DNA from: Klebsiella variicola
GTDB taxonomy: Bacteria; Pseudomonadota; Gammaproteobacteria; Enterobacterales; Enterobacteriaceae
Length of the DNA stretch: 64,000 nucleotides
NCBI RefSeq assembly: GCF_000828055.2
Contig: NZ_CP010523.2
Span: 2,666,001 to 2,730,000, forward strand
Reading direction: 5' to 3'
A model generated the notes under the pieces. The model did not search any database, was not told the origin of the DNA, and saw only the letters and a list, made by a program, of their open reading frames with translations. Position numbers and translations under genes: made by a program. Shown in pieces: positions 1 through 64,000 of the stretch. Within the stretch, counting starts at the first letter, position 1. The number at the start of each line of letters is the position of its first letter.

Positions 1-37
1 CATTCTTGTTGCAAAAATGTGAACGCTTCAGTAGCCT

Positions 38-54
38 TGTCTCTTTCGGAGACA
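38..54 (+). promoter_or_regulatory. Hairpin over the ribosome binding site of the LysE gene
   Basis: TGTCTC (38-43) and GAGACA (49-54) form a perfect 6-bp inverted repeat with a 5-nt loop. The right arm contains most of the GGAG Shine-Dalgarno (48-51) of the gene starting at 59. It could limit translation or could simply be chance. The upstream promoter is outside or at the edge of the window. Confidence 0.3.
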
Positions 55-58
55 GGAA

Positions 59-679
59 ATGCTCGTCACTGATTCACTTCTTGCTTACACCCTCGCTGCC
101 ACACTGCTTACCCTGACGCCAGGTCTTGATACTGCTCTTATCCTCCGCACGGCGACCGCTGAAGGGGGACGCAAAGCCTTACATGCCGCGTTAGGCATTG
201 ATCTTGGATGCTTTATCTGGGGCGCGCTGGTGGCCTTTGGTTTAGGTGCGCTACTGGCGGTTTCTGAGTTGGCTTATACCTTATTGAAATGGTGCGGAGC
301 AGGATACCTTTGCTGGCTGGGCATCCAGTTGCTCCTGCGACCACGCCAGCAATTTAACACCCACCCGGCCGAATCAGATTCCACGAGTAACTGGTTCCTG
401 CGTGGGATGCTGGGGAATGTGCTTAACCCCAAAATGGGCGTCTTCTACGTTTCGTTTTTGCCCCAGTTTATCCCCGCCGGGCATTCACCCGTCAGCTGGA
501 CCTTTCTCCTGGTCACCATCCATGTATTGATTGGGACGCTGTGGTCATTAACGCTGATTACCGCCACTCGCTATGCCGCCGGCATCCTGAAAAAACCAGC
601 CGTGGTGAAATGGATGGACCGGACAACCGGCTGCATGTTTCTGCTATTTGCCGCGAAGCTGGCCATGAGCCGCCGGTAG
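59..679 (+). CDS. LysE/RhtB family amino-acid exporter
   Basis: The 206-residue protein is hydrophobic along its length, with about six membrane spans. It has the family N-terminus in which a first helix is followed by LTPGLDTALILR, close to the TPGP motif of RhtB/LysE exporters. Length matches the family (about 200-210). Known members export amino acids or derivatives through the inner membrane; the substrate here cannot be told. The start at 59 has GGAG 7 nt upstream. The gene stands alone and converges on a LuxR-type gene, with a hairpin between them. The family assignment is strong, the substrate is open. Confidence 0.85.
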   Translation: MLVTDSLLAYTLAATLLTLTPGLDTALILRTATAEGGRKALHAALGIDLGCFIWGALVAFGLGALLAVSELAYTLLKWCGAGYLCWLGIQLLLRPRQQFNTHPAESDSTSNWFLRGMLGNVLNPKMGVFYVSFLPQFIPAGHSPVSWTFLLVTIHVLIGTLWSLTLITATRYAAGILKKPAVVKWMDRTTGCMFLLFAAKLAMSRR

Positions 680-684
680 TCACG

Positions 685-702
685 CAGGGGCGTATGCCCC
701 TG
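685..702 (+). terminator. Hairpin between convergent genes, possible terminator
   Basis: CAGGGGC and GCCCCTG form a perfect 7-bp stem around the loop GTAT, 6 nt after the LysE stop codon. Only a weak T-rich stretch (709-717) follows, so termination efficiency is uncertain. It could serve both converging genes. Confidence 0.5.
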
Positions 703-737
703 TATCAGTTGTTTTTATCACCTTTGCTATCATTGAG

Positions 738-1358
738 TTATATATTTATAAAGCCACCTGGCCAGGCGCAATTTTTGGTCAGTTTATTGAGCAGGAGCAT
801 TAGCTCATAATCGTTGCGTAAGTTAAATTTTCTCATGACCATATATTTATGCGCATAGACCGTTTTCTCACTAATCATGAGTTCGTCTGCAATTTGCTGG
901 ACCGACATCCCCTCATATAAACAGGTCATGATGCGGATCTGCTGTGGAGACAGCCTGGTGGGCTGGCAATCACAACAGGACATGGATGACTGTCGCGTAT
1001 TTGTCTGCTGTAGCCGGTGCCAGGCACCGTGCAATGCTGTACGTAACCGCGTGACGGAATCCCGACGAGAAATAAAGATAATATCCTGAAAACAAGAAGG
1101 TAAAGCCGTAACACGCATATCATCATCAACAACGCCAATCACAATCCCTTTTTTTCGCTCCTGCAGTTCAGGACAGCAAATAAAACACTCTCCTGGACAT
1201 AATGCCAGCACAATAACGTCCGCTACCTTCACACTTTCCGACGTAAAGTTAAAATTGAAATCAACTTTGGTATTGTGTTGGGAAAAGAAATCACTAAATA
1301 AAAAGGTCAGTCCACGCTGAAAGAGGGTATCCGGCTCTTTTATTACAATATTAACCAT
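738..1358 (-). CDS. LuxR-type regulator at the end of the fimbrial operon
   Basis: The 206-residue protein has a clear LuxR/FixJ helix-turn-helix at about residues 135-200 (RLSPQQIRIMTCL, then SVQQIADELMISEKTVYAHK). The N-terminal half is receiver-sized but shows no convincing phospho-acceptor pattern, so it may be an atypical, phosphorylation-independent receiver, as in several fimbrial regulators. It lies 127 bp downstream of the last pilin gene on the same strand, so it may be cotranscribed or have its own promoter in that gap. Its probable job is control of the adjacent fimbriae or of motility (inference from position). Confidence 0.75.
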   Translation of the reverse strand: MVNIVIKEPDTLFQRGLTFLFSDFFSQHNTKVDFNFNFTSESVKVADVIVLALCPGECFICCPELQERKKGIVIGVVDDDMRVTALPSCFQDIIFISRRDSVTRLRTALHGAWHRLQQTNTRQSSMSCCDCQPTRLSPQQIRIMTCLYEGMSVQQIADELMISEKTVYAHKYMVMRKFNLRNDYELMLLLNKLTKNCAWPGGFINI

Positions 1359-1485
1359 TTACCATACCGAAACATAATAGCTCTCCTGAATGTGGGTAAT
1401 AGATGCAGTATGTACTATCACCCGGTTAGTTCCCTGAAAAGGAAAACGACTAGCGCGCATAGGATCCTCTATAGCCAGCGGCCAG

Positions 1486-1998
1486 TCAGTTGTACTGCAT
1501 TGTCAAAACGACGACGGCGCGAATGGAACCTGGTGTCGGTCTTCCTGCCACAGAAGTGACCATCGCTTTCATCGGCATCTTCGCCGTTCTGTCTGCGGCA
1601 ATATTTTGGGTGATGCTGGATCCACTGCCCATTAACACACCCGTAGTGGCATCAGACATAGCAATCGCCACGCGGGTAGCCGTGCCGCTGTTTTGGTAAT
1701 AATTCATGCCCGCTTCCGGGTCAGGCGTTCCGCTAAAACGGGTCGTCACACTCAGCGTACCCGGCGGACAGCTGGTAAATAGCAGGTTAAAAGAAACCGG
1801 ATCGGACGAAGATCCAGGTGTGAACATATTTGTTGCCTGGATATTACCAAGATCGATATTCATATTTGAATTTCCACCGTTAAAAACGCAGGGTGCTGCG
1901 ATAATACGGCCTGTGACTTTAATATCTACATTATCTGCCGACAGCGCAGGTAATGCTGTTGCGCATGCCATCAGCAAGACTGGTATATTCATTTTCAT
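1486..1998 (-). CDS. Minor fimbrial subunit
   Basis: This is a 170-residue secreted pilin. A signal peptide (about residues 1-20, ending ALPALSA) is followed by an immunoglobulin-like pilin fold with the usual cysteine pair (APCVFNG and FTSCPPG). It ends in the hydrophobic alternating strand AVVVLTMQYN that chaperones complement. It starts 10 bp after the adhesin gene and is the last structural gene of the operon. By position it could be a tip adaptor or terminator subunit; sequence alone does not decide. Confidence 0.85.
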   Translation of the reverse strand: MKMNIPVLLMACATALPALSADNVDIKVTGRIIAAPCVFNGGNSNMNIDLGNIQATNMFTPGSSSDPVSFNLLFTSCPPGTLSVTTRFSGTPDPEAGMNYYQNSGTATRVAIAMSDATTGVLMGSGSSITQNIAADRTAKMPMKAMVTSVAGRPTPGSIRAVVVLTMQYN

Positions 1999-2008
1999 TT
2001 GACAGTCC

Positions 2009-3016
2009 TTATTGATAGGTAAGGCTCAGCGTTGCGGACGCGTTTGCGATGCCGGTGGTTACCGTTGTATTGGTCTGATAATAGCGTGCTGTTAATGGGA
2101 ACATCTCCTGGCCACCCGTGGTTCTCTTCAAAACCAGATTATTGCCAAGGGTGAGGGGAGTATTGTTATAAACCAGCTGCACGCCAACCCCACGGGCGAC
2201 GCCTGCGCTGCCCTGACCGGTTAATGCCAGCACGGTATTATCGCTGACGTCGGGATTTTGTGGCCCGGTGAGCATGACGTTAATATTGGCTCCGGCATCG
2301 CAGTCCAGAATGAGATTCTGCGTCTTCTGCGCATTAGCGGGCGTTGTGCCTACCGCAGAGCCGAATTCACTAACCAAGATGTCCCCCAGTTCAAATAAAA
2401 TATTCGACGTTTTTACCGCACATGCCACCTGGGTGATCGTTCCAGCTCCCGCATTGACGGGAATTTCAGGCGCCATTTCTCCACCTCGGTTTTGCATGGT
2501 ATAGGCGACAAACGATGCCAGTTGCCCCGTCACCGAACCAGATGTAATATCGCCGATCTTCCAGAATTGTATAATTGGCTGGAAATCATTGATATCCAGA
2601 TCCCCAGCGTTTGATGACCAACTGAATGTTGCATAATTATCCCCACCAATATAACTCGTGCTGGAATAAGTCGTCTGGCCTGCTTTGGTGTTTTTATAAA
2701 AACCCAAAGAAATCCCCACGCCAGGCAAGTTCGTTTTATATACACGCCGGGAACCATACGTTGCGAAATAGGGAAGGGCACCACTTTTCATCCCTGCACT
2801 TGACCCTTCGTTTGCGGTTGCGAGGCAGGTATATGCATGCGCTAAGGTACCATATATCTCATTGCTGATCGCTTGCCCAACGGGTGCGTCACGCTGCACA
2901 ATAATATTGCCATAATCCACTGAATAGGGAGAGCCAATATAACTATAGTCACAGCAGAAGCCACTTAATGGAAACAACAAAGCCAGCATTAATAATGCAG
3001 ATCGGAAAAGTCGCAT
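2009..3016 (-). CDS. Fimbrial tip adhesin (two-domain)
   Basis: The protein is 335 residues from the ATG at 3016, which begins a normal signal peptide (MRLFRSALLMLALLFPLSGF). A longer frame begins inside the usher gene but would put 17 hydrophilic residues before the signal. At about twice pilin length, it fits a FimH-like arrangement: an N-terminal receptor-binding domain (about 20-190) and a C-terminal pilin domain with its own Cys pair and final strand ATLSLTYQ. It lies 34 bp after the usher. The receptor is unknown. Confidence 0.8.
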   Translation of the reverse strand: MRLFRSALLMLALLFPLSGFCCDYSYIGSPYSVDYGNIIVQRDAPVGQAISNEIYGTLAHAYTCLATANEGSSAGMKSGALPYFATYGSRRVYKTNLPGVGISLGFYKNTKAGQTTYSSTSYIGGDNYATFSWSSNAGDLDINDFQPIIQFWKIGDITSGSVTGQLASFVAYTMQNRGGEMAPEIPVNAGAGTITQVACAVKTSNILFELGDILVSEFGSAVGTTPANAQKTQNLILDCDAGANINVMLTGPQNPDVSDNTVLALTGQGSAGVARGVGVQLVYNNTPLTLGNNLVLKRTTGGQEMFPLTARYYQTNTTVTTGIANASATLSLTYQ

Positions 3017-3050
3017 ATCTATGCACCTGATTTTAAAATTCAGTTCAACG

Positions 3051-5594
3051 TTAACGGCAAACAGCATTATCGATAATCACATCGTTATTCAGCTTCGTCA
3101 TGTTAATCGAGTAATGCACCCTGCAGGTGTTTGCGGATTGATTTCCCCATTTCACGGTCAGGTTGACCTGGGGATCCAGGCCCGTCAAATACACCTGACC
3201 GCTTTCGCCAACGATAAAGCTGCTGTGTTCTGCACCTTCAATGCTGGCAATTGCACCAAACGGTACCGACTGGCCGTTTTGCTGGGTCAAGCTCATCAAC
3301 ATGCGAACGCCTACGCTTGCCAGATAGTTCGCCCTGACAATCGCGCCACGCGTCGGGACCACGGTTTTGACCGTTTGTTCTAACTCAACGTTAGCCGGCA
3401 ATGTTTCAGTGATTAATGACACATCATTTTTGCGATAAGGCATTAAGTTAGAGGCAAGCGTGTATCCGCGATAATCGGTTGTCGCGCCGGTCATATTCTG
3501 GATTCCTACACCGGCAGCCCCGGGGGCAGCAATCAGCACGTTGGTTTCACCCAGTGGCTGAGAGAACGTCACGCCATTGGCATGCGCAACCACGCCTCCC
3601 TGAATCCCATAATTCAGACGGTCGGTATTTTTGTCATAGCTGTACCCGGCCGTCAGTTCGCCATAGGTGCCTCGATAATCACCATTTATATTGCCGGTAT
3701 AGGCCACGTCGTGAGTGCCGTAACCCTGTTGAATATTCCAGTTAAGCGCATTATTCGGCATCGCAACGCCATTCAACCCAACGCTGTGTGTCGTACCGTT
3801 ATGCTTGCTGGCATTCATGCCATAGTTTGCCCATGTCTGCGGCAAGAGTTTTTCCAGCGGGATGCTGATATTTAGTGCCTGCATCTGGTTTTTACCGTCG
3901 CTCTGGTGAGCGCTGTACGATCCCGTACTACCATTCCTGCTCAGGGTCCATGTCAGACCGTAACTGATACTGTGCCAGTAGTTGTGATACCCAACGCTCC
4001 AGGATTCCATCGCCTTACCTGAATTCCAGTAATCTTCATGCGAGGCGTTCAGCATCAACGATCCCAGATTATCTCCCAACCCCTGGCTCAACGTCAGCTC
4101 CGCACGGTTTCGGCGTCTATCCTGGAGCGCATTACTGTCACCATAAGAATCAAGGACCTCCTGCATGTCATAGTAGCCGCTGGTCGAATAGCGGTAGCCG
4201 GCAATCGCAAAGTTAGTGCCTGTTGAAGCAAAGTTTTTACTGTATCGAGCCCGCCAGGATTGACCGTTGGATTTCGGCATATTGTACGGCGTGGACCAGC
4301 CCTGGGTGATGTCGCTGGAGATAGCGCCAAAGCCACCCATGTTTTTACCCACGCCCGCGGCAAGCGACTGATATTTACTCGACTCCTGCAATCCACCGTA
4401 AAACGTGAACCCGTAGGGCAAGCCGAGAATAACGCTCATCTGGCCAAAGGGTGTCTTATCCACGCTGCCGTTGTACGAACGATATTGGCCGCCCGTTAAC
4501 GCATATTTTATTCGGCCTTCACGCTGTAATACGGGAAGTGAGGCAAATGGCACGCTAAAGTGCTGCTCACTACCATCAGCCTCTTTAATCGTGACATCAA
4601 GATCGCCGGCGCCGCCGGTAGGATACATGTCCGTAATTTCAAACGCGCCCGGCGCCACAAAGCTCTGGTAAATCTGATAGCCATTCTGGCGGATGATCAC
4701 CTGGGCATTGGTCCGGGCGATACCACGCACCACAGGGGCATAGCCCTTAAGGGAGTCGGGCAGCATGTCATCATCGGAAGCAAGTTGTCCTCCCCGGAAA
4801 GGCATACTGTCGAAAACATCTGCCGGGGCAGAACTGTCACCCAGTGTGAGCTGCGACTTTAACGGGATTATCGTACGTTGTGCATAGGTATAAACCGTGT
4901 CCCAGGCATCGTGGCCCTGTGAATCTCGCGACCAGGTGGTGTAATTTCTTAACCTCCAGGGGCCGATGTTTACTCCCGGACGCAGGTTGGCATACTGGCT
5001 ATCACTGTTGCTGCTGTTGTTATTTTTGGCCCAGTTATTCGCCCCACTCAGACTGTAGTTAAGCAGGGCGGCGTTAATCCCTTCATCCCAGCGATCCGGT
5101 GGCACCGATCCACGAGCTTGCGCTGAGATTGCCGCTTGCGGAATGCTCAATACCAGACGCTGCATGGCAAACTGGAAATCTGTACTGGCCTGAGGAATGG
5201 CGGACAGGTTCGCACAGGAGGTTTCTCCCTTTAACGCAGGAAAAAGTCCAGTCTTGACTCCCCAGCTTGCTAATTGCTCAATGGATAAACAGGGGACTAA
5301 TTTTTCATCACCGCCAGGTTCTTTCAGCAAAACAAACATGATATCGCGAGTATCGACTAACTGATCGTCCAGGACGACATCAACATGATAATTCCCGGGG
5401 GCTTGCGCACCAGATTCAAAACCTGAAAGATCGACTCTTTCTGTCCCTGGATTATCCAGTTCAACCAGCTCTGGGTTAAAAAAATCGCGACTATAGCTAT
5501 TTTGTGTATTACCGAAGAGCGCGATGGTTATCAACAATGCCAACCGTGGAGATCGTACTTTTATATATTCCATTGCCATCATCATAAATCCCAC
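3051..5594 (-). CDS. Fimbrial outer-membrane usher
   Basis: The 847-residue protein fits the PapC/FimD family (about 800-870). After a signal peptide come the N-terminal periplasmic domain (FFNPELVELD), the long beta-barrel with plug, and the C-terminal domains ending in conserved cysteines (NTCRVHYSIN ... NAVCR). It forms the secretion channel that polymerises chaperone-bound subunits at the cell surface. It starts 19 bp after the chaperone gene. Several in-frame Met codons precede the signal peptide (MGFMMMAMEY), so the exact start could be a few residues further in. Confidence 0.95.
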   Translation of the reverse strand: MGFMMMAMEYIKVRSPRLALLITIALFGNTQNSYSRDFFNPELVELDNPGTERVDLSGFESGAQAPGNYHVDVVLDDQLVDTRDIMFVLLKEPGGDEKLVPCLSIEQLASWGVKTGLFPALKGETSCANLSAIPQASTDFQFAMQRLVLSIPQAAISAQARGSVPPDRWDEGINAALLNYSLSGANNWAKNNNSSNSDSQYANLRPGVNIGPWRLRNYTTWSRDSQGHDAWDTVYTYAQRTIIPLKSQLTLGDSSAPADVFDSMPFRGGQLASDDDMLPDSLKGYAPVVRGIARTNAQVIIRQNGYQIYQSFVAPGAFEITDMYPTGGAGDLDVTIKEADGSEQHFSVPFASLPVLQREGRIKYALTGGQYRSYNGSVDKTPFGQMSVILGLPYGFTFYGGLQESSKYQSLAAGVGKNMGGFGAISSDITQGWSTPYNMPKSNGQSWRARYSKNFASTGTNFAIAGYRYSTSGYYDMQEVLDSYGDSNALQDRRRNRAELTLSQGLGDNLGSLMLNASHEDYWNSGKAMESWSVGYHNYWHSISYGLTWTLSRNGSTGSYSAHQSDGKNQMQALNISIPLEKLLPQTWANYGMNASKHNGTTHSVGLNGVAMPNNALNWNIQQGYGTHDVAYTGNINGDYRGTYGELTAGYSYDKNTDRLNYGIQGGVVAHANGVTFSQPLGETNVLIAAPGAAGVGIQNMTGATTDYRGYTLASNLMPYRKNDVSLITETLPANVELEQTVKTVVPTRGAIVRANYLASVGVRMLMSLTQQNGQSVPFGAIASIEGAEHSSFIVGESGQVYLTGLDPQVNLTVKWGNQSANTCRVHYSINMTKLNNDVIIDNAVCR

Positions 5595-5613
5595 TCAGTG
5601 TCTTTTCGCCAGC

Positions 5614-6291
5614 CTACAGACTGGCTTTGTGTTCTGCCCCGGGACTGCCATAGTCATTGATAATTTTGAATGTCACTGGCCCGCCCGTAACGCCGGAGGG
5701 TAAATCAAACATCGCCGTACTGCCGGGTAATACATAACTGACATCAGGCACTCTTTTACCTGCAAGCGAGATTTCATTAAAATTCATGACATGCTGAGTC
5801 GGATTGTTTACCTGTATTTTATTCCCTACGCGTTGCCAGCGTAATTTATCTGCCTGTTCTTCAGGGGCGGCGCCTTTCATCGTCGCCGGCCGGTAGATGA
5901 GTTTAATTCGGGTTTTAATGGCAATTTGCAGCGTATTGTCAACTTGAGATGCGGAGGGTATAGCTTTTATATTAAGCCAAAACAGACTCTCTTTATCCTG
6001 AGGTAATGTGCCGGTGGCAACAATGCGCTCGACGTTTTGTTGCCCATTATTCAGTCGATATAACGGTGGGGTAATAATAAAAGGTGCCTTCCCGACCCCA
6101 TCACCCGGCGTTTCAATCCATGACTGGATAAGATAGGGGGTGTTATCCGGGTTGTTTATGCTAATAGAAGCTTCTTTTTTATTACCATCAAAAATGACGC
6201 GCGTGCCACCAATAACGACACCCGCCTGAGCAAAAGATAAGCCAATACTCATTATCGTGGTGGTGAGCAAGATACTGCGAAGAACATTCAT
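5614..6291 (-). CDS. Periplasmic fimbrial chaperone
   Basis: The 225-residue protein is of PapD/FimC type. A signal peptide ending AQAG is followed by GVVIGGTRVIFDGNKKEASI, the typical first strand with the conserved Arg. The proline-rich hinge and family strand (LFWLNIKAIPSA) and the KLIYRPA segment of the inter-domain region follow. It caps subunits by donor-strand complementation and delivers them to the usher. It sits between major pilin and usher genes, the usual order. Confidence 0.93.
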   Translation of the reverse strand: MNVLRSILLTTTIMSIGLSFAQAGVVIGGTRVIFDGNKKEASISINNPDNTPYLIQSWIETPGDGVGKAPFIITPPLYRLNNGQQNVERIVATGTLPQDKESLFWLNIKAIPSASQVDNTLQIAIKTRIKLIYRPATMKGAAPEEQADKLRWQRVGNKIQVNNPTQHVMNFNEISLAGKRVPDVSYVLPGSTAMFDLPSGVTGGPVTFKIINDYGSPGAEHKASL

Positions 6292-6348
6292 TTTAGACCT
6301 CTAAAACATGGGGCCGTATCGACCCCATCAGGTTTTCTGAACAGAAAA

Positions 6349-6879
6349 TCAGTTATATACAATGGAGAAGTTAGCAACGGAGTTGGCCGTACCCGGCGTT
6401 ACTGATGCCGTGGTGGAGATATATTGCGCATAGAATTTCAGCGTATTGTCCTGGGTGCTGCTAAGCACGTAGTTATAGCTGTTCTCACCGTGCAAAGGCA
6501 GATCGACTTTATCGGCAGTCATCAGGTTAATCGCCACCCCTGACGCCGCACTGGAGGCTGAGGTATCAATAGCCAGCAGGTTAGGGTTGGTCAGATCGGG
6601 GGTGCCATCAAAGCGTACTTTTGTTGAAGTCACCGTGGTTGGACAGTTTTTAAGCACAATATTAAAATCTTTTGCAGCCGCTTTTGTGCCACTGTTCGGA
6701 AATTCACTTTTATAAAAATTACCGAGGTTAACCTGCTGGTTTTGCGATGCCACGTCGACTTCACAGGCAGTATCCAGAATGTTCCCAACGAAATTTACGG
6801 TGCCAGCGGCAGCAAAAGCGTGAGATGTTGACAGCGCTGCAGTTGCGGTCAATGCAACTAAAATAAGACTTTTTTTCAT
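6349..6879 (-). CDS. Major fimbrial subunit
   Basis: The 176-residue type 1-like pilin has a signal peptide (cleavage likely after SHAFA), the GTVNFVGNILDTACEV start of the mature pilin with its first Cys, a second Cys at LKNCPTT, and the C-terminal strand SVANFSIVYN. It is first in the operon, behind a 440-bp AT-rich regulatory region, as expected for the most abundant subunit. AAGGA lies about 9 nt before the start. It resembles FimA-family rod subunits; the exact fimbrial type is not assigned. Confidence 0.92.
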   Translation of the reverse strand: MKKSLILVALTATAALSTSHAFAAAGTVNFVGNILDTACEVDVASQNQQVNLGNFYKSEFPNSGTKAAAKDFNIVLKNCPTTVTSTKVRFDGTPDLTNPNLLAIDTSASSAASGVAINLMTADKVDLPLHGENSYNYVLSSTQDNTLKFYAQYISTTASVTPGTANSVANFSIVYN

Positions 6880-6938
6880 TACTCTGTTTCCTTATTAACT
6901 TTGTATACCACTCGTATTCAGGCAATAGGGTGCCGAGG

Positions 6939-6950
6939 AGTGTATACACT
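6939..6950. promoter_or_regulatory. 12-bp palindrome upstream of the major pilin gene
   Basis: AGTGTATACACT is a perfect palindrome 60 bp upstream of the pilin start. Related TATAC words occur at 6903-6908 and 6955-6960. It overlaps where the pilin promoter should lie and may be an operator or contribute a -10 element. Confidence 0.35.
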
Positions 6951-7080
6951 CTTTATATACCGGTGCCTTTATTTTACTGTGCAGCATGGCAGCCATAATT
7001 CATTACGGTAAAACCCTGAACTGTTCTGCTGACTGGCTAAAATTTATCTAATCATTTTCTTAAACTCAATTATTTTCTGG

Positions 7081-7230
7081 GTCTACCTGTAGACTTTCAT
7101 TTAACGAATATTCAACATTTATTGCTTATTTATTGGCATTGTTAATGCTCAGTCTATTTTTAGACCGACACCTCATGGATTAAAAAATCAATAACTTAGA
7201 GAGCGTCTTTGGGCGGGTCTACTTTTAGAC
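7081..7230. promoter_or_regulatory. Three GTCTA-N4-TAGAC palindromes, likely operators
   Basis: Three 14-bp copies occur: GTCTACCTGTAGAC (7081-7094), GTCTATTTTTAGAC (7152-7165) and GTCTACTTTTAGAC (7217-7230), starting 71 and 65 bp apart. All lie in the AT-rich region between the pilin operon (leftward) and the first IprA-like regulator (rightward). Five conserved bases in each half with a variable centre are what a dimeric winged-helix protein would read. The two neighbouring regulators are the obvious candidates (inference). Confidence 0.65.
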
Positions 7231-7321
7231 TGCAACTCAATATTCCGTGGATTCTTAATTTTTAAGATAATTCTTCAGGACGATACAAAAAGCGATCACA
7301 GTTGAGGAATTGAGGCTGCTT

Positions 7322-7981
7322 ATGAACACGCGCTTAACCCCCCCGGAAAACCATGACAAATCACTTGCTCTGGAATTAAAACCATTCCGGCACATTGAGG
7401 CATTGATAAAACATGTGTTGCCAGCAGCAGAAAGAGTCGTGATCGGCAGAGGTGACGTCGTGCATTATTATAAAGATGATATCCGGCAGTGCTTTTTGCT
7501 ATTGCAAGGTAGCGTTGCGCTGCACCGTCGCGGCGATGGCATTGTTTTAAATTCTGAATCAGCACCGTTTATTCTGGGCGTCAGTAGTCAGTTTTCCTCA
7601 GAGCATCTTTATGTGAGAGCGCTGGAGACGTCAGAGATCGCCCGTGTGCCACTGGATTGTTTTAATCACATCGTGGCACAACTGGATCTGTGGGAGCATT
7701 TTTCGAAACTCCTCATTTACACGGCCTCCCGGGTGTATGAGCATTGCGCACAAATCTCCCAGATGTCAGCTTATGACATCATCCGCTTTCAGCTTGTTGA
7801 ACTCATGCAAGAGCCGGATGCGATACGGCAAAAAATTACGGCTGCAGCCTATATTAAGAGCCGAACCTATCTTTCACGGAGCGGGATTATGCGAATTTTG
7901 GCCGAGCTACGAACCGGGAAGTACATCACCATGGAACGGGGTATACTGCTTGATATCAACCACTTGCCTCGAAAATACTGA
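7322..7981 (+). CDS. IprA-like (HTH_46) winged-helix regulator 1
   Basis: The protein is 219 residues from the ATG at 7322, which has GAGG 6 nt upstream; an in-frame TTG at 7310 is less likely. The N-terminal two thirds looks like a CRP-type beta-barrel sensor (LLLQGSVALHRRGDGIVLNS) without a recognisable ligand motif. The C-terminal KSRTYLSRSGIMRILAELR segment is the HTH_46 winged helix of the E. coli IprA/YaiV group. It diverges from the fimbrial operon and precedes a paralogue. It probably controls the fimbriae (inference). Confidence 0.75.
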   Translation: MNTRLTPPENHDKSLALELKPFRHIEALIKHVLPAAERVVIGRGDVVHYYKDDIRQCFLLLQGSVALHRRGDGIVLNSESAPFILGVSSQFSSEHLYVRALETSEIARVPLDCFNHIVAQLDLWEHFSKLLIYTASRVYEHCAQISQMSAYDIIRFQLVELMQEPDAIRQKITAAAYIKSRTYLSRSGIMRILAELRTGKYITMERGILLDINHLPRKY

Positions 7982-8012
7982 CGATGAGGATACCCGCGAC
8001 TGGAAGCCACGC

Positions 8013-8018
8013 TATAAT
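8013..8018 (+). promoter_or_regulatory. Possible -10 element for regulator 2
   Basis: A perfect TATAAT lies 30 bp before the start of the second regulator, suggesting it can be transcribed separately. No good -35 was found at the expected spacing, so an activator-dependent promoter or chance are both possible. Confidence 0.3.
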
Positions 8019-8047
8019 CAGACAGGTCAATATTAAGGTTATCGGTT

Positions 8048-8677
8048 ATGTCCTCTTCAGAAAGATCTCACAAAGGTTCACCCTACGCGCAAGAGCTGAT
8101 TACTCACTTACAGCCGTATTGCACACCACGTAAAACTGAAAGAGGGGAGCAACTGGATTTCAAGGTGAACGGCCAGGGGGTGTGTTACTTGATCCTCGAG
8201 GGAACCGTAGCGGTTTATCGCCGAAACGATAACATGATGCTGTCCACTGCACGCAGTCCCGCCGTGTTTGGTCTTGCCAATCTGACGGATATTTACTTCG
8301 ATGACTATATCAAAACCATAAACCCCTGCCTGATTGGCGAGATCTCCACCGCTCGTGTTAATGACATTATTAAAGAAAAATCGTTATGGGGACTGCTCTC
8401 AAAGCAACTGATGTTTGTGTATGGCCGACTATACAACAACGTGATGCCGCAGGGCGCTCCTACCGCGTATGAAATGATCCGCCAGCAGTTGCTCAATCTC
8501 ATAGAAGAAGATGAGAGTTATCGCGCGGCAGTCACAGCAGAACTCTACATACGCGAGAAAACCCATCTGTCTCGCAGCGGTGTCATGCGTATTCTTGCGG
8601 ATTTAAAAACGGGTGGTTTTATCGAAATGGAGGAGGGAAGACTCATCAAAATCCATAAGCTTCCCGCCAGGTACTAA
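8048..8677 (+). CDS. IprA-like (HTH_46) winged-helix regulator 2
   Basis: The 209-residue paralogue of the upstream regulator has the same plan: a CRP-like barrel (VCYLILEGTVAVYRRND) and a C-terminal winged helix (REKTHLSRSGVMRILADLK), ending HKLPARY where the first ends NHLPRKY. The 66-bp gap contains a TATAAT. Tandem, diverged copies suggest gene duplication with either heteromeric or sequential control of the nearby fimbriae. No metal or cofactor ligand set is obvious. Confidence 0.75.
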   Translation: MSSSERSHKGSPYAQELITHLQPYCTPRKTERGEQLDFKVNGQGVCYLILEGTVAVYRRNDNMMLSTARSPAVFGLANLTDIYFDDYIKTINPCLIGEISTARVNDIIKEKSLWGLLSKQLMFVYGRLYNNVMPQGAPTAYEMIRQQLLNLIEEDESYRAAVTAELYIREKTHLSRSGVMRILADLKTGGFIEMEEGRLIKIHKLPARY

Positions 8678-8731
8678 ATAACGCCCCTCATCTCAATTTA
8701 GCGACCACACCTGGGTTTTAAATGTCCAGGG

Positions 8732-8745
8732 CAGGGCGCGCCCTG
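8732..8745. terminator. Palindromic hairpin between convergent genes
   Basis: CAGGGCGCGCCCTG is a perfect 14-bp palindrome in the 70-bp gap between regulator 2 and the MFS gene that converge here. No T tract follows on either strand, so it is only a possible terminator. Confidence 0.35.
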
Positions 8746-8747
8746 TT

Positions 8748-9956
8748 CTACTCAGTGGTGAAACGATCGGGCTCGAACGTACGTTTAGCCAGTTTCTTTT
8801 GCAAAACGATGACAATAATTGGGGTTCCTGATGCGGTAATTGCACATACCGCCAACAGCATGTCCATATTTTGTAGCGCCATGCGATGGTCGGGTAACAA
8901 AAAAGCAGACAGGAAAAATGCGGCAGTTGTCATCAGATACATCATGGATGTCTGTAATGAAGAGAATCCCGCTCGTTGCTTGTTATCAGGAAACTGAATC
9001 GTCACCGCCGACGATGACACCAGACGACTGTAAGCTGCGCCGAGAAATAACGTAATAAATAGCGCTGGATGCGGATAGCCCATCAGGGGTATCAGTAAGC
9101 TCAGGATAAAAACGAGGGTCGACCCGGTCGCCAAACTCAAAGCAGAAACACGAGAGGTTAATGCGCCTGTCATTCTGGTAGACAGATACCCCGCCAGGCC
9201 CCCGCCGAAGAACAACCAGGGCAGCAGACCTTGAGAAGCCCCCAACAGCTGCGTCATTAATGGCGCCAGGACAGGAATGATCAGCATTGGACTAAACTGT
9301 ACCAGCGCATTACCGGAAGCAAACAGTAAAGTATCTACATCGAGGGGCAGCGCGTGGGACGTGTCGAAAGTGACGGGATCCTGAGGGATGATGGAGACGA
9401 TCAGTGGCAATGCCAACCAACACAGTGTACAGATTAACCACAACGCGACATGCCAACCGTAATGAGTACACAAAAATAATACAGCGGGCATCCCCACGAT
9501 GCTGACCATCGAAAATGACGCAATCACCGTCGCCAACATTTTTCCTCGCAAGTCAGCCGGCGTGTGGTTTATCAAAATAGTGATCCCCACCCCCATTGTC
9601 GTACCGCCAACCAGTCCTGCGAAAAAGCGCAATGTAAGAAGAAGAGGAAAACTGGTGGTCAATGTCGTCAACAGTGTCGCCATGGCTAGCAGTACCATAT
9701 TAGCGATTAAAAAACGTTTCTTATTGCAACGGTCAACCCAGTAAAAGGCGATAATTCCCGACAGGACGGCTCCAGATGTGTACATACCGGATACATAGCC
9801 TGAGAAGGTGACGGGAACAGCGAAATCTGCAGCCATAAATGTAAAAACAGGGCTGAACATCATATATTCCAGCGCATTAGTAAACTGGACAAAAGCGATT
9901 ACCATAGCAATCCGAATGAGCGTCTTTTGATTAAATGTTGTGGTGACCAGTGGCAT
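8748..9956 (-). CDS. MFS efflux transporter (DHA1 type)
   Basis: The 402-residue, 12-span major facilitator resembles the AraJ/chloramphenicol-efflux group. Conserved features are GYVSGMYTSGAVLSGIIAFYW with the loop following (DRCNKKR) and the motif-C-like glycine-rich segment around residue 115 (FFAGLVGGTTMGVGITI). It is transcribed divergently from a LysR gene across a 103-bp gap, the classic layout for a LysR-controlled exporter. The substrate is unknown. Confidence 0.82.
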   Translation of the reverse strand: MPLVTTTFNQKTLIRIAMVIAFVQFTNALEYMMFSPVFTFMAADFAVPVTFSGYVSGMYTSGAVLSGIIAFYWVDRCNKKRFLIANMVLLAMATLLTTLTTSFPLLLTLRFFAGLVGGTTMGVGITILINHTPADLRGKMLATVIASFSMVSIVGMPAVLFLCTHYGWHVALWLICTLCWLALPLIVSIIPQDPVTFDTSHALPLDVDTLLFASGNALVQFSPMLIIPVLAPLMTQLLGASQGLLPWLFFGGGLAGYLSTRMTGALTSRVSALSLATGSTLVFILSLLIPLMGYPHPALFITLFLGAAYSRLVSSSAVTIQFPDNKQRAGFSSLQTSMMYLMTTAAFFLSAFLLPDHRMALQNMDMLLAVCAITASGTPIIVIVLQKKLAKRTFEPDRFTTE

Positions 9957-10059
9957 AGCAAGCGACCTGTGGATGAAAGATATCCTAGCTTAACTGCTAT
10001 CAAACTTGTCGATTAGGTGGTAAAAATGGCACTCATTATTATCATATGTGGGATAGTTG

Positions 10060-10962
10060 ATGCGGCCAGTTCTTGACTTTAATGCGCTGAAAATCTTCAT
10101 TGCTGTGGTGGAACGAGACAGTTTTGTCGGGGCATCGAAAGCCCTGGAAATGCCGACATCAAATGTGAGCCGTTGCATTTCTCAGTTAGAAGACAAACTG
10201 AACCTTCAGCTCATTGAGCGCAGTACCCGACATATGAAACTCACACAGGCGGGGCATCTACTCTATACCCGGGCGAAGCCATTACTGGAAGCACTTGAGC
10301 AAACTGAAACCGAATTAACGTTGCGACAAATGCAATTCAAGGGGCCATTACGTATCTGTATTCCCAATGAAATCGGTCCTGTATTGCTGGGCTCTGTTGT
10401 TGCTGATTTCGCCTGTCAGCATCCGGACCTGGAGATAAGTTGCGTCACAAATTTGTCGGGTTATGAATCCCTGCGAGATGATCTGGATTTAGCTGTCATT
10501 GTTAGCCGTGGTCAGATGGATGACAGTGACTACATCGCCCGTCATCTGGTGACGATCCCTTGCACCATCGTTGCGGCCCCCTCCGTCATCCAGCGTTATG
10601 GCACGCCTTCTCGAATACAGCAATTTGAAGAGTTACCCTGTATTACAACGGTGAATGCGCTTAAAGGCGCTCCCTGGCAGTTTGTGAATAAAAAGGGCGG
10701 ATTCGAGACGATCAAGGTTAACGGTCGTTATCGGGTCAACAGCGGAGAGATGGCAGGGCGGGCGGCCATCTCAGGTGCCGGTTTTGCCATCCTGTCGAAA
10801 CAAGCCTGCCAACCCTATATTGATGATGGGCGGTTAATCGAGATTGAATTTGAACAATCGGCAGCCCCCTTGCAATTGTTCGCTCTGTATTCAGATCGGC
10901 GTTACTTGCCGGCAAAAACAAGAGCGCTTATTGATTTCATGCATCAGAGATTGAGTCATTAA
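10060..10962 (+). CDS. LysR family regulator, divergent from MFS gene
   Basis: The protein is 300 residues from the ATG at 10060; a TTG three bases earlier is in frame but less likely. The N-terminal LysR helix-turn-helix is present (FVGASKALEMPTSNVSRCIS at about 20-40), followed by the substrate-binding domain (PLRICIPNEIGPVLLG onward). It resembles the AaeR/DmlR-like subgroup by general pattern only. It probably activates or represses the divergent exporter on binding its substrate. Confidence 0.88.
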   Translation: MRPVLDFNALKIFIAVVERDSFVGASKALEMPTSNVSRCISQLEDKLNLQLIERSTRHMKLTQAGHLLYTRAKPLLEALEQTETELTLRQMQFKGPLRICIPNEIGPVLLGSVVADFACQHPDLEISCVTNLSGYESLRDDLDLAVIVSRGQMDDSDYIARHLVTIPCTIVAAPSVIQRYGTPSRIQQFEELPCITTVNALKGAPWQFVNKKGGFETIKVNGRYRVNSGEMAGRAAISGAGFAILSKQACQPYIDDGRLIEIEFEQSAAPLQLFALYSDRRYLPAKTRALIDFMHQRLSH

Positions 10963-11003
10963 CAAGAGGCCATCTTCAGCGCGCCAGGGAGGCGCTGTTC
11001 TAT

Positions 11004-11909
11004 TCAGCCGGCCGGCTCAAGCAACAAATCTCTGAGATAGCCCTCCAGCAGGGAGGCACAAATTCGCGTTTCATACGACATCATCCCAGCTGGTGGATGG
11101 AGCAACCAGGCACTAAATGGCGGGATCGGATAGTGGCTTAAGAGGGGGATGAGCGCGCCGTCTGCCATTTCTTTTCTGCAAACCGGACTTTGCAAAACAC
11201 CAATGGCATGTCCCGCTAATAACCAGGAGAGGACACTCCGCCAGTGCGTGGACTGAAATTGAATATTGACGGGAACATTAATGAGTTGATCTTCGGAAGC
11301 GATCAATTGAATGCGATTACTGGCGAATACACCGGAAACAGCAGCAAATGGATAATCTGTCAGCGCTTCCGGCGTGTCAGGATGACCCATTTTCGCCAGC
11401 AGAGCCGGAGAGGCCACTAGCACTCTGCGCACGGCGCCAAGCGGACGTGCGACAAAAAAGCCTTCGGAGACATCACCTAACCTCAGTGATAAATCGACCC
11501 CCTCGGTGACGGGATCGATGACGCGGTCGTTAAAAATGACATCGACCTGCAGCTCCGGATGCTCGTTCTGAAGCTGCAACAATGCAGGCATCAGCAGGCT
11601 TTCTCCGGCGGAATAGGGCGCGGCAATACGGATTTTGCCTTGCAGCCCCTGATTTTCCTCATTCACAGAAAGAGCATGCTCTGCCGCCTGAACGGCCGCT
11701 TTGCTTCGCTCGTAAAACACGTTACCGCTGTGCGTTAGAGACATGTTACGCGTGTTGCGCCTAAGCAAACGTGTCCCAAGATGTGCTTCCAGTTTTTCTA
11801 TTCTTTCACTCACGGCGGGCTGGCCAATGCCGAGATCACGGGCTGCAGCCGACATGCTGCCCCGTTCAACCACCCTGATAAATATGCGCATTGCTGAGAA
11901 GAGATCCAT
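11004..11909 (-). CDS. LysR family regulator, divergent from the lactonase
   Basis: The 301-residue protein has the standard HTH (GSMSAAARDLGIGQPAVSER at about 17-36) and effector domain. It diverges from the metallo-beta-lactamase gene at 12052, with 142 bp between that includes a 17-bp near-palindrome. Control of that hydrolase is the natural inference. It is a different LysR subgroup from the one at 10060, despite facing it tail to tail. Confidence 0.88.
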   Translation of the reverse strand: MDLFSAMRIFIRVVERGSMSAAARDLGIGQPAVSERIEKLEAHLGTRLLRRNTRNMSLTHSGNVFYERSKAAVQAAEHALSVNEENQGLQGKIRIAAPYSAGESLLMPALLQLQNEHPELQVDVIFNDRVIDPVTEGVDLSLRLGDVSEGFFVARPLGAVRRVLVASPALLAKMGHPDTPEALTDYPFAAVSGVFASNRIQLIASEDQLINVPVNIQFQSTHWRSVLSWLLAGHAIGVLQSPVCRKEMADGALIPLLSHYPIPPFSAWLLHPPAGMMSYETRICASLLEGYLRDLLLEPAG

Positions 11910-11990
11910 TCACCAATTATATTGGCTTTACCGATAAATGTAAGTGGGGACAGGCATCTACTGCTTTCCTGCGAAATGATGAAAAATCCA

Positions 11991-12007
11991 GACTCAAGGC
12001 CTGAGTC
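11991..12007. promoter_or_regulatory. Inverted repeat between LysR gene and lactonase
   Basis: GACTCA and TGAGTC flank AGGCC, giving a 17-bp near-perfect palindrome 45 bp before the lactonase start. It could be a LysR-type operator or a hairpin in the leader. Confidence 0.35.
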
Positions 12008-12051
12008 AGGCTAAATTTCAATCTATTTAATTGATTTATTGGTGGAAAATA

Positions 12052-12846
12052 ATGATGCCAGAGATAAAGCTTTTCATGTTCCAGTCAGGAACACAGCATT
12101 GTCGATATCAGCATATCCGGATGAATCAGGGCGTGGGAGAGCATTATGAGATCCCTGTTCCCTGGTTTCTGCTGACCCATCCGGATGGGTTTACGCTGAT
12201 TGACGGCGGTCTGGCTGTCGAAGGATTGAAAGATCCCAGTGGTTATTGGGGAAGTGCTGTAGAGCAGTTTAAACCGGTGATGTCAGAAGAACAGGGCTGT
12301 GTGGAACAACTTAAGAGGATTGGCATTGCTCCTGAGGATATCCGCTATGTGGTCCTGTCCCATTTGCACTCTGATCATACGGGAGCAATTGGTCGCTTCC
12401 CCCATGCTACGCATGTTGTCCAGAGGCAAGAGTATGAATATGCCTTTGCCCCTGACTGGTTTACGTCAGGAGCCTATTGCCGACGCGATTTCGATCGTCC
12501 CCAACTTAACTGGCTTTTTCTGAACGGGTTGTCCGATGATCACTATGACCTTTACGGTGATGGCACGCTGCAGTGTATTTTCACCCCAGGGCATTCACCG
12601 GGCCATCAATCTTTTCTTATCCGCTTACCGGGTGGTACAAATTTTACGCTAGCGATTGATGCGGCTTATACCTTAGATCATTACCATGAGAAGGCGCTCC
12701 CGGGGCTAATGACGTCTGCTACTGATGTCGCTCAGTCAGTGCGAAAGCTGCGTCAGCTTACCGAGCGATATCATGCGGTATTCATACCCGGCCACGATCC
12801 TGAAGAATGGAAAAAAAACAGGCTTTCGCCAGCCTGTTACTATTGA
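12052..12846 (+). CDS. Metallo-beta-lactamase fold lactonase (AHL-lactonase-like)
   Basis: The protein is 264 residues from ATG 12052 (GGTGG upstream; a TTG at 12031 gives a longer frame without support). The full zinc-ligand set of the AiiA/AttM type is visible: SHLHSDH (H104, H106, D108, H109), TPGHSPGH, the bridging Asp in AIDAAY, and the final His in IPGHDPEEW. Members open lactone rings, including acyl-homoserine lactones, and Klebsiella is known to carry one (AhlK); that this is the same gene is not shown. The last residues are encoded by a hairpin that looks like the terminator of the facing gene. Confidence 0.8.
   Translation: MMPEIKLFMFQSGTQHCRYQHIRMNQGVGEHYEIPVPWFLLTHPDGFTLIDGGLAVEGLKDPSGYWGSAVEQFKPVMSEEQGCVEQLKRIGIAPEDIRYVVLSHLHSDHTGAIGRFPHATHVVQRQEYEYAFAPDWFTSGAYCRRDFDRPQLNWLFLNGLSDDHYDLYGDGTLQCIFTPGHSPGHQSFLIRLPGGTNFTLAIDAAYTLDHYHEKALPGLMTSATDVAQSVRKLRQLTERYHAVFIPGHDPEEWKKNRLSPACYY
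12811..12838 (-). terminator. Intrinsic terminator on the minus strand, inside the lactonase 3' end
   Basis: AACAGGCT (12817-12824) and AGCCTGTT (12831-12838) form an 8-bp stem. Read on the minus strand it is followed by eight T residues (12811-12818). It would end transcripts from the lipoprotein gene at 12951-13379, yet it encodes the last residues of the lactonase on the plus strand. Confidence 0.7.
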
Positions 12847-12908
12847 ATCATTCCTCGCTGATCGCCAAAAAGCGTCTGTTAAACAGGGCTGTCAGCTTAT
12901 CTTGTTCG

Positions 12909-12938
12909 AAATGGCCCTGGTGATGGCCGGGGCCATTT
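12909..12938. terminator. Second hairpin between convergent genes
   Basis: AAATGGCCC (12909-12917) and GGGCCATTT (12930-12938) form a perfect 9-bp stem with a 12-nt loop. Each strand ends the stem with TTT. It lies between the lactonase and the lipoprotein stop codon and could act in both directions. Confidence 0.5.
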
Positions 12939-12950
12939 CTGCCGGCAAGC

Positions 12951-13379
12951 TCAGGGCTTCACGTCCAGCACGACATGACTGAATGTTTGATAGGTTTTTT
13001 CGTCCGGCGCGGGCGGGATGTTGGCTTTTTTCAGCGCGGACATCACCTGCGCGCAGAATGGCCGATCGCCGCTCTCGACCGTCGGATCCTGCACTGTCCC
13101 GTCACGCTGTAGCGTAAAGCGCACCGAGCATTTTTGCCCTTGCCAGGAGGCCGGCTGGTCTATGTTAGCGAAGATAGCCGCCTGGATCCGCGCCAGATAG
13201 CGTGAGGCATTGGCCTGGGGTGAAGTATCGGAACCCGTTTGATAATCGCGAAGTATCTTATCCACTTCAGCCGATATTTTAGCGTCTTCGGCGCTGTCCG
13301 GCGCAGAAGCACCACCCGAGCAGGCGGAAAGAAGTAAAGAGAGGGTGCAAACGAGCACAGCGTTGGTTTTCACGGACAT
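12951..13379 (-). CDS. Lipoprotein with TolA C-terminal-like domain
   Basis: The protein has 142 residues. A lipoprotein signal with lipobox LLSAC (Cys at about 20) is followed by a short linker and a domain resembling the TolA/TonB C-terminus (YLARIQAAIFANIDQPASW, then CSVRFTLQRDGTV, and a second Cys at RPFCAQV). This pattern is that of TolA C-terminal-domain proteins but without the long helical stalk. It is probably membrane-anchored and periplasmic. The partner is unknown. It is alone on its strand, followed by two hairpins. Confidence 0.75.
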   Translation of the reverse strand: MSVKTNAVLVCTLSLLLSACSGGASAPDSAEDAKISAEVDKILRDYQTGSDTSPQANASRYLARIQAAIFANIDQPASWQGQKCSVRFTLQRDGTVQDPTVESGDRPFCAQVMSALKKANIPPAPDEKTYQTFSHVVLDVKP

Positions 13380-13490
13380 GCTAAGCCTCCTTGCTGGTGG
13401 GGATACCGTCGTGTACGAGGCGGTTATCCTCTGTTATTCCGCGAAATTATTCAAACGCTGAATGCATGGCACGCGCTTTCAGTGACAGTG

Positions 13491-14633
13491 TCACTCATTT
13501 TTTACTTTCGTCGCGGGCGGTGATGCCATCCAGTCGCGAATAATGTCACCGTATAGCTGTTCTGCCTCCGCCAGTCGGCTGAGCAGGCAGTACTCGTCGG
13601 TTTGATGCGCCATCGACGGCTCGCCGGGGCCGAGAATAATACAGGGCGGATCGCCCAATGCAGGCAGCAGCAGCGAGGCGTCGGTAAAGTAGGGCACCAC
13701 GCGCGGCGCAATCGGCTCAGCGTGCAGCGGCTGACAGCGTTGGTAAACCTGCTTAATCCACGCGTGATCCTCCCGGCTGAGGACGGCGGGCAGGTCGACC
13801 AGCGTGGAGACGGTGACGCTTTCGCCAAGCAGCGTCGTCAAGCGCTCCCGGATAGTGGCGTGCTGTAAATTGGGCGCGCTGCGGATATCGACATCAAAAC
13901 GCGTGCGGTCCGGTACGGAATTAATATTGAGTCCGCCTTCTATGCGTCCGACGTTGAGGGTGGGTTGCTTCATTAGCGGATGCGGCGCGCCTGGCGAAAA
14001 ATGCTGAATCTTACCCAGCGCATCCGCCGCAAGATAGATAGCATTGATCCCCAGCTCCGGCATCGCGCCGTGGGCGGTTTTCCCCCGCGTTTCGCAGCGT
14101 AGCCAGAGCGCGCCTTTATGGCCGATAACCGGATAGTTGGCGGTGGGTTCACCGACGATCAGCGCGCCCACCTCCGGCAACGTTGCGGAGGCGATCAGCG
14201 CCCGCGCGCCGTCGCAGCCGGTCTCTTCTCCGCCGGTTATCAGCAATACCGCGCCGCGTCCGGCGAGGATCGCTTCCCGCTGATGAACGCAGGCGACGGC
14301 AAACGCCGCTATCGCCGCTTTCATATCGCTGGATCCGCGGCCATAAAGACGCCCGTCTTCCATCTGCGAGCCAAAAGGATCGTACTGCCAGCGGGCATTT
14401 CCCAGCGGGACGGTATCCAGATGTCCGGTAAAGGCCAGCGGTTTACCGCTCTTCGCCCCGGGCAGGCTGGCAATAAGATTGCAGCGTCCCTCGCCGAACG
14501 ACGACAGCGAAACCTCAAAACCGCTCTCGTCAAGCCAGTCGGCGAAGAACCGCATGCAGTCGGCTTCGCTGCCCGGCGGGTTGATGGTGTTAAAGCCCAG
14601 CAGCTGCCGGGCGAGCTCAAGGGGCGTGGTCAT
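13491..14633 (-). CDS. M20 family metallohydrolase (ArgE/DapE-like)
   Basis: The 380-residue protein has the di-zinc site of M20 enzymes: TGHLDTV (H71, D73), GRGSSDMK (D103), the catalytic pair in GGEETG (E136-E137), and a dimerisation domain after residue 175. Such enzymes hydrolyse N-acyl amino acids or peptides. Its start overlaps the last base of the GATase-like gene, so the two are coupled; it is the last gene of the LacI-controlled operon. The real substrate is unknown; a deacylation step in that pathway is the inference. Confidence 0.85.
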   Translation of the reverse strand: MTTPLELARQLLGFNTINPPGSEADCMRFFADWLDESGFEVSLSSFGEGRCNLIASLPGAKSGKPLAFTGHLDTVPLGNARWQYDPFGSQMEDGRLYGRGSSDMKAAIAAFAVACVHQREAILAGRGAVLLITGGEETGCDGARALIASATLPEVGALIVGEPTANYPVIGHKGALWLRCETRGKTAHGAMPELGINAIYLAADALGKIQHFSPGAPHPLMKQPTLNVGRIEGGLNINSVPDRTRFDVDIRSAPNLQHATIRERLTTLLGESVTVSTLVDLPAVLSREDHAWIKQVYQRCQPLHAEPIAPRVVPYFTDASLLLPALGDPPCIILGPGEPSMAHQTDEYCLLSRLAEAEQLYGDIIRDWMASPPATKVKNE

Positions 14634-15388
14634 CAGCGGCGTTCCGTCAGCCAGTCGAGGCAGTTAATCCATAGCTGGCGATAGCCGGGCCATTTGGCAA
14701 ACTCTTCCGGCAGCCAGTGCGCCGACATGTCGCTGGTCCACACCAGTGAGCGACCCTGCTGATATTCGCGAACAGCCAGTAGCGGATGATCGGTACCGGC
14801 CACGGTCGCCAGCAGTTTGCCTTCCGGGTGCATTTCAACTTCGTTATAGCCCAGCAGCCACGGCCATTCGCCCGGAATATCGTTAAACAGGGGGTGAGAC
14901 TCCGTCACTTCGGCATAGCAGCCTTCCGGGGTTTCAATGCGATCGTCCCAGGCCAGGCAGCGTACCGGCAGCACTTTCTCCACCGCGGTATGGCGGTAGC
15001 GCGCGCCGCCGTTGATTCCCTGGAAGCTGTAATAGCCGCCGATCATCATCAGCGCCCCCCCGCCGGCCACGTAATCATGCAGGAGCGTTAAACGGTTGGC
15101 GGTTCGGCGGCTCTTCAGCCAGGTGTCCGGATGCAGCAGCAGCGTATTGGCGCCAATGTCCGAGAGAATAATCGCATCCCACTCCTGCAGCGCTTCCAGC
15201 GTCAGCGGAAAGTCGGTCGCCGCCGCGTGGGCGGGCATATAGGTAATGGCATAGGGACTGTCGGCGAGCGCGGCCAGAAAGTCCGTTGCGCCGGTGTGCC
15301 AGGTGGCGGTGGCAAACTGGTCGAAGCCTTTAACGTGCGTTGACGTGCTGGTCCAGGACTCACCGACCAGTAAGATTTTTTTCTGCAT
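14633..15388 (-). CDS. GATase1-like protein (putative glutamine amidotransferase family)
   Basis: The 251-residue cytoplasmic protein has no signal peptide. It belongs by pattern to the class I GATase-like group (MQKKILLVGESWTS, YITYMPAHAAATDFP-like segment, GGALMMIGGYYSFQG, TSDMSAHW). The canonical GATase nucleophile Cys is not evident, so amidotransferase activity is doubtful; related domains act as hydrolase or binding proteins. It lies 14 bp after the phosphotriesterase-like gene in the operon and is coupled to the M20 gene. Its function is unknown. Confidence 0.7.
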   Translation of the reverse strand: MQKKILLVGESWTSTSTHVKGFDQFATATWHTGATDFLAALADSPYAITYMPAHAAATDFPLTLEALQEWDAIILSDIGANTLLLHPDTWLKSRRTANRLTLLHDYVAGGGALMMIGGYYSFQGINGGARYRHTAVEKVLPVRCLAWDDRIETPEGCYAEVTESHPLFNDIPGEWPWLLGYNEVEMHPEGKLLATVAGTDHPLLAVREYQQGRSLVWTSDMSAHWLPEEFAKWPGYRQLWINCLDWLTERR

Positions 15389-15402
15389 GATGACGTTTCC
15401 TT

Positions 15403-16482
15403 TTATCCGCCAAAGACCCGCTGGGGGTTTCCAATCATTAAGGTTTCAAGTTGTTCGCCGCTGACGCCGTGGCGCCGCAGACGGGGAACAAAATGCTTGA
15501 GTATGTAGCCATAACCGTGGCCGCCGTAGCGGGTGAGCATGGTTTTCAGGAAGACGTCCTGCGACAGCAGAATTTGCTGGATGTAGCCGTCGTCAATCAG
15601 CTCGCGGATCGCGCGGGCGTTCTCCTCGTCGGAGGGCGACTGCGCCGACTCGTCGGCGTAGTAATAGCTCATGCCAATCATGTCGTATTCGAGAAACGCC
15701 CCGCGCTGCGCCAGTTCGCGCTGGTAGCGCTTATCGGCAAAGCTGGGATTCATATGGCACAGCACGGTATGGCGTAAATCGGCGCCTTCCTGCTCGAGAA
15801 TATCCAGCACCCGATGGCCCAGCCGCTCCCAGCCAGGCAGATGGACCTCGATCGGCACGCCGGTCGCGGCGCTGGCCCGACCCGCAGCGCGCAGGGATTT
15901 CTCCTCATCCGGCGTAAAGCGGCTGGAGATACCGATTTCGCCGATAAGTCCGGCGAGCACCTCCGGTTTCTCCTCCGCGCCGCCAAGATCGTAAATCAGC
16001 CGTTCGGTCAGCTGTTCGACGCTGCTGATTTTTACCCACTCAGGGTGCGAAGGTTCCAGATAGAGCCCGGTCCCCATAATGATATTCAGACCGGTCAGAC
16101 GCGCGATGCGCGCCAGCGCTTTCGGATCGCGGCCAATGCCGATATTGGTCGGGTCGACCACCGTTTCTCCGCCAAGGGCTCGATATTTAGTCAGCTCGTC
16201 AATCGCAACGTCGACATCAAACAGCTGACAGTTATCGCGGCTCATCAGCGGGTTGAGCGACAGTTCGCCAAGGTTTTCCATTTTCACCGGCATTTCGGCA
16301 AGACGGCGATCGCTGCAGCAGCAGGGCGGCACCCATTTGCCGGAGGCATCCAGCAGAATATGCTCATGCATCAGAGTAACGCCCATTTCGTTAATCGGTA
16401 GTGGGCCAAGCACAGTCATTACGTAACCGCTGCTGACGCCAACCGGCAGCGGGGAGGGATGGCGAAAAATTGATCCTTTCAT
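15403..16482 (-). CDS. Phosphotriesterase-like metal hydrolase
   Basis: The 359-residue amidohydrolase-superfamily TIM barrel has the HxH motif MHEHILLD (H39, H41) and a bridging Glu in GEIG, as in E. coli PHP; true phosphotriesterases use carbamylated Lys. The later ligands are EVHLPGW, LCHMNP and the Asp of LSQDV. Members with a bridging acid are often lactonases. It lies 3 bp after the permease gene. In this operon it probably hydrolyses an imported ester, lactone or phosphoester; the substrate is not known. Confidence 0.82.
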   Translation of the reverse strand: MKGSIFRHPSPLPVGVSSGYVMTVLGPLPINEMGVTLMHEHILLDASGKWVPPCCCSDRRLAEMPVKMENLGELSLNPLMSRDNCQLFDVDVAIDELTKYRALGGETVVDPTNIGIGRDPKALARIARLTGLNIIMGTGLYLEPSHPEWVKISSVEQLTERLIYDLGGAEEKPEVLAGLIGEIGISSRFTPDEEKSLRAAGRASAATGVPIEVHLPGWERLGHRVLDILEQEGADLRHTVLCHMNPSFADKRYQRELAQRGAFLEYDMIGMSYYYADESAQSPSDEENARAIRELIDDGYIQQILLSQDVFLKTMLTRYGGHGYGYILKHFVPRLRRHGVSGEQLETLMIGNPQRVFGG

Positions 16483-16485
16483 CAG

Positions 16486-17496
16486 CTATCCTTTTGCCGC
16501 GGAGCGCGTCGGGTTGAGAATGCGGGTGTTCAGCCAGATAGCCAGCAGGATAATGGTGCCGGTGGCTATCTGGGTGTAAAACGGCGAAATATGCGACAGG
16601 ATCAGCCCGTTCTGAATGACCGCAATCGACAGCGCGCCCAGCAGCGTGCCAATAATAGTCCCGAAGCCGCCAAACAGACTGGTGCTGCCTAGCACAACGG
16701 CAGCAATGACCTGCAGTTCAAAGCCTTCGCCCTGGTTGGAAGAGCCGCTGCCGAGGCGTGCGGTAATGATCATCCCCGCCAGCGCGGCGGCCATTCCGCT
16801 GATGATATAGACCTTCATGGTGACCGCTTTGGTGTTAATGCCGCTGCGCCGCGCGCCTTCGGCGTTGGCGCCGATAGCGGTCACGTAGCGGCCAAAGCGC
16901 ATATGGTTGAGAACGATATGCCCGATCACCAGTATCATCATGCCGATCAGCGCGGGCATGGGGATACCAACTACCCACGCGCGTCCGATAAAGGTAAACA
17001 GGCTGTCAGCCGGCACCGGAATCGAGTAGCCCTGGGTGACCAGCAGCGCGATGCCGCGAACTACGGCCAGGGTGGCGAGCGTGACGATGAACGCCGGAAT
17101 GCCTTCATAGGCAATAAAGAAGCCGTTGATGGCGCCAACGAATCCGCCGAGCAGCAGGCCGCCGAGGAGTACCACCGGCCACGGCAGCCCCCAGTTATTC
17201 AGAGCGATAGCGGAGAGCGCGCCGACCAGCGCCAGGGTGGAGCCTACCGACAGATCGATACCGCCGGTGGTAATGACCAGAGTCATTGCCGTCGCAACGA
17301 TCAGCAGCGGGGCGCTCTGACGGATAATGTTGAGCCAGTTGGTGCCGGTGAGAAAGTTGCTGGTGATCAGCGAAAACACCACGCAGCAGAAGACGAAAAA
17401 GAGCGCGATGCTGACCACGCCTGAGTGGTTATGCAGCAGGCGGCGCGGCAGCGAATGCTGGATCATGCGGGAGCTGCTTAAGTTCATGATACTCAT
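16486..17496 (-). CDS. Sugar-type ABC transporter permease (RbsC family)
   Basis: The 336-residue, multi-span membrane protein has the RbsC/XylH family hallmark TGGIDLSVGSTLALVGALSA near residue 75 and the coupling-loop region GANAEGARRSGI. One permease gene implies a homodimer. It lies 9 bp after the ATPase gene. Together with the ATPase and the binding protein at 20001-20954 it forms a ribose/autoinducer-2-type importer for a carbohydrate-like substrate. Confidence 0.9.
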   Translation of the reverse strand: MSIMNLSSSRMIQHSLPRRLLHNHSGVVSIALFFVFCCVVFSLITSNFLTGTNWLNIIRQSAPLLIVATAMTLVITTGGIDLSVGSTLALVGALSAIALNNWGLPWPVVLLGGLLLGGFVGAINGFFIAYEGIPAFIVTLATLAVVRGIALLVTQGYSIPVPADSLFTFIGRAWVVGIPMPALIGMMILVIGHIVLNHMRFGRYVTAIGANAEGARRSGINTKAVTMKVYIISGMAAALAGMIITARLGSGSSNQGEGFELQVIAAVVLGSTSLFGGFGTIIGTLLGALSIAVIQNGLILSHISPFYTQIATGTIILLAIWLNTRILNPTRSAAKG

Positions 17497-17505
17497 CCTG
17501 TTACC

Positions 17506-18288
<783 letters not shown>

Positions 18289-18368
18289 CTGATAACTCCC
18301 ATCGCTGTGGCCGGGAAAATGTTCGCCATCCTGCGGGAGGGACTCTATCCGACACGGTTTACAATCTA

Positions 18369-18382
18369 GTAAACCGGTTTAC
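18369..18382. promoter_or_regulatory. LacI-type operator 1 (perfect palindrome)
   Basis: GTAAACCGGTTTAC is a perfect 14-bp palindrome with a central CG, typical of LacI-family sites. An additional half site (GGTTTAC) lies 7 bp upstream at 18356-18362. It is 87 bp before the ATPase start and 173 bp from an identical copy, a spacing that could allow looping. Confidence 0.75.
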
Positions 18383-18510
18383 CTGCGGAATAGAGCACTC
18401 GCCAGGGCAGTCAGGACAAACGCTATGTAAGATATTTGTTCGCCAGTAAGAACATTGCAGCATCCGTGCCAGGGCTGGAACCACACAGCAGCCCTGTAAC
18501 TTAACCTTAT

Positions 18511-18535
18511 GTATTCAATACACTTAATTGAATAC
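18511..18535. promoter_or_regulatory. Inverted repeat in the operon leader
   Basis: GTATTCAAT (18511-18519) and ATTGAATAC (18527-18535) are perfect 9-bp arms around a 7-bp spacer, next to operator 2. It may be a second regulator's site or a leader hairpin, since it lies just downstream of the inferred transcription start. Confidence 0.4.
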
Positions 18536-18541
18536 AATCCG

Positions 18542-18563
18542 GTAAACCGGTTTACTGATTATA
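18542..18563 (-). promoter_or_regulatory. LacI-type operator 2 overlapping the operon promoter
   Basis: The second GTAAACCGGTTTAC occupies 18542-18555. On the minus strand a perfect TATAAT (-10) lies directly upstream at 18563-18558, so the operator would cover the transcription start, the usual repressor position. The -35 is weak. The leader to the ATPase gene would be about 260 nt and also contains operator 1. Confidence 0.7.
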
Positions 18564-18604
18564 GTGAATAAATTGTTAATTGATCGTTTTTTGCGCCAAA
18601 AGCG

Positions 18605-18618
18605 GGCGCTTTTGCGCC
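18605..18618 (-). terminator. Hairpin after the LacI gene
   Basis: GGCGC and GCGCC flank TTTT (minus-strand loop AAAA), 15 bp after the LacI-family stop codon. On the minus strand a CGCTTTT follows. It probably limits read-through from the repressor gene into the ABC operon, but the T tract is short. Confidence 0.4.
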
Positions 18619-18632
18619 ATTTTGGGACGGGC

Positions 18633-19655
18633 TTAACAGATCTTGATCGAGTCGCGGCCAATCCATTCAACCGGCAGGCGGGTTTCCGCAGGGATGTCCG
18701 GATCGTCGTTTAGCAGGCGCATCATGATGTTCACCGCGGTACGGCCCAGTTCGCGGGCGGGCTGACGGATAGTGGAGATCCGCGGCTGGGTAAAATCGGC
18801 GTAGTTGGCGTCATCGAAGCCGACTAACGAAAGCGCCTCCGGCGCCTGGAGCCCGCTGGCGCGCAAGCCATCGAGCAGGCCGAGCACCAGATAGTCGCTG
18901 GCCGCGAAGACGGCGGTGGGGCGAACCGGTTGGCTGAACAGGTACCGCAGCGCCTGCTGGCCAAACTCGCGCTGGTAGTCGCCATACATCACCCATTCGG
19001 GCGGCCAGCTCAGGCCCGCTTGCTCCATCGCGGTGCAAAAGCCCTGATAGCGCTCACGGACGCTCATCAGCTTGTCCGGGCCACCGACGAAAGCGATATG
19101 GCGATGCCCGGCGGCGATCAGTTTTTCGGTGGCGATCCGCCCGCCCTGGACGTTATCGGCAAACACTTTCGGTACCTTACTGCCGGGAATATCTTCATCC
19201 AGCAGGACAATGCGTTCGTGACGCTGGACTTCCTTGCGCAGCAGGCCATTATCGGGGCGGTTGGTGGTGAACAGCAGACCGTCGACCTGGCAGGTATCCA
19301 GCCAGCGAATGAACTGGCACTCTTTTTCCGGGTTGTTGCGGGTGATACACAGCACCAGGCTGTAGCCGCTGGCAGAAGCAGCCTCTTCGGCAGCGTCGGC
19401 CAGTTCGGCAAAGAAGGGGTTGGTAATATCGGGAAGCACCAGGCCAAGCGTTTCGCTGCCGCCTTTGCTAAGACGGCGTGCCAGGCTATTGCCGCGATAG
19501 TCCAGTTCGCGAATGGCGGTTTCGATGCGGTCGATGGTGTCCTGCGGCAGCACAATACTGTTGTTCATATAGCGCGACAGGGTCGCCTTCGACAGCCCCG
19601 CCAGCTTTGCCACATCGGATAACAATACGCGTTTTATACTCATTTCCTGCGCCAT
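18633..19655 (-). CDS. LacI family transcriptional repressor
   Basis: The 340-residue protein has an N-terminal HTH with hinge (LSDVAKLAGLSKATLSRYMN at about 12-31) and a periplasmic-binding-protein-like effector domain (LGLVLPDITNPFFAEL). It lies between the ABC operon (same strand, downstream) and the divergent binding-protein gene. It is therefore the likely owner of the GTAAACCGGTTTAC sites and senses a carbohydrate-like pathway compound. The start could also be Met5 (MSIKRVL). Confidence 0.92.
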   Translation of the reverse strand: MAQEMSIKRVLLSDVAKLAGLSKATLSRYMNNSIVLPQDTIDRIETAIRELDYRGNSLARRLSKGGSETLGLVLPDITNPFFAELADAAEEAASASGYSLVLCITRNNPEKECQFIRWLDTCQVDGLLFTTNRPDNGLLRKEVQRHERIVLLDEDIPGSKVPKVFADNVQGGRIATEKLIAAGHRHIAFVGGPDKLMSVRERYQGFCTAMEQAGLSWPPEWVMYGDYQREFGQQALRYLFSQPVRPTAVFAASDYLVLGLLDGLRASGLQAPEALSLVGFDDANYADFTQPRISTIRQPARELGRTAVNIMMRLLNDDPDIPAETRLPVEWIGRDSIKIC

Positions 19656-20000
19656 TTCTGCCAGAATCGGCTATCTGTAACATAGTTAAGCGCGGTGGAT
19701 ACAGCAATTTCTCTGCGAACAATCACCAAAAATAAATGCTTGACAAATTTTAATCAGCAGAGAATTGTATAGGCAGTTTACCGCATCATCCGGGAAGTCA
19801 TTCCCAACCCCGTTTAAGTTATTCCAGTCGCGCACCGACACGGACCGGTTGCCGGGATGACATTAAGCAGGTATCCGCCGAACGTTCAATGATTGTTCTG
19901 GCGATATAGACGATATTTGCCCGCCAAAAAAATAATCCTTCTGCGTTCGCATGCGGCGCGGAACTCTGCTGGCTATCAACTATTCCCGACGAGGATACTG
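19656..20000 (+). promoter_or_regulatory. Divergent promoter region, repressor / binding protein
   Basis: This 345-bp gap has no gene. A consensus -35 TTGACA lies at 19740-19745 on the plus strand, but no matching -10 is clear. A half site of the operator motif (GTTTAC) follows at about 19775. The good ribosome site GAGG (19991-19994) fixes the binding-protein start at 20001. No full copy of the palindrome was found here. Confidence 0.4.
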
Positions 20001-20954
20001 ATGATGTTATTTCACACCGGAAAACTGCGTTTCCTTGCTGTCGCCACGACCATGCTGGCATCAATGAGTTTTATTTCTGCCGCCAGCGCTGCCGGTCCGA
20101 CTTATGCGCTGGTACAAATCAACCAACAGGCGCTGTTCTTTAATCTGATGAATAAAGGCGCACAGGATGCGGCCAAAGCCAGTGGCAAGGATTTAGTTAT
20201 TTTTAACTCTAACGATAATCCCGTGGCGCAAAACGACGCGATAGAAAACTATATTCAGCAAGGCGTTAAAGGCATTCTGGTTGCTGCTATCGACGTTAAC
20301 GGGATCATGCCAGCGGTTAAAGAAGCCGCCGCCGCAAACATTCCGGTGATTGCGATTGATGCCGTATTACCGGCCGGGCCACAGGCAGCTCAGGTCGGCG
20401 TTGATAATATTGAAGGCGGCAGAATTATTGGTCAATACTTCGTAGACTACGTGCAGAAAGAGATGGGCGGCCAGGCGCGACTGGGTATTGTCGGCGCGCT
20501 GAATTCGGCCATTCAGAACCAGCGGCAGAAAGGGTTCGAAGAGACGCTGAAAAGCAATCCGAAGATTACTATCGCTAACGTGGTCGACGGGCAGAATGTG
20601 CAGGATAAAGCGATGACCGCGGCGGAAAACCTGATCACCGGTAACCCGGATCTGACAGCGATTTATGCCACCGGCGAACCCGCGCTGCTCGGCGCTATCG
20701 CCGCCGTAGAAAACCAGGGGCGGCAGAAAGATATTAAAGTCTTTGGCTGGGATCTGACGGCGAAGGCGATTTCCGGTATGGACGGCGGCTACGTCACCGC
20801 CGTACTGCAGCAGGACCCGGAAAAGATGGGCGCCGAAGCCCTGAATGCGCTGAACAGCATCACGTCGGGTAAAACCGTGCCGAAAACCATTCTGGTTCCG
20901 GCGACGGTGGTGACCAAAGCGAACGTCGATTCATACCGTCCGCTGTTTAAGTAG
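20001..20954 (+). CDS. Sugar-type ABC transporter binding protein (RbsB family)
   Basis: The protein is 317 residues from ATG 20001 (GAGG 6 nt upstream); the longer frame has no ribosome site and would bury the signal peptide. The signal peptide ends ISAASA; the type I periplasmic fold follows (YALVQINQQALFFNLMNKG, GILVAAIDVNG, GVDNIEGGRIIG). It supplies substrate to the permease/ATPase encoded 1.7 kb away on the other strand. Its stop is separated from the convergent kinase stop by a single base. Confidence 0.9.
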   Translation: MMLFHTGKLRFLAVATTMLASMSFISAASAAGPTYALVQINQQALFFNLMNKGAQDAAKASGKDLVIFNSNDNPVAQNDAIENYIQQGVKGILVAAIDVNGIMPAVKEAAAANIPVIAIDAVLPAGPQAAQVGVDNIEGGRIIGQYFVDYVQKEMGGQARLGIVGALNSAIQNQRQKGFEETLKSNPKITIANVVDGQNVQDKAMTAAENLITGNPDLTAIYATGEPALLGAIAAVENQGRQKDIKVFGWDLTAKAISGMDGGYVTAVLQQDPEKMGAEALNALNSITSGKTVPKTILVPATVVTKANVDSYRPLFK

Positions 20955-20955
20955 G

Positions 20956-21828
20956 TCAGCGCGCGCCGTCCGTGGTTAACAGGGCGGCGAGCTCATGGCT
21001 GCCGGGAAACGCTCTGAGCGTCCCCCGGCGGCTAACGGTAATGGCGGCAGCGCGACTGGCGTGCGCCAGCGCCAGCGCATCCGGCGCGACGCCGCGCAGC
21101 AGGGCGGAGGCCAACATGACGGCGAGGAACGTGTCGCCCGCGCCGGTAGTATCAAGCGCCTCGGCGGGCACGGCGGGACAAAACTGACGCTGGCCCTCCT
21201 GGACCAGCCAGGCGCCTGCGGCGCCCTGGGTAATCACTAAGGTTTTCACCCCGTATGGCTGGAGCAGCTCGGCCTCGGATTCATTGACCACCGCGATGTC
21301 GATGAGCGGCCACAGATGGCAAAAGTCAGGATTGACAGGTGAGGGGTTGAATACCGTCGTCATGCCGCGGCTTCTGGCGTACTGGAACAGCGCCCGCGTT
21401 TTATCGAGGGAGAAATTGCCCTGCTGTAGCAGAATATCGCCAGCGACGGCATCCGCCATATGCGGAATAATTTCATCCAGGCTGAATGTATCGGCCGCCG
21501 CCGTAGTGGTAATGATGGCGTTGTCGCCATCAGCGCTATTTAAAATAATCGAGGTATCGCTATGTTGATTGAAATGGCCGTCGGGTAGTAGCGTCAGTGG
21601 TTCATTTTTTATCTGCTGGCGGATCCACGCGCCGTTGCTGTCATTTCCCGTGGCGGCAATTAAACGCGTCTCTATTCCGCAGCGGGATAATATAATCGCC
21701 TGGTTCGCGCCTTTACCGCCGATATCCTGCGACACTTTAACGCCGTGAATGGAGGCTCCTTTTTTCGGTATATCCGGAATGGACCAGGTTTCATCTACGG
21801 TAATATTACCAGTAACGTAAACACGCAT
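20956..21828 (-). CDS. PfkB family sugar/nucleoside kinase
   Basis: The 290-residue ribokinase-fold protein has the N-terminal GG motif (DIGGKGANQAIILSRCG) and the C-terminal signature ALDTTGAGDTFLAVML with the catalytic Asp. It should phosphorylate the imported compound. It converges on the binding-protein gene (1-bp gap) and diverges from the BtpA gene only 26 bp away, so promoters of both must lie in each other's coding sequence. A perfect 12-bp palindrome (21799-21810) lies in its 5' end. Confidence 0.88.
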   Translation of the reverse strand: MRVYVTGNITVDETWSIPDIPKKGASIHGVKVSQDIGGKGANQAIILSRCGIETRLIAATGNDSNGAWIRQQIKNEPLTLLPDGHFNQHSDTSIILNSADGDNAIITTTAAADTFSLDEIIPHMADAVAGDILLQQGNFSLDKTRALFQYARSRGMTTVFNPSPVNPDFCHLWPLIDIAVVNESEAELLQPYGVKTLVITQGAAGAWLVQEGQRQFCPAVPAEALDTTGAGDTFLAVMLASALLRGVAPDALALAHASRAAAITVSRRGTLRAFPGSHELAALLTTDGAR

Positions 21829-21854
21829 AGTGTTCCCTTAACAGGATGGATAAG

Positions 21855-22700
21855 ATGGTTGCTATCTCAGCAGAAAAAACGAACGCAATACAAGCTATTT
21901 TTTCACGAAGCAAGGCTGTTATTGGTGTTATTCATTGTGACCCATTTCCTGGCTCGCCAAAATATCGAGGAAAATCAGTCTCTGATATTGTTGAACGTGC
22001 ACTTCGCGATGCTGAAAATTATATTTCAGGCGGTGTTCATGGTCTGATTATTGAAAACCATGGCGATATTCCTTTCTCTAAACCTGAGGATATCGGCCAT
22101 GAAACCTCAGCGCTGATGGCGGTCATTACCGAGAAAGTTCGTGAACGTTTTGCTGTGCCGCTGGGCATTAACGTTCTGGCTAACGCGGCGATCCCGGCAA
22201 TGGCGATCGCCCTGGCGGGAGGCGCCGATTTCGTCCGCGTAAACCAGTGGGCCAACGCCTATATCGCCAACGAAGGATTTATAGAAGGGGCGGCCGCTAA
22301 GGCGCTGCGCTACCGCAGTATGCTGCGCGCTGAACATATTCGCGTTTTTGCCGATAGCCACGTTAAGCACGGTAGCCATGCCATTGTCGCCGATCGTTCG
22401 ATTCAGGAACTGACGCGCGATGTCGATTTCTTCGAGGCTGACGCGGTGATCGCCACCGGCCAGCGTACGGGCGATAGCGCCACGATGGCGGAAATTGACG
22501 AGATCCGCGCGGCGACGGAACTACCGCTCCTGGTGGGCTCCGGGGTGACACCGGCTAACGTGAAGCAGATCCTCGGGCGGACTCAGGGGGTCATTGTGGC
22601 CAGTACAATGAAGGTCGATGGCGTCTGGTGGAACGATGTTGAGCTGGCCCGGGTGAAACATTTTATGTCGGTCGCGCAGGCCGCGCTGGAGGAAGCTTAA
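21855..22700 (+). CDS. BtpA/SgcQ family TIM-barrel protein
   Basis: The protein is 281 residues from the ATG at 21855, chosen because AGGA lies 8 nt upstream; the ATG at 21846 (284 residues) has no spaced ribosome site. It is of the BtpA/SgcQ family (AVIGVIHCDPFPGSP, DAENYISGGVHGLIIENHGD, GADFVRVNQWANAYI, GQRTGDSATM). E. coli SgcQ sits in a sugar-PTS operon; the biochemical role of the family is not established. Here it probably acts on the phosphorylated substrate. Its stop overlaps the TenA start by one base. Confidence 0.85.
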   Translation: MVAISAEKTNAIQAIFSRSKAVIGVIHCDPFPGSPKYRGKSVSDIVERALRDAENYISGGVHGLIIENHGDIPFSKPEDIGHETSALMAVITEKVRERFAVPLGINVLANAAIPAMAIALAGGADFVRVNQWANAYIANEGFIEGAAAKALRYRSMLRAEHIRVFADSHVKHGSHAIVADRSIQELTRDVDFFEADAVIATGQRTGDSATMAEIDEIRAATELPLLVGSGVTPANVKQILGRTQGVIVASTMKVDGVWWNDVELARVKHFMSVAQAALEEA

Positions 22701-23344
22701 TGGAAGCGTTTAGCGAACGCCTGCTGCGCGAACATCAACCGGCGTGGCAGGCGATGCAGCAGCACCCGTTTGTGACTGATATCGAACAGGATCGTCTGCC
22801 GACAGTCGTCTTCAACCGCTATCTGGTGTTTGAGGGCAACTTTGTCGCGACGGCGATCGCGATTTTTGCCCTCGGGGTCAGCAAAGCGCCGGGTATTCAA
22901 CAGCAGCGCTGGCTGATTGGCGTGCTGAATGCCCTGGTTGATATACAGATCGCGTGGTTTGAACAGGTGTTGTCAGCGCGGCAGATCGATCCCGCTGAGT
23001 ACCCGGATGATTTGCCCGGGGTACGGCGCTTTCGCGACGGTATGCTGCGGACCGCCCACGAGGGCAGCTATGAGCAGATTGTGACCCTGATGTTCGGTGC
23101 GGAATGGATGTACTATTTCTGGTGCCGACGGGCGAGCGAACATTATCAGAGCGATGCTGATTTACGACGCTGGGTGGAAATGCACGCGGAGGACGAATTT
23201 TATCAGCAGGCTCTCTGGCTAAAAAACGAACTCGACCGCTGCGCCATGGCGCTGAGTGAAGACGAAAAGCAGGCGTTATCGGCGCTTTACGGCGAGGTGC
23301 TGCAGTGGGAAATTGATTTCCATCACGCGGCGTACGAGGAGTAG
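22700..23344 (+). CDS. TenA/thiaminase-2 family protein lacking the usual Cys
   Basis: The 214-residue, all-helical protein is of TenA type (HPFVTDIEQDRLPTVVFNRYL, then FEGNFVATAIAIFALG). The segment where thiaminase II carries its catalytic Cys reads FGAEWMYYFW here, so it belongs with the Cys-less TenA_E forms, whose substrates are mostly unknown aminopyrimidine-like compounds. It is translationally coupled to the BtpA gene (TAATG). A salvage role in this pathway is inference. Confidence 0.82.
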   Translation: MEAFSERLLREHQPAWQAMQQHPFVTDIEQDRLPTVVFNRYLVFEGNFVATAIAIFALGVSKAPGIQQQRWLIGVLNALVDIQIAWFEQVLSARQIDPAEYPDDLPGVRRFRDGMLRTAHEGSYEQIVTLMFGAEWMYYFWCRRASEHYQSDADLRRWVEMHAEDEFYQQALWLKNELDRCAMALSEDEKQALSALYGEVLQWEIDFHHAAYEE

Positions 23345-23721
23345 CCGCGAGGTGGATCACAGGGGGCGCCGGACGCGGCGTCTCCTGAATACGGGTTATA
23401 TCTCGACGTTCTGCGTCTTGTTGGCGAAACTTAGCATTACCGTTAATGCCGATTCTTATTTCACATTTTTATCTTAATAAAGTCGGAGGGTTAATTTAGC
23501 TGCCTTCTGACTCTTTTGAGAGAAATTATAGAGGACGAGCATTTATGTTATTTTATTCGGGCCTGTAGCTCGGGGCTCTCTTTTTTCTTTTCTTCCCACC
23601 TGAAGAAAAAGCTATTTTCAGAAATAGATATAAATTATCCATCGTTACTCGACGGCGGCTCTCCCCCTACAATGGACTTTAATTGCCAGATATTTAACAA
23701 AAACCAGGCCAAGGAAAAGGG
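23345..23721. other. Intergenic region before the peptide-type ABC operon
   Basis: No convincing gene in 377 bp; a 69-codon frame here has no coding character. An inverted repeat GCATTA-CCGT-TAATGC lies at 23434-23449. A GC-rich stretch followed by TCTTTTTTCTTTTC (about 23565-23592) may end upstream transcripts. The rest is AT-rich leader with AAGGAAAAGGG just before the binding-protein start. Confidence 0.4.
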
Positions 23722-25332
23722 ATGAAACGAAGCATTTATTCACAGAACAGTTTATTGCGCATCAGTCTGCTTTCCGCGCTAACGCTTACTGCCAGCTTCA
23801 CCACTCACGCACAGGATAAACCTGTCGCGGGGGGTGTGCTGACGGTCGCTCTGGGCAGCGATACCCCGATTATTGACCCCTCTATTACCGCTTATTCCGT
23901 CACCGCTCTGGTTACGCGTAACGTGGTGGATTCTTTGGTCGGCCAGGCGGAAGATAACAGCTTTACACCATGGCTGGCGGAACGCTGGGAAATTAAAAAC
24001 AATAACCGCGAATACACCTTCCATCTTCGCAAGGATGTGACTTTTAGTGATGGCACGAAACTGGATGCTGCGGCGGTAAAATATAACTTTGAACGCATAC
24101 TCGATCCGAAAACCACCTCCAGTTACTCCAAATCGTTGTTGGGGCCGATTGACGCGATCACTACGCCAGATGAGTACACCGTGGTGATCCGCTATAAAAC
24201 GCCTTTCGCACCGCTGCTGCAGGGGCTGAGCTTGCCGTATCTCGGTATTCAGTCACCGGCTTATCTGCAGAAAACGGCGAATACCAGCAATACCGTGGTC
24301 GGTTCCGGTCCCTTTATCCTCGAATCGTTTGTCAAAGGCAGCGGGAGTAAACTCAGCAAGCGCGCCGATTACAACTGGGGTCCGGGCTATGCCACCCATA
24401 AAGGCCCGGCATGGCTGGATAAGATCGAATTTAAGTACCTGCCGGAGTCAGCGGTACGTCTTGGCGCGCTGAATAGCGGGCAGGTACAGGTGATCGATGC
24501 CATTCCGCCGGTGAATTATGCGCAGGTAAAAAATAACCCGAAGCTGGATGTGATCACCAGGGAAAACCCCGGCGTTCCGCGCGTCCTTTATTTGAATAGC
24601 GACACAGGGATCTTCAGCGACCTGAAAGTGCGGCAGGCCTTCCAGAGCGCCATCGATCGCACTACTGCCGTTAAAGCCGCGTTCTTTGGCATCCTGAAAC
24701 CTGCCGACAATATTCTTGGACCCGCTACGCTGGATTACGATCCGGCCATTGCCAGCCAGTGGGGGTTTGATCTGCAAAAAGCCCGCCGTCTTCTGGATGA
24801 AGCCGGCTGGCAGCAAACCGATAGCGAAGGCTACCGGGTAAAGGAGGGTAAACGCCTTACTGTGCAATTTACCTACTCTTCAAACGATGTCGAAGCCGCT
24901 GACGTGACGCTGTTCCAGGCAATTCAATACCAGGTAAAACAAGCCGGTTTTGAACTGAAACTCGATCCGGTGGATTCAGGCATTCTCAGCAGCCGCACGG
25001 CGGCTAACCAGTACGATATTATCTCGAACTATTTTGTTCGCCCGGAGCCGGACATCCTGCGTACCGTTTTTCACTCCAACTATATTCCGCCGAAGGGGAA
25101 CAACTTCAGCCGCGTTAAAGCGCTGGATAGCCAACTGGAAACCGCTGTCGGTGCCAGCGAAGCCGAGCGTAAACGCATCTACTATGCCATCCAGCACCAG
25201 ATTATCGATCAGGCCTGGGCGGTGCCAATTTACATCCCGGCATATCAGTTAGGGAAAGCCAAACAGGTGCAGGGCATTAGCTGGGCCACGAACGCGAAGC
25301 CGAATTTCTATGATGTCTGGATCCAACGCTAA
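23722..25332 (+). CDS. ABC transporter binding protein, SBP family 5
   Basis: The 536-residue secreted protein has a signal peptide ending TTHAQ and the DppA/OppA/NikA family pattern (GGVLTVALGSDTPIIDPS, LAERWEIKNNNREYTFHLRK, FSDGTKLDAAAVKYNFER). It binds a peptide, opine, glutathione-like or chelated-metal substrate; which one is not visible. It is the first of four overlapping genes encoding a complete importer. Confidence 0.9.
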   Translation: MKRSIYSQNSLLRISLLSALTLTASFTTHAQDKPVAGGVLTVALGSDTPIIDPSITAYSVTALVTRNVVDSLVGQAEDNSFTPWLAERWEIKNNNREYTFHLRKDVTFSDGTKLDAAAVKYNFERILDPKTTSSYSKSLLGPIDAITTPDEYTVVIRYKTPFAPLLQGLSLPYLGIQSPAYLQKTANTSNTVVGSGPFILESFVKGSGSKLSKRADYNWGPGYATHKGPAWLDKIEFKYLPESAVRLGALNSGQVQVIDAIPPVNYAQVKNNPKLDVITRENPGVPRVLYLNSDTGIFSDLKVRQAFQSAIDRTTAVKAAFFGILKPADNILGPATLDYDPAIASQWGFDLQKARRLLDEAGWQQTDSEGYRVKEGKRLTVQFTYSSNDVEAADVTLFQAIQYQVKQAGFELKLDPVDSGILSSRTAANQYDIISNYFVRPEPDILRTVFHSNYIPPKGNNFSRVKALDSQLETAVGASEAERKRIYYAIQHQIIDQAWAVPIYIPAYQLGKAKQVQGISWATNAKPNFYDVWIQR

Positions 25333-26272
25333 GCTGCTGGCAGCAGGCAAGCGCCTGCTGACCATTTTCGCCGTGTTGTGGGGTGCGGCAACGCTGACCT
25401 TTGTTGCGGTAAAACTGATCCCCGGCGATCCTGTGGCAATTCTGATAGGCAGCGCCAACAGCGTTGTGGATGATAGTTTTCGCGAGACACTGACCCGCCA
25501 GTTCGGCCTGGATAAGCCACTGTGGTGGCAATATTTGCGCTACTGTGGCGAGGCGCTGACGGGCAACCTTGGCGTGAGTTATCAGTATCGCCAGCCTGTT
25601 GTGCAGGTGATTAGCGCAGCGTTGAAAGAGACGGTGCCGCTGGCCGTCAGCGCCCTGGCGCTGGCACTGGTACTGGCGGTATTTAACGCATTACTGACAG
25701 CCGGACGTCATCCGCGTCTGCGGTCTCTGCTTGCCGGGTTGGAGCTGATGCTGCTTAGCACACCGGTGTACTGGATCGGCATCGTGTTGTTGAGCATTTT
25801 CAGTTTCAAACTGCAATGGTTTCCGGTGACCGGTAACGATGGCTGGATCGCCCTTGTGCTGCCGGTGGTGACGCTCAGCCTGCCGCTGGCTGCGACACTC
25901 AGCCAGGTGCTGCGTGATGGGCTGGAGGAGGCGCTTTCGCAGCCGTTCGCCATGACCGTGCGTACGCGAGGGGTGAGTGAAACTGCGCTGCGCTTACGGC
26001 ATGCGTTGCGCCATGCCTCGCTGGCGGTGTCGACGCTGACGGGGACGCTGCTGGCCAGCGTATTAGGCGGCTCAATTCTGACCGAAACAGTATTTGGTCG
26101 GGCGGGGCTGGGGCAAATCACTCTCGGTGCGATTGAGAACCGAGACATGCCCCTGGTGCTGGGGGTGGTGATGTTCTCCGCGCTGTTGTTTGTGGTGATT
26201 AACCTGCTGATTGATACCCTTTATTTACTGATCGATCCCCGTCTACGTCTGCGAGGGCATGCTGATGAGTGA
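25310..26272 (+). CDS. ABC transporter permease (DppB family)
   Basis: The 320-residue, six-span protein has the DppB-type N-terminus (LTIFAVLWGAATLTFVAVKLIPGDP) and the coupling EAA-like segment (MTVRTRGVSETALRLRHAL). Its start lies 23 bp inside the binding-protein gene; ATG 25313 is an alternative. It forms a heterodimer with the next gene's product. Confidence 0.9.
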   Translation: MMSGSNAKLLAAGKRLLTIFAVLWGAATLTFVAVKLIPGDPVAILIGSANSVVDDSFRETLTRQFGLDKPLWWQYLRYCGEALTGNLGVSYQYRQPVVQVISAALKETVPLAVSALALALVLAVFNALLTAGRHPRLRSLLAGLELMLLSTPVYWIGIVLLSIFSFKLQWFPVTGNDGWIALVLPVVTLSLPLAATLSQVLRDGLEEALSQPFAMTVRTRGVSETALRLRHALRHASLAVSTLTGTLLASVLGGSILTETVFGRAGLGQITLGAIENRDMPLVLGVVMFSALLFVVINLLIDTLYLLIDPRLRLRGHADE

Positions 26273-27128
26273 TCTTTTACTGCGGGTGGCCCGCCGCGAC
26301 GGGGGGCGCTATCGTAACCCGTGGCTGGCGCCGGGTACCAGCATTCCGTTGTTACTGGTGCTACTGCTCGTGGTGGCGGTGTTTTTTCCATCGCTATTCA
26401 CGCCGTACACCCCCGAACAGATGGATTTCAGCGCGATTTTGCAGCCGCCGGACCTCAGACACTGGTTCGGTACTGACCAGTTGGGGCGTGATGTGTTTAC
26501 CCGCGTGGTGTATGGCACCTCGCTGTCGCTGAGCATTGGGGTCGGCGCGACCCTGATTGCCAGCGCGGGCGGTATTGTGCTGGGGACACTGGCAGGTCTT
26601 GCGCCCAGGGCGGTACGGCAGTTACTCGTACGGCTACTGGACATTATGCTGGCGTTCCCCGATTTGCTGTTGGCGCTGCTGGCTATCACGGTGTTGGGGC
26701 GTGGGCCAGAGAATACCCTGCTGGCGGTCGGACTGGCCGGCATTGCTGGCTATGCCAGGCTGGTGCGCGCGCAAGTGTTGCAGGTCAGGTTATCGGGGTA
26801 TGTGCAGCATGCGGTGGCGTTGGGGGAGCCGCCAATGGTGATTATTTTGCGCCATATTGTGCCCAATACGCTGCGCCCGCTGCTGGTACTGGCAACGGTG
26901 GGGATAGGGTATTCCATATTATCCGCCTCGGCCCTCAGTTTCCTTGGACTTGGGGTGACTCCGCCGACGGCGGAGTGGGGCGCATTGCTCTCTGAGGGAC
27001 GTAATTTTCTCGATAGCGCCCCATGGGTCAGCCTGCTGCCCGCCAGCGTTGTCGCGCTGTCGGTGATTGCCATTACGCTGCTGGGCCGACGTGTTCAAAC
27101 CCTTATTGCCAAAGGCGGGATCGCATGA
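26265..27128 (+). CDS. ABC transporter permease (DppC family)
   Basis: The protein is 287 residues from ATG 26265, which has GAGGG 7 nt upstream; the ATG at 26259 is too close to that site. DppC hallmarks are the HWFGTDQLGRDVFTRVVYG segment and the coupling loop around VALGEPPMVIILRHIVPNTL. It overlaps the previous gene by 8 bp and the next by 4. Confidence 0.9.
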   Translation: MSDLLLRVARRDGGRYRNPWLAPGTSIPLLLVLLLVVAVFFPSLFTPYTPEQMDFSAILQPPDLRHWFGTDQLGRDVFTRVVYGTSLSLSIGVGATLIASAGGIVLGTLAGLAPRAVRQLLVRLLDIMLAFPDLLLALLAITVLGRGPENTLLAVGLAGIAGYARLVRAQVLQVRLSGYVQHAVALGEPPMVIILRHIVPNTLRPLLVLATVGIGYSILSASALSFLGLGVTPPTAEWGALLSEGRNFLDSAPWVSLLPASVVALSVIAITLLGRRVQTLIAKGGIA

Positions 27129-28798
27129 CTTCAGAGACCTTCCAGCAACCGCTGTTACAGGTGGCGCAACTGAGCGTCAGCTTCCCCTCGCCGCAGGGGC
27201 TGATTGAGGCGGTTAACGCCTTATCGTTTGACGTGCATGCCGGTGAAGTCCTGGCTTTGGTAGGCGAGTCCGGTTCGGGTAAATCCGTCACGGCCCGGAC
27301 GCTAGTCGGGCTGGCGGGGGCAGGGGCGGCTGTTCGCGCCGAGTCCCTGATATTGCATGGGCACGATGGCCTGTCGCAGAATTTACTGGCGTGCGATGCC
27401 CGCCGTTGGCAGCAACTACGCGGGCGCGAAATTGGTTTTGTTTTGCAGGATGCACTGACCTCGCTTGACCCGCTGCGCCGGATTGGTCAGGAAGTCGCGG
27501 AGCCGTTGTTGACGCACCGCCTGGAACGGGGGGCGGCAGTTCGCGAACGCGTGGCGGAGCTGTTAACGCAAACCGGCATCCCCGATCCGCATAACCGGAT
27601 GGCGCAGTACGCACATGAACTCTCCGGTGGCTTGCGCCAACGAGCGCTCATCGCGTCGGCGCTGGCGGCGGGGCCGCGATTACTCATTGCCGATGAACCT
27701 ACTACCGCGCTGGACGCCACCGTACAAAAACAAGTTTTGAATGTATTCAGGGCCCTGGCGGATGCCGGGCATGGCGTGCTGCTGATCACCCATGATTTAT
27801 CGGTGGTGGCGGATATTGCCGACCGTGTGGTGGTGATGCGGCAGGGCAAAGCAGTGGAGAGCGGCAAGGTGCGACAGGTGCTGCATGCGCCGCAACACCC
27901 TTATACCCGCCGTCTGCTGGCGGCCATTCCCTCTGCCGGTACGCGTGGGACGTGGTTAACAGGAAACGATCCGCTGGGTCAAACGGTAGTGCGGGAGAAC
28001 ATCAGTACTGACAGCACCACACCCGTGCTGGCTGCCGATAACGTATCACTGGCGTATGTTCTGCCGGATGGCCGTCGCTTGCAGGCCGTCAATCAGGTGA
28101 CGTTAGAGGTCGCGCAGGGCGAAACTCTGGGCATTGTGGGCGAATCCGGTAGCGGGAAGACCACGCTAGGCAAACTGGCGCTGGCGCTGCAGGCACCGCA
28201 ACAGGGCGAGATCCTTCTCGCTGGGCAACCATGGAGCAGGCTGACAGAACGTCAGCGGCAGCCGTTGCGGTCGCGTATCCAGACGATTGTGCAGGATCCG
28301 CTGGGTTCATTTAATCCGCAATATAACGTGGCGCAATTGCTGCAACAGCCTCTGCGCCTGCATACGACGCTCACAGCCGCGGACCGGTTGTCACGTGCGC
28401 AGGCGTTGCTGGCGCTGGTTGGTTTAAGTCCTGATCTGCTGACGCGACGTCCGGCCACGCTTTCCGGTGGGCAGCGGCAACGTATCGCCATCGCCCAGGC
28501 CCTGGCCTGCGAGCCGGATATTCTGATTTGCGACGAGCCGGTGTCGGCGCTGGATGTCACCACCCAGGCGCAAGTGTTGGATTTGCTGGTAGCGCTGCAA
28601 CGCCGTTTGCATCTGTCAATGCTGTTTATCTCTCATGATCTGGGCGTGGTGCAGCATATGAGTCATCGTATTGCGGTGATGAAAGACGGCGAGGTAGTCG
28701 AAAGCGGCAGTGTGGATCAAATTTTTCGGGCGCCACGCCACCCGTGGACTCGACAATTGTTATCAGCTGTTGGGCAGACGCCGTTGCGATATAACTGA
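27125..28798 (+). CDS. Dual-domain ABC transporter ATPase (DppD-DppF fusion type)
   Basis: The protein is 557 residues from ATG 27125, overlapping the permease stop (ATGA). Two complete ATPase halves are present: GESGSGKS/ELSGGLRQR/LLIADEP and GESGSGKT/LSGGQRQR/ILICDEP, each followed by an oligopeptide-transporter C-terminal segment (HPYTRRLL, HPWTRQLL). It is the YejF/GsiA-like arrangement rather than separate D and F proteins. Confidence 0.92.
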   Translation: MTSETFQQPLLQVAQLSVSFPSPQGLIEAVNALSFDVHAGEVLALVGESGSGKSVTARTLVGLAGAGAAVRAESLILHGHDGLSQNLLACDARRWQQLRGREIGFVLQDALTSLDPLRRIGQEVAEPLLTHRLERGAAVRERVAELLTQTGIPDPHNRMAQYAHELSGGLRQRALIASALAAGPRLLIADEPTTALDATVQKQVLNVFRALADAGHGVLLITHDLSVVADIADRVVVMRQGKAVESGKVRQVLHAPQHPYTRRLLAAIPSAGTRGTWLTGNDPLGQTVVRENISTDSTTPVLAADNVSLAYVLPDGRRLQAVNQVTLEVAQGETLGIVGESGSGKTTLGKLALALQAPQQGEILLAGQPWSRLTERQRQPLRSRIQTIVQDPLGSFNPQYNVAQLLQQPLRLHTTLTAADRLSRAQALLALVGLSPDLLTRRPATLSGGQRQRIAIAQALACEPDILICDEPVSALDVTTQAQVLDLLVALQRRLHLSMLFISHDLGVVQHMSHRIAVMKDGEVVESGSVDQIFRAPRHPWTRQLLSAVGQTPLRYN

Positions 28799-28937
28799 GC
28801 AGTAAACGTCAAACACCGTTATCAGAAATGGGGTCATGTTATTCAACACTCTTATCATCTCCAGAGCCCGTTCCAGGCGGTCTTACGTGATAGAGGGCAG
28901 GGAAGAGGCACTGGCCCGGCGCTCGATAGTGCCATCC

Positions 28938-28957
28938 GTACGCAGTGCTCGTTCAGC
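28938..28957. repeat. 20-bp repeat, left copy beside the efflux module
   Basis: Bases 28938-28957 are identical to 32471-32490, in the same orientation. The right copy lies inside a decayed transposase frame; in the left copy the minus strand also reads AERALR. The two copies bracket the emrBA/marR-like genes. The surrounding 28799-28982 holds no gene. Confidence 0.6.
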
Positions 28958-28982
28958 TAAGTTTGCCTATGTGAATTTCAGT

Positions 28983-30521
28983 TTAGTGACCTGCTGCGGG
29001 GGCGCCTGGCATACCCGATTTCACGAACGGCGGGCGGGTGAACCAGATGATGATAATCAGCGCCATAAAACCCCAGCCGAGCACCCAGAAATAGTCGATT
29101 GTCGACATCATGTAGGCCTGCTGGGTAACCACCTGGTCAATCATCGCAAGATGCTGCTGCGTCGGGCCACCCATCTTATTTACGTAATCCATAGCCGCTG
29201 GGTTGTACTGTGTCACGCTCTCGGTCAGATTCGCGTGGTGGAAAACTTCACGTCGCTGCCAGATCCATGTGGTTAACGATGAGGCAAAGGAGCCGCCGAG
29301 TACGCGAAAGAACGTGGCCAGTCCTGAGCCTTCCGCCACTTCGTTACCGTGCAGATTCGACAGCACAATGGTGGTCAGCGGCATGAAGAAGAAGGCCACG
29401 CCAATCCCCATAAACATCTGCACGCTGGCGATGGTGCGGAAATCCACGTCAGTATTGAACTGCGCGCGCATCAGACAGGATGCCCCCATTGTCAGGAATG
29501 ACACTGAGCATAAAATTCGCAAATCCACTTTGGTGGCGTAACGTCCGATGACTGGCGTCAGCACCAGTGGTAAGAAGCCCATCGGCGCAGCGGCGAGACC
29601 GGCCCAGATAGCCGTGTAGCCCATCTGGGTCTGCAACCACTGCGGCAGAATAATGTTGATGGCAAAGAACGCGGCATAGCCCAGCATCAGCGCCAACGTG
29701 CCGATGGCGAAGTTGCGGTCTTTGAACAGCCGCAGGTTCACAATCGGGTGACGTTCGTCCAGCTCCCATATCACAAAGCAAATCAGGCTGATCGCCGAGA
29801 CAATAGACATCACGATAATGGGCGTAGAAGAGAACCAGTCTTCGTCGTTGCCCTTATCCAGCACCACCTGCAGCAGGCCCACGCCAAGCACCAACAGCGC
29901 GATGCCACTATAGTCGACAGGCGATGACTGCGTTGTTTCTTCACGCATGCGCAGCTGCGACCAGACCACGATGGAGGCGAAAATCCCAATCGGCACGTTG
30001 ATGTAGAAGATCCACGGCCAGGAGTAGTTATCGGTAAGCCAGCCGCCGGTGATAGGCCCCACGATAGGCGCCACCACGGTCACCATCGACAGCAGCGCCA
30101 GCGCCATGCTGCGTTTCATCGGCGGGAAGATAACCAGCAACAGCGTCTGACACATCGGGAACATCGGCCCGGCGAAAAAGCCCTGCAGCGCACGGAAGAT
30201 GATGAGCTCCGTCATGCTGTGGGCGAAGCCGCACAGAAATGACGTCAGGGTAAAGAACATCACCGAGGCGATAAACAACCGCAACTGCCCGAATCGGCGG
30301 GTAAACCAGCCTGTCAACGGTAGAGCAATAGCGTTACACACCGCAAAAGAGGTGATAACCCATGTCCCCTGATCGGCGCTAACGCCCAGGTTGCCGGAGA
30401 TAGTCGGCAGCGCCACGTTGGCGATGGTGGAGTCCAGCACCTGCATAAAGGTCGCCAGCGACAGGGCAAGCGTCGCCAGAAACAGGCTGGGGGGCGTAAA
30501 GGCTGCCTTCGGCTCTGACAT
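28983..30521 (-). CDS. EmrB-like drug efflux MFS transporter (DHA2, 14 spans)
   Basis: The 512-residue protein of the 14-span DHA2 family has LDSTIANVALPTISGNLG near residue 29, the motif DQGTWVITSFAVCNAIALPL, and the GPITGGWLTDNYSWPWIFYI antiporter motif. This matches EmrB in length and pattern. It would work with the membrane fusion protein encoded 10 bp upstream and an outer-membrane channel such as TolC. It is likely a second emrAB set, not the core one (inference from neighbours). Confidence 0.88.
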   Translation of the reverse strand: MSEPKAAFTPPSLFLATLALSLATFMQVLDSTIANVALPTISGNLGVSADQGTWVITSFAVCNAIALPLTGWFTRRFGQLRLFIASVMFFTLTSFLCGFAHSMTELIIFRALQGFFAGPMFPMCQTLLLVIFPPMKRSMALALLSMVTVVAPIVGPITGGWLTDNYSWPWIFYINVPIGIFASIVVWSQLRMREETTQSSPVDYSGIALLVLGVGLLQVVLDKGNDEDWFSSTPIIVMSIVSAISLICFVIWELDERHPIVNLRLFKDRNFAIGTLALMLGYAAFFAINIILPQWLQTQMGYTAIWAGLAAAPMGFLPLVLTPVIGRYATKVDLRILCSVSFLTMGASCLMRAQFNTDVDFRTIASVQMFMGIGVAFFFMPLTTIVLSNLHGNEVAEGSGLATFFRVLGGSFASSLTTWIWQRREVFHHANLTESVTQYNPAAMDYVNKMGGPTQQHLAMIDQVVTQQAYMMSTIDYFWVLGWGFMALIIIIWFTRPPFVKSGMPGAPAAGH

Positions 30522-30531
30522 AGCTTCTCTC

Positions 30532-31710
30532 TTAGCGCTGGGCTACAGCGCTGGTGTTGTCATGAAGGATTTTCGCCACCAGTTTATCGGCTGCTTCCAT
30601 TGGCGTTTCATACACATCGGTACGGAATCGCGGCTGTTCGACGGTTTTTTGTGGCAGAAGGTGACCACCCTGATTGCGGATATCCACCTCAGCGTTCATC
30701 GACAGACCCACACGCAGCGGATGCTTCTGCATGTCATGTGGATCAAGCGTGATGCGTACCGGCAGGCGTTGGACGATTTTGATCCAGTTGCCGCTGGCGT
30801 TCTGGGCTGGCAACAGTGAGAATGCGCTACCGGTACCAATGCCGAGACTTTCGATGGTGCCGTGATATTTCACGTTATCGCCATAGAGATCCGCATTCAG
30901 CTCTACTTTTTGCCCAATGCGCATGTCCTGCATTTGGCTCTCTTTAAAGTTGGCATCCACCCACACTTCATTCAGCGGCACGATGGCAAGCAGCGTGGTG
31001 CCGGAGGTGACACGCATCCCGAGCTGCACAGCACGTTTAGCGACGTAACCACTGACGGGCGCAACAATGGTGCTGCGGGAGTTATCGAGATAGCGTTGGC
31101 GCAGCGTCGCAACGGCGGTTTTGACTTCAGGATGGTTATCCACCACGGTGTCATCAACCATCGCCTGATTGGTTTTGAGCGCTTGCTCTGCAGCCAGTAA
31201 ATCGCTTTGCGCGCTGGTCACGGCATCACGGTAGTGCGCCAGATCTTCCACCGCAATGGCGCCGGAACTGACAATTTTTTCCCGGCGCACGTAGTCACTT
31301 TTCGCTGTTTGCAGGGCTACTTTTTTGGCAGCAACTTGTGCACGGTAGTTGTCGGCAGTGCTATAGAGACCACGCACCTGACGCACTGTGCTGGCGAGAT
31401 TGGCTTCAGCCTGCTGCAGGGCGATGGCGGTATCGCTTGGGTCCAGCAGAACCAGGGGCTGGCCTTTTTCGACATAATCGCCTTCATCCACGGTCACCTG
31501 AGTCACGGTACCGGTGATTTGCGGTGTCAGGGTGACCTGATTTCCGTTGACGTAAGCATCGTCGGTGCTCTCGTAATAGCGGGCGTAAAGCAGATACCAG
31601 GCCAGACAGCCTCCTGCCGCGAGGATCAGGATCAGTAATAAAATGGCGAAGTTTCTTGTACGCTTGCCTGGGCGCTTGTCAGAGGGAGGCGCGTTATTTT
31701 CCATAGACAT
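30532..31710 (-). CDS. EmrA-like membrane fusion protein
   Basis: The 392-residue HlyD-family adaptor has one N-terminal membrane span (about 20-42), lipoyl-like halves (TVDEGDYVEKGQPLVLLDPSD and IVAPVSGYVAKRAVQLGMRV) and a central helical hairpin. It bridges EmrB to the outer-membrane channel. The start at 31710 has AAGGT upstream; Met3 is possible. It lies 15 bp after the MarR gene, so the three form one operon. Confidence 0.88.
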   Translation of the reverse strand: MSMENNAPPSDKRPGKRTRNFAILLLILILAAGGCLAWYLLYARYYESTDDAYVNGNQVTLTPQITGTVTQVTVDEGDYVEKGQPLVLLDPSDTAIALQQAEANLASTVRQVRGLYSTADNYRAQVAAKKVALQTAKSDYVRREKIVSSGAIAVEDLAHYRDAVTSAQSDLLAAEQALKTNQAMVDDTVVDNHPEVKTAVATLRQRYLDNSRSTIVAPVSGYVAKRAVQLGMRVTSGTTLLAIVPLNEVWVDANFKESQMQDMRIGQKVELNADLYGDNVKYHGTIESLGIGTGSAFSLLPAQNASGNWIKIVQRLPVRITLDPHDMQKHPLRVGLSMNAEVDIRNQGGHLLPQKTVEQPRFRTDVYETPMEAADKLVAKILHDNTSAVAQR

Positions 31711-31725
31711 AACCGGTGACCTTAA

Positions 31726-32181
31726 TTAGCGATGGGGGGCCGTGAATTCATCGGGCAGCATTTTGATAAGAATATCTGCGAGCTGCCGGGATTCTTCGGG
31801 CGTCAGACGCGCCGTTAAGTCCGCGAGGATGGTATTCAGTGCTTCATTCTGAAACGTATTGCACAGCGTCTGACCTTTTGCCGTCAGGGCCAGGATCACC
31901 TGGCGCTTGTCGTGCGGATTCGGGCGGCGCTCGATCAGGTCGTTCTTCACCATACGTGCAACCATACGGCTCATTGCCCCGGTATCCATCTGCAGGCTCT
32001 TGCAGATTTCTGCCGGGCTGGTGTTACCTTTAAATATATTAATCAATACCTTAAATTGCGGTGCGGTAATGCCGCTGTCGGCAAAGTAATGGCCGATAAG
32101 CAGGTCCTTAAACTGGTTTGCCAGATGGAACAGCAAACCCAGATGCAGGTTTTTATGGGAAGAGTCGATTGGGGTATTCAT
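31726..32181 (-). CDS. MarR family repressor of the efflux operon
   Basis: The protein is 151 residues from ATG 32181; a longer frame would read through its own operator. The winged helix is typical (SPAEICKSLQMDTGAMSRMV, then RRPNPHDKRQVILALTAKG with the wing). It is first in the operon with emrA- and emrB-like genes. A perfect 9-bp-arm inverted repeat lies 15 bp upstream, fitting autorepression relieved by a phenolic or drug ligand, as for MarR and EmrR. Confidence 0.88.
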   Translation of the reverse strand: MNTPIDSSHKNLHLGLLFHLANQFKDLLIGHYFADSGITAPQFKVLINIFKGNTSPAEICKSLQMDTGAMSRMVARMVKNDLIERRPNPHDKRQVILALTAKGQTLCNTFQNEALNTILADLTARLTPEESRQLADILIKMLPDEFTAPHR

Positions 32182-32195
32182 GATAGCTGCCTGGT

Positions 32196-32219
32196 CAGTA
32201 ATTAACATGATAATTACTG
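32196..32219. promoter_or_regulatory. Probable MarR operator
   Basis: CAGTAATTA (32196-32204) and TAATTACTG (32211-32219) are perfect 9-bp arms around ACATGA. A direct repeat GCCTGGTCA (32189-32197 and 32219-32227) surrounds it. It lies 15 bp from the MarR start, over the expected promoter. Confidence 0.75.
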
Positions 32220-32298
32220 CCTGGTCACCAATTGTCAAATTAGGTCAACAGAAAGCACACATATTGACAAATGGAGGAGGGCGATAAGCGAATTACGA

Positions 32299-32615
32299 TC
32301 ACTCGAACCCGTGATGCCCGCAGACATCAATTTGGATGCGCTCTGGGGTACAGGCCCGACGCAGGCGTGATTGATGTACGCGCGGCCGTAACTTGCCAGG
32401 GTTCCCTGAACCAGTCGGTGTCATCAGCTGGCGTACTGTCGGACCAAAATCAGCGTAATGTTCGCGGATAGTACGCAGTGCTCGTTCAGCGAGGCCCGGC
32501 ATGAGTTGCCGGTTGCCAGGCTGGCTACGACGACGGTTAACAAGTGAAAGCGGCCCATGTTCACGATAGCGCTCCAACAACCGTCGGCAGTGTCTGTCAG
32601 ATATCTCAAGCGGAT
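32299..32615 (-). pseudogene. Decayed transposase fragment, copy 2 (ISNCY-like)
   Basis: The minus strand reads DRHCRRLLERYREHGPLSLV, NRRRSQPGNRQLMPGLAERA and LRTIREHYADFGPT, the N-terminal part of ISNCY-type transposases. It then degenerates (RQLMTPTGSGNP) with no catalytic domain. No terminal inverted repeats were found. The fragment contains the right copy of the 20-bp repeat at 32471-32490. The family name rests on remembered sequence pattern. Confidence 0.55.
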
Positions 32616-32619
32616 AATA

Positions 32620-32769
32620 TTGAGTACGTACCGGGCAAGACCATCAGGTCGTTGGTTATTGCTGGGTTTTCAACGACGACGGCTAGCCATACCCAGCGGG
32701 CCAGATTCACGGTAACGCGACAGAAGGCATCGGCACAGGCTGTCAGATATGCTCAGGCGCTGTGTGGCC
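32620..32769 (-). pseudogene. Decayed transposase fragment, copy 1 (paralogous to copy 2)
   Basis: Directly upstream on the minus strand a second, diverged copy of the same segment reads QRLSISDSLCRCLLSRYRES, GPLGMASRRR, a stop codon, then KPSNNQRPDGLARYVLNIIR. It aligns with copy 2 over about 45 residues. Two tandem remnants imply two insertions of related elements or a duplication before decay. Confidence 0.5.
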
Positions 32770-33105
32770 ATCAAGTGTAGTCAGACGTCGAACGATAACG
32801 TCCTAATAACTTTGAGTCGGTTAACTTTATCCAAAGCAAAAAACTCCGCCGCATGAGCCGTCATCAGAATCTATCGATGCTGAATCTACGAGTACTTATC
32901 CAGGAGAAAACCTAACAACTTAGCCACCACAATATGAGTGCGCATAATGTATATTATGTTAAATATGATATCAGGGCGCGTAATCCCCCCATAGCGCCAA
33001 CTCTTCCCCATGAAATCCATAAACACCATCTTGTCATTCAGCGGCTGCTGACACGTTTGGATATGGCCCCTTCCATCACGTGCCGCTCTCACTCAGGGGA
33101 CTCTG

Positions 33106-33275
33106 ATGCCGACCGTGAACGACGTATACGAAAACCTCCCGGCGGACCAGCTATGGCGTTTTGGCATAAACTCCTCCAGCACGCATGTGGCGCTCTCGAC
33201 CGTCGTTGGGTTCTTTAGCCGAACGCACGCCGGTGACACGAGGACCGCACCAGGTCTTCCGGCGCCGTTAACATC
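33106..33275 (+). pseudogene. Remnant of a cbtA-like cobalt transporter gene (3' end)
   Basis: The frame from 33106 reads MPTVNDVYENLPADQLWRFG, closely matching MPTVNEVPEHFPADLLWRFR of the intact CbtA encoded at 46877-47632. The match continues with THVALSTVVG against THLVLWSVIG, then frays. DNA similarity is also obvious and weaker traces may extend upstream to about 33030. Transmembrane parts are missing. It was once a homologue of, or a duplicate of, the nitrile-island cobalt transporter. The rest of 32770-33362 shows no gene. Confidence 0.6.
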
Positions 33276-33362
33276 ATGTCTCGTTTCTGGTTCCGTATCT
33301 GCCAAACAATGCCGACTCACTCAATGCTAACCCGGCAAACCGCACGCCGCGCTTTCTCCGCC

Positions 33363-34148
33363 CTAAAATGTCCAGATGACAGCTGCTGTCAGTGCCGCCT
33401 CGTTACGTCGTAACACGATCGGGCTCTCATTTGCATGCTCCCCAAGCCAGGTATAGTCAGCGCTCAGGAGCGTACCCCAGTGGGCATCAAACTGGTGGCT
33501 CCAGGTCAGACTGTTGTCTATGCCATAAAATCCCCCCGGTGCTGAATAGCGGCTATAACCTGAGCGCTGGCTCTGCTGCGGATCCACCCCATACCAGGTA
33601 TTCAGGTAACGGTTGTCGCCAAACAGGGCCGCCGTCTGAAAGGCGACCGTGTCATGGTCAGTTTGTACAGGGAGCAACGTCAAGGATGCCTGGTAGCTTA
33701 CCCCCTGGCTGTCCGTTAAAGGCAGCGTCGCTTTACCTTCAACACTGAGCCACGAAAGCGCCTGCCAGCCGACGGCAAGGGCCGTGTTCAGGGAGGCGTC
33801 AATGTCTCCCATCCCTTTCAGATTATTTGCCCCTGCCCGCCAGCTGGCGTTTTTATCCGCCCTACCCAGATCGTATCCCAGCGTATGTTCGAAGTACCAG
33901 CCGCTGGCGTTCTGCAGGTCATATCCCACCCCTTTCTGCGTATCAATAAAAAATGCGCCGTTACGCCCCTGAAGTACAGGAACCACCTGCCATACCTGCT
34001 TGTCTGAACCTGAATATCGCGGAGTGTAGTGGCCTCCCAGCCCAATGGTGAAGGTGCCGGAGGAAGTGTCATCATTTGCTTGTACGCAGGATGTCATGGC
34101 CGTCAAAAGCGGTACGGTCATATACAGGGCTTTTTTTATCGCTATCAT
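33363..34148 (-). CDS. MipA/OmpV family outer-membrane protein
   Basis: The protein is 261 residues from ATG 34148 (GGGGAG 6 nt upstream); 16 extra residues in the longest frame precede the signal peptide. After the signal (ending CVQAN) it shows FTIGLGGHYTPRYSGSDKQV and alternating strands to the terminal aromatic (VIWTF), typical of MipA/OmpV barrels. It diverges from the two-component system across 124 bp, an arrangement suggesting that system controls it. Confidence 0.85.
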   Translation of the reverse strand: MIAIKKALYMTVPLLTAMTSCVQANDDTSSGTFTIGLGGHYTPRYSGSDKQVWQVVPVLQGRNGAFFIDTQKGVGYDLQNASGWYFEHTLGYDLGRADKNASWRAGANNLKGMGDIDASLNTALAVGWQALSWLSVEGKATLPLTDSQGVSYQASLTLLPVQTDHDTVAFQTAALFGDNRYLNTWYGVDPQQSQRSGYSRYSAPGGFYGIDNSLTWSHQFDAHWGTLLSADYTWLGEHANESPIVLRRNEAALTAAVIWTF

Positions 34149-34272
34149 ACTGTTCTCCCCACAGACGCCGGCTTCTCCTGAGGCAGGAGCTGCCACAAAA
34201 TGTTGGCGCAGTATGATTTGGCAAAATCAATGAATCGTCGGGATAGTGTTAAGAAACGGTCAAGGTGAACGG

Positions 34273-34968
34273 ATGTTGTCCAGAAGAGTGCTGATTATTG
34301 AAGATGACGCCGATGCGGCTGGCGTGCTCGAAGCCTATTTACGCCGTGAAAATTACGATGTCGTCATTACCGGAGACGGTCTTTCCGGGCTGGATATGGC
34401 GCACCGGTGGAAACCCGATCTGATCCTGCTGGATGTGATGCTTCCGGGGCTTAACGGCACCGAAGTCCTGGCTGGCCTGCGCCGTAAAAATGATGTTCCG
34501 GTGATCATGGTGACCGCCATGGGAGATACTCCCGATCGTATTGGCGCCTTGCGCTATGGCGCTGATGATTATGTTGTTAAGCCTTACCATCCGGGAGAAG
34601 TTGTGGCTCGGGTGCAGGCGGTACTGCGCCGCAGCAATCAAACAGAAACAAAGGAAGAGATCCTTCGCTGGCAATCGCTTGAAGTGAATGTTACGGCCAT
34701 CGTGGCGAGCATTGTCGACGGGGACACCACACCGCGCACGTTGGATCTGACCCCAACCGAATTTTCACTACTGACCACGCTTATGCGCTCTCCTTCACGT
34801 CCTTTTTCCCGCCAGCATTTACTGGAGAACTGTTTGCCGGAAAGTGAAGCCCTGGAGCGCGTGGTGGATACCCATATTTATAACCTGCGTAAAAAACTCG
34901 AGGCGGCGGGTATTTCCGGCGTGCTGGTTAACGTTCGCGGCGTAGGCTACAGGTTCAGACAACCATGA
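34273..34968 (+). CDS. OmpR/PhoB-type response regulator
   Basis: The protein is 231 residues from ATG 34273, which has AAGGTG 5 nt upstream. The receiver domain has acidic pocket EDD (10-12), phospho-Asp D54 in LILLDVMLPG and the conserved Lys in VVKPYHPGE. The C-terminal winged helix (LDLTPTEFSLLTTLM ... VVDTHIYNLRKKLE) binds DNA. It is BaeR-like in pattern. It overlaps the kinase gene by 4 bp and precedes an RND pump, so it is probably the pump's regulator. Confidence 0.92.
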   Translation: MLSRRVLIIEDDADAAGVLEAYLRRENYDVVITGDGLSGLDMAHRWKPDLILLDVMLPGLNGTEVLAGLRRKNDVPVIMVTAMGDTPDRIGALRYGADDYVVKPYHPGEVVARVQAVLRRSNQTETKEEILRWQSLEVNVTAIVASIVDGDTTPRTLDLTPTEFSLLTTLMRSPSRPFSRQHLLENCLPESEALERVVDTHIYNLRKKLEAAGISGVLVNVRGVGYRFRQP

Positions 34969-36161
34969 CAAAAACCCGCTACTCCTCCCTGTGGCGCTGG
35001 ATTTGCGCACGTATATTAGCGCTGGCCATCGGAAGCGTAATTGTCATTGCGACCTGTATGTGGCTACGTTATGCGGTGCAGAATTACTGGAACCTGGGCA
35101 GAATGCCGGTATCGGTCCGGCAAGAGTTTCTTGCGCTCAGCCAGAACCCGCAGGCCAACCCGGCGCGCTTCCATCAAATCGTCGATACCTGGTGGGGGTT
35201 GAGTTATTCAACCCCATCCATCGCCTCGGCGGACTGGGTCACCGTGGCGTTACTGGTCCTGGTCATGATCCCTTTTATTGTGGTGATGGGATTGCGATAT
35301 GCCAGGCCACTGGCGCTGCAGTTCAGCCGGCTGCGTGATGCGGCAAAGGACGTCGCCGAAGGGCAATTTGGCCGCCAGGCTGAGCTCATCAGGAATGCGC
35401 CGGCTGAAATGGTCAGCTTTGCCAGTGACTTTAATGCCATGACGGGGAAACTGGCCCGCTATGAAAAAGAGTTACGTACCTCTCATGTGGCCATGGCGCA
35501 TGAACTTCGCTCCCCCCTGACTGCCGCTATCGGACGTTTGCAGGGCATGCTGGATGGCGTGTTTGATGCCAGCCCGGAACAACTGGCAATGGTAATGAAA
35601 CAGCTTCAGCACCTGAATCGCCTGACCGATGAACTTCATCTGCTCTCGCTGTCTGATGCCGGGAATTTGGTGCTGGAAAACGAACCCTTTCGTCTGGATG
35701 AGCTGCTTAAAGAACGGGCGACATGGATCATGCCCCAGGCTGATGCACATCGTTTTACAATCAGGCTTCATCATTCTCAGGCGTGTCCCTTCAAAGGCGA
35801 TACGTTCCGTATGGGCCAGGTTTTCACCATTCTTATGGAAAATGCCCTCCGTTACGGGCGTGATGGCGGTTATCTTGATGTCACGCTGCACTACGCCAGC
35901 GGGCAATATTGCCTCGAATTTCGCGATGACGGTCCGGGGGTATCCTCCCAGTTCCTGCCGGAAATGTTCAACCGTTTTAGCCGGGAGGAGCAGTCGCGTG
36001 CCCGCCACTCCGGCGGCAGCGGTCTCGGTTTGTCGATTGCTCGCGCGATTTGTCAGGCCCATGGTGGCAGTATCAGCGCGTCGTTACCTGAAACCGGCGG
36101 ACTCGCAGTCACCCTTTTGTTACCCTGGACGTCGTCTGAGATGGAAAATAGCGGCTCTTGA
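34965..36161 (+). CDS. Sensor histidine kinase
   Basis: The 398-residue kinase has two membrane spans (about 15-35 and 90-112) flanking a small periplasmic domain, a HAMP segment, HisKA with phospho-His H179 in AHELRSPLTAA, and an ATPase domain with N box (MENALRYGRDGG) and G boxes (DDGPGV, GSGLGLSIARAI). It partners the overlapping response regulator. The signal is unknown; envelope stress or a pump substrate is plausible. Confidence 0.92.
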   Translation: MTKTRYSSLWRWICARILALAIGSVIVIATCMWLRYAVQNYWNLGRMPVSVRQEFLALSQNPQANPARFHQIVDTWWGLSYSTPSIASADWVTVALLVLVMIPFIVVMGLRYARPLALQFSRLRDAAKDVAEGQFGRQAELIRNAPAEMVSFASDFNAMTGKLARYEKELRTSHVAMAHELRSPLTAAIGRLQGMLDGVFDASPEQLAMVMKQLQHLNRLTDELHLLSLSDAGNLVLENEPFRLDELLKERATWIMPQADAHRFTIRLHHSQACPFKGDTFRMGQVFTILMENALRYGRDGGYLDVTLHYASGQYCLEFRDDGPGVSSQFLPEMFNRFSREEQSRARHSGGSGLGLSIARAICQAHGGSISASLPETGGLAVTLLLPWTSSEMENSGS

Positions 36162-36239
36162 TAATACCTTGACGAAACGTCGAATCTTTCTCGACTAAGC
36201 GCGCATTTAATAACGCCATCACCTTTATGGAGCGGCGTT

Positions 36240-37388
36240 ATGTCAGATGAATTTTTACTCTCCCTCCGCCACAGTCTGCACCATTTGTACGACGTGGCGC
36301 GCACCCTTTCCTGGCTGCACTTTCTCCCCCTGACCATTCTTTCGGTAGTGATTTTTCTGCTGCCCGGATGCGGGGACAACCAGGGTAATACGACTGATCC
36401 TGTGCGAACGGTGCGCTACGTTGTTGTTGGCTCAGCGCAAACCCTTCCCGCGCTGGAAAGAACCGGAGAGATCCATGCGCACGATGAAACGATTCTGAGC
36501 TTTCGTACCGGCGGCCGGATAGTGACGCGTAGCGTCGATATTGGCGATCGGGTCAATGCAGGGCAACTGCTGGCCACGCTTGAAAATACAACCAGTCAGA
36601 ATCAGCTCGATGGCGCACAGGCTGATTATGAAGGAGCCAAAGCCTCTGCTCAGGTTGCTGCACTTAACGTCAACCGAATGCAAAAGCTTATGCCAACAGG
36701 CGCGATTGCCCGCACGCAGCTCGATACCGCCCGCGCAGACTGGCTTGTCGCCCGCGCGCGTTTAAAAAACAGCGAGTCCGCGTTGCGTAATGCCCGGGAA
36801 AGCCTTGGCTGGACGCGTCTGATTGCGCCGCGAAGCGGCGTGATCACCGAAGTAAGCGCCTCTGCGGGTCAGGTGGTCAATGGTGGTCAGTCGGTGTTGA
36901 CGCTGGCGACCGGTGAAGCCCGCGATGTGGTGTTTGATATCGCTAAACCCGAGGCGATCCCGCCACAGGAACAGGCTGGCTTGCGAGTTTCCCTCCTCAG
37001 CGACCCGTCGGTGCAAGCGTCCGCCGCGGTAAGAGATATTAGCCCGCAGGCCGATCCTCAGACCCGCACATGGCGCGTCAGGGCTACCCTGCAAAACCCA
37101 CCGCTGGCAATGGCGCTAGGCGCCAGCGTCACCGTCACGTTACCCGCAACGGGTCCGCATGGATACGCCCTTCCCGCTTCAGCGCTGAGCCGCGTCGACG
37201 ACAAACCGGCGGTTTATGTGATTAACCCACAGTCGCAGGCGCAGCTTCGCGTGGTGGTACCAGCATACTATACCGCCACCACGGTCATTATCTCCGGCGG
37301 CCTTGAACCAGGCGACCGGGTGATTACCGCCGGCGTGAGTAAATTACGCTCCGGCGAGCCGGTGATTGCCGGGGAGTGCGAATCATGA
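36240..37388 (+). CDS. RND efflux periplasmic adaptor
   Basis: The 382-residue HlyD/AcrA-type adaptor has a late lipoprotein signal (LSVVIFLLPGCGDN, Cys about 43) preceded by a 25-residue cytoplasmic extension; GGAG before 36240 supports this start. Lipoyl halves (GDRVNAGQLLATLENT, TRLIAPRSGVITEVSASAGQ) and a helical hairpin follow. It lies 78 bp after the kinase gene and overlaps the RND gene by 4 bp. Confidence 0.9.
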   Translation: MSDEFLLSLRHSLHHLYDVARTLSWLHFLPLTILSVVIFLLPGCGDNQGNTTDPVRTVRYVVVGSAQTLPALERTGEIHAHDETILSFRTGGRIVTRSVDIGDRVNAGQLLATLENTTSQNQLDGAQADYEGAKASAQVAALNVNRMQKLMPTGAIARTQLDTARADWLVARARLKNSESALRNARESLGWTRLIAPRSGVITEVSASAGQVVNGGQSVLTLATGEARDVVFDIAKPEAIPPQEQAGLRVSLLSDPSVQASAAVRDISPQADPQTRTWRVRATLQNPPLAMALGASVTVTLPATGPHGYALPASALSRVDDKPAVYVINPQSQAQLRVVVPAYYTATTVIISGGLEPGDRVITAGVSKLRSGEPVIAGECES

Positions 37389-40300
37389 AACCCGTATTGA
37401 ATGAGAAATTTAACCTGTCCTCCTGGGCGCTAAATCATCAGCAGATGGTCAGTTTCTTCATGCTGCTGATCATTGCTATGGGCGCGTTCTGTTATGAGAA
37501 CCTGCCACGTAACGAAGATCCGGCGTTTACGATTAAAACGGCCGTTGTTTCTGCGCAATGGCCCGGGGCATCCGTAACGGATACCACCCGACTGCTGACC
37601 GATACGCTGGAAAAAAAGCTGCAGGAAACCCCTTGGCTTGATTATCTCGAAAGTGAGACCCGCGCCGGGAGCTCCGTTATTCATGTCAATCTTCGTGACG
37701 ATACCCCGCCGCAAAAGGTGCCGGATATCTGGTATCAGGTACGTAAGAAAATGCAGGATATTGCCCCCTCTTTGCCAGAAGGCGTTCAGGGCCCCGCCGT
37801 CGACGACGAGTTTGATGACACGTACGGTACGATCTATGGCTTTATACCTGAGGGCTATACCCTGCGGGAGGTCCGGGACCGTGTTGAGACAATCCGCCGG
37901 GAGCTCATGTCGTTACCGGATATCGGAAAAACCAGCCTGCTGGGTGAGCAGCAGGAACAGATAGTCCTCTCTTTTTCTCCAGCGCGTCTGGCAGGTATGG
38001 GGTTGAACATCCAGCAGGTAGCGGATGCCCTCAGAGCACAAAATGCGGTTGTCCCGGCAGGTATGATCCGCACCGGACAGGAAAATATGGCGATAAAGGT
38101 CAGCGGGGAACTGACTTCTGAAGCGAGCTTACGTGCCGTCACGCTGCATATTAACGATCGTTACCTTCCTCTGACGGATATTGCCACCGTTAGTCGGGAA
38201 AACGCCGAGCCTCCCCAGCCGGTTTACCGGGTCAACGGCAAACCCGCCATCGGGCTGGCTATCTCGATGGCGCCGACCGGTAATATGCTGCGTTTCGGCG
38301 CCGCGCTGAATGCAAAAATGCAGGCCATCAGCGTCACGCTGCCGCACGGTATTGAGATGGTCAAGGTTGCCGATCAATCAGCGGTGGTCAGCGACGCCGT
38401 AAGCGGGTTTATCCGGGTGCTTATCGAAGCCGTGGCGATCGTCCTGGCCGTTTCGTTTGTATCGCTGGGTTTACGAGCCGGATTGGTAGTGGCTGCGGCC
38501 ATTCCACTGGTTCTGGCCATGACCTTTACGGGAATGATGCTGGCAGGAATAGGTCTGCAGCGTATTTCTCTCGGCGCATTGATTATCGCGCTGGGTCTGC
38601 TGGTCGATGACGCCATGATCACCGTGGAAACCATGGTCTCTGGTCTGGAAGCCGGGGATTCCCGCCGGCAGGCGGCGACCCGGGCTTTTAAAACGACCGC
38701 ATTTCCGATGCTGACGGGCACCCTTGTGATGATTGCCGGGTTTATTCCCGTGGGATTTGCTGCGTCCAGCGCCGGTGAATATTGCTTTTCCCTGTTTGCC
38801 GTGGTGCTCATCGCCCTGCTGTGCTCATGGGTTGTCGCGATCCTGTTTTCACCGTTAACCGGGACGTGGCTGTTATCTGACAACATCAGACAGAAGGCGA
38901 AAGGTCCTGGACGGATGGCCCGCGGATACCAGTGGCTACTGCGCAAGGCGTTGCGTCACCGCTTCGCCACCGTGTGTCTTGCTCTCATTGCGCTTGGTCT
39001 GTCCGTTTACGGAACAACCTTTATGCAGGGGGAGTTTTTCCCCGCCTCCGACAGGCCAGAATTGCTGGTAAGCCTGACGCTACCGGCAAATGCCTCGCAG
39101 TCGGAAACGCAAAATACGGCTGAAAAGCTGGAGAAGGCCCTGGCAGGCAACCGCAACGTTGAGCGCTTTTCGACATACGTTGGGTCGGGAGCGATCCGTT
39201 TTTACCTGCCTATGGATGTGCTTCTGGCAAATGAAAATATCGCCCAGATAGTGGTGGTGGCTAAAGATCTTAAAGCGCGGGATCGTCTTCATCGACAGTT
39301 AAACAGGATACTGGCTACGGGCTTTAGCGACATCATCACGCGCGTATCACCCCTGGAACTTGGGCCCCCCGTCGGCTGGCCAGTGAAATACCGGGTGAGT
39401 GGGCCAGATTATCTGAAAGTCAGGTCGATCGCGAACCGCCTGAGCGATGTCATTGGCCGGTCCCCCTCCTCTCGCGAGGTTAATCAGACGGCAGGCGAAC
39501 CGGAGAGAGTCATTACCCTCAAGGTCAATCAGACCGCAGCCCGGGCTGCGGGCGTGTCGTCAGAAAGTCTGGCCCGGATGCTCAATACCGTCTGGTCCGG
39601 CAGTATAGTCACGTCGGTTCGCGATAATGACCGCCTTGTCGATGTGGTGCTCCGGGCCAGGGACAATGAGCGTCTTAACCTTGCCACCTTCTCTTCGCTG
39701 ACTATTCAGGGGAATGACGGTAAACAAATCCCCCTCAGCGCCTTTGCCACGCCAGTCTGGGGCGTGGATGATCCGGTTATCTGGCGTCGACAGCGTTTGC
39801 CTTTCATCACCGTGCAAACTGACCTCGCCCCGGGACTTCGCGCCGAAGCAGTATCCGCAGCGTTGCGACCTGCGGTAGACAGGTTGCGCGCGGAACTGCC
39901 TGAAGGCTACAGCATTGAAGAAGGGGGCGCGGTTGCTGAGTCTGAAAAAGGTAATAGTTCGGTCTATGCGATTCTGCCGGTGACACTGGTCATCATGCTC
40001 TTGCTGTTGATGCTCCAGTTGCGCAACTATTCCCGTATGGCGTTGGCTATACTGATGGCCCCGTTTGGTTTACCGGGTATCGTGCTGGCTATGTTGCCTG
40101 GCGGAACACCAATGGGATTTGTCGCTCTTCTTGGCGTGATTGCGCTCGCTGGCATGATCATTCGTAACGCCGTCATACTGATTAGCGAGGTTGACAGCAA
40201 TCTTGCTCAGGGAATGGCAAGCGATGCCGCTATTATTGCGGCCGCAGAGCATCGTGCGCGCCCCATCTGCCTGACTGCCTGTGCCGCCATTCTGGGAATG

Positions 40301-40510
40301 ATCCCCATCTCTCATCAGGTATTCTGGGGACCGATGGCCTATGCGATTATCGGGGGACTACTGGTTGCCACGCTGGTTACACTGACCGTTTTACCGGCAT
40401 CGTTTAGCCTGTTGTTACACCTGAGAATGACGTCCTCAGGCGAGTTTACTGCTTCTTCGGCAGCAGAGAGCGAGGAGAAATGCCGAAGGCTTTGCGGAAG
40501 GCATGGCTGA
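37385..40510 (+). CDS. RND efflux transporter
   Basis: The protein is 1041 residues from ATG 37385 (ATGA overlap with the adaptor; a GTG at 37376 is also in frame). It has twelve spans and two large periplasmic loops. The TM4 proton-relay region includes LGLLVDDAMITVETM, and PRNEDPAF follows the first span as in MexK/TriC-like members. No outer-membrane factor gene is nearby. The C-terminal tail (about 20 residues) overlaps the end of the convergent AraC gene by 65 bp and lacks family character, which suggests the original stop was lost at a junction. Confidence 0.92.
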   Translation: MKPVLNEKFNLSSWALNHQQMVSFFMLLIIAMGAFCYENLPRNEDPAFTIKTAVVSAQWPGASVTDTTRLLTDTLEKKLQETPWLDYLESETRAGSSVIHVNLRDDTPPQKVPDIWYQVRKKMQDIAPSLPEGVQGPAVDDEFDDTYGTIYGFIPEGYTLREVRDRVETIRRELMSLPDIGKTSLLGEQQEQIVLSFSPARLAGMGLNIQQVADALRAQNAVVPAGMIRTGQENMAIKVSGELTSEASLRAVTLHINDRYLPLTDIATVSRENAEPPQPVYRVNGKPAIGLAISMAPTGNMLRFGAALNAKMQAISVTLPHGIEMVKVADQSAVVSDAVSGFIRVLIEAVAIVLAVSFVSLGLRAGLVVAAAIPLVLAMTFTGMMLAGIGLQRISLGALIIALGLLVDDAMITVETMVSGLEAGDSRRQAATRAFKTTAFPMLTGTLVMIAGFIPVGFAASSAGEYCFSLFAVVLIALLCSWVVAILFSPLTGTWLLSDNIRQKAKGPGRMARGYQWLLRKALRHRFATVCLALIALGLSVYGTTFMQGEFFPASDRPELLVSLTLPANASQSETQNTAEKLEKALAGNRNVERFSTYVGSGAIRFYLPMDVLLANENIAQIVVVAKDLKARDRLHRQLNRILATGFSDIITRVSPLELGPPVGWPVKYRVSGPDYLKVRSIANRLSDVIGRSPSSREVNQTAGEPERVITLKVNQTAARAAGVSSESLARMLNTVWSGSIVTSVRDNDRLVDVVLRARDNERLNLATFSSLTIQGNDGKQIPLSAFATPVWGVDDPVIWRRQRLPFITVQTDLAPGLRAEAVSAALRPAVDRLRAELPEGYSIEEGGAVAESEKGNSSVYAILPVTLVIMLLLLMLQLRNYSRMALAILMAPFGLPGIVLAMLPGGTPMGFVALLGVIALAGMIIRNAVILISEVDSNLAQGMASDAAIIAAAEHRARPICLTACAAILGMIPISHQVFWGPMAYAIIGGLLVATLVTLTVLPASFSLLLHLRMTSSGEFTASSAAESEEKCRRLCGRHG

Positions 40511-41405
40511 AATGAGAGAAATCAGAGAAGCCGAAATCCAGCGCCGCCTGGGACACGCTACTGACTCGTCCGCGTTCGATAGCCTCTCGGCTCGCCTGCA
40601 GCCTCTCCTGCCAAATCACTGCCATCGGCGTTTTTTTATGGCGGGCGAAAGCACGCGTGACGGTGCGAACGGAAACGTGGTGCGCCCGTGCCAGGCTTTC
40701 GATGTTCAAATCGGGATCGACAAGTTGCCGCCGGATGTAGTTCATCATCCGGGAATACAGATCGCGCTCAACACCAACGTTGTTCAGGTCCTGTAGCTCC
40801 AGGCTCAGTACCAGTAGATCCAGCAACGTCTGGGAGAAGCGGCCGGAGATATCCGCTGTGTTCAGACAGGCGGGCATCGCTGCCGCCTGACGCAGCATTT
40901 CGCGCAATGGGATCACGCCCGGGCGGCGGTCGTCGAGCACCATCGCGGTGAGGTGTTCGACCCCAGGTAAATGACAGCTCAGCAAATGGCGGGGGATCCG
41001 CACCAGATGATTATCGCGCCCGCCAAGACTGAAGCGGAATGTCTGGGCGGCATCGTAGAGCACCAGACTGTCCGCTGCCAGCGTCGCCTTGCGTCCCCCC
41101 TGTTCAAGCTGACCGTATCCATCCTGCATATACCCCAACCACAGATCGTCGTCGGGGCCCTGGCGCAAATAACGTGCCGTGCGATCCCAGCTGTGTAGCG
41201 GCGCGGACAGTGAACACATATCCACCAGACCCACTCCACGTACCGTCAGCCGTGCATCAAAGTCGACCCCAGCCAGAGGGGCGCTGGCGGCTGGAATACA
41301 GTGGCGTAACACTACGTCGTTCCAGTACTCGAAGCGGCGCGACTCGGTAACGCCAACGGTTGAATAGTGGAGACTGCCCGCAGACTGCATGCTATTCATC
41401 ATCAT
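40446..41405 (-). CDS. AraC/XylS family regulator of the nitrile island
   Basis: The 319-residue protein has an N-terminal effector domain of the AraC-binding-2 type (FEYWNDVVLRHCIPA) and a C-terminal AraC double HTH (LNIESLARAHHVSVRTVTRA and ALDFGFSDFSHFSHAFRKAF). It diverges from the outer-membrane channel gene that opens the nitrile hydratase cluster. AraC-type regulators control nitrilase genes elsewhere (Rhodococcus NitR), so control by a nitrile or amide is a reasonable inference. Its 3' end overlaps the RND gene. Confidence 0.88.
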   Translation of the reverse strand: MMMNSMQSAGSLHYSTVGVTESRRFEYWNDVVLRHCIPAASAPLAGVDFDARLTVRGVGLVDMCSLSAPLHSWDRTARYLRQGPDDDLWLGYMQDGYGQLEQGGRKATLAADSLVLYDAAQTFRFSLGGRDNHLVRIPRHLLSCHLPGVEHLTAMVLDDRRPGVIPLREMLRQAAAMPACLNTADISGRFSQTLLDLLVLSLELQDLNNVGVERDLYSRMMNYIRRQLVDPDLNIESLARAHHVSVRTVTRAFARHKKTPMAVIWQERLQASREAIERGRVSSVSQAALDFGFSDFSHFSHAFRKAFGISPRSLLPKKQ

Positions 41406-41807
41406 TCACCTCGCGCCGGGTATTCCGCCAAAACGACAGAAACGTTTCCGCAGACAGCAACTATCATGCCAACGAGCTAATACGCCCTCTTTCAGTTACG
41501 CCGATCGGCGCTAAGTTACCGGGAACTATCACTGAAAATCCGCGCCCCCCCTTTTCTGCTGGCATATAGGGCGTCGAATAGCGGAACGACAAAACGTGGA
41601 ACCGCACCCTAAACGTGCGGCGTCTGCACTATGGCGGACCATCACACGACGAGGGGCAGGCCCGCAACCGAATGTCCCTTCCAGCCAAACGACTGTCCTG
41701 CTGAAGCAAGTACGCCGCAAATTTCTCCCTAGTATCAGTAAGCGTAAGGTCTTCCGGCCACACCGTGCTCCGGACATAACACGACATCAGACAAGAGGGG
41801 GAACGTC
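41406..41807. promoter_or_regulatory. Divergent promoter region of the nitrile island
   Basis: The 402 bp between the AraC gene and the channel gene contain no convincing gene. A perfect 12-bp palindrome CGCCGATCGGCG lies at 41499-41510. A strong GAGGGGG ribosome site precedes 41808. No clear -10/-35 pair was found, consistent with activator dependence. Confidence 0.4.
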
Positions 41808-42701
41808 ATGACTTTCAGTAACGCTACGTTTCGCACCAGCCTGGCCGCCTGCACACTGTGGCTGGCAACCGGCCCGGCCCATGCGGTCGATCTCAATTCG
41901 CAGGACCTCATTCCCGCCCCCGCCGGCACCGATGCCGTTCTGGGATATTTCACCTACGCGACGAGAGATAGCTTCACCCCCACCGGGGGCGGTGAACTTA
42001 AGCAAGAGACCGGGCTCGACTCCTTCGTCAGCATCTTTCGTTACGTTCACTACATGGACGTCGGTGGCTTTACGGTTGCGCCGCAAGTGCTGCTGCCTTA
42101 CGGACGCCTTTACAATGGCTCACTAAACGGCGTTCGACTTGATTCAGCCGGCGGCCTGGGCGATCCCATCCTTGCCGCGCCGGTCTGGCTGGTCAACAAC
42201 CCCAGCACAACCTTTGCCATTGTGCCTTACCTGTACCTCCCCGCGGGCTCCTACGACGCCGGACGCACGCTAAACGTCGGTGAAAATCGCTGGAAGTTCG
42301 ACCTTCAGCTCGGCGGCGTGCAGCAGCTGGGTAACGGTTTCGCCACCCAACTTTCCACGGACGTGATGTGGTATGGCGTCAACGACGACGCCTCGGGCAT
42401 CGGCACCGGTCGACTCAAGCAGGACAACACCTATCAGTTTCAGGGCTGGGTGACCTGGACGCCGCCCGCCGATAAGAGCTGGACCCTGGCCGCCGGTTAT
42501 TCCCAATACTGGGGCGGCAAACAGCAGCTTGACGGTATCGAGAACGGACAGGCGACGCGCGTCGATCAGGTCAGGCTGGAATTATCGAAATTCGTCACCC
42601 CCACGGTGCAGGTACAGGGTCTGCTCCAGCGCGACCTCAACGTCGATGGCGGTTTTAAGGAAGATCTACATACCACCCTGCGCGTGATGAAACTGTTCTG
42701 A
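41808..42701 (+). CDS. Outer-membrane channel, MetA-pathway/SphA type transporter
   Basis: The 297-residue protein has a signal peptide ending GPAHA and a barrel-like sequence with frequent alternating aromatic strands (YRLYNGSLNG-like turns, WVTWTPPADKSWTLAAGYSQ). It resembles the channels found in phenol meta-pathway and other aromatic operons. It probably admits the nitrile or amide substrate. It opens the island's operon with 60 bp to the globin gene. Confidence 0.75.
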   Translation: MTFSNATFRTSLAACTLWLATGPAHAVDLNSQDLIPAPAGTDAVLGYFTYATRDSFTPTGGGELKQETGLDSFVSIFRYVHYMDVGGFTVAPQVLLPYGRLYNGSLNGVRLDSAGGLGDPILAAPVWLVNNPSTTFAIVPYLYLPAGSYDAGRTLNVGENRWKFDLQLGGVQQLGNGFATQLSTDVMWYGVNDDASGIGTGRLKQDNTYQFQGWVTWTPPADKSWTLAAGYSQYWGGKQQLDGIENGQATRVDQVRLELSKFVTPTVQVQGLLQRDLNVDGGFKEDLHTTLRVMKLF

Positions 42702-42761
42702 TGCGAATCGGCACAGAGACATCCCCAGACTCACTACTCACCCGCAACGGAGAAATCCATC

Positions 42762-43244
42762 ATGACCGATCAGCAGCAAAAACCCACACTTTATGAACGT
42801 CTCGGTGGTTATGACGCCGTTTACGCTTTCGCAGGAGAAGTGTTGAAGACCTGTATGAAGCATCCCGATATCGGCCATATCTGGGCGCACGTATCCGAAT
42901 CGTCGTTCCAGAAAGAGCATATCAACTTTGTCGATTTTCTGTGCAAGCACTGGGTCGGCAACACGGTCTACCGGGGACGAGATATGGTGACCGCGCACCG
43001 CGGAATGGGGCTGACCGAAGTGCACTGGAAAGCCGTATTCGAGGCTATTGATGAATGCTACGAGAACTTCAACGTTCCGCAGGATATCCGTGAAGAGGTT
43101 ACCGCATTCCTGACCCAGTTCAAACCCGCCGTCATCGGCAGCCCTTCATACCGGGATGTGGTACTCGCGCACCCTGACATGGACGTCACCAAAGGGATGA
43201 AAAGCGTCGGCATTCACTGGCCGAAAACAGATAAACCGTCTTAA
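42762..43244 (+). CDS. Truncated hemoglobin (group I-like)
   Basis: The 160-residue 2-over-2 globin begins [20 protein letters not shown]. The proximal His is in [18 protein letters not shown], with a FVDFLCKHW segment in the E-helix region. A C-terminal extension of about 35 residues is unusual. Its presence in a nitrile-degrading operon could relate to oxygen or NO protection of the thiolate-ligated hydratase metal centre or to a haem-dependent upstream step (inference). Confidence 0.85.
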
Positions 43245-43380
43245 CCGAGGAAGGACATCCGCGCAACAGGCGGGTGTCCGTCTCAGCCAAATGACTGACC
43301 TGCACAACCATGTAGTGATGACATTTCGGGCTTATGTTGAAGGCAGGTTGCATTGGCAAACACCATATAAAGGGAACTCC

Positions 43381-44895
43381 ATGGCTATTGAACGTCCTAC
43401 CATTGAACAGCTGCAAGCGCTCGCCAGTCGGCTAAACATACGATTGACGCCTGCACAAGCCGAAGAATATCTGGCGCTGATGCAGGCCAATTTCGACGCC
43501 TATGATCTCATCGACGCCCTGCCCGACGAGATCCCCGCGGTGCACTACCCACGCGCCGCCGGCTATCGTCCTGAAGGCGACGAAAACCCGCTTAATGCCT
43601 GGTATTACAAGACCGAGGTGACAGGTGCAGCAACCGGTAAACTGGCCGGCCGCACCGTGGTGCTCAAGGACAACATCGCGCTGGCTGGCGTACCAATGAT
43701 GAACGGCGCCTCGACGCTGGAAGGTTTCGTCCCCCTCTACGACGCCACCGTTGCCACCCGACTGCTGGATGCCGGCGCGACTATTCTCGGCAAAGCCACC
43801 TGCGAGCACTTCTGCTTGTCGGGAGGCAGCCATACCTCCGATCCGGCGCCAGTGCATAACCCGTTGCGCCGCGGCTACTCGGCCGGTGGCTCATCTTCTG
43901 GCAGCGCCGCTTTGGTCGCTTCCGGGGAAGTCGATTTGGCCATGGGGGGCGATCAAGGGGGCTCGGCGCGTATTCCCGCCGCATGGTGTGGCCTCTATGG
44001 CCTGAAACCGACCCACGGTCTGGTGCCTTATACCGGCATCATGCCGATCGAAGCCACTTTCGACCATACCGGGCCGATGACCCGCAGCGTAAAAGACAAT
44101 GCCTTAGTCCTTGAGGTCATTGCCGGCGCGGACGGATTGGACCCACGTCAGTATGCTCCCAAAGTGGAAGCCTATACCGAGGCGCTCGGTAAGGGAGTCC
44201 GTGGCTTAAAGATCGGCATTATGGCCGAAGGTTTTCAGTTGCCGAACCTGGATGCGCGAGTCGCGGAGAAAGTTCGCGCTGCCGTCGCCCGTCTGCAGGA
44301 ATTGGGCGCGACGGTCGGCGAGATTTCGGTACCGGAGCATAGCCTGGCGGGGGCGCTCTGGTCCCCTATCGGCTGCGAGGGGCTGACCGCGCAGATGATG
44401 CATGGCAACGGCATGGGCTTTAACTGGAAAGGACAATATGACGTAGCGCTGCTGGACAAGCACGCCCAGTGGCGTGACAACGCCGATGCGCTTTCCCCAT
44501 CGCTGAAGATATGCATGTTCGTCGGCCAGTACGGGCTGGAACGCTACCATGGCCGCTACTATGCCAAGGCGCAGAATATCGCGCGTCGCGCGCGTGCGGG
44601 CTATGACCGGGCGCTGGCGGACTTCGACCTGCTGGTGATGCCCACTGTACCGCTTGTCGCTCAGCCATTACCGGAACCTGACTGCTCCATTACCGAATAC
44701 ATCTCCCGCGCATTTGAAATGATCGGCAATACCGCGCCGCAGGATATTACCGGCCATCCGGCAATGACTCTCCCTTGTGGGCTGGTCGACGGCTTACCGG
44801 TAGGAATGATGTTGGTAGGACGCCACTTCGCCGAAAGCACCCTTTATCAGGCCGCCGCCGCATTTGAAGCTTCCGGCGACTGGCGGATGTTTTAA
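43381..44895 (+). CDS. Amidase (amidase-signature family)
   Basis: The protein is 504 residues from ATG 43381 (AAGGGA upstream). The Ser-cisSer-Lys triad is complete: K96 in VVLKDNIA, S171 in AGGSSSGS, S195 in DQGGSARIP. It resembles the enantioselective amidases that follow nitrile hydratase and turn the amide into carboxylate and ammonia. It lies 24 bp before the nitrile hydratase alpha gene. Confidence 0.93.
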
Positions 44896-44919
44896 CCCTT
44901 AACTATCGGGAACCATAAA

Positions 44920-45527
44920 ATGAGCCATCAACACGACCACGACCATACTGAACCGCCGGCGGACATCGAGCTACGCGTCCGGGCGCTGGAATCCCTGCTA
45001 CAGGAGAAAGGACTGATTGACCCGGCGGCACTGGATGAACTGATTGACACTTATGAGCACAAGGTCGGCCCCCGTAACGGCGCGCAGGTGGTCGCTAAAG
45101 CGTGGAGTGATCCGGAGTATAAACGTCGGCTGCTGGCGGACGCCACAGCCGCCATCGCCGAGCTGGGTTTCTCCGGCGTGCAGGGTGAAGACATGCAGGT
45201 AGTGGAGAACACGCCGGACGTGCACAACGTGACCGTCTGTACATTATGTTCCTGCTACCCCTGGCCGGTGCTGGGTCTGCCACCGGTGTGGTACAAATCG
45301 GCCCCCTATCGTTCGCGTATCGTTATCGACCCGCGCGGCGTTCTGGCCGAATTCGGGCAAACATTCCAGAAAGTAAAGAGGTGCGCGTCTGGGACAGCAG
45401 CGCGGAACTGCGCTATCTGGTCCTGCCAGAACGTCCGGCGGGTACCGACGGCTGGAGCGAAGCGCAGCTGATCGAACTGGTCACCCGCGATTCCATGATC
45501 GGCACCGGCCTGGTCGCCGCGCCATAA
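44920..45527 (+). pseudogene. nthA: Nitrile hydratase alpha subunit, frameshifted
   Basis: The first 146 codons encode a good alpha subunit with the metal-claw motif VCTLCSCY (C107, C110, S111, C112); Thr after the first Cys marks the cobalt type. After codon 146 (GGG, 45355-45357) the frame is lost. One base appears missing at 45358-45359, after which [20 protein letters not shown] ... [16 protein letters not shown] continues in another frame to 45527. As written, translation ends at 45471 with a 183-residue aberrant product. Restoring one base gives about 202 residues, the family length. It is either a real recent mutation or a sequencing error. Confidence 0.85.
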
Positions 45528-45542
45528 TAAGAGGAGAAAACC

Positions 45543-46196
45543 ATGAACGGGATACATGATCTGGGCGGTATGCACGGCCTCGGGCCGATCCTCAACGAGG
45601 AAAATGAGCCGTATTTCCATCATGAATGGGAGCGCCGGGTATTTCCGCTGTTCGCCTCGCTGTTCGTCGGCGGACATTTCAATGTGGATGAATTCCGCCA
45701 CGCCATTGAACGCATGGATCCAGCCCACTACCTGGAGGCGAGCTACTACGAGCACTGGTTGCACGCATTTGAAACGCTGCTGCTGGAAAAAGGGGTGATC
45801 ACCGCCGATGAACTCTGGGGTGGCTCGACCCCTGCCCCCTGCGCTCCGGGCACGCCGGTGCTGACGCAGGACATCGTGGCGATGGTTGTCAGTACCGGCG
45901 CCTCCGCGCGCGTCAGTCACGATATTGCTCCCCGCTTTAAGGCCGGAGACCGGGTTCGGGCAAAAAACATCAACCCAACCACCCACACCCGCCTGCCGCG
46001 TTACGTGCGCGGGAAAATCGGCCGTATTGAGACCGATCATGGCGTGTTCATCACGCCGGACACCGCGGCGCACGGTCTGGGCGAACATCCTCAGCACGTC
46101 TACAGCGTCAGCTTCACCGCGCTGGAACTGTGGGGCACGCCGCGCCCGGACAACGTGTACATCGATCTGTGGGACGACTATCTGGAGGAAGCATGA
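45543..46196 (+). CDS. nthB: Nitrile hydratase beta subunit
   Basis: The 217-residue protein starts MNGIHDLGGMHGLG, the hallmark of the subunit, and carries the beta-barrel part that closes the active site (GDRVRAKNINPTTHTRLPRY, then RIETDHGVFITPD). It pairs with the alpha subunit to convert nitriles to amides. GGAG precedes the start; the stop overlaps the activator start (ATGA). It is intact, unlike its partner. Confidence 0.93.
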   Translation: MNGIHDLGGMHGLGPILNEENEPYFHHEWERRVFPLFASLFVGGHFNVDEFRHAIERMDPAHYLEASYYEHWLHAFETLLLEKGVITADELWGGSTPAPCAPGTPVLTQDIVAMVVSTGASARVSHDIAPRFKAGDRVRAKNINPTTHTRLPRYVRGKIGRIETDHGVFITPDTAAHGLGEHPQHVYSVSFTALELWGTPRPDNVYIDLWDDYLEEA

Positions 46197-46660
46197 GCAT
46201 TGCGACACAGCATGATTACGCCGCCGTCGGGTTACCCCGCGACGAGGAGGGGCCGGTTTTTGATAAGCCCTGGCAGGCGAAAGCATTCTCCCTGATCGTC
46301 CATCTGCACCGGGCGGGGCTGTTCCCGTGGGCAGAATGGGTACGGACGTTCAGCGAAGCGATCAAGGCGGCTCCGGCGCAACCCGGCGAAAGTGTGAACG
46401 ATGCCTACTATCGCCAGTGGGCGACAGCAATGGAGAACATGATCACCGCCCTCCACCTGACCGCACCGGATGACATTGGCCGACGGACCCAGGAATGGCG
46501 ACTGGCGTATATCAACACGCCGCATGGTCAGCCGATCGTCCTGGCCAATGCCAGCTGTCCGCCGGCGCATAACCACCACTCGCTTCCACTCGGCGTTCCG
46601 GTCACGGTGAGCCCGGCACAATCTTCCATCAGCCAAATTAACAACGGAGTCACATCATGA
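46193..46660 (+). CDS. Nitrile hydratase activator / accessory protein
   Basis: The protein is 155 residues from ATG 46193. It is related to the N-terminal half of beta subunits (DKPWQAKAFSLIVHLHRAGLFPWAEWV, WATAMENMI), as are the P14K-type activators that load cobalt into the alpha subunit by self-subunit swapping. It overlaps beta by 4 bp upstream and CbtB by 4 bp downstream, an order seen in cobalt nitrile hydratase operons. Confidence 0.85.
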   Translation: MSIATQHDYAAVGLPRDEEGPVFDKPWQAKAFSLIVHLHRAGLFPWAEWVRTFSEAIKAAPAQPGESVNDAYYRQWATAMENMITALHLTAPDDIGRRTQEWRLAYINTPHGQPIVLANASCPPAHNHHSLPLGVPVTVSPAQSSISQINNGVTS

Positions 46661-46866
46661 GCGATATTACCCTTACCACCAACACCCCGGCCACTCCGAT
46701 ACCGGTCGCGGCGCTGTTGCCCTGGGCACTGTTTACCACCCTGCTGGCACTGTTAGCGATCTATTTCGTCGGTGCGGAACAAGGTGCGACGTCGATGTTT
46801 TCCGGCACCCAGGTGCATGAATTCTTCCACGACGCACGACATCTGCTGGGTTTTCCCTGCCACTAA
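46657..46866 (+). CDS. cbtB: CbtB cobalt transporter subunit
   Basis: The 69-residue protein has a single membrane span (LPWALFTTLLALLAIYFVG) and the His-rich C-terminus TQVHEFFHDARHLLGFPCH that defines CbtB. It acts with CbtA in cobalt uptake in operons lacking the CbiMNQO system. Its location beside cobalt nitrile hydratase gives it an obvious purpose. Confidence 0.88.
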   Translation: MSDITLTTNTPATPIPVAALLPWALFTTLLALLAIYFVGAEQGATSMFSGTQVHEFFHDARHLLGFPCH

Positions 46867-46876
46867 GGAGGCGGAC

Positions 46877-47632
46877 ATGATTGGGAAACTATTATTCAAG
46901 GGGATGATAGCAGGCATACTGGCTGGACTGGTGGCATTTGCTTTTGCACACCATTTCGGCGAGCCGCAGGTCGATCGCGCTATCGGGATTGAAGAAAGTC
47001 TGGCCACTCATTCACACCAACACAGCGCGTCGGCTGACGGCGGTGAAGAAGAGGTGTTTAGCCGTCAAACCCAGTCTGGGATCGGGCTAATGGCCGGCAT
47101 GGTGCTGTTCGGCGCAGCGCTGGGCGGCGGTCTGGCGCTGAGTTGGGCCTTTAGCTATCAGCGCTTCGGACCATCGAACCCGCGTCTGTTAGCGTTAGGC
47201 CTGGCGCTGGTCGGCTTTCTGGTCATGAGCCTGATGCCTGGTCTGAAATACCCACCCAATCCGCCCGCGGTCGGTAACCCGGAGACCATCGGCTATCGTA
47301 CCGAACTGTACTTCGTCATGATGTTGCTTTCCATCGGCATCGTCATCGCGGCCGCGTGGTTATCACATCAGCTAATACCGCGCCTCGGTAGAGGGAATGC
47401 GATGATGTGGGCAACGCTGTTCGCGGTGGCGCTGATGCTCGTGGTTTGTGCCCTGATGCCGACAGTGAACGAAGTGCCCGAACACTTCCCGGCGGACCTG
47501 CTATGGCGTTTCCGTATCAGCTCCTTCGGCACGCACCTGGTGCTCTGGAGCGTCATCGGTGTGGCGTTCGGTGCCTTAGCCGAACGCACGCCGGCGACAG
47601 GTGTGCAGCGCCCAGCCTTCCGCCGCGGTTAA
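46877..47632 (+). CDS. cbtA: CbtA cobalt transporter subunit
   Basis: The protein is 251 residues from ATG 46877, just after AAGGAGG. It has about five or six spans, beginning GMIAGILAGLVAFAFAHHFG with a His pair, then a luminal HSHQHSAS stretch likely to bind metal, and the MPTVNEVPEHFPADLLWRFR segment of the family. It lies 10 bp after cbtB. A decayed relative of its 3' end lies at 33106-33275. Confidence 0.9.
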   Translation: MIGKLLFKGMIAGILAGLVAFAFAHHFGEPQVDRAIGIEESLATHSHQHSASADGGEEEVFSRQTQSGIGLMAGMVLFGAALGGGLALSWAFSYQRFGPSNPRLLALGLALVGFLVMSLMPGLKYPPNPPAVGNPETIGYRTELYFVMMLLSIGIVIAAAWLSHQLIPRLGRGNAMMWATLFAVALMLVVCALMPTVNEVPEHFPADLLWRFRISSFGTHLVLWSVIGVAFGALAERTPATGVQRPAFRRG

Positions 47633-47638
47633 CACATC

Positions 47639-48226
47639 ATGAGAGCGTCGCTAACGTTGATTTGTCAGGGAGAAACGGCAGCGTCCCGAGGTTCACATTT
47701 CCCCTGTGATGACCCTCTGGAGGCGCGGGAATGGCAGCGGGCGCGTCAGTTACAAAGCCGTGTCGCCCGTTGTCACCGCGTCTGGATCTCCCCGGAGACC
47801 GCCGCCCGACAAACTGCCGCAGCGCTCTCTTTACAGGGTACCCCGGTGATGGAGCTGGCGGAACCCGACTACGGCATCTGGGCCGGTCGGCCAGTACGTG
47901 AGGTGATGACGCAAGACGCCGACGCTTTCCTGGCCTGGCTGGAGGGCGATCCGCCGCCGGGCGGAGAGTCACGTGCTCAGTTGCTGGCGCGCTGTGGCCG
48001 TTGGCTGGCAAAACACGTCGATATTCCAGGCCGACACGGTGTAATTGCGTCTGCCTCCACTATCCGTGCCATGATCCTCAACGTTCTCGGCGCCCCACTT
48101 CACTCATTTGCACGTATCGACGTTCACCCGCTCAGCATCACCGAGTTGCGCAGTGACGGACGGCGCTGGAATTTTTGTTTATTAAGAGATGACATAAAGG
48201 GCGAATGTTCGACGCTGTCCCGCTGA
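47639..48226 (+). CDS. Histidine-phosphatase-fold protein lacking catalytic His
   Basis: The 195-residue protein has the layout of the CobC/phosphoglycerate-mutase-like proteins found after cbtA (LTLICQGETAASRG, EPDYGIWAGRPVREVM, SASTIRAMILNVL). The RHG motif reads CQG here, and the position of the second catalytic His reads Ser (IASASTIRA). Phosphatase activity is therefore doubtful. It starts 6 bp after cbtA. It may be a binding or regulatory protein, or a gene losing function. Confidence 0.7.
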   Translation: MRASLTLICQGETAASRGSHFPCDDPLEAREWQRARQLQSRVARCHRVWISPETAARQTAAALSLQGTPVMELAEPDYGIWAGRPVREVMTQDADAFLAWLEGDPPPGGESRAQLLARCGRWLAKHVDIPGRHGVIASASTIRAMILNVLGAPLHSFARIDVHPLSITELRSDGRRWNFCLLRDDIKGECSTLSR

Positions 48227-48408
48227 AGCCGTCAGCCAGTAAGCGCCTTTGGCCATTGATGGATCCCTCCACTGGTCTTGCATCGCTAAACCCAATACCA
48301 TAGGACCGCTCAGCGCGCTTCACGCCCCGTCCTGCGTAAAAAAGTAAATCTCCCTGACCATGTTTATTTATACTCAGAAAACATGTCATTAAGAAAGGAA
48401 GCTACGCG

Positions 48409-49878
48409 TTGAAATGGGTAACCTGGTTAAAACGTATCGTGTTGTCCCTGCTGCTGTTGATCGTTGGCGCTCTGGGACTACGCCTTTATGACATTCAGCG
48501 CGGACCCGAGCTGCAGCTCTGGCATACCTGGGTTCCGCATGAGATGGACGCGGATGAAATCGACAATGCTGACTGGAACGATTACATCAACAAAGAGAAT
48601 GCGCTCTTCAGTGAGGTAAAACGCCAGGTTACCGATAAGCTGGACGCTGAGCAGCAAACCGAACTGAATCGTTACTATAGTCACAGCCCCATCTATCCGG
48701 ACTCGTTTCCAACCAACTGGAATCGGTCATATATCATGATGCCGGATGGCAAACCGAAAGGCGCCGTGGTGTTGCTGCATGGTCTGACAGATACCCCCTA
48801 CAGCCTGCGGCATATCGCTGAAAATTACCGGCAACAGGGGTATGTCGCCATCGGTATCAGATTACCGGGCCATGGGACGGTTCCCGCCGGGCTGACCGAT
48901 GTGGACTGGCAGGACTGGCTTGCCGCCACGCGCCTTGCGGTGAGAGAAGCGAAACGACTGACGGGTAATGATGTGCCCCTGCATATCGTCGGATTTTCCA
49001 ACGGCGGCGCGCTGGCAATGAAATATTCGCTGGACGCGCTGGATAATGCCGAACTGGCAAAACCCCAGCGGGTGATCCTGATTTCTCCGATGATCGGTAT
49101 TACCAGCTTCGCGCGTTTTTCCGGCCTCGCTGGCTGGCCCGCGTTTCTTCCCGCCTTCTCGAAAGCCGCATGGTTAAACATCATGCCCGAGTTTAATCCG
49201 TTCAAATATAACTCGTTCCCGACGAACGCCGCCCGGCAGTCCTTCCTGCTGACCAAAGCGCTGCAAAAGCAGATAGTGACTGACTCGAGAAATCACAGAC
49301 TTAACAGCTTACCGCCGGTATTGACCTTTCAGTCCGTTGTGGATTCAACGGTCAGTACGCGGGCGATCGTGACGGCGCTGTATAACCGTTTGCCGGAAAA
49401 TGGCAGTGAAATTGTCCTCTTCGATTTGAATCATGCCGTCAGGTTTAATTCATTATTACGCCGGACGTCTTACACCGCGCTGGCGCGGTTGCTGCCCGCG
49501 CCGCCACGCGCTTATCAGACCACGATCATCACTAACGCGAATTCAGCCAGTACCGATATGGAAATCCGCACAACACCTGCCGGGAAAACAGACACCACAG
49601 TGGAAAAGCTGCAGGGAATGCGCTACCTGCCGGACGTATACTCCCTTTCTCATGTCGCGCTCCCCTTCCCGTTAAGCGATTCGCTGTACGGGCGCTATCC
49701 CCATCCGCTGAATCAATATGGGATCAGCCTCGGCACTTTTGCTGCTCGCGGCGAGCGTTCGGTGCTGGTTGTGGGTCTGGACTCGCTGATGCGTCAGTCT
49801 TCCAATCCGTTCTTTCCCTATATGATCAAGCGCATTGACGAAGGGATCGACACTCGCCCGGCTCTCTCCGGGAAATAA
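48409..49878 (+). CDS. Membrane-anchored alpha/beta hydrolase
   Basis: The 489-residue protein starts at a TTG (48409) with AAGGA about 9 nt upstream and no better ATG. An N-terminal anchor (about 8-26) precedes the hydrolase fold: VVLLHGLTDTPYSL oxyanion region, nucleophile in VGFSNGGALA, and a likely catalytic His in DLNHAVRF. Lipase- or esterase-like; the substrate is unknown. It is a single gene with a strong terminator after it. Confidence 0.78.
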   Translation: MKWVTWLKRIVLSLLLLIVGALGLRLYDIQRGPELQLWHTWVPHEMDADEIDNADWNDYINKENALFSEVKRQVTDKLDAEQQTELNRYYSHSPIYPDSFPTNWNRSYIMMPDGKPKGAVVLLHGLTDTPYSLRHIAENYRQQGYVAIGIRLPGHGTVPAGLTDVDWQDWLAATRLAVREAKRLTGNDVPLHIVGFSNGGALAMKYSLDALDNAELAKPQRVILISPMIGITSFARFSGLAGWPAFLPAFSKAAWLNIMPEFNPFKYNSFPTNAARQSFLLTKALQKQIVTDSRNHRLNSLPPVLTFQSVVDSTVSTRAIVTALYNRLPENGSEIVLFDLNHAVRFNSLLRRTSYTALARLLPAPPRAYQTTIITNANSASTDMEIRTTPAGKTDTTVEKLQGMRYLPDVYSLSHVALPFPLSDSLYGRYPHPLNQYGISLGTFAARGERSVLVVGLDSLMRQSSNPFFPYMIKRIDEGIDTRPALSGK

Positions 49879-49891
49879 CTCTTCTCTGGAT

Positions 49892-49915
49892 AAGTGGCCA
49901 CCACGGCCACTTTTT
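49892..49915 (+). terminator. Intrinsic terminator after the hydrolase gene
   Basis: AAGTGGCC and GGCCACTT form a perfect 8-bp stem around ACCAC, followed by a T tract to 49915. It lies 13 bp after the hydrolase stop. Confidence 0.85.
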
Positions 49916-49930
49916 CCTGAGGATGCGGTA

Positions 49931-50806
49931 CTACGCTTTCGCCGACGTCGACAGCCACTGATATACCGCTGACAAATCCTGTCCGGCATATCCCGCGTCC
50001 GCCGCCTGCTGCCACAGTTCGGCAATGTTATCCAGCCCCGGCATGGTGTGCGGCTCGGCCAGGGATAGCGCCAGCCGGGCATCTTTCAGCGCATGCGCCA
50101 GTTGCATCTGCGGCGCGAATTGCTCGCTGGCGATGGCATCCAGTTTCACTTTGACATACGGTGCGGCCAGCGGGCCGCCTTCCAGAGCGCTCCAGAGCTG
50201 GTCGGGGGTAAAGCCCAGCGTCTTCGCCAGCTGGGCGCTTTCCGCGATGCCCTGCATCATCGAAATCAGCCAGGCATTGAGGACCAGCTTCATTTTCTGG
50301 CTGTTGCCGGCCTCGCCAAACCACTGCGTCCCGCGGGAGATAGCCGCAAACACCTGTTCGGCAGCGGCACACTTTTCACGATCTCCGCTGGCGAGCACCA
50401 GGATCTGCGCCTTCTCCGCCGGGGCTTTGGTCCCTGAAACCGGGGCATCGACGAAGGTCATCGCCGGCTGAAGCGCCCGCAGCAAGGCGATAGCCTCCTG
50501 CGTCTCCGGCAGGCCAATGGTGCCCATCTGACAATAGATCGCCTGCGGCTGACAGGCTGGCGCTATTTGCGCCAGTACCTCGAGGGTAGCCTGACCGTCG
50601 GCGAGCATACTGATGATCACCTCGGCATCAGCGACCGCCTGCTGCGGCGTGGTATGCAGGGATAATCCCTGCGCCTGTAAATCTTCGCCGCGTGCTGGCG
50701 AACGGTTCCAGCCTGCGACGGTAAAGCCCTTCTTCAGCAGATTGCTGGCAAAAGCATGTCCCATGGCGCCGAGTCCCAGCACCGCGACCTTTGGTAATGT
50801 ACTCAT
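49931..50806 (-). CDS. NAD(P)-dependent dehydrogenase, HIBADH/6PGDH-like family
   Basis: The 291-residue protein has the dinucleotide motif LGLGAMGHAFASNLLKKG, the substrate-binding segment FVDAPVSGTKAPAEK and the catalytic Lys in GNSQKMKLVLNAW. This beta-hydroxyacid dehydrogenase family oxidises or reduces small hydroxyacids or aldehydes; substrate not visible. It is downstream of a LysR gene on the same strand with 112 bp between, including a terminator and a possible operator. Confidence 0.87.
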   Translation of the reverse strand: MSTLPKVAVLGLGAMGHAFASNLLKKGFTVAGWNRSPARGEDLQAQGLSLHTTPQQAVADAEVIISMLADGQATLEVLAQIAPACQPQAIYCQMGTIGLPETQEAIALLRALQPAMTFVDAPVSGTKAPAEKAQILVLASGDREKCAAAEQVFAAISRGTQWFGEAGNSQKMKLVLNAWLISMMQGIAESAQLAKTLGFTPDQLWSALEGGPLAAPYVKVKLDAIASEQFAPQMQLAHALKDARLALSLAEPHTMPGLDNIAELWQQAADAGYAGQDLSAVYQWLSTSAKA

Positions 50807-50860
50807 CTTGTCTGTCCTGATTCGCGTGTTAATAAATGTCGGACGTCTACTATCGCATCT

Positions 50861-50876
50861 CTGACACGGATGTCAG
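50861..50876. promoter_or_regulatory. Inverted repeat upstream of the dehydrogenase
   Basis: CTGACA and TGTCAG flank CGGA, 54 bp before the dehydrogenase start. It is a possible operator for its control. Confidence 0.3.
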
Positions 50877-50892
50877 TAGCAATAACCGCCAT

Positions 50893-50911
50893 AAAAAGTG
50901 ACGCTGTCACT
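50893..50911 (-). terminator. Terminator of the LysR gene
   Basis: AGTGAC (50897-50902) and GTCACT (50906-50911) form a 6-bp stem with a 3-nt loop. Read on the minus strand it is followed by five T residues, 8 bp after the LysR stop codon. Confidence 0.6.
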
Positions 50912-50918
50912 CATGGTC

Positions 50919-51806
50919 TCACGGCTGTCGGAGCCACGCCAGCAAACGGCGCATCGCTGGCGTCAGCCGGGCATCATCCTGATAACACAGACACAGGCGG
51001 CGCTGTGCCCAGCGATCCTGCAGCGCGATGACGGCAAAACGGTAGCGCTGCTGGTAGCGTTCGGCAATGACGCGGGGCAGGATCGCCCCGCCGGCGCCGT
51101 GCGCCACCATCTCGCAAAGCCCTTCAAAATGGCTCATCCGGACCCGGACGTTTAGCGCCTGGCCGAGCCCGGCGGCATGTTGTTCAATATGCTGCTGCAG
51201 TGCGCTGGTCTGGTAGAGGGCGACCAGCGGCTCGTTGATGACCGCCGCAAACGCCACTTCATTCGCGCCGGCCAGAGGGTGAGTCGGCGGCACAATCAGC
51301 ACCAGGGGATCATCGGCGACAGGATCCAGATGCAGCGGCCCGGGGTCGACCGCATCGGACACCACTCCAGCCTGCGCCACACCCGCCAGAATGCTGCTGA
51401 CGATATCCGCGCTGGTGCGCTCTTCGGTGTCGATCTGCACCGCCGGATGCGCTGCCATCCAGGCGGCGAGCTTGCCCGGCAGAAAAGCCGACATCGCCGA
51501 GGTGTTGGCGAACAGCCGCAGCGTCCCCTGCTGACCGCGGGCGAAGGCGCTCATCGCCTGGCGCAGACGCTGCTGCTGCGCAAGAAGCGGGCGTGCATGG
51601 CGCGCCAGTACCTCCCCGGCCTCAGTCAGCGTCACGCCGCGAGCATGACGCTGCAACAGGGGAACACCGACCTCTGCCTCCAGCTTGCGCACTCTTTCGC
51701 TGGCGGAGGCCAGGGCGAGATGGGCCATGGCGGCCCCACCGGTAATACTGCCGCTATCCACGATGGCGATAAACAGTCGCAGATCGGCCAGATCCATCCG
51801 CATCAC
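50919..51806 (-). CDS. LysR family regulator, divergent from TauE-like gene
   Basis: The 295-residue protein has the HTH (GSITGGAAMAHLALASASER at about 18-37) and a LysR effector domain. It diverges from the TauE/SafE-like exporter over 105 bp that includes a 14-bp inverted repeat, so it probably regulates that gene. It may also affect the dehydrogenase downstream. Confidence 0.88.
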   Translation of the reverse strand: MMRMDLADLRLFIAIVDSGSITGGAAMAHLALASASERVRKLEAEVGVPLLQRHARGVTLTEAGEVLARHARPLLAQQQRLRQAMSAFARGQQGTLRLFANTSAMSAFLPGKLAAWMAAHPAVQIDTEERTSADIVSSILAGVAQAGVVSDAVDPGPLHLDPVADDPLVLIVPPTHPLAGANEVAFAAVINEPLVALYQTSALQQHIEQHAAGLGQALNVRVRMSHFEGLCEMVAHGAGGAILPRVIAERYQQRYRFAVIALQDRWAQRRLCLCYQDDARLTPAMRRLLAWLRQP

Positions 51807-51857
51807 ACCCTCCCCACCCTTCGGTTTTCCCGTAGTCTTAGGGCAACATACCGCATT

Positions 51858-51871
51858 GTGGCTTTAGCCAC
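51858..51871. promoter_or_regulatory. Inverted repeat between LysR and TauE-like genes
   Basis: GTGGCT-TT-AGCCAC lies midway between the divergent genes and is a candidate LysR binding site. A second repeat, TCACTTT (51886-51892) with AAAGTGA (51902-51908), overlaps the ribosome binding region of the exporter gene. Confidence 0.4.
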
Positions 51872-51911
51872 CAGTGGTTTCAATGTCACTTTCTATCCTG
51901 AAAAGTGAGCC

Positions 51912-52658
51912 ATGATGTTCGATCTCCACATCTTTTATTTACTGCTGATCTTTATCGCCGCCGGACTGGTCAAAGGGGTGACCGGCATGGGATTACCCAC
52001 CGTGGCGATGGGCCTGCTTGGTCTGCTGATGCCGCCGCAGGCCGCAGCGGCGCTGCTGGTACTTCCCTCGCTGTTAACCAATCTCTGGCAGTTGCTGGCT
52101 GGCCCCGCGCTGGCGCAGATTGTGCGCCGCCTCTGGCTTATGATGACCGGGATTATTATGGGAACGCTGGCGGGGTCGTCACTGCTGATCAGCCTCAATC
52201 CTCGGTGCTCAGCGCTGGCGCTTGGCACCGTGTTGATAGCCTATGCCGGGTATGCGCTCTGTGGCCCGGCGTTGCAGGTTTCCGCCCGCGTGGAGAAGTG
52301 GCTGTCGCCGCTCATGGGCGGTCTGACCGGCGTTATCACCGGGGCGACCGGGGTATTTGTTATTCCGGCCGTTCCCTGGCTGCAGACGCTGGGCTTTCGT
52401 CGAGACGAACTGGTGCAGGCTCTGGGGTTGTCGTTTACCCTCTCCACCCTGGCGATGGCGGCCGGCCTCTCCCTGCACGATGGCTGGCATGCTGATTCGC
52501 TGCTGCTGTCGGGGCTGGCGCTGTTGCCCGCGCTACTCGGCATGTGGCTGGGACAGTGGATCCGCTCGCGTCTCAGCCCGCGACGCTTTCGTCAGGGCTT
52601 TCTGCTGTTCCTGCTGGCGCTGGGAATGGAGCTGATCGCCAGGGGATGGCTGACCTGA
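51912..52658 (+). CDS. TauE/SafE family membrane transporter
   Basis: The 248-residue protein has about eight spans, opening with GLVKGVTGMGLPTVAMGLLG, the conserved first repeat of the sulfite exporter TauE/SafE family, echoed by GGLTGVITGATGVFVIP in the second half. Members export sulfite or organic acids with sulfur groups; the substrate here is unknown. It is controlled by the divergent LysR protein (inference). Confidence 0.88.
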   Translation: MMFDLHIFYLLLIFIAAGLVKGVTGMGLPTVAMGLLGLLMPPQAAAALLVLPSLLTNLWQLLAGPALAQIVRRLWLMMTGIIMGTLAGSSLLISLNPRCSALALGTVLIAYAGYALCGPALQVSARVEKWLSPLMGGLTGVITGATGVFVIPAVPWLQTLGFRRDELVQALGLSFTLSTLAMAAGLSLHDGWHADSLLLSGLALLPALLGMWLGQWIRSRLSPRRFRQGFLLFLLALGMELIARGWLT

Positions 52659-52663
52659 ATCCG

Positions 52664-53362
52664 CTAGCGGCGGGTAATGTGCTTCACGTTGTACTTACTG
52701 GTGTTCTGGTAGATCTCTGAGAAATCGACGATCGCCCGGTTTTGCGCATAACTCACCGATTGCACCCGCAGCAGGAGGCTGTTTGGCGCTACCTGCAGCA
52801 GCTCGGCCTGCTCGCGGGTCGCCAGCACCGGCGTATAGCTGCGGTGGCTCTCGATGATGGTGATATGACACTCTTTTTTGAAATAGTTGAATTTAGACTG
52901 CTCGAGGTTACCCACGCTGAGCCAGGGAAAGGTGGCGAATGGAATATAGCTGTTTTCCACGAGGATCGGGACCTCATCAATCAGCCGCAGCCGCCTGACG
53001 TAGTAAACTTTTTCCCCCGGCTGGATCTTTAACTGCTGGGCGATGGCCGGAGGAGCATCAAGCAGCGTGAATTCAATGACTTTGTTACGGTAGTTGGTGA
53101 CGCCTACCACCTGCATCTGGTAGTTAAAGCCCTCCAGTTCTCCCCCGTGATAGTTACTTTTACGCACAATGCAGGTTCCACTGCCGTGCCGCCGCGCGAT
53201 CAGCTTTTCCTCCTCCAGTAGCGCCAGCGCTTTGCGCAGCGTCATCACCGAGACCTGCAGTTCCGCAGCGAGCGCTTTTTCGCTGGGCAGCATATCGCCG
53301 ACGGCATAGTCGTCGCTGTTGATGCGGGCCTTCAGTTCAGTGGCAATCTTTTTATAAATCAC
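52664..53362 (-). CDS. GntR family regulator (UTRA domain) of aglAB
   Basis: The protein is 232 residues from a GTG at 53362, which puts VIYKKIATELKARI at the N-terminus as expected of this family; the 49 extra codons of the longest frame are AT-rich leader. The winged helix (LPSEKALAAELQVSVMTLRK) is followed by a UTRA effector domain (KVYYVRRLRLIDEVPILVEN). It diverges from the aglA-like gene and should sense a phosphorylated disaccharide and repress the PTS operon. Confidence 0.85.
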   Translation of the reverse strand: MIYKKIATELKARINSDDYAVGDMLPSEKALAAELQVSVMTLRKALALLEEEKLIARRHGSGTCIVRKSNYHGGELEGFNYQMQVVGVTNYRNKVIEFTLLDAPPAIAQQLKIQPGEKVYYVRRLRLIDEVPILVENSYIPFATFPWLSVGNLEQSKFNYFKKECHITIIESHRSYTPVLATREQAELLQVAPNSLLLRVQSVSYAQNRAIVDFSEIYQNTSKYNVKHITRR

Positions 53363-53617
53363 TTTTAGATGTCTCGCTAAGGTGGCGCTCGTCAAACAGC
53401 TAAGCGAATAATTTAATGTAAATAAAAGATTATTTTTACATTGCAGCGAAAATTTCAACACTAACTCATCTATAAATCTCGCCATATTTATATATCTGTC
53501 CGACAACAATATATATGACTTTCATCACAGATGGCCCTTTTCCTGCTCGGGATCCCGGTGGTCTGCTCCTAGTCTGATAAGCCTATTCATCAGGTCTGCG
53601 AAGACGAGAGGACAACC

Positions 53618-55156
53618 ATGATTGGCGTGAAAAAGCTTCAGGACTTTTCCAAAGCAATGATCGGGCCGGTGCTATATCTGCCGGCTATCGGCCTGTTGAT
53701 CGCCCTGTTCAGCATGACCACCAACCGGCTGTGGGTGGATGAAAGCAGCGCGCTCTACCTGTTGGGGAAATTCGTCTCCAGCATGCTCTGGGCGCTGATG
53801 AACCATCTCGGGTTTCTGTTCTGCCTTGGGCTGGCCAGCGGCCTGGCGAAAACCCGCAAAGCCGAAGCGGCCTTCGTGGCGGCGATGACCTGGCTGGTGT
53901 ATCTGGCGGCGAACAATAGCTGGCTGACCCTGACCCATCGCCTGGCGTCCGGTGCCACCAACGCGCAACTGTACGGCAGTGGACAAACCTTTATCTTTGG
54001 TTTTCAGGTCATTGATATGGGCGTGTTCCTTGGGATTATCCTTGGCTGCGCCGTCGCCTTTGTCCACAACCGCGTGGTCGGCATTGAGTTTCGCGGCGCG
54101 CTGTCGATCTACGGCAACAGTAAGCTGGTGCTGATCGTGATGCTACCGCTGGTTGGCCTGTTTGCTATCGCCACCGTCTATCTCTGGCCGGTGGTTGAGC
54201 TGGGCATTTCGGCGCTGACCGGCTTTATGAAATCCTTTGGCGCCATCGGGGTCTTCCTGTACGGTTTTCTCAACCGGTTCCTGATCCCCACCGGGTTGCA
54301 TCATCTTATCTGGTCACCGTTTGTCTTTACCTCGATCGGCGGACAGCTGCTGATTGATGGTCAAACGGTTATTGGCGCCAAGCCTATTTTCCTTGCCGAA
54401 ATCGCCCGTCATCCCATCGGGGCGCTGAGTGATTCCGCCCGGTTTTTAACCTACGGGATGGTGAAGATCTTCGGCACCGCCGGCATGGCGCTCGCCTTCT
54501 ACCGTACGGCGAAACCGGAGAATAAGCAGCGGCTTAAAGTCACGCTGATCCCCTTAATTGTGACCTCCGTTCTGGTGGGGATCACCGAACCTTTTGAGTT
54601 TCTCTTTATCTTCACCGCCCCGCTGCTGTGGCTTATCTACTCCCTGCTGGACGGTTTGTTCCAGATGCTGGCCTGGCTGCTTCACGTGCGGGTCTGCGCC
54701 ACCAACGGTCTTATCGATTTTGTCGTCTATAACCTCCCTGCCGGCGCCAGCGTGACGCGCTGGCCGGTATTTGTCGCCCTCGGCCTGCTGGAGACCGCCA
54801 CCATGTACCTGGTCGGCACCTTCTGTATTACCCGTCTGCGGATGCTCACCCCTGGCCGTGAAGCGGCTGCCGATGCGGAGCCTTCCGAGCAGACGGGCCA
54901 GGCAAGCGAGATTGCCGATAAAGGTACGCTGGTGATTGCGGGACTGGGCGGAAAAGAGAATGTCTGCGTAGTGGAAAACTGTTTTACCCGTCTGCGGGTC
55001 GATGTGCGCGACCCCGCCCTCATCCAGCAGTCGCTGTTGAAAGAGAGCGGCGGGAGCAGCGTGCTGATTAAAGGCAACCATGTCCAGGTGATCTATGGCC
55101 TGGGGGTTAACAAAATTCGAACGGCGGTCAACGCCAGTCTGGGTGTTACTGAATAA
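53618..55156 (+). CDS. aglA: PTS EIICB transporter for alpha-glucosides
   Basis: The 512-residue protein has an N-terminal ten-span glucose-family EIIC domain (about 1-400; GLHHLIWSPFVF is the family hallmark) and a C-terminal EIIB with the phospho-Cys C455 in VENCFTRLRV. There is no EIIA domain, so it relies on a separate IIA-Glc. Next to a GH4 phospho-glucosidase it matches the K. pneumoniae AglA/AglB system for sucrose isomers and other alpha-glucosides. GAGG lies about 9 nt before the start. Confidence 0.9.
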   Translation: MIGVKKLQDFSKAMIGPVLYLPAIGLLIALFSMTTNRLWVDESSALYLLGKFVSSMLWALMNHLGFLFCLGLASGLAKTRKAEAAFVAAMTWLVYLAANNSWLTLTHRLASGATNAQLYGSGQTFIFGFQVIDMGVFLGIILGCAVAFVHNRVVGIEFRGALSIYGNSKLVLIVMLPLVGLFAIATVYLWPVVELGISALTGFMKSFGAIGVFLYGFLNRFLIPTGLHHLIWSPFVFTSIGGQLLIDGQTVIGAKPIFLAEIARHPIGALSDSARFLTYGMVKIFGTAGMALAFYRTAKPENKQRLKVTLIPLIVTSVLVGITEPFEFLFIFTAPLLWLIYSLLDGLFQMLAWLLHVRVCATNGLIDFVVYNLPAGASVTRWPVFVALGLLETATMYLVGTFCITRLRMLTPGREAAADAEPSEQTGQASEIADKGTLVIAGLGGKENVCVVENCFTRLRVDVRDPALIQQSLLKESGGSSVLIKGNHVQVIYGLGVNKIRTAVNASLGVTE

Positions 55157-55167
55157 CGAGGTGGTAA

Positions 55168-56496
<1,329 letters not shown>

Positions 56497-56509
56497 TCTT
56501 TTTCGTGAT

Positions 56510-56550
56510 GGGTAAAATGCAGAGGATCCCCCTTCTCTGCATTTTTACCC
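56510..56550 (+). terminator. Terminator of the aglAB operon
   Basis: A long stem pairs 56510-56524 (GGGTAAAATGCAGAG) with 56535-56550 (CTCTGCATTTTTACCC), one T bulged, around a 10-nt loop. The T-rich right arm gives a normal intrinsic terminator 13 bp after aglB. Confidence 0.85.
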
Positions 56551-57227
56551 AGCGTTCCCGCCGGCCACACATTCATCCTATAACCTCCCCCACGGGCTTT
56601 CTTCCCCTCCAGACCGTTGCCAGAAGGCCGCCATCCTCGTTTTACCCTGATCACAGTAATGAAATATAAATTCTATTCCAGGATATTATGGCGTAAAAAT
56701 GTGATCTGCGTTGTATTCTTTGATTTACATTAACCTACTGAAAACAACATCATTATTACCGGCCTGTAAATTTAACCTGGTTTTCATGGGGATATGCTCC
56801 CTCCATCCTTTGTGATTGGCTTCATGCATTTACCATTCTGCAACACCAATTTGAAATTAAATTTTCATAATGTGATCTTGTAGCATTCTCATTCCATTTC
56901 TTTGTGCCATATTCTTATCACGATAAATCGCCGCAACGACAGCAACGTGCCACACCAGGGCGCTGTCCACCGGCAGACGTCGGCGCTGCCGACGCACTGA
57001 AGACCGCTAACCCGAAAAGGAGAACGGATATCGACTACATCCATGTCAACACCAAGCCGTAAACCTCTTTGACCGCCATTGCTGAGCGTACCCTGCCTTG
57101 TGCTTAGCAATTACACAAAGAAGAAAAATCATTTAGTTCAGTTAGATACGACAACACAGGCGTAATAAATCCTGACTGGGGAGATGTATTTTTATCTTGT
57201 GTCGTTCAATAAAATAAAGGGACTACC
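56551..57227. other. Gene-poor region before the MFS sugar porter
   Basis: The 677 bp contain no intact gene. The first half is AT-rich. A GC-richer segment at 56976-57062 reads DVGAADALKTANPKRRTDID and then YIHVNTKP and a stop, which looks like the C-terminal end of a secreted sugar-binding protein; nothing upstream continues it. The end of the region carries AAGGGA before the 57228 start. The rest shows nothing recognisable. Confidence 0.3.
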
Positions 57228-58673
57228 ATGTCATTTATAACAAACCTGAACCAGCAACAGAGAAAACGACTTCATCAGATCACCTTAGTGGCCACCTTCG
57301 GCGGCCTGCTTTTCGGTTACGACACCGGCGTTATCAACGGCGCCTTTTCCTCACTGAAGCAGTACATGGCGCTGACCCCGACTACCGAAGGGCTGGTGAT
57401 GAGCGTCCTGCTGATCGGCGCCGCGCTGGGCAGCGTGTTTGGCGGCAAGTTTGCCGACTTCTTCGGCCGGCGCAAATATTTACTCTTCCTCTCTTTTATT
57501 TTTCTTATCGGCGCCCTGCTTTCCGCCGCAGCTCCCGATATCACCACCCTGCTGATTGCCCGCGCCCTGCTGGGCTACGCCGTCGGCGGCGCGTCGGTCA
57601 CTGCCCCCACTTTTATTTCGGAAGTGGCGCCTACCGAGATGCGCGGTAAGCTGACCGGCCTGAATGAAGTCGCCATCGTCATTGGCCAGTTGGCGGCGTT
57701 TGCCATCAACGCGATCATTGGCATCATCTGGGGCCATCTGCCGGACGTCTGGCGCTATATGCTGCTGGTACAGGCCATTCCCGCTGTCTGCCTGTTTGTT
57801 GGCATGTGGCGCGCGCCGGAAAGCCCGCGCTGGCTGATCAGCAAAAATCGCCACGAGGAAGCGCTGCATATTCTCAAACAGATCCGCCCGGCGGAACGCG
57901 CGCAGAAGGAGTATGACGACATCTCCACCCTGATCAAAATTGAAGCCGGCAATAAGTACAGCGCTCAGGGCACCTTCACGACTATCCTCAAAACGCCATG
58001 GATCCTCAAAATTTTGCTGGTCGGTATTACCTGGGCCGCGTTGCAGCAAACTACTGGGGTTAACGTCATTATGTACTACGGCACGGAAATTCTGAGTGCC
58101 GCCGGCTTCTCAGAACGTACCTCGCTGATCTGTAACGTGCTGAACGGTGTCTTCTCCGTCGGCGGTATGCTCATTGGCGTGCTGTTCCTTGTCGACCGTT
58201 TCAAACGTAAGACGATCATTATCTACGGCTTTGCCATTATGGCCACGCTGCACCTGATTATCGCCGCTGTCGATTACACCCTGGTGGGCGATCTGAAAGC
58301 CACCGCCATCTGGCTGCTGGGCGCGCTGTTCGTCGGTGTGATGCAGGGTTCCATGGGCTTTATTACCTGGGTGGTATTAGCTGAGCTGTTCCCGTTGAAA
58401 TTCCGCGGGCTGTCGATGGGGATCTCGGTATTTTTCATGTGGATCATGAACGCGGTGGTCAGCTACCTGTTCCCGCTGCTGCAGGCGAAACTGGGCCTTG
58501 GGCCGGTCTTCTTCATCTTCGCAGCCATCAACTACTTAGCGATTCTGTTCGTGGTCTTCGCCCTACCGGAGACCTCCAATAAATCGCTCGAGCAGTTAGA
58601 AGAAGAGCTGTCAGCGAATCATGAGGGTAAAAAATCTACGCGTCTCACCAGGGAGGTTGGCTATGATCGATAA
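57228..58673 (+). CDS. MFS sugar porter (sugar/inositol:proton symporter)
   Basis: The 481-residue, 12-span protein of the sugar porter family has GYDTGVINGAFSSLK, GRRKYLLF, PESPRWLISKNR, QQTTGVNVIMYYG and PETSNKSLEQLEEE, all diagnostic. It is nearest in pattern to inositol/xylose/galactose symporters such as IolT. It is followed, with an 11-bp overlap, by a PTS EIIA-like gene, which is unusual for an MFS transporter. Confidence 0.9.
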   Translation: MSFITNLNQQQRKRLHQITLVATFGGLLFGYDTGVINGAFSSLKQYMALTPTTEGLVMSVLLIGAALGSVFGGKFADFFGRRKYLLFLSFIFLIGALLSAAAPDITTLLIARALLGYAVGGASVTAPTFISEVAPTEMRGKLTGLNEVAIVIGQLAAFAINAIIGIIWGHLPDVWRYMLLVQAIPAVCLFVGMWRAPESPRWLISKNRHEEALHILKQIRPAERAQKEYDDISTLIKIEAGNKYSAQGTFTTILKTPWILKILLVGITWAALQQTTGVNVIMYYGTEILSAAGFSERTSLICNVLNGVFSVGGMLIGVLFLVDRFKRKTIIIYGFAIMATLHLIIAAVDYTLVGDLKATAIWLLGALFVGVMQGSMGFITWVVLAELFPLKFRGLSMGISVFFMWIMNAVVSYLFPLLQAKLGLGPVFFIFAAINYLAILFVVFALPETSNKSLEQLEEELSANHEGKKSTRLTREVGYDR

Positions 58674-59106
58674 CATCACGCTGGATAATCTGCATATCGG
58701 CTGCAAGGCCAGTAATAAAGCGGAAGTGATCGCTATGATTGGCGCGGAGTGTAAAGCCAAAGGATATGTGAATCAGGAGTGCGTTCACTTTCTGCTGGAG
58801 CGTGAACATCAGGTTTCCACTTTTTTGGGGAATGGCATCACCTTGCCACATTTGCCGAAATCCGCGACGGATATCATTCTCAAAACCGGCATTGAGATCT
58901 TTCAGTTCCCTGATGGCGTTATCTGGGATCGCAGCAACGTGATGTTTATTGCCATCGGCGTCATCGCGAAAGAAAAAGAGCATATTGATGTGCTCAAAGA
59001 AATTGCCTCGATATTTAGCGATGAACTGATCGCTAACGCGCTGTCATTAATTTCAGACAAAAATGACTTCCTGAAAATTCTGCAACATAATGCCTTGCCT
59101 CATTAG
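58663..59106 (+). CDS. PTS EIIA domain protein (mannitol/fructose type), orphan
   Basis: The protein is 147 residues from ATG 58663 (GGGAGG about 7 nt upstream, inside the MFS gene). It is an EIIA of the fructose/mannitol family with the phosphorylatable His at H63 in GNGITLPHLPK. No EIIB or EIIC gene lies nearby; its partner by position is a non-PTS sugar symporter. It may regulate that transporter by phosphorylation state, or serve a distant PTS. Confidence 0.85.
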   Translation: MIDNITLDNLHIGCKASNKAEVIAMIGAECKAKGYVNQECVHFLLEREHQVSTFLGNGITLPHLPKSATDIILKTGIEIFQFPDGVIWDRSNVMFIAIGVIAKEKEHIDVLKEIASIFSDELIANALSLISDKNDFLKILQHNALPH

Positions 59107-59116
59107 GTATGACGCC

Positions 59117-59138
59117 AGCCGGAGCCTTGGCTCCGGCT
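59117..59138 (+). terminator. Hairpin terminator after the EIIA gene
   Basis: AGCCGGAGCC and GGCTCCGGCT form a perfect 10-bp palindromic stem around TT, followed by GTTTC. It lies 10 bp after the stop codon. Confidence 0.65.
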
Positions 59139-59405
59139 GTTTCAGACCACTCCCGCAAGCGGCCAGCGGTGAATAGTGAATAGGTTTTAATTTAGCTGGT
59201 GATAGAGCCACATAAAATAATAACAATGGAAATTACCGTCATATTGTTAAATGGGCCATGGAGAATATTTCACTGCCACAATAAATTTTAAAAAACACCT
59301 ATAAAAACAAGTGATTTCGTTTTTTTTACCCACCATTCTCTACGCCTTTCCATTGCCATGCTGCGATCGCTGCATGCCAGTGATTACTGCGCTATTCCAT
59401 TAATT

Positions 59406-59419
59406 TTGATTTATATCAA
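59406..59419. promoter_or_regulatory. Perfect FNR box
   Basis: TTGAT-TTAT-ATCAA matches the FNR consensus TTGATnnnnATCAA at every specified base. It is centred 57 bp before the next gene's start, leaving room for a class II FNR promoter and a short leader. The rest of 59139-59469 is AT-rich with no gene. Confidence 0.65.
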
Positions 59420-59469
59420 TACCTCGTCGGGCATTAAGCTGCATTTTACAGCGCGATTATTTTGGCAAG

Positions 59470-59778
59470 GTGTATACGACATTGGTTTTACGACTTGGAT
59501 ATTTCTTTAGCCGTCCCTCAAGCCTGTGGGGATGGTTGATGTGTAACGCGCTTAACGGCATCGCGATTGTGCTTTGCTTTCGCGCGATAAGCATCGTGAC
59601 GGGCTTTAGCGAAGTGGTCTGGCAGGTCATCATCACGCTGGCTATTATTATATCAACCTGGTACAGCGCTAATTATTTCGCTGCGCTGGAAGCTCGACGC
59701 GATAAACGACGCTTTATGCTGCTGGCCTGGGTGGTCATCACCATTCTGTTAAATTTCATTCACCTTGGCGGTGGTTAA
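59470..59778 (+). CDS. Small inner-membrane protein
   Basis: The 102-residue protein has about three spans (LWGWLMCNALNGIAIVLCF, VVWQVIITLAIIISTW, MLLAWVVITILLNFIHLGGG). The start is a GTG with AAGG immediately before it, a poor spacing, so a start slightly downstream is possible. No family was recognised. It precedes another tiny membrane protein by 24 bp and lies behind an FNR box, suggesting use under oxygen limitation (inference). Confidence 0.6.
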   Translation: MYTTLVLRLGYFFSRPSSLWGWLMCNALNGIAIVLCFRAISIVTGFSEVVWQVIITLAIIISTWYSANYFAALEARRDKRRFMLLAWVVITILLNFIHLGGG

Positions 59779-59802
59779 CGCTGTTAATGCAAGGATCATC
59801 TC

Positions 59803-59943
59803 ATGACGCTGGCGATGCTGTGGGTGCTTATCAGTCATCATAAAGGGCTGACGCTGTTACTGATCGTGGTTATTGCGCTGGTGCTTATTGCGCTCATCCC
59901 GCTGGTAAAAAGGCTGTTGCGTAGCATCAACGGCGATCCCTGA
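59803..59943 (+). CDS. 46-residue single-span membrane protein
   Basis: ATG 59803 has AAGGA 8 nt upstream and opens a 46-codon gene with one long hydrophobic helix (LTLLLIVVIALVLIALIPLV) and a positively charged end (KRLLRSINGDP), the topology of a bacterial mini-membrane protein. It follows the 102-residue gene by 24 bp and ends before a strong hairpin. The function is unknown. Confidence 0.6.
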   Translation: MTLAMLWVLISHHKGLTLLLIVVIALVLIALIPLVKRLLRSINGDP

Positions 59944-59953
59944 CCGTGTCCTG

Positions 59954-59975
59954 ATGGCCGCCGACAGGCGGCCAT
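59954..59975 (+). terminator. Hairpin after the small membrane-protein pair
   Basis: ATGGCCGCC and GGCGGCCAT form a perfect 9-bp stem around GACA, 10 bp after the stop codon. Only a delayed TTTTC follows. Confidence 0.55.
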
Positions 59976-60046
59976 GTATCCTGCGTTTTCGCTTCGCCCC
60001 CCCACCAGCCCCGTCCGGTATCCCACGCAGATCCAAAGCGCACAAA

Positions 60047-60065
60047 AGAAATGAGAACCATTATC
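60047..60065. promoter_or_regulatory. Fur box upstream of the IroE-like gene
   Basis: The 19 bases AGAAATGAGAACCATTATC match the Fur consensus GATAATGATAATCATTATC at 14 positions, including the whole right arm CATTATC. It lies 67 bp before the esterase start, so iron limitation should induce the gene. Confidence 0.7.
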
Positions 60066-60132
60066 AAACAAGCTGTGTTACCGTGTCAGCCCAACAAAAT
60101 GACAGCTCAAAGAATACAGGGGGTTAGACAAG

Positions 60133-61059
60133 GTGAAGCGGAATTCAAGGAGCATCCGGGCGCGCGGGCTGCTGACGCTGGCGGTTGGCGTGCTCTTCTA
60201 CAGTAGCGGTAGCACCGCCCGACCGGATCTTCAGCCGCTGGGGCCAAACATCGCCGATAAAGGGTCAGCGTACTATCATTTTACGCAACGTCAGTATGAC
60301 TCCGCCGATGGCGAACGCCACTACCGGGTGTGGACTGCCGTGCCGGACAAAGCCCCGCCCGCCGCCGGCTATCCTGTGCTGTATATGCTGGATGGTAACG
60401 CGGTGATGGATAAGCTTAACGACGCCCTTCTGCAGCAGCTCTCCGCCGGCTCCCCGCCGGTGATCGTCGCTATCGGTTACCAGACAACGCTGCCCTTCGA
60501 TACCGCCGCCCGGGCCTGGGATTACACTCCTCCGCTAAAGGCCTTCAAACCGCAAGTCGGGAAACCCGCGCTGCCGCCGCGAAAAACCGGAGGTAATGAC
60601 CTGTTTCGTCAGTTGCTGACCGAAACAATGGTGCCGCAAACGGAAGCTCACCTGAAAATAGATCCCCACCAGCGCGCGATCTGGGGCCACTCCTACGGCG
60701 GGCTGTTTGTGCTCGACGCGTGGCGGAAGACCTCGCTGTTTCATCTCTATTATTCGGCCAGCCCGTCACTGGGCCAGGCGCAGGAATCTCCTCTGAAGGG
60801 CAGCGAAGCCTTAAGCGCCACCGCCTTCTCCGGGAAATCGCTGTATCTGCTGGAAGGTGATGGCAAAGCTGCCCGGGAACCCACCGGCCACGTGGCTTCC
60901 CTGAGTCTGTTGCGACACACTCAGCAGCAGCTGGCCGACAAAGGCCTGACGGTGGCTTTCTGGCGCTACCCTGGTATGACGCACGGTCAGATGTTTGACG
61001 TCTCGCTGCAGTCGGCTCTGCTGCATCTTTCCGGGCAGGCTCCGCTGGCGCATCAGTAA
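60133..61059 (+). CDS. IroE-like periplasmic siderophore esterase
   Basis: The 308-residue protein starts at a GTG. An N-terminal signal or anchor (LLTLAVGVLFYSSGSTA) precedes an alpha/beta hydrolase of the Fes/IroE group: PVLYMLDGNAVMDKL, PPVIVAIGYQTTLPFDTAAR, nucleophile in IWGHSYGGLF, and late His in PGMTHGQMF. IroE linearises catecholate trilactone siderophores in the periplasm. The Fur box upstream supports an iron role. There are no other siderophore genes nearby. Confidence 0.82.
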   Translation: MKRNSRSIRARGLLTLAVGVLFYSSGSTARPDLQPLGPNIADKGSAYYHFTQRQYDSADGERHYRVWTAVPDKAPPAAGYPVLYMLDGNAVMDKLNDALLQQLSAGSPPVIVAIGYQTTLPFDTAARAWDYTPPLKAFKPQVGKPALPPRKTGGNDLFRQLLTETMVPQTEAHLKIDPHQRAIWGHSYGGLFVLDAWRKTSLFHLYYSASPSLGQAQESPLKGSEALSATAFSGKSLYLLEGDGKAAREPTGHVASLSLLRHTQQQLADKGLTVAFWRYPGMTHGQMFDVSLQSALLHLSGQAPLAHQ

Positions 61060-61067
61060 TGACGCAG

Positions 61068-61090
61068 CGCCCACCCGCAGCCGGTGGGCG
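61068..61090. terminator. Bidirectional hairpin between convergent genes
   Basis: CGCCCACC and GGTGGGCG form a perfect 8-bp stem with a 7-nt loop in the 33-bp gap between the esterase and the EAL-protein gene. No T tract is present. Confidence 0.45.
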
Positions 61091-61092
61091 TA

Positions 61093-62748
61093 TCAGGACG
61101 ACGGAGGCAGGTGTTTAATATCCACCGGCTCGCCGAACAGAAAGCCTTGCATCTCGTCACACCCTTCCTCTTCGAGGATCTGCAGTTGCCCGGCGGTTTC
61201 CACACCCTCGGCGATAAGCGGCGTATTAATTGAATTTCCCAGCGAAATGATGGCCCGCACGAATGAGCGGACCTGGGGATTACTCTCCACATCAAGCATA
61301 AAACTTCGGTCGAGTTTAATCACGTCGAAATGGAAATCGCGCAGCATGCTCAGGGAGGAGTAGCCGGTACCGAAGTCATCGAGTGCGATGCTGATCCCCA
61401 TTTTTTGCAGATGATGCAGGACGCTAAAGGCCAGCTGCTTATTGATGATGAACGCCGTCTCCGTCACTTCAAACTCAAGCAGGCTGACCGGATAGGCGGT
61501 ACGCATCAGGATCTCGCGGACTTTTTCAATAAAGCTGCGGTGACGCAACTGCACCGGCGAGATATTGACCGAAACTTTTCTGTTGAGACCCTTTTCCAGC
61601 GATTCGTTACACACCTGCTCGAGCACCCAGTAACCTAAGGGCACGATGGCGCCGCTCTCTTCGGCGATGGGAATAAACACGTCAGGCGGGATCGGCCCCA
61701 GCTGCGGATGCTGCCAGCGCAGCAGCGCCTCGTAACCGGTGATCCGGCGATCTTTGATGTTGCGGATAGCCTGATAGTGGAGCGAAAATTCTCCTGCGTG
61801 AATACCGCGCCGGATGTCGGCGGCCATCATATTGCGCTGCCGCGTCTTGTCATCCATTTCACGTTCGTACCAGCAAATCTTGTGGTCGAGACTGCTCTTT
61901 GCCCGATACATGGCCAGATCGGAATTGCTCAGTACCGTGTTAATATCCGTACCGTCCTCCGGGTAGACCGAGATGCCAATGCTGGCGGAGAGAACCACTT
62001 CCGTCGCGGCAAACGTCTGCTTACCGCTGAAGCAGTGCCAGAGGCGCGCAGCAAAGGCATCCACTTCACCCTCATCGGCAAAAGGTTTAACGGCCACAAA
62101 CTCATCGCCGCCAAAGCGCGCGACCATCTCCTCCTTCTGCAGCGTTTTCAGCACGGCGCCTGCCACACGCTGCAGCAGCTGGTCACCAATCAGATGGCCC
62201 TGCAGGTCATTAATCTCTTTAAACTTGTCTAAATCGATGGTGAAAATGGCAAAGCGGCGGGCATCATTACCGGTGATCAGCTTTTCCACCCGCTCAAAGA
62301 ACTCCACCCGGTTAGGTAAACCAGTCAGCGCATCGTAGCGCGCCATCCATGCGATGCGGTCATTAATCGCTTTTTGTTCACTGATATCGCGGGTGATTTT
62401 GGCAAAACCCAGCAGGGTGTTCTGCTCATCGCGGATGGTATCGATCATGACATGCGCCCAGAATCGGGAGCCGTCTTTGCGGTAACGCCAGCCTTCCCCT
62501 TCGAACTGCCCGCTACGCAGGGCGATTTCCAGGTTTTTCGCCGGTACACCGGAGAGTTGCTCAGCTTCGCTATAGAAGAGACCGAAGTAGCAACCGATGA
62601 TCTCGTCGCTCAGGTACCCTTTTGCCCGGCGGGCACCTTCGTTCCAGCTGATGACCGTACCGTCAGTGCTCAGCATGTATATGGCATAATCTTTAACACT
62701 TTCAATAAAGTGACGATAGGCGATATCCGTCAGGTGATCGTTACTCAT
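61093..62748 (-). CDS. PAS-GGDEF-EAL cyclic-di-GMP protein
   Basis: The protein is 551 residues from ATG 62748; eleven extra codons upstream are in frame but have no advantage. Domains in order: PAS with PAC (about 5-120; YAIYMLSTDGTVISWNEGAR), GGDEF (about 130-290; active-site ARFGGDEF intact) and EAL (about 300-550; GYEALLRWQHP, later DDFGTGYSSL). Both catalytic signatures are present, so it may make and degrade cyclic-di-GMP under control of the PAS sensor. No membrane span; cytoplasmic. Confidence 0.9.
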   Translation of the reverse strand: MSNDHLTDIAYRHFIESVKDYAIYMLSTDGTVISWNEGARRAKGYLSDEIIGCYFGLFYSEAEQLSGVPAKNLEIALRSGQFEGEGWRYRKDGSRFWAHVMIDTIRDEQNTLLGFAKITRDISEQKAINDRIAWMARYDALTGLPNRVEFFERVEKLITGNDARRFAIFTIDLDKFKEINDLQGHLIGDQLLQRVAGAVLKTLQKEEMVARFGGDEFVAVKPFADEGEVDAFAARLWHCFSGKQTFAATEVVLSASIGISVYPEDGTDINTVLSNSDLAMYRAKSSLDHKICWYEREMDDKTRQRNMMAADIRRGIHAGEFSLHYQAIRNIKDRRITGYEALLRWQHPQLGPIPPDVFIPIAEESGAIVPLGYWVLEQVCNESLEKGLNRKVSVNISPVQLRHRSFIEKVREILMRTAYPVSLLEFEVTETAFIINKQLAFSVLHHLQKMGISIALDDFGTGYSSLSMLRDFHFDVIKLDRSFMLDVESNPQVRSFVRAIISLGNSINTPLIAEGVETAGQLQILEEEGCDEMQGFLFGEPVDIKHLPPSS

Positions 62749-63044
62749 GGTACAGCGCTCTCTGTGGCTCGGTCGTGGCAAAACGCACTAGATATAGCAG
62801 AACAACGCCCATGATGAATACAAGGTTAAGACGTTTTGTTGCCGCCTTTCTGGCCCTGGCAACCGCAGATAGCGCGCCAGACAGCTCTGTTAAGCGTAGT
62901 GGAATCCACTGCGCCGGGTAATGACAATCTGACGATTTTTGCACTTAGGTCGCCCACTAATAGTTACTTTTATTGATTAAAAAGTTTGATTGAAAGAATA
63001 AATAAAAGGAGTAATGTTAATAATACTTTCTATGGAGGTTAAAT

Positions 63045-63293
63045 ATGTTGCGTGATTATTTAAAAGTGGAAAAAGAAGACCAGCTTGTTGAACAACAGAG
63101 CCGTCATGACAATAGCCAGCATTATTCTGCGGTGACTGAATGGGTTATTTTGAGTAAAGATGGTCAGCGTAAAGGTCGGGTATCCCTGTTCGACCGTTTC
63201 ACCACCCGCCGCTCCTGGAGCGACAGCTTTCGCATTACGCAGTTCGATAATGCGGGTAAAGTGGTGGTGGATAAACTCACTGACGCGCTGTAA
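63045..63293 (+). CDS. Small conserved-looking protein of unknown function
   Basis: The 82-residue hydrophilic protein begins at an ATG with GGAGG 7 nt upstream. The middle (TEWVILSKDGQRKGRVSLFD) suggests a small beta-sheet fold; no known domain, signal or span was recognised. It stands alone, with 263-296 bp of AT-rich sequence before it and a terminator 190 bp after. The good ribosome site and balanced composition argue it is real. Confidence 0.6.
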   Translation: MLRDYLKVEKEDQLVEQQSRHDNSQHYSAVTEWVILSKDGQRKGRVSLFDRFTTRRSWSDSFRITQFDNAGKVVVDKLTDAL

Positions 63294-63478
63294 CTCCCCC
63301 GGATTCCCGGCCTGACGGGAGAATATTCATACGCAAAATTAACACCTGCATTAAATATATTGATGCGCCGCGCTTCGCCGCCGTCATGTTATTTTCATTC
63401 TGCATACCGATAATCTAATGGGTATTTTCGCCATGGTGAATGGCGCGAATGATTAACCCGAAAAAAATGCTGAAAATA

Positions 63479-63500
63479 AGCCCGCTGGTCGGGCTTTTTT
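63479..63500 (+). terminator. Intrinsic terminator
   Basis: AGCCCG and CGGGCT pair around CTGGT and are followed by a run of T to 63500. It would end transcripts from the 82-residue gene and insulate the ParD-like gene. Confidence 0.8.
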
Positions 63501-63565
63501 GCGTGGGCCTCTCGCCTCCCCCCCGGTCACGACACAAAATGCCCATGACATCCCGTGCCGGTCTG

Positions 63566-63593
63566 TATACGATGCATATACGAATCATATATG
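63566..63593. promoter_or_regulatory. Direct repeats before the ParD-like gene
   Basis: TATACGA occurs at 63566-63572 and 63577-63583, 11 bp apart (one helical turn), followed by the palindrome CATATATG (63586-63593). Ribbon-helix-helix antitoxins bind such repeats near their own promoter, so this may be an autoregulatory site. Confidence 0.45.
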
Positions 63594-63603
63594 GACTGTC
63601 TCT

Positions 63604-63822
63604 ATGGGAATCGTCAAAATCTCCGATCTATTGCACGATGATATTCGTGATGCCAGCAAAGCTATGTCCCGCTCCGTCAATGCCCAGGCGGAATACTGGA
63701 TCCGTCTGGGCATGATGAGCGAGCTCTACCCCGAGCTTAACCACCAGCAGATCAAACTGCTGATGCTGAAATCCGGCTCTGACCGTCTGCTGGAGGTAAT
63801 CAATGCCATCAATAATCATTAA
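63604..63822 (+). CDS. ParD-like antitoxin-type protein
   Basis: The 72-residue protein is of the ParD-like family (GIVKISDLLHDDIRDASKAM, SVNAQAEYWIRLGMMSELYP), with a ribbon-helix-helix N-terminal half. Its last 20 bp overlap the start of a methionine aminopeptidase gene rather than a recognisable ParE toxin gene. Whether the pair acts as a toxin-antitoxin-like module is unknown. Confidence 0.75.
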   Translation: MGIVKISDLLHDDIRDASKAMSRSVNAQAEYWIRLGMMSELYPELNHQQIKLLMLKSGSDRLLEVINAINNH

Positions 63823-64000
63823 AACCGCCGATGAACTCGCACGTCAGCGCCATGCCGGCCAGCTGCTGGCGTCGGTGTTTGATATGCTGGATACCTTTAT
63901 CGTTCCCGGCGTAACGACGATGGCGATTAACGATCGAGTGGAAGATTTTATCGTCAACCAACTGCATGCCCGCCCGGCCAGCAAGGGGCAATACGATTTT
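63803..64000 (+). CDS. Type I methionine aminopeptidase, 5' part (cut by window end)
   Basis: The first 66 codons (IKTADELARQRHAGQLLASV, then DTFIVPGVTTMAINDRVEDF) match the N-terminus of type I MetAP (about 260 residues), which removes the initiator Met from new proteins. The metal site lies beyond the window. It overlaps the ParD-like gene by 20 bp. Its coupling to a ParD-like gene and its setting away from rpsB suggest this is a second, accessory MetAP (inference). Confidence 0.8.
   Translation, partial: MPSIIIKTADELARQRHAGQLLASVFDMLDTFIVPGVTTMAINDRVEDFIVNQLHARPASKGQYDF

Follow-up and report, generated by a model that had tools for sequence, protein, structure and literature searches.

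The ten genes at positions 13491–23344 of the window (the whole 64,000-nucleotide stretch of Klebsiella variicola DNA that was analyzed) look built to import, phosphorylate, and hydrolyze a small sugar-linked nitrogen compound. Our best reading, held tentatively, is LacI-repressed and probably nitrogen-regulated use of a pentose-linked amide or amine. With similar reserve, the genes can be regarded as an accessory island for the catabolism of a small molecule in which a pentose-like (ribosyl-type) sugar is joined to a nitrogen-containing amide or amine part, handled by the mechanism proposed below. All ten genes are intact, full length, and above Pfam cut-offs for the families originally predicted, and a Pfam profile search matched no oxidoreductase family among them.

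13491..14633, minus strand: M20 metallo-hydrolase of the ArgE/DapE type, in the C-N hydrolase slot (Pfam/NCBIfam)
14633..15388, minus strand: GATase1_like protein (PF07090) of the STM3548/STM1381 family (Pfam)
15403..16482, minus strand: PTE-family metal hydrolase of the PTE-related branch (Pfam)
16486..17496, minus strand: ABC permease, BPD_transp_2 (Pfam)
17506..18288, minus strand: single-domain ABC ATPase (Pfam/NCBIfam)
18633..19655, minus strand: LacI-family repressor (Pfam/NCBIfam)
20001..20954, plus strand: periplasmic binding protein, RbsB-type (Pfam)
20956..21828, minus strand: PfkB kinase, ribokinase-like, antiparallel between its neighbors (Pfam)
21846..22700, plus strand: BtpA/SgcQ protein (Pfam)
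22700..23344, plus strand: TenA-family protein, TENA_THI-4 (Pfam)

The original prediction of uptake, phosphorylation, and stepwise hydrolysis is supported for a compound with sugar-like and amide- or amine-like parts, given a conserved importer and kinase and a C-N hydrolase slot. Its "pyrimidine-like" part is unsupported, because TenA was the sole basis for it and is absent or replaced in several relatives.

In the mechanism we propose, LacI bound to two operators would keep the ATPase-permease-PTE-GATase-M20 operon repressed as long as the ligand is absent, and a sigma54 promoter between these operators would tie expression to nitrogen shortage. The compound would be imported by the RbsB-type protein, one permease, and one single-domain ATPase. 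Hydrolysis or rearrangement would begin with the PTE and the GATase-like protein, the sugar would be phosphorylated by the ribokinase-like kinase, and BtpA would then split or isomerize the sugar-nitrogen bond of the phosphorylated product to yield a pentose phosphate. M20 and TenA, or other C-N hydrolases elsewhere, would hydrolyze the C-N bond still left, freeing nitrogen that the cell can use. A more specific version, possible but rather doubtful, is an undescribed nitrogen-scavenging route for a ribosyl- or pentosyl-linked amide, started by the PTE-related and PF07090 proteins and activated by the kinase, with BtpA as a true enzyme on the 5-phosphopentosyl-nitrogen bond and exchangeable C-N hydrolases last. 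With such exchangeable last-step hydrolases, one uptake and kinase core would serve several aglycones, and BtpA/SgcQ, PF07090, and non-thiamine TenA would together gain their first enzymatic roles.

The transport genes agree with the predicted CUT2 importer in their binding protein and permease but not in their ATPase. CUT2 ATPases usually have two domains and about 500 aa, whereas this one is a single domain of 260 aa, roughly half the usual size, and the best CUT2 model is matched at positions 4–251 of 510, mainly its N-terminal half. The binding protein is near-identical to PDB 5hsg. Three ribose contacts of RbsB, which we take to be Arg90, Arg141, and Asn190, are replaced in it, and the substitutes show little or no variation across 53 proteins of three proteobacterial classes. 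The kinase (290 aa, PfkB domain only) is near-identical to PDB 3i3y/3ikh, with the GAGD motif and the GGKGANQ stretch kept in 47–48 of 48 kinases. It scores 178.3 bits against the ribokinase model TIGR02152, below the curated cut-off of 299.65, and in 47 of the 48 kinases Asn138 stands where RbsK has Glu143. This substitution and the three replaced RbsB contacts make plain ribose an unlikely ligand. The cluster thus resembles the rbs system (RbsABC-RbsK-RbsR) in its RbsB-type binding protein, BPD_transp_2 permease, ribokinase-like kinase, and LacI regulator, but differs from it in the half-size ATPase, the replaced contacts (at the positions we assume), and five extra enzymes.

Checked metal or motif residues are kept in alignments of the PTE (52 rows), kinase (48), GATase-like (58), and M20 (40) proteins, which leave out the L015 GATase-like protein, the L049 LacI, and five M20 rows (alignment past a stop). 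The metal ligands of the PTE (HxH, Glu, His, His, Asp) are invariant in 52 of 52, and the checked His/Asp/Glu positions of M20 are kept in 39–40 of 40 aligned proteins. In the GATase-like protein, the stretch GGYYSFQG, taken by eye as the nucleophile elbow, is without Cys; 54 of 58 cluster proteins keep C144, a position that is Met in 2gk3 and 3soz, in an alignment that holds no true amidotransferase. The position filled by M20 in all 40 Enterobacterales loci is variable elsewhere, but 13 of 14 non-enterobacterial core clusters have a C-N hydrolase there. The occupants are M20 of the allantoate/carbamoylase type, M20D type, penicillin amidase, Amidohydro_1, and AstE/AspA; the Amidohydro_1 protein of L068 is encoded upstream, on the far side of a gene for a regulator, and does not necessarily cleave C-N bonds.

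The regular filling of this slot would be left unexplained by a sugar-lactone route, in which the kinase would make the 5-phosphate of a pentonolactone-type or acylated sugar, the PTE would open the lactone as phospho-furanose lactonases do, and the C-N hydrolases would deal with a side part. A PTE-family protein and a PfkB kinase do co-occur, and the NCBIfam model for phospho-furanose lactonases matches the PTE at 83.5 bits. However, this score is far under the cut-off of 630, and organophosphate hydrolases (best 7e-39) are far more distant from the protein than its nearest solved relative 3k2g (1e-120; 3rhg and 9efa follow) and the PTE-related 9efa (3e-57), so we consider the lactone route improbable. 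Homoserine-lactone degradation, which would pair a PTE lactonase with the penicillin amidase of L060 and L061, was considered but not adopted, since both importer and kinase are of sugar type and the PTE sits closest to the PTE-related branch.

A glycated-amine (Amadori- or opine-like) substrate would be an amino acid joined to a deoxy-ketose; after phosphorylation BtpA would split it as a deglycase, and M20, PTE, and GATase would act on a lactam or lactone. Consistent with it are the plasmids of plant-associated bacteria on which the cluster is carried and pTiChry5, where a GATase of the same family adjoins oxoprolinase A/B, an SIS protein, and fructoselysine 6-kinase in a region that we take to serve deoxyfructosyl-oxoproline catabolism. 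That GATase is only 38% identical, however, the annotations of ten core regions show no SIS-domain enzyme within the cluster, and the kinase is ribokinase-like (178 versus 39.6 bits for fructoselysine kinase), which together argue against such a substrate and leave it with little probability. Salvage of a nucleoside or modified nucleoside, by import and phosphorylation of an unusual base riboside and opening of the base by the hydrolases, would also suit a ribokinase-like kinase, and Palleronia has a BMP-type importer and a nucleoside hydrolase directly upstream. We nevertheless think salvage unlikely: the Palleronia neighbor is a single case, the importer of the cluster is RbsB-type rather than BMP, and the cluster runs of the ten annotated core regions contain no gene annotated as a nucleosidase, phosphorylase, or base deaminase.

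For the preferred use of a pentose-linked amide or amine, the proposed sugar-nitrogen step is assigned to BtpA/SgcQ. Its AlphaFold2 model has a TIM-barrel fold, and the structural neighbors of the model are TIM barrels, many with phosphorylated substrates, including MJ1099 with PRPP, hexulose-6-phosphate synthase, HisF, TrpA, and KDPGal aldolase. Because of this modeled resemblance, BtpA probably acts after the kinase. Other BtpA proteins in the order are only 25–32% identical, and the literature searched gave no role for BtpA/SgcQ in such a context. The E. coli sgc operon, likewise an orphan sugar-type operon, includes a BtpA/SgcQ protein but has PTS uptake and other enzymes. TenA shares Pfam TENA_THI-4 with thiaminase II and differs in lacking the Cys at the catalytic position, presumably that of A134-E135, a pair invariant in 18 aligned proteins. 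The earlier description of TenA as "Cys-less" is correct for this position (A134) only, with C142 and C181 present elsewhere. Its score against thiaminase II (TenA_C) is 57.8 bits, under the cut-off of 130, and no thiamine gene lies within the cluster; TenA_E amidohydrolase acts on N-formyl/amino-HMP.

Operators and candidate promoter or enhancer elements lie upstream of the left operon and before the binding-protein gene:

18370..18381, no strand assigned: proximal LacI operator TAAACCGGTTTA (pattern match)
18431..18446, minus strand: conserved motif CTGGCGAACAAATATC, downstream of the sigma54-like element
18456..18472, minus strand: sigma54-like −24/−12 element CTGGCACGGATGCTGCA (conserved in alignment)
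18543..18554, no strand assigned: distal LacI operator TAAACCGGTTTA (pattern match)
18592..18629, minus strand: two dyads 21 bp apart, at ~−155 and ~−176 from the inferred start
19740..19780, plus strand: conserved stretch CTTGACAA ... GAATTGTATA with the half operator GTTTACC, before the binding-protein gene
19912..19927, minus strand: second copy of the CTGGCGAACAAATATC-type shared motif, TTGGCGGGCAAATATC

The two operators, here spaced by ~173 bp, are present in 39 of 40 Enterobacterales loci. The consensus of sigma54 −24/−12 promoters is TGGCAC-N5-TTGCW. The sigma54-like element occurs in 38 of 39 aligned sequences with a single T-to-C departure, as located with a pattern that itself requires GGCA and GC, in a promoter alignment from which L039 and L044 are missing. 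Judged from its sequence, this element suggests nitrogen control of the left operon. The two dyads are tentatively proposed as candidate enhancer (NtrC-like) sites; the best dyad scores 9–11 of 13 (p 0–0.14 per locus), and the two dyads, which occur in tandem in 29 of 39 sequences, overlap a hairpin. The stretch at 19740..19780 is promoter-like by eye and absent from the list of a sigma70 scan that returned 5 promoters versus 6.1 in shuffles, that is, no excess. Three more exact TAAACCGGTTTA sites lie in the sucrose (scr-like) region and are taken as a DNA preference apparently common to another LacI-type repressor; with one mismatch allowed, 18 sites were found genome-wide versus 7 for the reversed pattern. 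The operators, the sigma54-like element, and the tight packing and conservation of the antiparallel kinase are observations beyond the original prediction.

As originally claimed, no pathway with this exact composition was found in the literature searched. The claim stands for the full set but not for the kinase, GATase-like, and PTE core, which is already in print (PMC13432705): the Salmonella rikA cluster STM3547-STM3550 has this core with its substrate unassigned, RikA has measured ribose kinase activity, and the core is also conserved in Citrobacter, Escherichia, Budvicia, and Proteus, a subset of Enterobacterales. The literature searched, partly by locus tag, yielded no other paper on this cluster. 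Both clusters group a PfkB kinase with PF07090 and PTE, but rikA has a DMT-family transporter in place of the ABC importer, and LacI, BtpA, TenA, and M20 are not named in the accessible part of the rikA account. The rikA-type kinase (in an Escherichia albertii plasmid homolog) carries an N-terminal DeoR HTH, whereas the Klebsiella kinase is PfkB only. PTER enzymes are described as amide hydrolases of N-acetyltaurine and N-acetyl-beta-alanine (PMC11374699, PMC13311154), and the Nature paper on PTER gives 3K2G as its top structural match. The cluster PTE shares with PTER the PTE-related branch, the metal ligands, and 3k2g as a close structure, but falls in a separate clade and seemingly does not keep the anion-binding Arg, in a rough, offset-dependent mapping through 9efa.

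The cluster is common to many plant- and gut-associated bacteria and brings BtpA/SgcQ, PF07090, a TenA without the thiaminase Cys, and PTE-related hydrolases into one small regulated unit, a shared context for testing orphan families. Knowing what a single one of these proteins binds would make it easier to assign the whole group and to mend doubtful catalogue names, and structures near-identical to the binding protein and kinase exist. If nitrogen control is real, the compound would be one scavenged by such bacteria under nitrogen shortage.

The halves left and right of the repressor gene, whose separation elsewhere the original prediction had named as grounds for rejecting it, were found by neighborhood analysis to co-occur. 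The GATase-like, BtpA, and TenA genes are together in 10 of 20 genus genomes (own genome counted) and all absent from the other 10, and in 35 of the 52 loci taken from named genomes all ten genes stand in a single order. Chance is excluded by this shared presence and absence of three genes from both halves and by the recurring order. Two modules that merely share a neighborhood without a common pathway would fit three observations: the right half has no LacI operator at two or fewer mismatches, L049 lost BtpA, TenA, and the kinase jointly while keeping the left half, and distant homologs of the GATase (41–44%) and BtpA (25–32%) lie in different genomes of the order. This reading is nevertheless very improbable: close homologs have identical presence and absence in the 20 genomes, and among rearranged relatives in alpha- and betaproteobacteria both halves form unbroken runs in Roseobacteraceae, Rhizobiaceae, Paracoccus, and Pararobbsia.

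The core comprises the binding protein, ATPase, permease, PTE, and GATase-like genes, usually with the kinase and BtpA, and PTE adjoins the GATase-like gene in every core cluster mapped. The kinase is absent near the core in L018, L049, L060, and L061, and BtpA in L049, L057, L060, L061, and L064, and the sequence of steps may therefore vary. Among 20 plasmid regions fetched, 11 have the core (L015–L020, L076, L080, L093, L094, and L096) and 9 do not (L073–L075, L077–L079, L091, L092, and L095); these are examples rather than frequencies, because they were hand-picked from partial record lists (40 of 189, 60 of 195, and 60 of 201 records). Flanking genes were rejected as members of the set: the MBL-fold gene (12031) was found in L015 only, the TolA-like gene (12951) only in L015, L021, L022, L059, and L065, and the oligopeptide ABC genes (23722 on) had weak homologs (26–33%) in L044 only, on the opposite side, in loci extending just ~2 kb past TenA; the LysR gene (11004) was also left out. 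The core definition excludes L069, which has LacI, BtpA, and the kinase without the core, and the distant GATase loci L063, L067, and L070–L072, where the partners are NMT1-type importers and M24, CN_hydrolase, AAT, and phosphoribosyltransferase domains. Within this distant group, L071 has a PfkB kinase and L072 has M20 and Bmp.

Profile searches confirmed the gene content given in the original prediction, with all ten open reading frames present in their families and positions (genome searched, one contig of 5.52 Mb). The cluster is laid out as follows.

13491-23344, the whole ten-gene cluster
minus strand, left half: M20 enzyme, GATase-like protein (PF07090; 14633-15388), PTE, permease and ATPase
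minus strand, between the halves: LacI repressor
20001-20954, plus strand, binding protein
20956-21828 (within the interval 20954-21846), minus strand, kinase, antiparallel and closely packed between binding protein (gap of 1 bp) and BtpA (17 bp)
plus strand, right end: BtpA and TenA

The same prediction would have been refuted if the halves to the left and right of the repressor did not co-occur. Among 20 genomes of the genus, the cluster's own included, the GATase-like protein, BtpA and TenA were present in the same 10 and absent from the same other 10, and in each positive genome the GATase and BtpA starts lay 7.2-7.3 kb apart on one contig. Close homologs of GATase and BtpA were found across the order panel (n = 217 genomes) only in the own genome and G129, together, while distant homologs occurred separately (GATase, 41-44% in G190 and G201; BtpA, 25-32% in G064, G172, and G209). 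Searching named genomes with the GATase as query yielded 52 homologous loci (L-numbers), 40 from Enterobacterales and 12 from betaproteobacteria, alphaproteobacteria, and others. All ten genes were found in identical order in 35 of the 40; four lacked TenA alone (L030, L031, L056, and L062), and one (L049) lacked kinase, BtpA, and TenA. A core of binding protein, ATPase, permease, PTE, and GATase was held by 6 of the 12 others (L057, L058, L060, L061, L064, and L068), and eight further hand-picked plasmid loci (L018, L019, L020, L076, L080, L093, L094, and L096) showed additional gene arrangements. A single gene run spans both halves in Roseivivax, Paracoccus aminophilus, Allorhizobium ampelinum, Rhizobium leguminosarum, and others. 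Given the matching presence and absence in 20 genomes and these shared gene runs, the halves do co-occur, and this refutation fails.

The hydrolase position is the best clue to the chemistry. M20 was present in all 40 Enterobacterales loci, and among the non-enterobacterial clusters holding the core (n = 14, six from the GATase search plus the eight hand-picked), 13 had a C-N hydrolase inside the gene run or just upstream, L058 being the only one without. The slot is filled by TenA (L018, L020, and L076), TenA plus M20 plus an AstE/AspA protein (L064), TenA plus a Zn-dependent hydrolase homolog (L096), a Zn-dependent hydrolase (L080, scanned as M20 of the allantoate/carbamoylase type; L019 and L093, by annotation), an M20D-type amidohydrolase (L094), an ArgE/DapE-like M20 (L057), penicillin amidase directly behind PTE-GATase in Caballeronia/Burkholderia versions (L060, 10850-13279; L061, 10848-13286), or an Amidohydro_1 protein upstream, beyond a regulator gene (L068). 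Because several unrelated hydrolase families regularly fill this slot, a C-N bond must be cleaved, and the nitrogen part of the substrate may differ from host to host.

The kinase is near-identical to PDB 3i3y/3ikh, whose ligands we take to be ribose and ATP; it is ribokinase-like, yet scores below the ribokinase cut-off (178 versus 300 bits) and carries Asn138 where RbsK has Glu143 (47 of 48 rows). Aligned with RbsB, the binding protein, near-identical to 5hsg, retains the aromatic pair, Asp120, Asp251, and Gln271 and lacks equivalents of what are presumably RbsB Arg90, Arg141, and Asn190. Since the replacements at these positions are nearly invariant in 53 relatives, the alignment suggests that these proteins probably bind one common ligand other than free ribose.

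PTE metal ligands were complete in 52 of 52 rows, and its nearest structures were 3k2g, followed by 3rhg and 9efa; the Nature paper on PTER, which hydrolyzes N-acetyltaurine, likewise gives 3K2G as that enzyme's best structural match. In the GATase-like protein, no Cys occurs in the stretch taken for the nucleophile elbow. Of the 58 cluster proteins, 54 keep C144, but the two Salmonella homologs (2gk3 and 3soz) carry Met there. "Glutamine amidotransferase" is therefore a doubtful name; C144 is possibly a clade-specific functional residue. All 18 aligned TenA sequences carry A134-E135. The best structural matches of a BtpA model (30 sequences; mean pLDDT 80.1) were TIM barrels, many with phosphorylated substrates, and its VGSGVT...VIVAS stretch resembles the phosphate site typical of such barrels. 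On these two grounds we place BtpA after the kinase, downstream of which it would act.

Kinase and BtpA start codons lie on opposite strands, 17-30 bp apart, in the Enterobacterales loci measured. The divergent pair (32-46 bp) recurs in Roseivivax, Allorhizobium, P. aminophilus, and, by homology, Rhizobium sp. T1473, where the left neighbor is a different gene; both genes share a strand in R. leguminosarum, Shinella, R. tumorigenes, L058, L068, and L069. Where the pair is divergent, transcripts of BtpA and TenA must run through, or start within, the antisense of the kinase gene. Such antisense gene arrangements are termed non-contiguous operons, and the kinase region is perhaps one. The spacing deviates in Klebsiella pneumoniae CP125156 (L015, 8019-15729) because an IS1 element is inserted between the two genes. 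Its BtpA is identical and its PTE 99.7% identical to those here, and its GATase gene is unannotated with a stop in translation; this island may be in decay.

Two exact TAAACCGGTTTA operators lie between LacI and ATPase, and the pair, spaced 161-177 bp, recurs in every Enterobacterales locus but one (39 of 40; in L053 one of the two operators carries one mismatch, and L062 has a single operator). Genome-wide, exact TAAACCGGTTTA occurs at five positions, two in the cluster and three near sucrose-type genes, where cross-talk between repressors is possible; by-eye reading of translations around the other copies (G000:C1:4125336-4126419, L085) gave fructokinase, porin, PTS, and invertase. Between the operators, CTGGCAY-N5-CTGCW was found in 38 of 39 aligned sequences (the window plus 38 of the 40 loci), located by a pattern itself demanding GGCA and GC, and was missing from the short intergenic stretch of L062. 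Outside the demanded pattern, the C before TGG (38/38), T (37/38), CT of CTGC (38/38), and final A/T (38/38) are kept. YTGGCAYNNNNNYTGCW occurs twice in the window (here and at 41456) versus 0.26 expected per 64 kb by shuffling. Judged by sequence, the element fits a sigma54 -24/-12 promoter. Near positions -155 and -176, with a spacing of about 21 bp, two NtrC-site-like dyads were present in 29 of 39 sequences, with support weak locus by locus (p 0-0.14) and overlap with a hairpin. A second motif, TGGCG-NN-CAAATATC, lies downstream of the sigma54-like element (18431-18446) and again before the binding-protein gene (19912-19927), so that each half carries one copy in its control region, the two oppositely oriented; at ≤1 mismatch the genome contains five copies, including these two (reversed control, 0). 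In the right half, a conserved stretch contains TTGACA together with a half operator; a consensus scan listed no promoter at this place, and no full operator lies in this half at ≤2 mismatches.

We read the cluster as an accessory route for using a pentose-linked amide or amine, repressed by LacI and probably under nitrogen control. The analysis demonstrates the gene set, the operators, the promoter-like element, and the conserved active-site positions, while substrate class, step order, and nitrogen control are inferred. A literature search, with subscription papers mostly outside its coverage, found no paper on the full ten-gene set. Among described systems, Salmonella rikA-STM3550 (PMC13432705) comes closest, and its authors likewise leave the substrate open.

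An oligopeptide-type ABC importer lies downstream (23722-28798) and was not seen adjoining TenA in relatives (about 2 kb examined). Some Pantoea/Enterobacter-type loci carry a second ABC importer immediately behind TenA; in L016 (13498-18493) this importer is followed by an ArgE/DapE-type deacylase, and L032-L034, L036, L037, L039, and L040 give a similar ATPase match. On the Ti plasmid pTiChry5 (L073, 12004-24692), a PF07090 protein sits next to oxoprolinase A/B, a SIS protein, and fructoselysine 6-kinase. This neighborhood hints that PF07090 may take part in breaking down sugar-amino acid conjugates.
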